A stretch of 26,416 nt of DNA from a virus, in the IMG/VR virus record IMGVR_UViG_3300023301_000084, positions 1 to 26,416 of that record; one strand, written 5' to 3'. The position numbers and the translations under genes were made by a program. Under the pieces are notes generated by a model. That model ran no database searches. It was not told the origin of the DNA and saw nothing but the letters and a program-made list of their open reading frames with translations. The number at the start of each line of letters is the position of its first letter. The first letter of the stretch is position 1. Shown here piece after piece: positions 1 through 26,416 of this stretch.

Positions 1-72
1 ACCAATTAAACGCATTCGCAAATCAACTGCCTTAGTTACAACAGTACGCACTCTTTCAGAAAAATGTTCCAT
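1..72 (-). CDS. Partial hypothetical protein, N-terminus only
   Basis: An ATG on the minus strand opens a frame of 24 codons that runs off the left edge of the window (MEHFSERVRTVVTK...). It is the last gene transcribed here and lies 26 bp after the stop of the gene ending at 99. The fragment is charged and helical-looking, but too short to assign to a family. The spacer before it is AT-rich with no Shine-Dalgarno, as for its neighbours. Confidence 0.5.
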   Translation of the reverse strand, partial: MEHFSERVRTVVTKAVDLRMRLIG

Positions 73-98
73 TCTTATTTATTTATTTAGGTACTTAT

Positions 99-602
99 TC
101 ATTTCGTGTCCTTTTTCTTTTGCGGTTTAAATTCTTTTATTAGATCCTCCTTATTTTTTTTACCAAGGAGGTAATTACCATTGCTTCGATAAAACTCGCC
201 TTCCTCGCTGATATAAGGGTACGTGGTAGAGTGGAACCCTTTGCGGACAATCTTAACGACATCCCCTTCTCTATTAAGATAGCTTTTACCTACTTCCAGG
301 TTTAGAACTTCTTCTATTAGGTCTTCAGCCGCGTAACCTAAATTAAAATCAGATCGCTTTATTTCTGATAATGAACCTTCAGATATAAAAATAATACTTT
401 CATCTGGGAATAAAGATTCAAACTCATCTTCAATATTAGCTTCAAGTTTCATGTAATCCTCATTCTTGTCAAAGAAACTAAATGGGATAACTTCAATTAA
501 ATGACTACAAGTATTCGCTCTATATTCATATCGAATTTTTATATCACCAAATTTGGTAAATAGCTCATTCAATTTATTTTCTATATATTCTTTTGATTTC
601 AT
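99..602 (-). CDS. Repeat-domain protein with one C-terminal LEVGKSYLNR-type domain
   Basis: 167 aa. I do not recognise a function. The first ~100 residues are acidic and unlike anything else here. Residues from about 103 form a ~55-aa domain with the pattern L-E-V-G-K-S-Y-L-N-R, V-V-K-I-V, Y-P-Y-I-S, Y-x-S-N-G and D-L-I-K-E. The same domain occurs about three times in the protein at 8731-9888, and a 26-bp DNA stretch is identical between the two genes (132-157 and 8851-8876), which suggests recent duplication or recombination. The ATG overlaps the upstream stop as ATGA, so translation is probably coupled. The C-terminus is lysine-rich. Confidence 0.75.
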   Translation of the reverse strand: MKSKEYIENKLNELFTKFGDIKIRYEYRANTCSHLIEVIPFSFFDKNEDYMKLEANIEDEFESLFPDESIIFISEGSLSEIKRSDFNLGYAAEDLIEEVLNLEVGKSYLNREGDVVKIVRKGFHSTTYPYISEEGEFYRSNGNYLLGKKNKEDLIKEFKPQKKKDTK

Positions 603-1603
603 TTCGTTTTCTCCTTTTTAGGTTTCCCGATTACTTCCCCATCAATTGTGAAAGTTCTGAACAAAAATTCAAGCTGCATGTCATCAATCATACCTATAAT
701 CATCGACTTTTGGCATCCTGTTTTTGCTCTTGCTATTTTACCAAGCAACCATTCCACTTCATCCTCCATCGTGTATGGTTCGTACTTGATTTCTTTTACT
801 TCCTTAGCGATGCGGTAAGCGTTTTCAGGGGGCCCCGGTTCTTGCTGCCATAACTCATGCCATCGTAGCGGATGGATAAACTTAGTACGACTTACAGTCA
901 TCCATTCTAAACCGGAGTTGTATTCAATCCGCGTCCCCTGTTGTGCAGCATACATAATCATGTGCCTATATGCGGCAGCTTCTGTGGGGTATATTTCTGA
1001 GGTTGAATCGCACGCCGAATAATTATCTTCTTCTATTTTATTAATAGAGGCTGAGTCAGTTATGAATAATTTTTCATCATACCGCCAAACCTTTTGATTT
1101 TCAAAGAACTCCTGACCTAAAGAGTTGGTGAATAATGGTTTAGCTTTAGCTTTAGGTTCCTCAGCGATTCGGTAAACGTTTTCAGGGTGCTCTCGGTCTG
1201 TATGCCACTCCTCAAAACGAGGGGGTCCAATTATTAAGCTCCAGCCTAAATAGGAGATCTTTTCAATCCGCGTCCCCTGCTCTGCGGCAAACATAACCAT
1301 CTGCCTATAAGCATCCGCCTCTGTTTTGTAGATTTCTGAGGTTAAATCACACGCTGAATAATTATCTTCTTCTATATAATTAATATCGCCGCGTAATATT
1401 TCAAAGGTTGGTTTATGAAACCACCAACCCTGATCCCCTTCAAAGAAATTATGATTAAAGGAGTTCGTGAATAGCACTTTCTTGCTGGCGTGCGGTTCAA
1501 ATTCAACCAAAAATATTTCATCGTGCCTATCGCACGAAGAGGAATGCCGCCTTGCCCATTTAATCCCGGGCAGCTCCTTAATTAATTCTAAGTTTGTTTT
1601 CAT
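599..1603 (-). CDS. Hypothetical protein with two internal ~110-aa repeats
   Basis: 334 aa, function not recognised. Two related units follow each other, roughly residues 42-150 and 155-275. Each has LFTNS near its start, then I-E-E-D-N-Y-S-A-C-D-x-T-S-E-I-Y, T-E-A-x-A-Y-R, M-x-A-A-x-Q-G-T-R-I-E, and ends with P-E-N-x-Y-R-I-A. The repeat is visible in DNA too, around 920-1020 against 1255-1360, so it arose by tandem duplication. The C-terminal ~60 residues are a different charged segment ending KKEKTK. The start is the ATG at 1603, after a 145-bp gap with a hairpin; the stop overlaps the next start as ATGA. Confidence 0.75.
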   Translation of the reverse strand: MKTNLELIKELPGIKWARRHSSSCDRHDEIFLVEFEPHASKKVLFTNSFNHNFFEGDQGWWFHKPTFEILRGDINYIEEDNYSACDLTSEIYKTEADAYRQMVMFAAEQGTRIEKISYLGWSLIIGPPRFEEWHTDREHPENVYRIAEEPKAKAKPLFTNSLGQEFFENQKVWRYDEKLFITDSASINKIEEDNYSACDSTSEIYPTEAAAYRHMIMYAAQQGTRIEYNSGLEWMTVSRTKFIHPLRWHELWQQEPGPPENAYRIAKEVKEIKYEPYTMEDEVEWLLGKIARAKTGCQKSMIIGMIDDMQLEFLFRTFTIDGEVIGKPKKEKTK

Positions 1604-1717
1604 GGCTTTATTTTTTCATATTAATTTTGGTAAACTTCTAATTGAAATACAATCATTAAGTACAACTATCTCAAAAAATTATATACAATTTGATTAAATT
1701 ATTATATATTTATTTTG

Positions 1718-1743
1718 CGGCCTTCTAAAAGCGGAGAAGCCCG
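1718..1743 (-). repeat. Hairpin repeat, copy A
   Basis: Inverted repeat with 9-nt arms (1718-1726 and 1735-1743, one internal G-G mismatch as RNA) around an 8-nt loop. An alternative outer pairing GCGGC/GCCGC extends it to the stop codon of the gene at 1749-2195. Copy B at 2762-2785 has the same loop and CTTCT/AGAAG core, but the outer pairs change together (GG/CC in A, AA/TT in B). No U-run follows on the transcribed strand, so it is not a classical terminator. Confidence 0.6.
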
Positions 1744-1748
1744 AGCCG

Positions 1749-2195
1749 CTATGCTAATATAGTTCCGTGCATGATGACAAAGTATAGCTTGTTAGGCTCT
1801 GCACCCCATTCAGGATTACCTGTTCTAATTTCAATTCCTTTGTGCTCGAGCTTCAAAACTCTTTCCGTATCGGTTAATTTTGGATACCCTAAAGTCAGAA
1901 TGGTTTGAGTAAATGGCTCAAACGATAAGTACCAATTGTGTACCATATAGTCAATAAGTTCATCAACTACACATCTATTCAAATCCTTACATAATAACAA
2001 AATGTCGGATGGGTTTAAGTTTTTATTTAACTTTTTATTTTGGTACAAGCAAAACCTTTTCACCCAATAAGGCGTAATTGATCGGTAGTCTTCCTTTTTA
2101 ATCCCTGACCTAGTCATTTCAAACCATTTAGTTTTAAGTGATAACTGCAAGCACAAAGGCTTAACAGAAACATTTGCGGTTAAATTATCTTTCAT
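1749..2195 (-). CDS. ASCH-domain-like protein
   Basis: 148 aa. Near the N-terminus, residues ~18-45 read L-S-L-K-T-K-W-F-E-M, then G-x-K-K-E-D-Y-R and P-Y-W, a pattern I associate with small phage and Bacteroidota ASCH-like proteins. The C-terminus has the matching G-I-E-I-R-T-G-x-x-E-W-G-A and Y-F-V-I-x-H-G-x-I-L. ASCH folds are PUA-like and are proposed to bind RNA or modified bases, so a role beside DNA modification is possible but unproven. A ~45-residue insert sits between the two conserved parts. Assignment is by motif memory; the start is the only good ATG. Confidence 0.6.
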   Translation of the reverse strand: MKDNLTANVSVKPLCLQLSLKTKWFEMTRSGIKKEDYRSITPYWVKRFCLYQNKKLNKNLNPSDILLLCKDLNRCVVDELIDYMVHNWYLSFEPFTQTILTLGYPKLTDTERVLKLEHKGIEIRTGNPEWGAEPNKLYFVIMHGTILA

Positions 2196-2214
2196 CTTTT
2201 CTAAGTTTATTTTT

Positions 2215-2454
2215 TTAAATACAGTATTCGCGATGTTTTTCTTGTGTCAACTTATTATTTTCTGTCCTGCCATTCAAGCAATCTAATGTCGCAACATTAC
2301 TTGTTTCCTCATTTAAAATTAAGTGTCCGTCACTAGCACAATAGGTTAATCTTGCTTCAAAATCACATACTTTTCTAATTTCTTTCTCGTATTGTTCACA
2401 AGCAAATTCGTAATTATCATGTGCTTTAATCAATTTATTTTTTAAAGCTTTCAT
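2215..2454 (-). CDS. Hypothetical protein
   Basis: 79 aa, not recognised. The N-terminal half is lysine/glutamate-rich and probably helical; the second half contains cysteines (around positions 30, 39, 59 and the penultimate residue) without a clear metal motif. It lies 10 bp after the stop of the gene at 2465-2716 and 19 bp before the ASCH-like gene, so it is probably co-transcribed. AT-rich leader, no Shine-Dalgarno. Confidence 0.55.
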   Translation of the reverse strand: MKALKNKLIKAHDNYEFACEQYEKEIRKVCDFEARLTYCASDGHLILNEETSNVATLDCLNGRTENNKLTQEKHREYCI

Positions 2455-2464
2455 TTGTTTAATC

Positions 2465-2716
2465 TTAATTTTTGTGCATTCCGTTAGTGGGTTTTTTATA
2501 ATGCTTATCTATAACATCTTGTAATATTTTACCCGCATTAGGCTTTCTACATTTAGTGCATTGGCATGGTTCAGGTCTAAACCGCCCACAACCGACATAG
2601 AAAATATATCCCTCATTTAATAGGTTCTGGTACCTTCCGTTATAAATCCATCTCTCCAGTGTTTTGGGATTTTTAAGTCGTAAAGATCCATAAACTGGTG
2701 CTGTCCATTGTTCCAT
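2465..2716 (-). CDS. Hypothetical protein with a C-x-C-x2-C motif
   Basis: 83 aa, function not recognised. Residues ~12-45 (L-R-L-K-N-P-K-T-L-E-R-W-I-Y-N-G-R-Y-Q-N-L-L-N-E-G-Y) look like a compact conserved fold, followed by a cysteine cluster (C-G near 43, then C-Q-C-T-K-C) that could bind one zinc. The leader contains hairpin copy B. It belongs to the accessory string 3741 to 99. Confidence 0.6.
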   Translation of the reverse strand: MEQWTAPVYGSLRLKNPKTLERWIYNGRYQNLLNEGYIFYVGCGRFRPEPCQCTKCRKPNAGKILQDVIDKHYKKPTNGMHKN

Positions 2717-2761
2717 AATTTAAAATTTTACTATTGTTATCCATTTTGATATTTATTTTGT

Positions 2762-2785
2762 GAACTTCTAAAAACGGAGAAGTTC
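2762..2785 (-). repeat. Hairpin repeat, copy B
   Basis: Perfect 8-bp inverted repeat, GAACTTCT (2762-2769) against AGAAGTTC (2778-2785), with loop AAAAACGG on the plus strand. It lies between the stop at 2804 and the ATG at 2716. Flanking bases (TTATTTTG before, GAGCCG after) match copy A, so this is a mobile or conserved cassette and not a chance palindrome. A degenerate relative lies at 3760-3780. Confidence 0.65.
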
Positions 2786-2803
2786 GAGCCGATGAAGGTA
2801 CTA

Positions 2804-3454
2804 TTAATGGATATGAAATAATATGGATTTTAGGTAGTTAATTTGTTGTACCAGATACGCTTCAACAACCGTTTCACATGCGTCTTCACACGGGATGTTT
2901 TCAAATATATTTTCAATATTTTTATCAAAAGCACACAACCCTTTATGTACGTTTTTGAAATTCAGCAACTCATTATAACTGTTAGCTAATTTTTCAAAAA
3001 TAGCATCTAAATCTTCCCTTTCATCGGTGAAATCATCGACATGGGCGAAAACGACATCATTTCTTCGAACAATGTCTAAAAATACAGGTAAATAATTTTG
3101 TTGCGATGAAGTTAATTCGTTTGGATTTTCTTTTTTAAACTCTTCTATTTTTCTATATTTTTCGTAACAAATATCGTATAGATACTGCTCGTGTTCATCT
3201 TTTGAGTTTATTCCATCAGGCATGCATTTTTTAGGCTCAAAGTTTTGTAAAATCTTATCAGCCAACTCAGAAAAGCAATCGGAATCAATTGCCATAAATG
3301 AATCGCCAAGTTCCCCACATGAACCGGCACGATGAACCGTGGTCGCATTCGCCAGAAGCAAAGCTATAATTTGTTCTTGTGTCTCAACCTTAGTTAAGTC
3401 ATCAACGATAGTTGGCATTGGGTTTGCTTTTATTGATAATTTATTCTTTTTCAT
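2804..3454 (-). CDS. Hypothetical protein
   Basis: 216 aa, not recognised. Soluble and mildly acidic, probably mostly helical, with scattered cysteines (for example C-F-S-E-L near 56 and C-E-D-A-C-E near 187) but no signal peptide or membrane segment. Residues 16-75 form the best-defined block (V-D-D-L-T-K ... C-G-E-L-G-D-S-F-M). Its leader shares 27 identical bases immediately before and including the start with the next upstream gene (3508-3741), so the two genes have a duplicated start region. Confidence 0.65.
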   Translation of the reverse strand: MKKNKLSIKANPMPTIVDDLTKVETQEQIIALLLANATTVHRAGSCGELGDSFMAIDSDCFSELADKILQNFEPKKCMPDGINSKDEHEQYLYDICYEKYRKIEEFKKENPNELTSSQQNYLPVFLDIVRRNDVVFAHVDDFTDEREDLDAIFEKLANSYNELLNFKNVHKGLCAFDKNIENIFENIPCEDACETVVEAYLVQQINYLKSILFHIH

Positions 3455-3477
3455 TTTGTTTATTTAATTTGTGAACT
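3455..3477 (-). repeat. Shared leader repeat, copy 1
   Basis: The 27 bases from the ATG upstream (plus strand 3452-3478) are identical to those at 3739-3765. Read on the minus strand the leader is AAGTTCACAAATTAAATAAAC followed by AAAATG. The A-rich, Shine-Dalgarno-free sequence fits Bacteroidota start preferences. It may act as a translation enhancer or mark where cassettes were duplicated. Confidence 0.55.
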
Positions 3478-3507
3478 TATTAACTTATAGATGAGTTATA
3501 GGCAAGG

Positions 3508-3741
3508 CTAAAGACCGAGTAAACGTTGAAATTCAAAACGCATTTCATCTTTACCTTGTTGGTGTACATGCGTAAGCACATCCGACAAACGGCTAAATTC
3601 ATCTACTTTAACCTCACCCCAACCGATCAACTCATAGGTTGAAAAATACTTGTGCCGAAAACCTAAATTGAGTAAGGCATCAATCACATCTCTGTGAAAT
3701 TTAGTGAGATTCTGGTATTGGTATAATTCTTCTTTTTTCAT
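3508..3741 (-). CDS. Small hypothetical protein
   Basis: 77 aa, not recognised. Helical, with aromatic and charged residues (Y-Q-Y-Q-N-L-T-K-F-H-R-D-V-I-D-A-L-L) and no cysteines. It follows the KilA-N gene by 48 bp and has the same leader as the gene after it. Its length and place in an accessory string suggest a host-interaction or regulatory peptide; there is no direct evidence. Confidence 0.6.
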   Translation of the reverse strand: MKKEELYQYQNLTKFHRDVIDALLNLGFRHKYFSTYELIGWGEVKVDEFSRLSDVLTHVHQQGKDEMRFEFQRLLGL

Positions 3742-3780
3742 TTTGTTTATTTAATTTGTGAACTTCTAAAAGCAGAAATT
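3742..3780 (-). repeat. Shared leader repeat copy 2, with degenerate hairpin
   Basis: Bases 3739-3765 match 3452-3478 exactly. Directly beyond, 3760-3780 repeats the left half of hairpins A and B (GAACTTCTAAAAGC) but the right arm has decayed, leaving only TTCT/AGAA. This links the leader repeat and the hairpin family into one composite element found at gene boundaries between 1700 and 3800. Confidence 0.5.
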
Positions 3781-3789
3781 GCACCACAT

Positions 3790-4413
3790 TTAAACTTGCA
3801 AAGTGTGACGGGCGATATTCTCTCTTACGCCAAGCCTTACTGCTTCATCTGTGCTAGTGAGTACATTTGTTAGTGTTTTAATCGAGTAATGGATTTTATC
3901 TCTTAATTTTAATTGTGCTTCACTTGCAGTATTCCAATCTGTTACATTGCAAGATTTTCGTATATAGTCTGCTATTGATGCAATGTATCTAGGAAACTCT
4001 CTTTTATTTTGAAAGCGTTGCCAGATAGCCGCACTCATTTCTTTGTACGAATCGCCACTATCATTCCGAAACCTAAGTAAATTATCAAATAACCACTCAT
4101 ATACTTCAACTTTTAATTTTGGATTTATTGCAAGGGCAATGTCAATAAATAATAAAGGGTGCACCCATGTTTGAGAATTACGCCCCCTGCCTTTACTTAA
4201 TACAATATCATATTTATTGTTTAATTCTTCAATAAATTCAATAGTTGACTTTGATTTTAAGAATAACGATAAATTGAATACAGATAAACCCCTGCTTACT
4301 CTCCATTTATTACCAACCTTAGATAAGTCAGTAGCACTAAAGAAACCCGTTTTACTTTGTTGTTTAATTTCAGAACCAAACAACTCTCTTTTAATTAATA
4401 CTTGTGTTTTCAT
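3790..4413 (-). CDS. KilA-N domain protein, probable DNA-binding regulator
   Basis: 207 aa. Residues ~20-115 match the KilA-N pattern: F-F-S-A-T-D-L near the start, K-G-R-G-R-N-S-Q-T-W-V-H-P-L-L-F-I-D-I-A-L-A-I-N-P-K, then V-x-E-W-L. This family binds DNA and is common in phage antirepressors. The C-terminal ~90 residues are helical and not KilAC. The first gene after a 93-bp gap, it has a TAnnTTTG box and a perfect 13-bp inverted repeat just upstream, so autoregulation is plausible. It probably controls the accessory genes 3741 to 1. Confidence 0.85.
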   Translation of the reverse strand: MKTQVLIKRELFGSEIKQQSKTGFFSATDLSKVGNKWRVSRGLSVFNLSLFLKSKSTIEFIEELNNKYDIVLSKGRGRNSQTWVHPLLFIDIALAINPKLKVEVYEWLFDNLLRFRNDSGDSYKEMSAAIWQRFQNKREFPRYIASIADYIRKSCNVTDWNTASEAQLKLRDKIHYSIKTLTNVLTSTDEAVRLGVRENIARHTLQV

Positions 4414-4435
4414 ATTTATGAATTAGATTAATATA

Positions 4436-4479
4436 GCACAAATATAATACATTTTATTTAATATATATTATATTTGTGC
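4436..4479 (-). promoter_or_regulatory. Perfect inverted repeat with TAnnTTTG box, promoter/operator of the KilA-N gene
   Basis: Arms GCACAAATATAAT (4436-4448) and ATTATATTTGTGC (4467-4479) are perfect 13-bp complements 18 bp apart. Each arm contains TATATTTG, a match to the Bacteroidota -7 box TAnnTTTG, one pointing to the KilA-N gene (box 4439-4446) and one away. No TTG lies at the expected -33 spacing. The centre is ~45 bp upstream of the ATG. Inference: operator overlapping the promoter. Confidence 0.55.
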
Positions 4480-4506
4480 ATTTATTTAACCTATTACTAT
4501 TAAATT

Positions 4507-4671
4507 TTATAACACAAAGGCAAAAACGGCTTTTATTTTCACGATATCCAAAAGTTCTTGCTCTAACCAAAGCGCATAATCAAGCAACTCTTCTTCATTT
4601 AATAAAGTTGTGTCTTGATCAGAAAGTGTTTTTCCAGTATTTTTTCTGTATTTGCTATGTATTTCATTCAT
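4507..4671 (-). CDS. Small hypothetical protein, coupled to the Rad50 C-lobe gene
   Basis: 54 aa, starting MNEIHSKYRKNTGK and containing an acidic helix L-L-N-E-E-E-L-L-D-Y-A-L-W-L-E-Q-E-L-L-D. The ATG at 4671 overlaps the upstream TGA as ATGA, the same arrangement as at many real junctions here. It is the last gene before the 93-bp regulatory gap. A second ATG at 4667 opens a shorter frame (22 codons) that looks less likely. Function unknown; the position suggests a link with the Rad50/Mre11 proteins. Confidence 0.65.
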   Translation of the reverse strand: MNEIHSKYRKNTGKTLSDQDTTLLNEEELLDYALWLEQELLDIVKIKAVFAFVL

Positions 4672-5300
4672 TCTTGTTCTGTTTTAGAAATTCTGTTTTT
4701 AATAGATACTTTAAATACTCTATCCGCAGCAGCAGCCAATTTTTCTTCATGGGTGACAATAATAAATTGAATGCCTAATTTGTCGGACAGTTCTTTAATC
4801 ATTTCAGATGCTTTGTCGTGCTTTGTTTTTTGCAAGAATTTAAAGGGTTCATCCAAAATAATAGTGTTTCTCGTTTTAGGAAACTGGATGCTCCAAGCAG
4901 CAATGCGCAAAGCAAACGAAGCGACATCAACGGCACCAACCCCACTGGAATCAATGGGTTTTAGTTGCACCCCATTTCTTTCAAAGCGCAAATCACATTC
5001 ATTTTTATCGCGCCTATCTACAAAAGACATAGTTAATGTATATGGATCTTCTGGAAATACAGCATCTAAAGCAAGTGATGTAATATCAGAAACATGGTAT
5101 TGTAATTGCGTTTGCGTTTTTTTACCAACTTCTTTAATTATAGCAAGTGCTTTTTCATGCAATAAATAGTCGTTTTGTAAAAGGTTATTTGCTTTTTCCT
5201 TTGCTATATTCTGCTGTTTCCATTCGGCCAACACCCCCTTTTTTCTTTCTAAAAAGGTGCGCATTTCTTTTAAACTATTGTTTGCATCACTCTTCGTCAT
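4668..5300 (-). CDS. Rad50/SbcC C-terminal ATPase lobe (split gene)
   Basis: 210 aa from the ATG at 5300; a TTG at 5342 in the same frame is less likely because it overlaps the upstream gene more. The N-terminal ~90 residues are coiled-coil-like. Then come a signature-like motif D-S-S-G-V-G-A-V-D-V-A-S-F-A-L-R-I-A, a Walker B T-I-I-L-D-E-P-F, and the H-loop V-T-H-E. There is no Walker A: it is the C-lobe half of an ABC ATPase whose N-lobe is encoded at 7112-8305. Together with SbcD it should form a Mre11-Rad50-like nuclease that processes DNA ends. The first 14 bp overlap the upstream coiled-coil gene. Confidence 0.85.
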   Translation of the reverse strand: MTKSDANNSLKEMRTFLERKKGVLAEWKQQNIAKEKANNLLQNDYLLHEKALAIIKEVGKKTQTQLQYHVSDITSLALDAVFPEDPYTLTMSFVDRRDKNECDLRFERNGVQLKPIDSSGVGAVDVASFALRIAAWSIQFPKTRNTIILDEPFKFLQKTKHDKASEMIKELSDKLGIQFIIVTHEEKLAAAADRVFKVSIKNRISKTEQE

Positions 5301-5544
5301 TTTCTTCAAAATCAAATTGATATTTACTTTCCAATTCCGCAATCCCCTCTATAATGGAATTGTCCAATTTTTCAATGTCTGCATCTAATGAAGTCAATAA
5401 TTCTTTGGCTTCTTTCAGAGTTTTGCATTTGTAATCCTCTTTTAATGTTTCCATTAAACTGGATTTGCGGCCATCTAATTTAGAAATTTTAGTTTTGGCT
5501 TCTTCAATGCGTTCTTTTAATTCAAATAAATCTTCCCGTTTCAT
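5287..5544 (-). CDS. Small coiled-coil protein, possible Rad50 arm segment
   Basis: 85 aa, almost entirely predicted helix with heptad-like spacing (L-F-E-L-K-E-R-I-E-E-A-K-T-K-I-S-K-L, later L-D-A-D-I-E-K-L-D-N-S-I) and an acidic C-terminus. It lies directly before the Rad50 C-lobe gene with a 14-bp overlap and could supply part of the descending coiled-coil arm of the split Rad50. No cysteines form a zinc hook (only one Cys, near residue 39). It could also be an independent accessory subunit. Confidence 0.65.
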   Translation of the reverse strand: MKREDLFELKERIEEAKTKISKLDGRKSSLMETLKEDYKCKTLKEAKELLTSLDADIEKLDNSIIEGIAELESKYQFDFEENDEE

Positions 5545-5839
5545 GTCGATTTCTTTTAAGTATTGCTAAAATTTGTTTTTCTGTTACTTTTTTATTTGTT
5601 ACCATCGGCAACAACAACAAAAACTTTTTTCTGGAAACACTATATGTTTTAAGAAGGTGTTTCCAGAAAGTCGGGTCTTTTTCTAATGCACAAAATAAAA
5701 GGGCATTGTTTTTTACTTTTTCTGGGTATTGTCGTCTAAAGATATCCGGATCCTTTAGTTGTTGGGATGTGGAACATCTACTCTTGCTCAACGACTTATT
5801 TCCAATGTGGTAACTAAAATCATATAAGGGACTGCTCAT
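5522..5839 (-). CDS. Hypothetical basic protein
   Basis: 105 aa, not recognised. Basic, with a helical C-terminal half (V-S-R-K-K-F-L-L-L-L-P-M-V-T and K-Q-I-L-A-I-L-K-R-N-R) and one region rich in aromatics near the N-terminus. Starts at the ATG at 5839, overlapping the end of sbcD by 20 bp, and ends 23 bp inside the next gene. Its place between sbcD and the Rad50 C-lobe suggests a partner of that complex. The overlaps argue that it is really translated. Confidence 0.55.
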   Translation of the reverse strand: MSSPLYDFSYHIGNKSLSKSRCSTSQQLKDPDIFRRQYPEKVKNNALLFCALEKDPTFWKHLLKTYSVSRKKFLLLLPMVTNKKVTEKQILAILKRNRHETGRFI

Positions 5840-6755
5840 AATCAGTGGCTTTATAGACCAAAGACATCACATCTTTGTCTGGTTTAGAGGATCTTTCAAA
5901 GGCTTGTAGATTTTCTGCGAAATCTAAACCACCTTCCCATTTAGAAAAACTTTGTGCGAACTCACTAATTCTGCTATCCCGTTCTTTTACTTTTTCTATG
6001 TGTTCAGTAGAAAAAACATCTTTTTTAATAGGCAAAGGGACTGGTACAATCGTATTCGTTTTTGCATACCACAAGTACACACAAGGTTTGTAATCAATTT
6101 GTTTTGTGTTCATTCTCATTAAGGAACCGCAATTTACTAAAAGTCGGCCTTTGTATTCCTCTATAAATGGTTTGTGGTTATCCCCAGTTACAATTAAATC
6201 GAATTGGGGGTATTTTTTCAACAACCGCAACGCATGGGAAGCGCCATCTACAGAATCCATCCAAGGTTCTTTTACTTGATAAACACATTTGTGCCAAATA
6301 AATACACGTTTTCCTTTTATAACAAATCCATCTTCTTTTTCTGGTTCATCCCTCCAAAAACCAAATGGGACTGTTTTTAGTACTTTTGTTGCTTCCAATG
6401 CATACAACCCGGAAAATTGCCGTTGCTCATAGACATGCTGTGGTAAATCGTGATTCCCATAACATACATTTGTATTTGCTGGTATGTTTTCGGCAACTTT
6501 GGCTATCAGGTAAGGGGATGGTTTCCAATGGTCGAACACATCGCCAGCTAAATAAACACCGCAATCATGTTCTTCTTGTAATGCTTTTATAAATGCCACT
6601 TTGTCCCACATAGCTTTTTGATAATCATCTTTTCTTCCTATCGGTGTATTTAATGTAAGATGCCAATCCCCACTAAATATCCCATCAGCCTTACCTAGTC
6701 CGTTTAAACTTAGAACGTTTTGGCGTTTTGGTTCTTTTAACTTTGTTCGTATCAT
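5820..6755 (-). CDS. sbcD: SbcD/Mre11-like metallophosphatase nuclease
   Basis: 311 aa. The calcineurin-like metal motifs are complete and in order: G-D-W-H-L (29-33), G-D-V-F-D-H-W (71-77), G-N-H-D (100-103), W-H-K near 176, T-G-D-N-H near 212, and N-C-G-S-L. The family binds two metal ions, and with Rad50 trims DNA ends and opens hairpins. It is shorter than bacterial SbcD (~400 aa), as usual in phages. It sits between the two Rad50 half genes. The start at 6755 lies 65 bp inside the previous gene; the N-terminal MIRTKLKEPKR resembles the MKRTK starts of other genes here. Confidence 0.9.
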   Translation of the reverse strand: MIRTKLKEPKRQNVLSLNGLGKADGIFSGDWHLTLNTPIGRKDDYQKAMWDKVAFIKALQEEHDCGVYLAGDVFDHWKPSPYLIAKVAENIPANTNVCYGNHDLPQHVYEQRQFSGLYALEATKVLKTVPFGFWRDEPEKEDGFVIKGKRVFIWHKCVYQVKEPWMDSVDGASHALRLLKKYPQFDLIVTGDNHKPFIEEYKGRLLVNCGSLMRMNTKQIDYKPCVYLWYAKTNTIVPVPLPIKKDVFSTEHIEKVKERDSRISEFAQSFSKWEGGLDFAENLQAFERSSKPDKDVMSLVYKATDYEQSLI

Positions 6756-7107
6756 TTGAGATTTTTAATTTATTTAACTCATGATTTGCTTGTAAGGCTT
6801 CTGTGTGAAAAATTAAAATCCTTTTTTCTCTAGGAATTAGTTTTCTAAAATAGGCTAATTCCGGGGGGTTTCTTTTTGTCTTTTTTAAAAACAAAACCCT
6901 TGTTTCTTCCATGTGTGGTTGGCAGAAATCTTTAGTGGACCATTTTGTTTTCCCGGTTGTTTCTTTTAAAGCTGCCATAAACTCATCATAACCCACTCCA
7001 ATATTTCTCTGCCAAAGTTGGAAAAACACAAGGTCTTCCGCAGTCCAGTCTTTCCACACGTTTGAAACAAATAGGAGCCATGCCTGTTCATACGTTAATT
7101 GCTTCAT
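6691..7107 (-). CDS. Hypothetical protein
   Basis: 138 aa, starting MKQLTYEQAWLLFV at the ATG at 7107, five bases past the upstream stop; a GTG at 7140 and an ATG at 7131 lie in frame but inside the Rad50 N-lobe gene. Not recognised. A tryptophan- and phenylalanine-rich middle (W-K-D-W-T-A-E-D-L-V-F-F-Q-L-W-Q) is followed by a strongly basic tail ending K-R-S-K-F-K-R-T-R, which suggests nucleic-acid contact. It lies between Rad50 N-lobe and sbcD and overlaps sbcD by 65 bp. Confidence 0.6.
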   Translation of the reverse strand: MKQLTYEQAWLLFVSNVWKDWTAEDLVFFQLWQRNIGVGYDEFMAALKETTGKTKWSTKDFCQPHMEETRVLFLKKTKRNPPELAYFRKLIPREKRILIFHTEALQANHELNKLKISNDTNKVKRTKTPKRSKFKRTR

Positions 7108-7111
7108 ACTT

Positions 7112-8305
7112 TTAATGTTTATGAAATTCATTCGAGCCACATAAAGGGCAATGTTCTGGAAAACTATTTGTAAATTCTAAATCAAGTTTTGTTATTTGTT
7201 TTGTGCCTTTTGTAATATCAAAATCAACATCCTCCATAGACAACACCAAGGTAGTTAATTTTTTTTGCTTTTTTATTTGTTTTGTTTTCGATGCTATTAA
7301 GGTCAACACAGTAGAAACAGGAAATTCTAATTCCGTTAATGCTAATAATTTTTTTGTTTCTTTTTTAATAGAATGCGCATTGCTACTTAGTGCATGTAGC
7401 CGCTCTTGTTTATTTGTTAATTGCTTTAATGATGCCAAAGATGTGATTAATGTAGTTACTAAATGGTCTGCTTTTTTAATTTTCTCAAATTTGGTTATGG
7501 TACTTGTGGTGGTGTCTATTTTTTTCACTAATTCCAATAGCATTCCTTTGCTTTCTTTTGCAAAAGTGACCTCGGCATACAGGTCTGTAATTTTAGTCAC
7601 CAGAACCTCCATTCCTGCCCAATGGTCTAATTTGAGTAATTCTGCATTTACATTTTTTGCTGCCGTGACTAAACTTCGTAAATTAGCAGCCCGTTGATAT
7701 AATTTTTGAACTTTGTGTTTGTTCGCTTCAAGAACCTCCAAATCTATTTCTAATTTATAAATGTACTTTGTGGATTTTATTTTCGTTTCATTGTCTGCGA
7801 TAACAGCAGCATTTACCTTTATATCTTGTACAATTGTGCGCATCCAACTTTTTACATTTTTTTGCCCACTGTCTATTTTATCTAAATTGGCAATCCTATT
7901 AAAGAATTTTGCAACATCTCCAGAAGTATTAGATAATAGAAATGGACTATCTAATTGCACTTGCAAATTAGTATCATTCATATTAATTGCTTCCTTAATA
8001 GGGGCTGGGACATCTGTTCCTATGCCTGTGAATTTCATCCCTCCAAAGACATATTTATTTTCTGTTCCTTTTGTCCGTTTGATAATATCTTCATTTTCTA
8101 ATCTAATAGAAACAGATGTGTCCCCACCATCCCATGAACGAAAAGCATCCCCACTCGGACTATTTGTTGTTACCCAACGTAAAGCACGGATAACAGCAGA
8201 TTTGCCGCTATCCGTATTTCCTATAATCACATTGACACCTTTATGTAAATCAAGTGTCGTTTTTTTGTGACTTTGGAAATTTCTAATACTTAATTTTTCA
8301 ATCAT
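7112..8305 (-). CDS. Rad50/SbcC N-terminal ATPase lobe with C-terminal half zinc hook (split gene)
   Basis: 397 aa. The N-terminus reads L-S-I-R-N-F-Q-S-H, then Walker A G-N-T-D-S-G-K-S (29-36) and the R-A-L-R-W of AAA_23-type ATPases; a long coiled-coil arm follows from ~150. The protein ends with C-P-L-C-G (C386, C389), the half zinc hook that lies at the arm apex in Rad50, only eight residues before the stop. Walker B and the signature are missing and occur at 4668-5300. Normal Rad50/SbcC is one chain with the hook in the middle, so the gene appears cut at the hook. Start overlaps the secreted-protein gene by 8 bp. Confidence 0.88.
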   Translation of the reverse strand: MIEKLSIRNFQSHKKTTLDLHKGVNVIIGNTDSGKSAVIRALRWVTTNSPSGDAFRSWDGGDTSVSIRLENEDIIKRTKGTENKYVFGGMKFTGIGTDVPAPIKEAINMNDTNLQVQLDSPFLLSNTSGDVAKFFNRIANLDKIDSGQKNVKSWMRTIVQDIKVNAAVIADNETKIKSTKYIYKLEIDLEVLEANKHKVQKLYQRAANLRSLVTAAKNVNAELLKLDHWAGMEVLVTKITDLYAEVTFAKESKGMLLELVKKIDTTTSTITKFEKIKKADHLVTTLITSLASLKQLTNKQERLHALSSNAHSIKKETKKLLALTELEFPVSTVLTLIASKTKQIKKQKKLTTLVLSMEDVDFDITKGTKQITKLDLEFTNSFPEHCPLCGSNEFHKH

Positions 8306-8693
8306 TTAGAAATTCCTTATACATAAAAAAGAGGCGATTAAATCTTTCCGAATAAAATATTGTCAATGACTCTCCATTGACAGCAAGTATGCAAGAAATA
8401 GTTTCTCCTTGCGCTACTTTATGATCTACTTCCCAAGTGCGAAGCATCAGGACATCCTTGTATTCTCGTACAGGAACATTCACTTTCATAATCACCAAAG
8501 CCCTGTCAAAATAATTAGCAATACTAACTTGAACTAGCATCACTCCATTACTAGTTGTACTTGTGGTTTCTATGAAGCCATTCATCTCTGTGACCAGCTC
8601 ATTGGCTATGAATGCACACTCTTCATTCTTTTGTTGTGCTGTAATAGTGGACACAACAAAGAAAAATACTAAACTGATAAATAAATTTTTCAT
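8298..8693 (-). CDS. Secreted or periplasmic protein with Sec signal peptide
   Basis: 131 aa. The N-terminus is a textbook signal peptide: MKN, a hydrophobic core L-F-I-S-L-V-F-F-F-V-V-S-T-I, and T-A-Q-Q, the cleavage context typical of Bacteroidota. No lipobox. The mature ~112 residues are beta-rich, with two cysteines (near 26 and 98 of the precursor) that could pair after export. No family recognised. It lies in a replication/recombination operon, 8 bp overlapping Rad50 N-lobe. Inference: it acts on the host envelope, for example in superinfection exclusion. Confidence 0.7.
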   Translation of the reverse strand: MKNLFISLVFFFVVSTITAQQKNEECAFIANELVTEMNGFIETTSTTSNGVMLVQVSIANYFDRALVIMKVNVPVREYKDVLMLRTWEVDHKVAQGETISCILAVNGESLTIFYSERFNRLFFMYKEFLND

Positions 8694-8730
8694 GCTATTT
8701 TGTTTTAAATTGTTTGTGACAGTATTGTAG

Positions 8731-9888
8731 CTACAAGCCGTTTGCTAAAAGCCATTCCGCAATGTATTCTGAACGTTCATGCTCTAATTGATAGAACAAT
8801 TCTCTCACTTGTTGAGTCGTATAAGAACGGCCTATGGATTCAGGGGTAACTTCTTTTATTAGATCCTCCTTATTTTCCCCACTAGAGCAGTACTTACCAT
8901 TACTTAGATAGGAATAACCCTTATCGCTGATGTAAGGGTAGAGGGGATGTAAAGGGTTTCTCTCGTTGCGTACAATCTTAACGACCTCCCCCATCCTATT
9001 CAAATAGCGCTTACCTACTTCGAGTTTTAGAACTTCTTTTTTGTCCTCCTTTTTTTGCATTGGAACTTCTTTTATCAAGTCTTCTGGATGTTCATCAACA
9101 CAGTACTTGCCATTGCTTTGATAAGAACTATTTGTATCGCTTATGTAAGTGTACAAGGTACCTAAGGGGTCTTGATTTTTGCCTACAATCTTAATGACAT
9201 GCCCCTTTCTATTTAAGTAGCTCTTCCCGACTTCGAGGTTTATGTTTTCATTTTTCATTTCGTTTTTGGCCTCCTTTTTTTTATTCATATTATTGAAACA
9301 ATCAGAGATAAAGGTGGCATGCTCAAAGGCTTCGGCCATATTCATATTGTCCCCCTCTTCGCTGCGGATTCCCACATAGGGAACTCTTGCGATTTTATAC
9401 TTTCCCCCCATTTCATTAATGACGTTCCACGCTAATTTTGTTTGTGAAAGAACTACTTTTGTTTTAAACTTTGTATTTTTCATCTGTTTGGATTCAGGAA
9501 AAAATTCTTTTATCAAGTCTTCTGGATGTTCATCAATAAAGTACGTCCCATTGCTTTTATAATACTCTCCTTTTTCGCTGATGTAAGGGTATGTAGGCGA
9601 TAAGAGGTCTTTACAAACAATCTTAACGACCGCGCCCAGTCTATTAAGATAACTCTTACCTTCTTCGAGTTTTATAACTTTGTTTTTGACCTTCTTTTTT
9701 TTATCTATAGTATTGAAACAATCAGCGATAAAGGTGCCATCGCTTTTCAGGCATCCGCCATTTATTCCATGGGAATGCCCTTTATCGCTGAGGTTAGGGA
9801 AGAGATCGAAGGGGGGTTCTTTGCTGGCAATCTTAACGACTATGACCAGTCCATTACCTACTTCGAGTTTTAGAACTTTGTTTTTCAT
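8731..9888 (-). CDS. Multi-repeat protein with four LEVGKSYLNR-type units
   Basis: 385 aa, function unknown. A ~58-aa unit recurs: a decayed first copy (~1-55), then copies near 70-128, 215-270 and 285-345. Each has L-E-x-G-K-x-Y-L-N-R, V-x-K-I-V, Y-x-Y-I-S, S-N-G-x-Y and D-L-I-K-E. Between copies 2 and 3 is a different ~70-aa segment with K-L-A-W-N-V-I-N; it ends F-I-S-D-C-F-N-N-M-N-K-K-K, echoing F-I-A-D-C-F-N-T-I-D-K-K-K-K after copy 1, so duplication involved more than one module. The last ~40 residues are a separate helical tail. The unit also ends the protein at 99-602. Possibly a fast-evolving binding protein. Confidence 0.72.
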   Translation of the reverse strand: MKNKVLKLEVGNGLVIVVKIASKEPPFDLFPNLSDKGHSHGINGGCLKSDGTFIADCFNTIDKKKKVKNKVIKLEEGKSYLNRLGAVVKIVCKDLLSPTYPYISEKGEYYKSNGTYFIDEHPEDLIKEFFPESKQMKNTKFKTKVVLSQTKLAWNVINEMGGKYKIARVPYVGIRSEEGDNMNMAEAFEHATFISDCFNNMNKKKEAKNEMKNENINLEVGKSYLNRKGHVIKIVGKNQDPLGTLYTYISDTNSSYQSNGKYCVDEHPEDLIKEVPMQKKEDKKEVLKLEVGKRYLNRMGEVVKIVRNERNPLHPLYPYISDKGYSYLSNGKYCSSGENKEDLIKEVTPESIGRSYTTQQVRELFYQLEHERSEYIAEWLLANGL

Positions 9889-9899
9889 CTCTTTTTAGT

Positions 9900-10433
9900 T
9901 TAAAATTTTCTTCTACAATATTCAGCCATTAACATACCATCCGCATCAGTGTGCTTATTAATTAATTCCGCGTGTTTGGGAAACAACCGACAACCAATGG
10001 TTTTAGAATCGACTTTTAATTGGTCTCCTTTAGATCCTTTTGGCAAAAGTGCTTTCTGCCATTCTTTAGAATCCATATAATCATAGGCATATCCAAGAAC
10101 TTCCACAACTGTTAGTGTGGCTTCTAATGCACGTAAAGCACTTTGTGTGGCAACCCACCGCCCTTTAGGCTGCACCATCGGACGTTCCAATACACACATC
10201 ACATTGTACTTCTCATAGGGTTTTAGCAAGGACAATAATCTTGGGGCATCCACCCTCGTGATGTTTGCTTTCTTTTTGGTGTAATTTTGTTGCTTGAAAG
10301 TCGGTGTTTTAAAAAAAACACTTTCGTTTCCTAAAATAATACCTATGGTTCCAGTCACACCATTATCAATGCCTATATAGACTTTTTGCTTAGTAGGATC
10401 TTCTCCCTTTAGTTGCAGTTTTGTGCGCTTCAT
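9900..10433 (-). CDS. RuvC-like Holliday junction resolvase
   Basis: 177 aa. RNase H-fold acidic residues are in place: G-I-D-N-G (D23), V-L-E-R-P (E83) and a C-terminal D-A-D-G-M-L-M-A-E-Y (D163/D165). The length matches RuvC (~170 aa). Members cut four-way junctions; in phages they resolve recombination intermediates or debranch DNA before packaging. W-Q-K-A-L-L-P and K-G-D-Q-L-K-V-D-S near 125-145 are typical of phage members. It overlaps the DUF3820-like gene by 44 bp. The N-terminus MKRTKLQLK extends ~18 residues before the first strand. Confidence 0.85.
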   Translation of the reverse strand: MKRTKLQLKGEDPTKQKVYIGIDNGVTGTIGIILGNESVFFKTPTFKQQNYTKKKANITRVDAPRLLSLLKPYEKYNVMCVLERPMVQPKGRWVATQSALRALEATLTVVEVLGYAYDYMDSKEWQKALLPKGSKGDQLKVDSKTIGCRLFPKHAELINKHTDADGMLMAEYCRRKF

Positions 10434-10599
10434 CTGTTTTTTCTTTTAGTAATTTATCAAAATTGTGGCGAACCCATTTACGATAAACGGGGGGCAGTCG
10501 TTCATGCTCATAGTACCAGAGCCAATACCGGGCAGGAACTTTTCCTACCAAAACACCATTATAAACACCAAAATCGACTTTTGTTTTTTCTGTAATCAT
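10390..10599 (-). CDS. DUF3820-like small protein
   Basis: 69 aa from the ATG at 10599, which overlaps the upstream TGA as ATGA; an in-frame ATG at 10641 adds 14 residues but lies inside the upstream gene. V-D-F-G-V-Y-N-G near 8-15, V-P-A-R-Y-W-L-W-Y-Y-E and the final helix follow the DUF3820 pattern (F-G-K-Y-K-G ... V-P-x-x-Y-L-x-W). The family is frequent in phages next to recombination or replication genes, with no settled function. The gene runs 44 bp into the resolvase gene in another frame. Confidence 0.65.
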   Translation of the reverse strand: MITEKTKVDFGVYNGVLVGKVPARYWLWYYEHERLPPVYRKWVRHNFDKLLKEKTDEAHKTATKGRRSY

Positions 10600-10871
10600 T
10601 TCCGTAGTCTTATTTGTTTCCGGTCTTTCACCTTTACCCATTTAGTTCCAGTCCATTCATAAAACAAAGTAATATTTTGTTTTTCATCCAAGAATCCAAG
10701 ACGCTCCCCTTTGTAAATTCCTTTATAGTAAAACAAAGCATCCCCTCTTTTTCTAAACCCAACGGAAACACATGCCCATTTATTGTACATGTATTCCAAA
10801 ACAGTCACCCATCCAATTTCCATTTTGAATGGGGACTTTGTTCTTTTTAGTTTCCCTTTGGTGCGCTTCAT
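10596..10871 (-). CDS. Hypothetical basic protein
   Basis: 91 aa starting MKRTKGKLKRTKSPFK, a basic stretch, followed by a beta-rich domain with many aromatics (E-I-G-W-V-T-V-L-E-Y-M-Y-N-K-W-A, later F-Y-E-W-T-G-T-K-W-V). An internal ATG at residue 17 (MEIGW) could be the true start if the basic stretch is an untranslated A-rich leader. No family recognised. It ends in ATGA with the DUF3820-like gene and follows mazG by 8 bp. Confidence 0.6.
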   Translation of the reverse strand: MKRTKGKLKRTKSPFKMEIGWVTVLEYMYNKWACVSVGFRKRGDALFYYKGIYKGERLGFLDEKQNITLFYEWTGTKWVKVKDRKQIRLRK

Positions 10872-10879
10872 AAAAACAG

Positions 10880-11314
10880 CTACCTATCGTCACCAGAGCC
10901 GCCAAGTTTGTTTCTTTCTTGCCGACTGGCCAACTTTTTTACGTTTAGTTTTGCTACGTGAGAAAGTGGGAATCCTAAGTCCCGCGCTAAAATAGCAACG
11001 TACCAAAGCACATCCCCTAATTCCTTAGCAATATCCTCCTTTTCTTGGGTGTTAAAGTCGCCTTGCTTATCTCTCAGCACCTTTTTTACTTTGTCAGCAA
11101 CTTCCCCTGCTTCCCCGGTTAATCCAAGTGCGGGGTAAATAATACTATGCTTACTTGGATAGGTTGCTGTTTTTTCTGCTTCTTCTTGATATTCGTCTAA
11201 TGTCATGGCTGTCGTTATTATTGTTATTTTTTTAGGTTGGTTTACTAATTCTATTTTGTTATCATAGACTTTCCAACGCCCTATTTGAAATAAATAATTT
11301 ATGGGGCGCTTCAT
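10880..11314 (-). CDS. mazG: MazG-like nucleotide pyrophosphohydrolase
   Basis: 144 aa. The helical metal-binding core is clear: [24 protein letters not shown] and [10 protein letters not shown], ending in [15 protein letters not shown]. This family hydrolyses (d)NTPs or related nucleotides; phage members may clean the dNTP pool or lower ppGpp. About 35 residues precede the domain; the start at 11314 overlaps the recombinase stop as ATGA, but an ATG at 11206, right before L-D-E-Y-Q, is an alternative. Confidence 0.85.
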
Positions 11315-12363
11315 CTTTTTTTCTTTTTCCGCTCTGTTTTAAATTTGTCTTGCATCTCTTGCCACAAATTAATTACAGCATTTTTCAAATCCTGTTCCAG
11401 TCCTTGCTCTTCCACCATTTTAATAGAGGAATCCATTTCTTTTGCTAACTCAACATCATCAATAAAATACACTTTTTGTGAGGAATAGTCTTTTAAAAAT
11501 TGCAAGTTTGCCCGGATATCATCCACCCCGTAATCAAAAATAATATAAACTTCTGCTGTCCTATATGGGGCATCAGTACTATTTTTAAAAACTTCCACCG
11601 TTGAAATAATACCGATGGTTTTGGTAAATGCTTTTCCTTTGATTTTCTTTTCTATTTTAATTTTCTTTTTCAAAGAGAATCGTAATCGAACAGAGGCATA
11701 AAAACCAATGGCTTCTCCTCCCGGTGTAACATACTTTTGCCCAAACATTCCGGCATCTGTATTTACTCGCATTTGGTTGCTGCAAACCATCAGATAATTT
11801 TTTTGTTTAAGCACCCGCGCAAACTTTCTAAAGCCTTCCGAAAACTCTTTAGCGCGCCGCATTCCCATTTTATCGCCGTCCTTGTTGTCCATTTCCATGT
11901 TCGTGGACAAAGCGGCTAAGGAATCGGTAAATACACCGTGAATTTTTGCTTTGGTTCTAGGCTCCCATGTTTCCAAGTCCTGAAACATTTCTGTCACAGT
12001 ATCGGGCTCTTCTATGGTCATTTCGTCTATGTCCATATCGAACATAGAAGCAAATTGTTTGTTTAGTCGCGCCTCCGGATCATTAAATTTTGTATCCCCT
12101 CCCATTCTTTGTACATAGCCAGCAACTTCGCACAGCAAAACCGTTTTTCCTGTTCCAGAGCCACCAAATGCTTCTACTAGAATGCCTCCGGGCAGACCAC
12201 CACCACGTACACGACTTCCAGAAATTGCTAAATCCAGCAGTGTGGATCCTGTTGAAACCATGACTTCTGTATTTCCTGCAAATGGTTTGTCTTTTTTTGA
12301 AGGCTGCGCTAAATATTCTTTTTTAGATGCAGTGGATGCTTTTTTCTTTATTGTTCTTTTCAT
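11311..12363 (-). CDS. UvsX/RecA-like recombinase
   Basis: 350 aa from the ATG at 12363. Walker A G-G-S-G-T-G-K-T (67-74), preceded by [11 protein letters not shown] and a G-G-G-L-P-G-G turn as in RecA. Walker B-like V-F-T-D-S-L-A-A-L near 146 and the L2 region [23 protein letters not shown] follow. It should form filaments on ssDNA and promote strand exchange with the SSB and the coiled-coil mediator encoded upstream. C-terminus is lysine-rich. The gene lies just after the hairpin at 12381-12406, which may separate it from ssb. Confidence 0.9.
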
Positions 12364-12380
12364 AAACAAGTTGTAAAATT

Positions 12381-12406
12381 AAGTGAGGGGCAATCACCCC
12401 TCACTT
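12381..12406 (-). terminator. Strong hairpin after the SSB extension, possible terminator
   Basis: A perfect 10-bp stem AAGTGAGGGG / CCCCTCACTT with a 6-nt loop, starting at the stop codon of the frameshift extension and ending 17 bp before the recombinase start. On the minus strand it is followed by AATTTT, a weak U-tract; on the plus strand by TTTT. It may give partial termination, or protect the ssb mRNA end so that SSB is made in excess of the recombinase. Confidence 0.6.
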
Positions 12407-12541
12407 TTAAAAAGGTAAATCATCGTCTGGAAACTCATCAGAGGAATGTGCATAACAATCATCCCAAATACTGCACAAATCACACGCTTTATAAGAGTCA
12501 CAATCTTTTCCAAACACAAGCCCGTGTGGGCACTTATCTAC
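12407..12541 (-). CDS. Frame -1 cysteine-rich extension of the SSB gene
   Basis: 44 sense codons in the -1 frame relative to ssb, from GTA at 12541 to TAA at 12407. The peptide has V-D-K-C-P-H-G, G-K-D-C-D, C-D-L-C, W-D-D-C and ends P-D-D-D-L-P-F: five cysteines and a histidine that could bind zinc, with an acidic end. No ATG lies in frame; one GTG is mid-domain. From memory, related Cys-rich tails end some gp32-like phage SSBs, so this is probably the C-terminus of a longer SSB reached by -1 frameshifting. A homopolymer indel in the assembly would look the same. Confidence 0.7.
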   Translation of the reverse strand, partial: VDKCPHGLVFGKDCDSYKACDLCSIWDDCYAHSSDEFPDDDLPF

Positions 12542-12547
12542 TTTTTT
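12520..12547 (-). promoter_or_regulatory. Predicted programmed -1 frameshift site
   Basis: In the ssb frame the end reads AGA AAA AAG TAG, that is an A_AAA_AAG heptamer (12547-12541) as in E. coli dnaX, followed directly by the stop. Nine bases further on, GCCC-ACAC-GGGC (12531-12520) can form a 4-bp stem, extendable by AA/UU across a bulge. A run of ten A upstream (ending at 12549) adds slipperiness. After the slip, reading continues at GTA. Confidence 0.65.
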
Positions 12548-13578
12548 CTTTTTTTTTTGGAGGATGCTTTAGCTTTAGCAGACACCGTTTTCTTTTTCCT
12601 AACAGGTGGTGCCTCTTCTTCGTCCTCATCATCATCATCGTCATCGTCTGAATCATCTGAATCATCTGAATCATCTACATCCTCATCATCGTCTGCGTCG
12701 TCGTCTGCATCATAATCATCGTCGTCGTCGTCATCATCATCCGGCTCAGGAGCCTTCACTTTTTTCTTGGCTTTTTTCTTAGGTGCCTCTTCTTCGTCCT
12801 CATCATCATCATCAACATCATCATCCTCGTCTGCATCATCTTCCTCAGTCATTTCAAGGAATTTCTTTTCAAGTTCCTCATACGATAATATGTTTAGAAC
12901 TTTGTCAAGATCTGCAACTTCTTCTAAGATAGACTCATCATACGGCTCATCTCTTTCTTCAAAATCAATGCGGTTGGCTTTTGCAAATGGTTTTGATGCT
13001 CCTACTGTTTCGCTAGAAAACCGTATGTTTAAAGTTAAGCCATCCTCTAGGTCAGGAAAATTCTCATACTTTTCATTCTCACTGACTTCTGTTTCTAGTT
13101 GGTCCTGAAAACAATATTCAGAGATATCCCAAATGTGAATCGCATCCTCTGCTTTCTTATCTTTTGGCTTAATATTGTACAAAGCTCTTGAAGATGGGCG
13201 AATGGCATCTGTTTCTTTTTTGTCGGCATTTCCTTGCTTCATCAGCTTTGCGCGATACTCACAAATCGGGCATTTCTTACCAATAGATGTTAAACAAACG
13301 ACAGCTTCATTATCAGCCCCAATATTTCTGTGAATTTTAAAAGGTCGGTAATACCATTGCTCCCCCTTTTCTGCCCCATTTTCTTTATCTGGGTGATTGT
13401 TTACAGAAACAATGTATGGAATTATATCCATCATTAGTCGTTTTTTAGGATCCTCTTTAAATATAGAGATTCCTTTTGGTAGTTTTAAGTACCCATAATT
13501 CCCACGTGTGGATGCTTTTTTAGCAATGGCACCTTTAATCTTACCACTAAATCTTCCTTTTTTCTTTGCTTTCTTCAT
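12538..13578 (-). CDS. gp32-like single-stranded DNA-binding protein
   Basis: 346 aa in the zero frame. A basic N-terminus (MKKAKKKGRFSGKIKG) precedes an OB-fold-like core with a zinc-type set H83, C95, C103, C106 (C-P-I-C-E-Y), as in gp32-type SSBs. From ~255 the chain alternates very acidic runs (long Asp stretches around 258-270 and 285-325) with lysine-rich KKK-A-KKK patches. Acidic tails of SSBs bind partner proteins. The acidic part is coded by GAC/GAT/GAG repeats and may vary in length by slippage. It ends in KKKRKK at the predicted frameshift site; the frameshifted protein would be 390 aa. Confidence 0.85.
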   Translation of the reverse strand: MKKAKKKGRFSGKIKGAIAKKASTRGNYGYLKLPKGISIFKEDPKKRLMMDIIPYIVSVNNHPDKENGAEKGEQWYYRPFKIHRNIGADNEAVVCLTSIGKKCPICEYRAKLMKQGNADKKETDAIRPSSRALYNIKPKDKKAEDAIHIWDISEYCFQDQLETEVSENEKYENFPDLEDGLTLNIRFSSETVGASKPFAKANRIDFEERDEPYDESILEEVADLDKVLNILSYEELEKKFLEMTEEDDADEDDDVDDDDEDEEEAPKKKAKKKVKAPEPDDDDDDDDDYDADDDADDDEDVDDSDDSDDSDDDDDDDEDEEEAPPVRKKKTVSAKAKASSKKKRKK

Positions 13579-13582
13579 GATT

Positions 13583-13771
13583 TTACTTTTTTAAATTATT
13601 ATAAATTTTACCCAAAGCCCCTATAACCAAACCAAAGACTACAATCAAAAGTGTTTCAATGCCCACTAAAGAAAGAAAATCATTATACCCGTATAATCTG
13701 GCTAATAAAATATATGGGGCAAATATAAGCAGAGCAAGTAACGCCCATAATAAAATTACTATTGTTCTCAT
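13583..13771 (-). CDS. Small two-segment membrane protein
   Basis: 62 aa with two predicted transmembrane helices: V-I-L-L-W-A-L-L-A-L-L-I-F-A (residues 4-20) and S-L-V-G-I-E-T-L-L-I-V-V-F-G-L-V-I-G (34-53), separated by a short loop, with a basic C-terminus (N-N-L-K-K). The ATG overlaps the upstream TGA as ATGA, and the stop is 4 bp before ssb, so it is embedded in the replication operon. Function unknown; it could anchor replication to the membrane or alter the host envelope. Confidence 0.65.
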   Translation of the reverse strand: MRTIVILLWALLALLIFAPYILLARLYGYNDFLSLVGIETLLIVVFGLVIGALGKIYNNLKK

Positions 13772-14286
13772 TTTGTTCTTTTTAGTTTTGCTCCAATTGA
13801 GGAATTTACTTCTTTTTTCTTTGCTTTCTTTTCACGATATTTTTGTCGCTCTTCCCCTATATTTCTAGGCACACGAGGCCCGGCAAAATACTGCTGGCCA
13901 TGCAATTTAACAAGGTTTTCCAATGCGCTTTTCCTTTGTTCGGTTGCATCACAACTACCTTTGGCCACCTCATATTCAAACCTAGCTTCTAAGAACTCAT
14001 TTTGGGCGCTTCTAAATTCCTTTTCCAAATCAACTACGCCAGAAATCGCGGTTTCTGTTACTTTATCTAAACCGTACTTTTCTGGGGAGGCTCTTATTTT
14101 CTTAGCGAGTTCTGCCCGTACAAACGATACATTGTCTTTGGCCTGATCCATTTGCTTTTTTGCAAATGCAGCCCGTTGAACCATCTGCACCATTTTTTTA
14201 GGTTGTTCTAGCCACTCAACATCCAATGACTGATCATCGATGTCCATGAACTCTTCGTAGTCCATTTCTTCCTCATAAGTTTTCAT
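13768..14286 (-). CDS. Coiled-coil protein, candidate recombination mediator
   Basis: 172 aa from the ATG at 14286, which overlaps the upstream TGA as ATGA; a TTG at 14328 in frame is ignored. Acidic N-terminus, then D-D-Q-S-L-D-V-E-W-L-E-Q-P, a long helical hairpin (35-135), P-E-K-Y-G-L-D-K-V-T-E, and R-K-S-A-L-E-N-L-V-K-L-H-G-Q-Q-Y-F-A near 122-140, a pattern I remember from phage proteins beside ssb and recA genes, sometimes annotated UvsY-like. The C-terminus is basic (ends K-L-K-R-T-K). A loading role for the recombinase is inference from neighbours. Confidence 0.7.
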   Translation of the reverse strand: MKTYEEEMDYEEFMDIDDQSLDVEWLEQPKKMVQMVQRAAFAKKQMDQAKDNVSFVRAELAKKIRASPEKYGLDKVTETAISGVVDLEKEFRSAQNEFLEARFEYEVAKGSCDATEQRKSALENLVKLHGQQYFAGPRVPRNIGEERQKYREKKAKKKEVNSSIGAKLKRTK

Positions 14287-14735
14287 TTTTTTAATTTTAG
14301 TTTCACAATTCTTTTTTTCAAGTTCCAAACACGATACAAACCATACCTTAAAATTTTAAAAATCTCTTCTTCTGTTAGTTTTTCTGCATTTTTATTTCTT
14401 TCTGGTGTGCGAATAACCAACGGCAATTTTCTTCTGTCGTTTCTTATCAAGAACACACCAGCATGCGTTGGAACAAATGGAAGGCATTGTTGGCAAATAT
14501 CTTCTGGAAAAGCAAAATACAATTCCGCTATTTTGTTGCTTTTGTGCCCATGTTTTTTTGTATTGTCCTTTTTTGTATCTGCAACGGAGCGTTTGATTTC
14601 TACTTCCACTGCATACCCTGTTTTACGAACGACAAGCAAATCACATTCATGTGCTATGTAAAAGTTTGGTATTATTATGGTTTGTCTTTCATTAAAATGC
14701 CTAACCAATGCACATTCCATTTGTTCTAATAGCAT
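14283..14735 (-). CDS. PD-(D/E)XK-like nuclease, MmcB-type
   Basis: 150 aa. Core motifs are I-I-I-P-N-F, H-E-C-D-L-L-V-V-R-K-T-G-Y-A-V-E-V-E-I-K near 29-48, which supplies the D and E-x-K residues of the fold, followed by K-x-D-N-x-K-K-H-x-H and Y-F-A-F-P. This arrangement resembles small phage nucleases related to MmcB repair proteins. It lies between the clamp loader (stop 2 bp upstream) and the coiled-coil gene, so a role in replication-coupled repair is likely. The C-terminus is lysine-rich. Confidence 0.7.
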   Translation of the reverse strand: MLLEQMECALVRHFNERQTIIIPNFYIAHECDLLVVRKTGYAVEVEIKRSVADTKKDNTKKHGHKSNKIAELYFAFPEDICQQCLPFVPTHAGVFLIRNDRRKLPLVIRTPERNKNAEKLTEEEIFKILRYGLYRVWNLKKRIVKLKLKK

Positions 14736-14737
14736 AT

Positions 14738-15649
14738 TTATTCCGAATTAATGACACAATAACAAGCATAAACAAGACCAGCATATCCTGTATTATAAAA
14801 AGGCTCAATAAATTCTTCCATTATTGCCGCGGCAATATCATTTCGTTTGCCCAATAATACAGTGGTACAATATCCCAAGACATGCCTCCGAACCCCTTCC
14901 GGGTCTTGGTCTTTAAGACCTTTTAAAATAGTGGCAATTTCCTTCCATGAGGCATGTCGCAAAAGGGCGCGGCATAATTCAATAGACTCACTTTGTTCTT
15001 CCGCTGCTTTTTTTGCAACGCTCATTTGCCTATCTTCATCAACGACCAAAACCTTTTCAAGAATATTTATAGCATTTCTAGGGTGGCCGAAAGAATCTTC
15101 TGCAATTTGAATAAGTATTTTTTTGTCAATCTTTTTGCCTTCTGCCCGGGAGATTCTTTTTAATAATTTTACCATAGGAAGTTCATCCAATGGTTTTACT
15201 TCGTGAATCGAACACCTCCCTTTTATAGTAGGAATTAATTTGTGCGGTTCCGTGGTGCATAAGAAAAAATAAACATGCTCTGGGGTATCCTCTAATAATT
15301 TCAACAAAGCATTCTGAGCATCGTTAGATAATTTATGGCATTCGTCTAAAATCCATGCCCGAGAATCTCCTGCTAATGGCATGTACTGGCTTTGTCTTCT
15401 AATATCTCGTACTGTGTCAATGCCTCTAAAATCAGCGGTGTCCACTTCGGTCACATCCTCTTTTTCCGCACCAACCATTCCAGATACAATTCTAGCCAGT
15501 GTGGTTTTTCCACAACCAGTTGCCCCAGAAAATAAAAACACGTGAGGAATGTCCGAGTTATCGAGTAAATTTGTAAGACCATTTACCATATCTTCATTCC
15601 CTATAAATGTTTCTAAAGTATCTGGTCTATGTTTTTGGTATAATCCCAT
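14738..15649 (-). CDS. Clamp loader ATPase, DnaX/RFC-like
   Basis: 303 aa. P-loop G-A-T-G-C-G-K-T (42-49), Walker B L-D-E-C-H (101-105), sensor 1 C-T-T-E-P near 131 and the arginine-finger motif G-R-C-S near 144 are all present, with K-H-R-P near the N-terminus as in RFC and DnaX subunits. It loads the sliding clamp (18705-19718) onto primed DNA using ATP. No second loader subunit is visible, so it may form a homo-oligomer or pair with the product of 15658-16014. No zinc module or C-terminal tau-like extension. Confidence 0.9.
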   Translation of the reverse strand: MGLYQKHRPDTLETFIGNEDMVNGLTNLLDNSDIPHVFLFSGATGCGKTTLARIVSGMVGAEKEDVTEVDTADFRGIDTVRDIRRQSQYMPLAGDSRAWILDECHKLSNDAQNALLKLLEDTPEHVYFFLCTTEPHKLIPTIKGRCSIHEVKPLDELPMVKLLKRISRAEGKKIDKKILIQIAEDSFGHPRNAINILEKVLVVDEDRQMSVAKKAAEEQSESIELCRALLRHASWKEIATILKGLKDQDPEGVRRHVLGYCTTVLLGKRNDIAAAIMEEFIEPFYNTGYAGLVYACYCVINSE

Positions 15650-15657
15650 TTTTATAG

Positions 15658-16014
15658 TTATTTAAGTAAGTCCTCAAATGGCAATTGTATATCCCCTATG
15701 GCAAGTGCCTTTTTAATTTCCATCACAAGCAATACAATAAAAACAAACTCTTCTAATGAAGAACTATGTGCTAATAATATTTCTATTATTTTTGTTTTTC
15801 TGTTTTCTTTGAGCAGTGCTTGTTTTATAATAGCCATATTTTCTGCATTCTCTAAATAATCCTTGGTTCCTTGTGGAACGCCAAAGGCTTTTGCAAGGTC
15901 AACTTCCGCGCTGTTTTGTTCTTTTTTGACATGCAACAACATATCATTTTTTAAAACATTAAAAGCCCCCTGCGCTACAATGTCTTCTACTTTGGTTTTA
16001 TTTTTGTTAGTCAT
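15658..16014 (-). CDS. Hypothetical protein behind promoter element copy 1
   Basis: 118 aa, not recognised. Mostly helical; residues ~75-105 contain a hydrophobic stretch (S-S-S-L-E-E-F-V-F-I-V-L-L-V-M-E-I) that is probably a buried helix. It is the first gene after the conserved promoter-like element (16026-16070), sharing the leader ACGAACGAACATG with the gene at 25225-25434. It precedes the clamp loader by 8 bp, so it could be a second loader subunit, but no motif shows this. Confidence 0.65.
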   Translation of the reverse strand: MTNKNKTKVEDIVAQGAFNVLKNDMLLHVKKEQNSAEVDLAKAFGVPQGTKDYLENAENMAIIKQALLKENRKTKIIEILLAHSSSLEEFVFIVLLVMEIKKALAIGDIQLPFEDLLK

Positions 16015-16025
16015 GTTCGTTCGTT

Positions 16026-16070
16026 TATTTACCCTATTATACGGGAATGTTTTTTATTAAGTGTGGAATT
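16026..16070 (-). promoter_or_regulatory. Conserved promoter-like element, copy 1
   Basis: One of three near-identical ~45-bp elements. On the minus strand it holds CACTTAATAAAAAACATT, then CCCGTATAATAGGG. TATAAT is 16041-16036, 21 bp before the ATG at 16014. CCC-g-TAT-a-ATA-GGG is a near-perfect inverted repeat, so a protein may bind across the box. No TTGACA or TTG lies at normal spacing, and there is no TAnnTTTG. It would drive the operon from the clamp-loader region on. Confidence 0.65.
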
Positions 16071-16076
16071 AAGCAG

Positions 16077-17495
16077 TTATTTTATTTTATAGGGCTGCAA
16101 GTCGGCCCAAGACGCGTCCACCGCCCCAATGTCAAATTCCACCCGGAGCGGCACCAATAACCATTTCCAATGCGCTGGAAGTTGTTTTGTCATAACCTCT
16201 ACTGCAATGGCCACAACTCTTTCTAATTCCTCTGGAAGTATGTCGAAAACAATAGCATCGTGGATTTGTCCAATTACTTTAGAATCCATTTTCTGCTGCT
16301 CTAAAATAAGAGTGATTTTGTCCAAACACCAAAGCAAACAATGAAACGCTGTGCCTTGTACGGGATAATTTATAGCATCATTTTTAGATAATGTAGAACT
16401 TGTGGATTTACTTGGGGATGAACAACGAAAACCTGTATATGTATCCACATACCCATTTTTTTGGTATTGCTGCCACTGCGTTTCTTTCCAATCCCTGTAA
16501 ACTGGAAAGCGTTTATCCCAAAAGTGACGTTCTATTTTTCTGATGTGTTCCGTAAATTCTGCCATAGAGGAAAGTCCTTGGCTAATTAGGTGGTCAGAGA
16601 GCATGGTTTTTCCCTCGTATTCCACCCCTTCTTGCGCCTTCCAATTGCCCATGGGTAGTTTGCCCCATTTGTGTGCCATATTGACCGCACAGGGTTTAAA
16701 ATAGTCTCCGTAAAACTCAGGGAATACAAACCCATTTTTTGCGGCTTTTCTTAATAAACTATGCCCAGAATGGTTTTTGTCAAATTTTGGAATTTTAAAA
16801 ATCTGTTTGGCAATGTCACCATGCATATCTTTCCCGGTCATAAGATACTTCAACATAGTTGGGTCCTTATGAAAACAAGCGGCAATCATTACTTCCAACT
16901 GGTTGAAATCTACTTCCGCTAATTGGTGCCCTTTTCTGGGAATTAGGCATCGTCTTGTTATTTCCATCGCCATTTTATCCCTTTTAGGGATGTTTTGGAA
17001 ATTTGGATCATTAGAGGAACTGCGGTACGTAGCAACTAAATTTAGATTAAAGTTCGGGTGAATAATTCCAGAATTGTTTTCACGCATAAAGGATCCTAAA
17101 TAGGTATCCCTTATTTTTTTTAGTTTGCGCATTTTAAGCATACTATTCAATTCTGGGATGTTTAAAGAGGACAATGCATCCTCATTAGTAGAACCTTTCC
17201 CTGATTTTGTTGTTGCTACTGGTGTGTGGCCTTTTACGTTGTAAAGGAAATCCGCTAATTGGGTGTCGGAATTAATATTAACTTCACTTTTTGCGCTGCG
17301 TTGCCATTCACGAAAAAATTCAGACTTTTTTATTTTTTTATCAATTTTGTTTATTTTGTCTGTGAGCTTTGTGTGCTGCTCATTGGCGTACTTTTCATCA
17401 AACCCTATTCCAACTCTTTCCGCTTTTGCTAACGCTAACGTGCCATTATGAAACAAATTGTATGCTTCGATACTATTCTGCTTTATTTCTAACAT
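16077..17495 (-). CDS. Family A DNA polymerase, polymerase domain only
   Basis: 472 aa. Motif A L-A-E-V-D-F-N-Q-L-E (192-201), motif B R-K-A-A-K-N-G-F-V-F-P-E-F-Y-G (249-263), as in many phage enzymes, and motif C Q-I-H-D-A-I-V-F-D with H412 and D413 (A follows in place of the usual E). T-Y-R-S-S-S-N-D-P-N-F-Q-N-I-P (157-170) is the conserved template-binding segment. There is no exonuclease domain at the N-terminus; that domain is encoded by the gene directly upstream (stop 8 bp before), so the two proteins likely form one replicative polymerase. Confidence 0.92.
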   Translation of the reverse strand: MLEIKQNSIEAYNLFHNGTLALAKAERVGIGFDEKYANEQHTKLTDKINKIDKKIKKSEFFREWQRSAKSEVNINSDTQLADFLYNVKGHTPVATTKSGKGSTNEDALSSLNIPELNSMLKMRKLKKIRDTYLGSFMRENNSGIIHPNFNLNLVATYRSSSNDPNFQNIPKRDKMAMEITRRCLIPRKGHQLAEVDFNQLEVMIAACFHKDPTMLKYLMTGKDMHGDIAKQIFKIPKFDKNHSGHSLLRKAAKNGFVFPEFYGDYFKPCAVNMAHKWGKLPMGNWKAQEGVEYEGKTMLSDHLISQGLSSMAEFTEHIRKIERHFWDKRFPVYRDWKETQWQQYQKNGYVDTYTGFRCSSPSKSTSSTLSKNDAINYPVQGTAFHCLLWCLDKITLILEQQKMDSKVIGQIHDAIVFDILPEELERVVAIAVEVMTKQLPAHWKWLLVPLRVEFDIGAVDASWADLQPYKIK

Positions 17496-17503
17496 AGTGT
17501 TTT

Positions 17504-18703
17504 TTAAAAAGGTAAGAAATCATAGCCTAATTTCGCTGTTTGGTATTCCATTAAACGATATTCAAGAATAGAATCCATTGCACAATAAGTCAAAACGTTT
17601 TCTTCATTTTCTTTTGTTTTTACAAAATCAAGTAAGTTGTTTGTGCTATTGGAATCTTTTGCTTTTAAATGTGGGCTGATCTCACTATCATAATCAATAA
17701 TACCAAACCTAATGTAACTTTGAAATTTTAAAGACGTTATGCCAATTCGATTATCCATTTGGTGGGATGCTATTTGCGTGTCCCAAGCCCAACCAGCAAC
17801 AGGCGTTTTTAATTTTACATTGCTCCAATTATCCTCAAACTTCATGTTTTGTGCTACTTTTAGTATATTATGATTTTTTAAAAACTGCCGAAATGGCTTT
17901 CTCCCTTCTTTGGTTTTTGGCATTTTAAACGTGAACACATGATCCGCACTATCGGCAATAGAGGCACAATATATTTTTTGTTCTTTGTTGTACGGTTTAA
18001 TCCCCGTTGTTTCATAATCAAATGCACAGATCCCACGTATTTTATTTAAAATAGTCAGGTCTGTAAGCACCTCTATTTTTGGTTGGACAAACGTAGGAAA
18101 CAATCCATTAGTTTCTTCGGCTATTCTTTTAATGTCCTGTTCAAAAATAGTCTGTGCCTCTTCGTCTGCAATATAAACGAAGGAAGGGCTTAAAACAGGG
18201 CAAATAAAAGCATTGATTTGTTGGTCGGGTATAATAAAACCACGCCATTTGTGAATATTGTCCAAATCTTTCTTCCACCTATGCCCAATCACACTTTTTA
18301 AGGCAGCATCCCCAAACAAAACAATTACACGGGGTTTATATTTTTCTATTGCTGCGAATACAAATTTTCTACATGCGTCTATGGAACTATTTAGTTTTTT
18401 ATTCTCTAGTTTGCTTCCCGGGTAACACGACAATGCATTGATATTAATACAATCCTCTTCTATATCAATCCCATATTTTGCATACGCCCGTTTTAGAATG
18501 CGCCCTTTGCCTAAAAAATAGCCATTTTCTTGATCGTCCGTTTTGTTGGGAAATTCCCCAATGTTCATAATCCCTTTTTGAAATCCACCAGAAGGTTTCA
18601 TTTTTGGGCTGTTGCAATCTTTAAACAGCCCACAGGATATGCATGAGTTCTTTTTCCCAACAGTTGTATCTTTATACTTTTCCCCAGAAAATAATGCTGG
18701 CAT
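17504..18703 (-). CDS. UDG-like domain fused to a 3'-5' exonuclease
   Basis: 399 aa from the ATG at 18703, one base after the clamp TAA. Residues 1-195 look like a family 4/5 uracil-DNA glycosylase: four Fe-S cysteines C21, C24, C93, C111, a G-E-F-P motif (49-52) and V-L-F-G-D-A-A-L. The usual H-P-S motif is S-P-S (172-174), so glycosylase activity is doubtful. Residues 220-399 form a DnaQ/RNase D-type proofreading exonuclease: F-D-Y-E-T-T-G (D229, E231), Q-N-M-K-F-E-D, and Y-C-A-M-D near the end. It should proofread for the separate polymerase gene. Confidence 0.85.
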   Translation of the reverse strand: MPALFSGEKYKDTTVGKKNSCISCGLFKDCNSPKMKPSGGFQKGIMNIGEFPNKTDDQENGYFLGKGRILKRAYAKYGIDIEEDCININALSCYPGSKLENKKLNSSIDACRKFVFAAIEKYKPRVIVLFGDAALKSVIGHRWKKDLDNIHKWRGFIIPDQQINAFICPVLSPSFVYIADEEAQTIFEQDIKRIAEETNGLFPTFVQPKIEVLTDLTILNKIRGICAFDYETTGIKPYNKEQKIYCASIADSADHVFTFKMPKTKEGRKPFRQFLKNHNILKVAQNMKFEDNWSNVKLKTPVAGWAWDTQIASHQMDNRIGITSLKFQSYIRFGIIDYDSEISPHLKAKDSNSTNNLLDFVKTKENEENVLTYCAMDSILEYRLMEYQTAKLGYDFLPF

Positions 18704-18704
18704 A

Positions 18705-19718
18705 TTATTCAAATTGTGATAAAATGGCTAAATACTTCCAATTTCCTGCTTCAAACTTAATCTTTGTTTTTCCAAGGTACACTATGGTGTCCTTTTCTTT
18801 TAAAATATCAAGAAATAAATGAGGCACGATTTTAAATTGGACCTGCTCTCCTTTGTATTCCATTTCTGTTGTTTCCTCAAAAGATGCGTATTCCGATTTA
18901 GCCACAACTTTAATTTTCTTCTTAGAAACAGTAATGTATAGGAATTCATCCATTACGTAATCCCTTTTTGAAAATATCATAGCTTTTTCAACTATCGAAA
19001 GCAACTCCTTTGGAAGTGACAGAAGAACATCATCACCCTCACCCCATTTTTTAAAAAACGGATCAACTGCTGGAAATTCTGCGTTAAATATACGACAACT
19101 TAAAATCGTGTTTGTCGGTGTTTTAAAATGAACCCAATTTTTTTCAACACAGATTTTTGTGGGGTTGATTGTGGTTATTGTCACAACTACATCGGCTGGA
19201 AGTAAAAAAGACGTATCAAAATCACTAGTACAGCGGCAAGCACGGAATCTATCCGTAGCCTCAATAAAACCATCGGCACGAATATTTAAACAAGTCATAG
19301 CCGGCATTGCGGCATTTTTAGAAGCTGCTTTTGCTACAAATTTAATATCATTTAAAAAAGAAGGGGGGAGTTTTTTCCATTTCTTTTTCTTTTGCAACTC
19401 AGATAAATCTAATTTGATATCCGCTTCCAATGTCAATGTCACTTTGCTGCGGCCAGCGGCCAATAAAAGAACATTGTCTTCAACACTAATCGCAATATCT
19501 TCTTGCTTTGTTTTGTGCAGGAACTTGTATAATTCCTCTGCTTTTACAGCACCAATAATATCCAAATCCTCTACTGGATGGGATACAGAAATTTCATCAT
19601 TGTATGTCACAACTCTATTGCCCATGAAAGCAAAAGAACTACTTTGCTCAATCAGTTCTTTGTTACTTAGGCCCGGTTTTACAATGGATAATGCATTTAA
19701 TAAGTCGGTTGTTTTCAT
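18705..19718 (-). CDS. DNA sliding clamp, beta-clamp-like
   Basis: 337 aa. Three repeated beta-rich domains can be traced, with A-M-P-A-M-T-C-L-N-I-R-A-D-G-F-I-E-A-T-D-R-F-R near 140 (the domain 2 pattern seen in DnaN), and the C-terminal domain ending in L-A-I-L-S-Q-F-E. It is a little shorter than bacterial DnaN (~370 aa). It encircles DNA and tethers the polymerase; the polymerase, exonuclease and loader genes follow. The ATG overlaps the stop of the small upstream gene (ATGA). Confidence 0.82.
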   Translation of the reverse strand: MKTTDLLNALSIVKPGLSNKELIEQSSSFAFMGNRVVTYNDEISVSHPVEDLDIIGAVKAEELYKFLHKTKQEDIAISVEDNVLLLAAGRSKVTLTLEADIKLDLSELQKKKKWKKLPPSFLNDIKFVAKAASKNAAMPAMTCLNIRADGFIEATDRFRACRCTSDFDTSFLLPADVVVTITTINPTKICVEKNWVHFKTPTNTILSCRIFNAEFPAVDPFFKKWGEGDDVLLSLPKELLSIVEKAMIFSKRDYVMDEFLYITVSKKKIKVVAKSEYASFEETTEMEYKGEQVQFKIVPHLFLDILKEKDTIVYLGKTKIKFEAGNWKYLAILSQFE

Positions 19719-19882
19719 TTATTTTGTTTTTGTCCTGTTTGTACGTATAAATGGAAGTCTTCTTCTGTTTCTTCATGTGCTTTTATAGAAGAGAAAGTAA
19801 TCAGCCTGTTTGGTTGTTGCTTTTCTGTCAGCAATTTGCTATTTTCTACATCCGCAATCCATGTTTCAAAAAAAAGTAGCAT
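19715..19882 (-). CDS. Small hypothetical protein between dpdA and the clamp gene
   Basis: 55 aa, MLLFFETWIADVENSK..., ending GQKQNK. The ATG at 19882 follows the dpdA stop in the arrangement TAA-T-ATG, and its TGA overlaps the clamp start as ATGA, so both ends fit the local operon style. Acidic centre (H-E-E-T-E-E-D-F). No family recognised. It may be the link gene between modification and replication units, but that is inference. Confidence 0.65.
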   Translation of the reverse strand: MLLFFETWIADVENSKLLTEKQQPNRLITFSSIKAHEETEEDFHLYVQTGQKQNK

Positions 19883-19883
19883 A

Positions 19884-20945
19884 TTAAAACAAATTAGGTG
19901 TTTTGTTTATATTAAATTTCCAAGGCCAGCTTCTCATATTTTTTTGCAAATCATTAAAGTAAATTATATTTAATTCATCCCTTAATGTATATTTGTTGCT
20001 TATTCCTGGTTCTTCAATAATTTCAATCTTTCGTGGGTCTGTGCTGCCATTCTTTTTTTCTGCCCATGTTTCATTCTCTTTCAACTCATAATTATTGGGC
20101 ACAGTTCTAAAGGAGGATTTGCCTAAAACATACCCTTTATCATGAATATAATCAAGCACTTGTTGTTTTTGTGCGGGACTCATTGTTTCTATGTGCTTCC
20201 CTTTTTCTTTGTTTGTTGGGCTTTTACTGGATACTGATATTTTATGACTGGTTTCATCATATACCCATTTTCCTTTTTTGAAAACAGGAACATAAATTCC
20301 TCCCATTCTTCCTGTCACAACCCAGCTAGTAGAATCAACGGAATACCATGGGTATCTTAGCATCACTCGCAAAGAAGTCATACCAAACCCATGTATCTTT
20401 ACACGGGGCAATCCGCTTTCATCACAAATGTATTTTGAAAAACACTGGTCTAAAAATTCCATGGCTAATCCTGTCGGCACTCCAACTAATCCCCCTATTG
20501 AAATATACTTATATTTTTCAATGTAATAGGATAAGTATTCAAATGGTTCCCCATAATGGAAAACAGGGATTGGATCCAGTCCAGCTTTTTCCATTTTCCT
20601 TTGGTTTGCTAAAGTAGCATCCGCTGCTTTTTTCCTAGCAGAAGCAAGATTAGTGCGCACAGAACAAAGGATATCTAAGTTTGAATACTGGTCGATGTAC
20701 TTTTTATTTTTCTTAATAAAAGCAATATAGACCTTTATATCTATATTTTCATCACGTGTCCATGCACTAAATGCGCCAGAATCTAAAAATAAATTAACAG
20801 TATTGGGCTTTTCCATTTTTCCTTTATCTTTAACTATCCAATAATATGTCCATAATCGATACGTCCACATTGGTGTGAGTTCCTTTTCTCTTCGACACCA
20901 CCCGGAGGTGCCTCCCCCCGGGACACCTGCAAACATAACAATCAT
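19884..20945 (-). CDS. dpdA: DpdA-like DNA 7-deazaguanine transglycosylase
   Basis: 353 aa. It is TGT-like: F-L-D-S-G-A-F-S-A-W (D55), I-G-G-L-V-G (150-155), K-I-H-G-F-G-M-T (183-190) and Y-S-V-D-S-T-S-W (201-208, D204 the probable catalytic Asp). Phage DpdA enzymes exchange guanine in DNA for preQ0 or a derivative, which protects against host restriction. The queD, queE, queC and folE genes upstream supply the substrate. The N-terminal M-F-A-G-V-P-G-G-G is a first strand and loop; a shorter version occurs in the 60-aa gene just upstream. The C-terminal ~130 residues are phage-specific. Confidence 0.88.
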   Translation of the reverse strand: MIVMFAGVPGGGTSGWCRREKELTPMWTYRLWTYYWIVKDKGKMEKPNTVNLFLDSGAFSAWTRDENIDIKVYIAFIKKNKKYIDQYSNLDILCSVRTNLASARKKAADATLANQRKMEKAGLDPIPVFHYGEPFEYLSYYIEKYKYISIGGLVGVPTGLAMEFLDQCFSKYICDESGLPRVKIHGFGMTSLRVMLRYPWYSVDSTSWVVTGRMGGIYVPVFKKGKWVYDETSHKISVSSKSPTNKEKGKHIETMSPAQKQQVLDYIHDKGYVLGKSSFRTVPNNYELKENETWAEKKNGSTDPRKIEIIEEPGISNKYTLRDELNIIYFNDLQKNMRSWPWKFNINKTPNLF

Positions 20946-20948
20946 GTA

Positions 20949-21131
20949 TTATGGTTGTATTGTGCAGTTTTCATTTTGTTTCTTTTTATATTTTATTAAC
21001 TCAAAAGCATAGGGAACCATAGCTTTTTTATGCAGAATATCCCAAAAAGATAGTAGCCGGTTTTCCAAAAATTTCTGCAAATGTGTCTCCCTCCTGCTTG
21101 ATCCCATTGTCCCAGCAAAATACATTTTCAT
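20949..21131 (-). CDS. 60-aa protein resembling the DpdA N-terminus
   Basis: 60 aa: [17 protein letters not shown], then N-R-L-L-S-F-W-D-I. The neighbouring DpdA begins V-M-F-A-G-V-P-G-G-G ... R-R-E-K-E ... Y-R-L-W-T-Y-Y-W-I, so the order of features matches. It looks like a duplicated DpdA N-terminus with no catalytic part. It overlaps the folE stop as ATGA and ends 3 bp before dpdA. It could be the remnant of a second dpdA, or a small regulatory or assembly partner. Confidence 0.65.
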
Positions 21132-21727
21132 TTTAACAAGTGCATTAATTCTTGTCTGGCAGAACTATTATCCATAAATGCACCACGCAATGAAGATGTA
21201 ACCATAACAGAGTTTTGTTTATCAACTCCGCGCATCTGCATACACATGTGTTGTGCTTCTACAATACAAGCGGCACCAACTGGTTTCAAATGTTCCATCA
21301 ATGCGTCTGTTACTTGTTGCCCAAGTCGTTCCTGAATTTGCATTCTCTTTGCAAACATATCTACAAGTCTAGCTAGTTTGCTAATACCAATAATTTTCCC
21401 ATCTGGAATGTAGGCTACATGCGCTTTTCCATAAAAAGGTAAATTATGGTGTTCGCACATGGAATAGAACTCAATGTCTTTTAACAAAACAATTTGGTTA
21501 TACCCATCCGAATCAAAGACAGTCAACAAGTCCTCTGCATTTTTGCGATATCCAGAATAAATTTCATCCCACATTTTCATAATTCTCTTCGGGGTGTCCA
21601 AAAGCCCCTCCCTGTTTGGGTCTTCCCCTATCCAACGCATCATATTTTGAATGCCTTGTTTATTAGAATTATAGGCGGTCATTGGATCTTCGTCCGCATC
21701 ATGGTTGCAATCACAGTTGTCACACAT
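21128..21727 (-). CDS. folE: GTP cyclohydrolase I
   Basis: 199 aa. Zinc-site motif C-E-H-H (91-94), [14 protein letters not shown] near 107-120, Q-E-R-L, and the E-A-Q-H-M-C-M-x-M-R-G-V block that supplies the other zinc cysteine. It converts GTP to dihydroneopterin triphosphate, the first step to preQ0. The N-terminal 15 residues are Cys/His/Asp-rich (C-D-N-C-D-C-N-H) and extra to the family. It lies 10 bp after queC and overlaps the next gene by 4 bp. Confidence 0.95.
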
Positions 21728-21737
21728 AGTTTTTTAT

Positions 21738-22406
21738 TTAAAATTCGTCATTAATGTATAAAATAGGATCCGTTCTTTCATTAAGTTTAAATGCCTCTAA
21801 TCGCTCAACACAAGATCCACACTTCCCACACGCAATATTATCAAAGCCTTCATAGCACGTTCTTGTTAAATGGTATGGGGTTTGTAAGGCCAACCCAAGT
21901 TTTACAATTTCGGCTTTGGAATGGGTAAGGAATGGGGCGATAATGTTGACATGACCACCGGAGGCAAGTAAGACCGTATATTTTAGAGAGTTTATAAAAT
22001 CAGGACGGCAATCTGGGTATATAAAGTGATCACCTTGGTGGACACCTAATGCGACAAAAGGGATCTCTTTAGATTGGGCCAGACCAGTAAGGATGGATGC
22101 AAAAATTAAATTTCGTGCTGGGACAACAGTTCTGCTCATACTGTTATCATTATAGTGTCCTTTAGGAATGACACCACCAGATATTAATAAATCCGATTTG
22201 AAGTCTTTCATCACACCACTCATATCAATTACAGAATGGTTAATAGAATAATGGGCAGCAATTTCTTTGGCCGCAGCAATTTCGGAATCATTGTGTTTGC
22301 TTCCATAATAAAAGGAAACCCCTTCCGCAATATGTCCTTCATGGATGTAATGAGCAAGCACCGTGGCACTATCTAAGCCACCAGATAAAGCTATTAATAC
22401 TTTCAT
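21738..22406 (-). CDS. queC: 7-cyano-7-deazaguanine synthase QueC
   Basis: 222 aa, the usual length. PP-loop ATP-binding motif S-G-G-L-D-S (8-13), P-A-R-N-L-I-F near 96, and the C-terminal zinc site C-G-K-C-G-S-C with an upstream C (T-C-Y-E-G). It turns 7-carboxy-7-deazaguanine into preQ0 with ATP and ammonia. There is no glutaminase (Gat) fusion, which argues against a Gat-QueC type dG+ modification. It is the first gene after the terminator at 22427-22446. Confidence 0.95.
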   Translation of the reverse strand: MKVLIALSGGLDSATVLAHYIHEGHIAEGVSFYYGSKHNDSEIAAAKEIAAHYSINHSVIDMSGVMKDFKSDLLISGGVIPKGHYNDNSMSRTVVPARNLIFASILTGLAQSKEIPFVALGVHQGDHFIYPDCRPDFINSLKYTVLLASGGHVNIIAPFLTHSKAEIVKLGLALQTPYHLTRTCYEGFDNIACGKCGSCVERLEAFKLNERTDPILYINDEF

Positions 22407-22420
22407 AATTAAAAAAGATT

Positions 22421-22452
22421 AAAAAAGGCAAGGATTTTGCCTTGCCTTTTTT
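22421..22452 (-). terminator. Bidirectional-looking intrinsic terminator
   Basis: Stem GGCAAGG (22427-22433) / CCTTGCC (22440-22446), loop ATTTTG, with an A6 run on one side and T7 on the other, so the minus-strand transcript has the stem followed by six U and can pair further. It follows the histone-like gene (stop 22477). With the promoter at 23232-23262 it delimits a short transcription unit, though some read-through must reach queC unless queC has a promoter I cannot see. Confidence 0.8.
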
Positions 22453-22476
22453 TATTAGTATATCACAATTTCTTTA

Positions 22477-23181
22477 TTATGCTTTGTAGAATTTCTTACC
22501 ATCGGCTGACTTCTCAATGTCCATGTCAGTTTCTCTGGAAATTCTTCCGGGCACTTGTGCGTTTACAGTACTTTTCATACTACTGGCAGCCCTATCAGGA
22601 AACTCAATTACCAATGCATCTAAAATGTCTTGTTTGGTGATTTGCTTCTTTTTGCTGGTTTTTGACAGGATGTCTTTGATTGTGGCAATCACACCTTTTC
22701 CAGATCCAGAGGTTCCTTGTGCTTTTTCTGGTCGTTTTCCTTTGGCTTTAGGTGCTGGGGCAGCTTCCTCTTTTTTGGCTTTTTCTTTTTTCCCTTTGGC
22801 TTTTTCTTTTTTGCTTTTAGCCACTACTACTTCTTCTTCCTCCTCCTCGTCTTCGTCATCATCATCTTCTACCACTTCCTCTTTTTTAGCTTTGCCCTTT
22901 TTCTGTTTCTCTTTTTTGCTTTTAGCCACTACTACTACTTCTTCTTCCTCCTCGTCTTCGTCATCAGCAGAAGCCTCCCAAGGCAATTCTACACCAAGAC
23001 CAGCTAAAATGACTTGTACTTCTGCGGAAACATCCTCTTTGTCATCTTCCACAAGTTCTGCGGCTGCTTCGATTACTAATTTTTTCAAAGCTGCTTCTTT
23101 TACTTTGCCAGTTGTTTTGATTGCAGGAACCAGTCCCAGCACATCATTTAATTCTTCTGCTGCTTTTTTTAAATCTTTCAT
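22477..23181 (-). CDS. Histone-like protein with alternating acidic and basic blocks
   Basis: 234 aa. N-terminal helices (1-67), then two copies of a ~40-aa block of D/E-rich runs followed by V-V-V-A-K-S-K-K-E-K and lysine-rich K-G-K-K-E-K-A-K-K-E-E (about 72-145), an Ala/Pro/Lys linker, and a C-terminal ~75-aa domain (V-I-A-T-I-K-D-I-L-S-K to the end) that resembles a small winged-helix or H1-like fold. No enzyme motif. It may compact or organise modified DNA, or act as an abundant protein-binding scaffold. It has a predicted promoter and terminator of its own. Confidence 0.7.
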   Translation of the reverse strand: MKDLKKAAEELNDVLGLVPAIKTTGKVKEAALKKLVIEAAAELVEDDKEDVSAEVQVILAGLGVELPWEASADDEDEEEEEVVVVAKSKKEKQKKGKAKKEEVVEDDDDEDEEEEEEVVVAKSKKEKAKGKKEKAKKEEAAPAPKAKGKRPEKAQGTSGSGKGVIATIKDILSKTSKKKQITKQDILDALVIEFPDRAASSMKSTVNAQVPGRISRETDMDIEKSADGKKFYKA

Positions 23182-23231
23182 GGTTGTTTTGATTAAATAA
23201 TTAATAATACTAATTTGATTTGGTAAAAACT

Positions 23232-23262
23232 CAAAGTTAATCTATTTTCTCGAAAGCACCAA
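23232..23262 (-). promoter_or_regulatory. Bacteroidota-type promoter for the histone-like gene
   Basis: TTG (23262-23260), 20 bp, then TAACTTTG (23239-23232): a full match to the known Bacteroidota -33 TTG / -7 TAnnTTTG promoter with its usual 19-21-bp spacing. Transcription would start near 23226, giving a ~45-nt A-rich leader before the ATG at 23181. The -7 box overlaps the stop codon of the gene at 23237-23455. Confidence 0.72.
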
Positions 23263-23455
23263 TAGCATTAAGAAGTTTTCTTACTTGCTTTGGGTATTCT
23301 TTTTTAGGAAAATTGGCAGTCAATGTAGCTTGCCAAAGTTTTTTAATTAAATACTTCTTTCCAAATTCTGGAGCTAAGGATATTTGTGGCTCTAATGCCA
23401 TCAGTTTATTGAAAAAGATGGCCGCCAATCGTAATTTATTTTTTGTTATTTTCAT
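23237..23455 (-). CDS. Small hypothetical protein after queE
   Basis: 72 aa, basic and helical (K-L-R-L-A-A-I-F-F-N-K-L-M-A-L, later Y-L-I-K-K-L-W-Q-A-T). Not recognised. The ATG overlaps the queE TGA as ATGA, so it is coupled to queE. Its last codons contain the -7 box of the next promoter. It may be a partner of the preQ0 enzymes or just co-transcribed. Confidence 0.6.
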   Translation of the reverse strand: MKITKNKLRLAAIFFNKLMALEPQISLAPEFGKKYLIKKLWQATLTANFPKKEYPKQVRKLLNAIGAFEKID

Positions 23456-24216
23456 ACCCCAGTCATTTTATCCCATAGAACAACATGTTCTCTGGTGCAA
23501 TACCGAACGCCATAATCAACTGCTAAGGAAACAACAGCATCCCTATTTTCTTCCAACTCTTTTCTGTCCCCTCCTTGTGGCATCAAAATAATTTGGGATT
23601 TTGAAATGTAATTTGTTTGTACAAAATCTTTCCAAATTTCTTGCAAATCCTTTTCGTCCTTTACAACAAACTTAAACCAACTATTTCTCAGTGCCGATAA
23701 TGCGTTTAAAACTTCTGGATTATACCGCAACCCTTTCCAATTTCCTGAATTTGCAAGTTTTGGGCTGTTGTTCCAACAAGTTATCTTCTTCTGCATGTAA
23801 GCGGAAGGCATAATCACACATTCGTTTTCAATTTCCAAATAAGGCAAAAAAGAGAAGTATGCTTCAAATTGTATTAAAAATATCTCAAGCATTTCCTGTT
23901 GTAATAATGGGCTGCCACCTGTTAATACTAAATGCATTCCGGATTCTAATTTGTCCACCAATCCAGACTCTTGCATCATTGTAAGTAGGTCTTTTATAGC
24001 AAAAGCATTGCCATGTCTCCAAACAGACGCGGTATCACACCAGATACAATTCATTGTGCAATTTTGCAATCTTAAAAAAGCAGCAGGGCATCCTGTATTT
24101 ACACCTTCCCCTTGTATTGTGTCGAAGAAGAACTCAGATACATTTAAAAAATGCTGTCCCTTTGGAATTGGGGCTGTTACTCTGCTTTTGTTTGCTTTGA
24201 TTATTTGTTTTATCAT
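23452..24216 (-). CDS. queE: 7-carboxy-7-deazaguanine synthase QueE
   Basis: 254 aa radical SAM enzyme. Motifs: F-D-T-I-Q-G-E-G (31-38), A-F-L-R-L-Q-N-C (46-53), cluster cysteines C53, C57, C60 in C-x3-C-x2-C spacing, and W-C-D-T. The usual T-G-G-E-P reads T-G-G-S-P (Ser for Glu), a change worth noting near the SAM site. It contracts the ring of 6-carboxytetrahydropterin, made by QueD, whose gene ends 2 bp upstream. Extra residues (125-160) form an insert. ATGA overlap with the following gene. Confidence 0.92.
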   Translation of the reverse strand: MIKQIIKANKSRVTAPIPKGQHFLNVSEFFFDTIQGEGVNTGCPAAFLRLQNCTMNCIWCDTASVWRHGNAFAIKDLLTMMQESGLVDKLESGMHLVLTGGSPLLQQEMLEIFLIQFEAYFSFLPYLEIENECVIMPSAYMQKKITCWNNSPKLANSGNWKGLRYNPEVLNALSALRNSWFKFVVKDEKDLQEIWKDFVQTNYISKSQIILMPQGGDRKELEENRDAVVSLAVDYGVRYCTREHVVLWDKMTGV

Positions 24217-24218
24217 AG

Positions 24219-24611
24219 CTAATCGTTATATGAAAAGGTAGCCGCTGTTTTTGGGGTTTCCTTTACTGTTATTGCTGAGATTGTCACATCTGTCACTAAG
24301 TTCTGAAAGACCACAAACAATGTGTGTGCCATAGTTTCCGCAGAAGGATTGCCTTTAAAAAGTGGATGTGTGTTGTTTTCGTCTAGGACATCATTTAGGT
24401 GGTGATGGTCTAACTTGTCATCAATCCACTTTTTAATTGGGTCCAGTTCCCTGTAATCTTTTACAAATCCAACCTCATTTAAGCCGAGGCTTTTCAATTC
24501 GACTACAATGATGTAATTATGTCCATGCATCCTCCCACATGGGTGTCCATCATTTAAGCCAAATAAAATATGACTTGCGCTAAAATGAAATTCTTTACTA
24601 ATTGTGTACAT
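24219..24611 (-). CDS. queD: 6-carboxy-5,6,7,8-tetrahydropterin synthase QueD
   Basis: 130 aa, typical length. Zinc ligands H14, H29 and H31 (in H-G-H), catalytic C25 in H-P-C-G-R-M-H-G-H, D-H-H-H-L-N-D near 68, P-S-A-E-T, and V-K-E-T-P at the C-terminus. It converts dihydroneopterin triphosphate, the FolE product, to carboxytetrahydropterin. First of the preQ0 genes in transcription order. Confidence 0.95.
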   Translation of the reverse strand: MYTISKEFHFSASHILFGLNDGHPCGRMHGHNYIIVVELKSLGLNEVGFVKDYRELDPIKKWIDDKLDHHHLNDVLDENNTHPLFKGNPSAETMAHTLFVVFQNLVTDVTISAITVKETPKTAATFSYND

Positions 24612-24621
24612 ACTTTATTTT

Positions 24622-24873
24622 TTAAATTTGACCTTGTATCATTCCTAATTCAAATGCCCAATAGCAATACTCTTCCCGATAAGTTGGGTATGCTTGGCAT
24701 ATCAACTGAATAACAGACAAATTGCGTATCACTCTGTTCGTCCATTGCATATTCCATGTATGCACATCTTTTCTTAATATGTGCAATAAGGATTCTTTGT
24801 CATATTGCCGCGTCCCCCTTGGTTTTGGGTATGGGTTTCTCATTACATTCTGTTTAAATGTTGTTCTTATCAT
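24622..24873 (-). CDS. Small hypothetical protein before queD
   Basis: 83 aa, starting MIRTTFKQN at the ATG at 24873; an in-frame ATG at 24843 is an alternative. Basic N-terminus with R-N-P-Y-P-K-P-R-G-T-R, then a helical domain rich in W and Y (W-N-M-Q-W-T-N-R-V-I-R-N-L, Y-R-E-E-Y-C-Y-W-A-F-E-L-G). Not recognised. It lies between a small basic gene and queD with ~10-bp gaps. Confidence 0.6.
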   Translation of the reverse strand: MIRTTFKQNVMRNPYPKPRGTRQYDKESLLHILRKDVHTWNMQWTNRVIRNLSVIQLICQAYPTYREEYCYWAFELGMIQGQI

Positions 24874-24885
24874 AGGGCATGGCGC

Positions 24886-25047
24886 TTATGGATTCATTCT
24901 AATGCAAGTGTATCCACTCTTCTTATGCGCCACCATCTGCACTATGCGTCCGGGCGTTGCTTTTCTGCAATTTTGTTTGAAGCGGGGTTTTCCTTGCTTG
25001 ATGCGTCCCTCTTCGCGTTCAAACATTCTTCTTCTTGCTCGATTCAT
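24886..25047 (-). CDS. Small basic protein at the head of the preQ0 block
   Basis: 53 aa, MNRARRRMFEREEGRIKQGK..., ending C-I-R-M-N-P. Very basic (about 16 Arg/Lys) with two cysteines, which fits nucleic-acid binding. The ATG at 25047 follows an A-rich leader and the inverted repeat at 25079-25161; the stop is 12 bp before the next gene. The DNA is less AT-rich than its flanks, as expected for coding. No family recognised. Confidence 0.6.
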   Translation of the reverse strand: MNRARRRMFEREEGRIKQGKPRFKQNCRKATPGRIVQMVAHKKSGYTCIRMNP

Positions 25048-25078
25048 AATTTGTGGTTTTTTAGGTGAATAATAGTTA

Positions 25079-25161
25079 AAAGAAGTGGATTCCTGTATCC
25101 GGTAAGAAAAACAATTAGTCAGTAACCCTGATTAAACATTCAGCAGGTAATCCACTTCTTT
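25079..25161 (-). ncRNA. Long inverted repeat in the leader of the preQ0 block
   Basis: 13-bp perfect arms (25079-25091 and 25149-25161) plus CCTG/CAGG (25092-25095, 25144-25147) across a one-base bulge enclose ~48 nt, which contains a further TCAG-GGTTA-CTGA hairpin on the minus strand. It lies in the 177-bp gap between genes at 25225 and 25047. The rest of the gap shows no gene. It does not match the preQ1-I riboswitch layout I know. Could be a leader element, a small RNA or a DNA site. Confidence 0.4.
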
Positions 25162-25224
25162 GTATTGTAAAAAGGATGTATGTCAGGATAGGATATGAGT
25201 ACTACCCCTTCCGCTCTTTACAGT

Positions 25225-25434
25225 TTACGGCATCCTTTTTTTAATTTCACATTCTCTAACTACTTTCTCATCCGAGTACTTATCTGAGATTATGTACTCA
25301 ATACTATGTTGTCTAAAAACAATGCCCATGACCATGTGTGGTGTTTGGTCAAGATCAACCCTCATGTACACAATTTGCTCGAAAGAAAATTTATTTTCAA
25401 TCTCTGTGCTTGTGCCCTCTTCGTGTTGTTCCAT
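25225..25434 (-). CDS. Small hypothetical protein behind promoter element copy 2
   Basis: 69 aa, acidic N-terminus (MEQHEEGTSTEIENK), then a beta-rich part (V-Y-M-R-V-D-L-D-Q-T-P-H-M-V-M-G-I-V-F-R and Y-I-I-S-D-K-Y-S-D-E). Not recognised. It begins 22 bp after the TATAAT box of copy 2, with the same ACGAACGAACATG leader as the gene at 15658-16014. As a first gene after the antirepressor it may be an early host-interaction protein. Confidence 0.6.
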   Translation of the reverse strand: MEQHEEGTSTEIENKFSFEQIVYMRVDLDQTPHMVMGIVFRQHSIEYIISDKYSDEKVVRECEIKKRMP

Positions 25435-25446
25435 GTTCGTTCGTTT

Positions 25447-25490
25447 TATTTACCCTATTATACGGGAATGTTTTTTATTAAGTGTGGATT
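25447..25490 (-). promoter_or_regulatory. Conserved promoter-like element, copy 2
   Basis: Identical to copy 1 over 16026-16066 apart from the far end (ATT in place of AATT). TATAAT is 25462-25457. It lies between the stop of the antirepressor-like gene (25515) and the ATG at 25434, and probably starts the transcript that leads into the preQ0 block. Confidence 0.65.
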
Positions 25491-25514
25491 TGACCATTTA
25501 TTTGTAATTTATTT

Positions 25515-26318
25515 TTAAGATAGCTGGGCGGCGCGCCTTTTGTTTTTTCTCAACAATCGCTTTTGCCTATCTAAAAACTTATGGATCAAGTAAATTTGAC
25601 CTTTTCCTGTTACAGTAGTTGTTGTACACAACAAAATAGAACCATCGTTTAATTCCTTTGTACTTTTTTTAATTTTGAACAATTCCAAGTTCATGGCTTT
25701 TTGAGTTGGCAGGTTCCTGTATTCTCCTGTGGTACCTAAATACGATTTGTTCCGCAACCATGCAAATAATCTATTTTGGCCAATTTCAATCCCATTTTGT
25801 TTTAGGATTTTAGCAAGCTCCCCAATTAAACAACTAGTCCCAGAAGCCACAACAGCATCAGCAAACATAGCTTTTGGTTTCATTTCAGTAACCTTTGCTT
25901 GGGCTAATTCCTTTTCCGCGCGTTCTTTCTTTAACTCTGTCATTGCCCAAATCATATTTTCGGGCGTTAGTAAATCTTCAGGGTTGATGGCAGTTACACC
26001 AAGTCTTGTTAACTCATCAATTCTATCATACACCCAAACTTCAAATTTAGGGCTTAACCACGCAGCAAATTTTAAAGCTAATGGCCTAGTCATCCAAGTT
26101 CCGCCATTATCACCATACGTAACTTGCAGTGGTTCAGACGGTATGCGATTTCGCAACTCGTCAAGAAAAGCCTTAGTTTGCTCATTTCGCAAGAAGTGTG
26201 TGGGCCGCTTATTGAAAGCTTTCGCCATCTGCGTAGCGTTGATTAGCGTTTCCTTGTTCTTTGCAAAATCAAAAGTAATCTCATTACCTTCGTACTCAAA
26301 CTTTCTAATTTCATTCAT
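25515..26318 (-). CDS. Phage antirepressor-like protein, KilA-N plus KilAC
   Basis: 267 aa. Residues ~8-110 are a KilA-N domain (L-I-N-A-T-Q-M-A-K-A-F, P-T-H-F-L-R-N, G-G-T-W-M-T-R-P-L-A-L-K-F-A-A-W-L-S-P-K-F). A coiled linker (125-148) leads to a C-terminal KilAC-type domain: P-K-A-M-F-A-D-A-V, I-G-E-L-A-K-I-L-K-Q-N-G, R-L-F-A-W-L-R, Y-L. Such proteins inactivate repressors or act as early regulators. The start is 42 bp after the TATAAT of promoter copy 3. The tail is very basic, ending A-A-Q-L-S, the same last residues as the gene cut at the window edge. Confidence 0.9.
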   Translation of the reverse strand: MNEIRKFEYEGNEITFDFAKNKETLINATQMAKAFNKRPTHFLRNEQTKAFLDELRNRIPSEPLQVTYGDNGGTWMTRPLALKFAAWLSPKFEVWVYDRIDELTRLGVTAINPEDLLTPENMIWAMTELKKERAEKELAQAKVTEMKPKAMFADAVVASGTSCLIGELAKILKQNGIEIGQNRLFAWLRNKSYLGTTGEYRNLPTQKAMNLELFKIKKSTKELNDGSILLCTTTTVTGKGQIYLIHKFLDRQKRLLRKNKRRAAQLS

Positions 26319-26350
26319 TTTTTCTAATTTTAAATGTACACTATATAATG

Positions 26351-26395
26351 TATTTACCCTATTATACGGGAATGCTTTTTATTAAGTGCGGAATT
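26351..26395 (-). promoter_or_regulatory. Conserved promoter-like element, copy 3
   Basis: Matches copies 1 and 2 with two T-to-C differences on the plus strand (26375 and 26389). TATAAT is 26366-26361 inside the CCC...GGG inverted repeat. The sequence after the box diverges from copies 1 and 2, so conservation is limited to the element itself. Drives the antirepressor-like gene. Confidence 0.65.
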
Positions 26396-26407
26396 GTTCG
26401 TTTATTT

Positions 26408-26416
26408 TTAAGATAG
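26408..26416 (-). CDS. Last codons of an upstream gene
   Basis: Only CTA TCT TAA (L-S-stop) is inside the window. The surrounding 16 bases (26401-26416) are the same as at the end of the antirepressor-like gene (25509-25524), so the upstream gene may be a tandem paralog of it. The fragment is too small to call a product. Confidence 0.3.
   Translation of the reverse strand, partial: LS

Follow-up and report, generated by a model that had tools for sequence, protein, structure and literature searches.

We propose that the gene for a gp32-like single-stranded DNA-binding protein (SSB) in this phage gives rise to two proteins, one with and one without a Cys-rich C-terminal tail, and that RNA-polymerase slippage on a run of ten adenines (A10) is the best explanation of how one gene would do so, an explanation we consider somewhat more likely than not. 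Unslipped mRNA would be read to a TAG just past A10, giving a short SSB with a basic KKKRKK end; where RNA polymerase slips on A10 and adds one A, the mRNA would join the SSB frame to the tail frame, giving a long SSB with the Cys-rich module of its family and an acidic DDDLPF tip. We infer the slippage, its transcriptional nature and the production of both proteins from sequence. Two SSB forms had already been suggested in a first-pass annotation of the window (the whole stretch of 26,416 nucleotides that was analysed), and they stand as the best reading on the strength of the tail's homology and of a frame break that is both shared and recurrent.

The SSB gene ends, on the minus strand, TCC AAA AAA AAA AGA AAA AAG TAG, and the features of this junction are collected in Table 1. 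From 12541 the -1 frame runs for 44 codons, with five Cys, to a TAA at 12409-12407, and the GCCC-ACAC-GGGC sequence lies at 12531-12520 of the same strand. The elements to which the first-pass annotation had drawn attention (A10, an in-phase A_AAA_AAG, the TAG, the GCCC/GGGC pair, the 44-codon five-Cys -1 frame and the hairpin) are all present. The hairpin past the tail may be terminator-like or 3'-stabilising. The stem-loop around GCCC/GGGC does exist, though it is weak (z of -1.46 over 42 nt, with nothing notable across longer stretches), and its GGGC arm reads GGGT in L004, a close relative of the window.

Table 1. Features of the SSB junction and its surroundings, in coordinates of the window
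Feature	Position	Strand	Remarks
gp32-like single-stranded DNA-binding protein, short form	12538..13578	-	zero-frame ORF, 346 aa, ends SSKKKRKK
A10 run, proposed slippage site	12549..12558	-	window's genes have no further sense run of A>=9
A_AAA_AAG, possible ribosomal -1 slip site	12541..12547	-	zero-frame phase, directly before the stop
TAG ending the short form, zero frame	12538..12540	-	two sense codons (AAA AAG) past the AGA that holds the run's end
-1-frame tail VDKCPHGLVFGKDCDSYKACDLCSIWDDCYAHSSDEFPDDDLPF + TAA, long form only	12407..12541	-	Cys-rich module and acidic DDDLPF tip
Weak stem-loop around GCCC/GGGC, 3' of the A10 run	12511..12540	-	not conserved
Perfect 8-bp hairpin GTGAGGGG/CCCCTCAC, two bases past the tail stop	12383..12404	-	read from sequence
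UvsX/RecA-like recombinase, next gene downstream of SSB	11311..12369	-	phrog_97, E 1.7e-45

The short SSB is laid out as an OB-fold core with an H/C/C/C motif, a long acidic linker and a basic end. When the core was examined for gp32-type zinc ligands (H, C, C, C), H83, C95, C103 and C106 proved invariant among 59 sequences. Their H/C/C/C order is that of gp32's zinc site, and by residue pattern they are predicted zinc ligands. The Pfam family PF08804 matches 39 of the 59 SSB family members at E <= 0.01, and the window's SSB scores 21.3 bits against it, below the gathering cutoff of 26.8. A profile of the SSB family matched gp32 chains in the PDB (2a1k_A, E 1.8e-4), and the structure model of the core (pLDDT 90.6) led Foldseek to T4 gp32 (1gpc, E 1.8e-7, TM 0.58/0.63), so that a gp32-like OB fold is predicted for the core.

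Among relatives taken from IMG/VR and GTDB contigs, the tail is fused to the SSB in frame in 153 of 162 clusters (90% identity) and out of frame in 9. Most of them carry, after an acidic and Lys-rich linker, an in-frame CP-x-G...FG-x-D...C-x2-C...W-x2-C, and seven residues, four of them Cys, are invariant across 69 tails (C4, P5, G11, D13, C20, C23 and C29). Judged from this in-frame fusion in most relatives, the tail is part of the SSB. The first-pass annotation had looked to homologous SSBs for a fused Cys-rich tail, which these clusters supply, and had held that its reading would fail if relatives ended at KKKRKK and showed no conserved frame beyond; the opposite was found. It had also called the tail zinc-binding, for which the sign is the cysteine pattern (C4, C20, C23 and C29). 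The structure model of the tail is of low confidence (mean pLDDT 72, pTM 0.46), and sequence comparison of the tail with the PDB gave no convincing match. From its cysteine spacing we regard the tail as a putative small zinc-binding module. Its tip in the window, DDDLPF, has counterparts in other family members (DDIPF, DDIPY or DDLPF), and the window's tip and those of some relatives resemble the DDDIPF tip of Escherichia coli SSB, whose MDFDDDIPF is a hub for many partners (PMC7913777); by analogy with it, the tail probably recruits partners. We also considered re-initiation at a GTG within the tail and rejected it, as the product would lack the motif's first Cys.

The frame break itself can be followed into close relatives. 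A contig from another IMG record (L003) equals the window over 4059 bases, A10 included, and breaks off 18 bases beyond the stop. L004, at 93% nucleotide identity to the window, has its tail in the same register, with a different run (A10-G-A6 in the window, A9-G-A5 in L004) and an in-phase A_AAA_AAG two codons further upstream. The window and L004 tails are separated by 12 substitutions and 9 amino-acid changes in 44, with no stop, and the 10 tail motif positions tested are intact in both, which is weak evidence alone (p 0.066). Two errors with the same outcome in the window and L004 are unlikely, and by this comparison the frame break is genuine and common to a diverged phage.

When all fetched loci were surveyed with profile HMMs, 10 out-of-frame loci emerged, in nine 90%-identity clusters (the window with L004, L126, L238, L249, L252, L256, L258, L271 and L282). 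In the window, L004, L126, L238, L252, L256, L258 and L271 an A9 or A10 precedes a tail in the -1 frame; L249 has A10 and its tail in the other register, its relatives L184 and L255 having A9 and an open frame, and L282 has no A9 and reads GGA AAA AAC TGA. Since the A9 of L126 lies at that gene's own stop, 170 nt upstream of the tail, eight of the nine out-of-frame lineages stand on A9/A10. With L271 left out because it did not match the core motif used to cut rows, a tree of 155 SSB cores needs 8 state changes, at least five of them forced by well-supported branches, and a smaller core tree under a better model needs 7, again with at least five forced. At least five branches of the family thus appear to have broken the frame separately, each at an A run and mostly at A9/A10, and such separate breaks suggest that one gene probably makes both tailed and tailless protein. 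Where A>=9 stood within 45 nt of the tail, 7 clusters were broken and 3 fused, against 2 broken and 150 fused otherwise (Fisher 8e-9), counts in which junction A runs are enriched because A5 or A7 ahead of the tail was a requirement of the pattern scans. Among the 63 clusters found by protein alone there is a single out-of-frame lineage, that of the window, and A>=9 runs in these clusters number 2 at the junction versus 8.1 expected and 0 elsewhere versus 24.2 expected. As to register, one added base is needed in eight of the nine out-of-frame lineages (8 to 1, p 0.04).

Two further lines of evidence, the depletion of runs elsewhere in the genes and the placement of stops, are independent of the bias introduced by the A5/A7 scans. 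The window's genes hold one sense A>=9 run, at the SSB junction, versus 11.7 +/- 2.3 expected from synonymous shuffles, and in 10 loci (nine of the 10 out-of-frame loci, L282 being the exception, and the in-frame L184) the run at the SSB junction is the sole A>=9 run of the fetched stretch. Across 162 SSB genes, A>=9 occurs once outside the last 60 nt (68.6 expected) and 13 times within them (27.0 expected). Runs of A>=9 therefore look to have been purged from the genes of these phages; in many bacteria selection against A/T runs starts at nine (PMC1088944). Because DNA-replication slippage would purge long runs too (PMC1088944), the A9 threshold is no proof of transcription. The zero-frame stop falls 0-2 codons past the run in seven of the nine out-of-frame lineages, and when fused relatives are given a notional 1-nt deletion, 10% of them stop within three codons (binomial p 3.5e-6). 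For most of the in-frame genes that have A9 near the tail (L068, L125, L184, L255 and L279), a shifted frame runs into a stop within four codons, so slippage there would give the tailless form.

How the breaks should be explained is a separate matter. That they are sequencing or assembly errors in a homopolymer, or signs of a decaying pseudogene tail, is very improbable: homopolymers are error-prone and every out-of-frame locus is a metagenome assembly, but seven of the 10 tails behind A>=9 are broken, far above any usual consensus error, the window's break recurs in L003 and L004, no out-of-frame locus has a damaged tail motif, and the tails of L249 and L184 differ by synonymous changes only. 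The sequencing indel of which the first-pass annotation had warned is made improbable by this sharing of the break and by its recurrence. The breaks might otherwise be tolerated indels, the run slipping often enough that one-base changes are near neutral and the short form has no function. Breaks do occur where runs are long, and one clade with A9/A10 holds the tail in the zero frame (L184, L255), in the -1 frame (L258, L252) and in the other register (L249), which speaks for this reading; against it, stops cluster right after the run, the registers are biased, and the window and L004 keep theirs despite their different runs. Stop placement and register bias weaken this model, and we judge it quite improbable.

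The alternative that the first-pass annotation preferred, a ribosomal -1 programmed frameshift at A_AAA_AAG before the TAG, as in dnaX, would yield the long form by a different route. The heptamer is one of those that shift most readily in E. coli (PMC4066793, PMC5009743), it occurs in phase in the window, L004, L126, L252 and L238, an A_AAA_AAC stands directly before the stop in L282, and the tail lies in the -1 frame in all out-of-frame loci but L249. However, L256, L258 and L271 are -1 cases with no in-phase A_AAA_AAG, a -1 shift cannot restore the register of L249, and the heptamer needs only six A's, yet clusters whose longest upstream run is 5-8 are fused in 125 cases and broken in 2, and one of these 2 has its A9 elsewhere. 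Nor is a downstream structure conserved: z lies between -1.1 and 1.6 across the out-of-frame loci, with the exception of L271, and a stimulatory stem is supported neither by folding z-scores nor by conservation. By inspection, no AGGAG-like (SD-like) element lies in the 30 nt that precede the run in the window. As the main mechanism we think ribosomal slippage unlikely; with A_AAA_AAG also present in the window, it may contribute. In L271 a strong stem-loop (z -2.8) follows the A9 junction, as it does at none of the other out-of-frame loci.

Transcriptional slippage, by comparison, is favoured, as it would fit the run length, the variable 3' base, the excess of added bases, the lack of a conserved stem, and L249. 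The sequence signs of slippage are present in A10 at the junction and in conserved alternative-frame coding that adjoins the run, and the base after the run varies among the out-of-frame loci (G, T or C). In E. coli, slippage was detected on no run shorter than eight A's, and on A runs insertion is favoured over deletion (PMC6260861), although these thresholds may not be those of the RNA polymerase of this phage's host. Run length, 3' base, insertion bias, L249, the E. coli data and the precedent of tssM1 (below) together argue for polymerase slippage. On the broader idea, that in phages with gp32-like SSBs evolution has repeatedly put a slippery A9-A10, in any register, before a Cys-rich and probably partner-binding tail, and that the balance between tailed and tailless SSB on the DNA is set by slippage in place of a separate gene, our judgement is evenly poised.

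Several other features of the window were observed. A near-identical element with the core CACTTAATAAAAAACATTCCCGTATAATAGGGTAAATA occurs at 16012-16090, 25432-25512 and 26351-26408, mostly intergenic and between minus-strand genes, and resembles a phage promoter or operator in repeated copies. A family A DNA polymerase occupies two adjacent ORFs (17504-18712 and 16077-17495), a uracil-DNA-glycosylase-like and a 3'-5' exonuclease part in one and the polymerase domain in the other. An SbcC-like ATPase (4668-8305) seems split into an N-terminal part (7112-8305) and candidate C-terminal parts (4668-5342 and 5287-5544), whose overlap could mark a further frame junction; between the SbcC-like parts lies a gene for a calcineurin-like phosphoesterase (SbcD-like). 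By ORF reading, 21128-24611 is a likely queuosine/7-deazaguanine cluster (FolE-, QueC-, QueE- and QueD-like), which could mean modified DNA; within the same region, 22477-23181 encodes a second protein in which acidic and KSKKEK repeats alternate.

SSB tails recruit repair and replication partners; if the proposal is true, tailed and tailless SSB made by slippage would tune partner recruitment at the replication fork with no second gene. With standard gene finders, such SSBs would be cut short and the tail overlooked. The recurrence in at least five branches opens the idea to testing by comparison and by short reporter constructs. In the literature searched, itself incomplete, we found slippage described for no phage SSB, and tblastn searches with the window's SSB, two fused relatives and the tail consensus gave 0 matches in 50,697 phage isolate records.

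Among known systems, gp32 of T4 and RB69 is alike in its OB-fold SSB core with H/C/C/C, and this phage also has a UvsX-like recombinase; unlike gp32, the window's SSB family adds a long acidic linker and a Cys-rich C-terminal module, and neither such a module nor slippage has been reported for gp32 in the literature that could be searched. The slippery run of Thermus thermophilus dnaX is an A run, and in E. coli dnaX it is the short product that arises by the shift, with SD-like and stem stimulators present. T. thermophilus dnaX is alike in being a replication gene in which transcriptional slippage with nearby stops gives two products, and differs in encoding another protein, with its long product in a single ORF (PMC5009743). 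E. coli dnaX shares with the SSB gene A_AAA_AAG, a stop soon after it and a role in replication, its -1 frameshift being ribosomal (PMC5009743), whereas the SSB junction has no conserved stem. The methyltransferase gene of Campylobacter phage CPt10 is likewise a phage gene, with a confirmed poly-A frameshift for which slippage has been proposed; it is a single gene of different function, with no recurrence shown (PMC2853527). A close likeness is to the secretion-system gene tssM: in Citrobacter rodentium, tssM1 has A11 before a stop, mixed mRNAs and two forms, both needed, and C. rodentium tssM1 and Yersinia pseudotuberculosis tssM3 alike have a stop soon after poly-A and produce long and short forms by slippage (PMC4256274). 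The slipped mRNA gives the long form in one of these species and the short form in the other (PMC4256274), as would out-of-frame and in-frame SSB genes respectively. The tssM genes rest on A11 and on direct mRNA and protein evidence (PMC4256274), whereas the SSB case concerns a phage gene with A9-A10, found in many lineages and known here from sequence alone.
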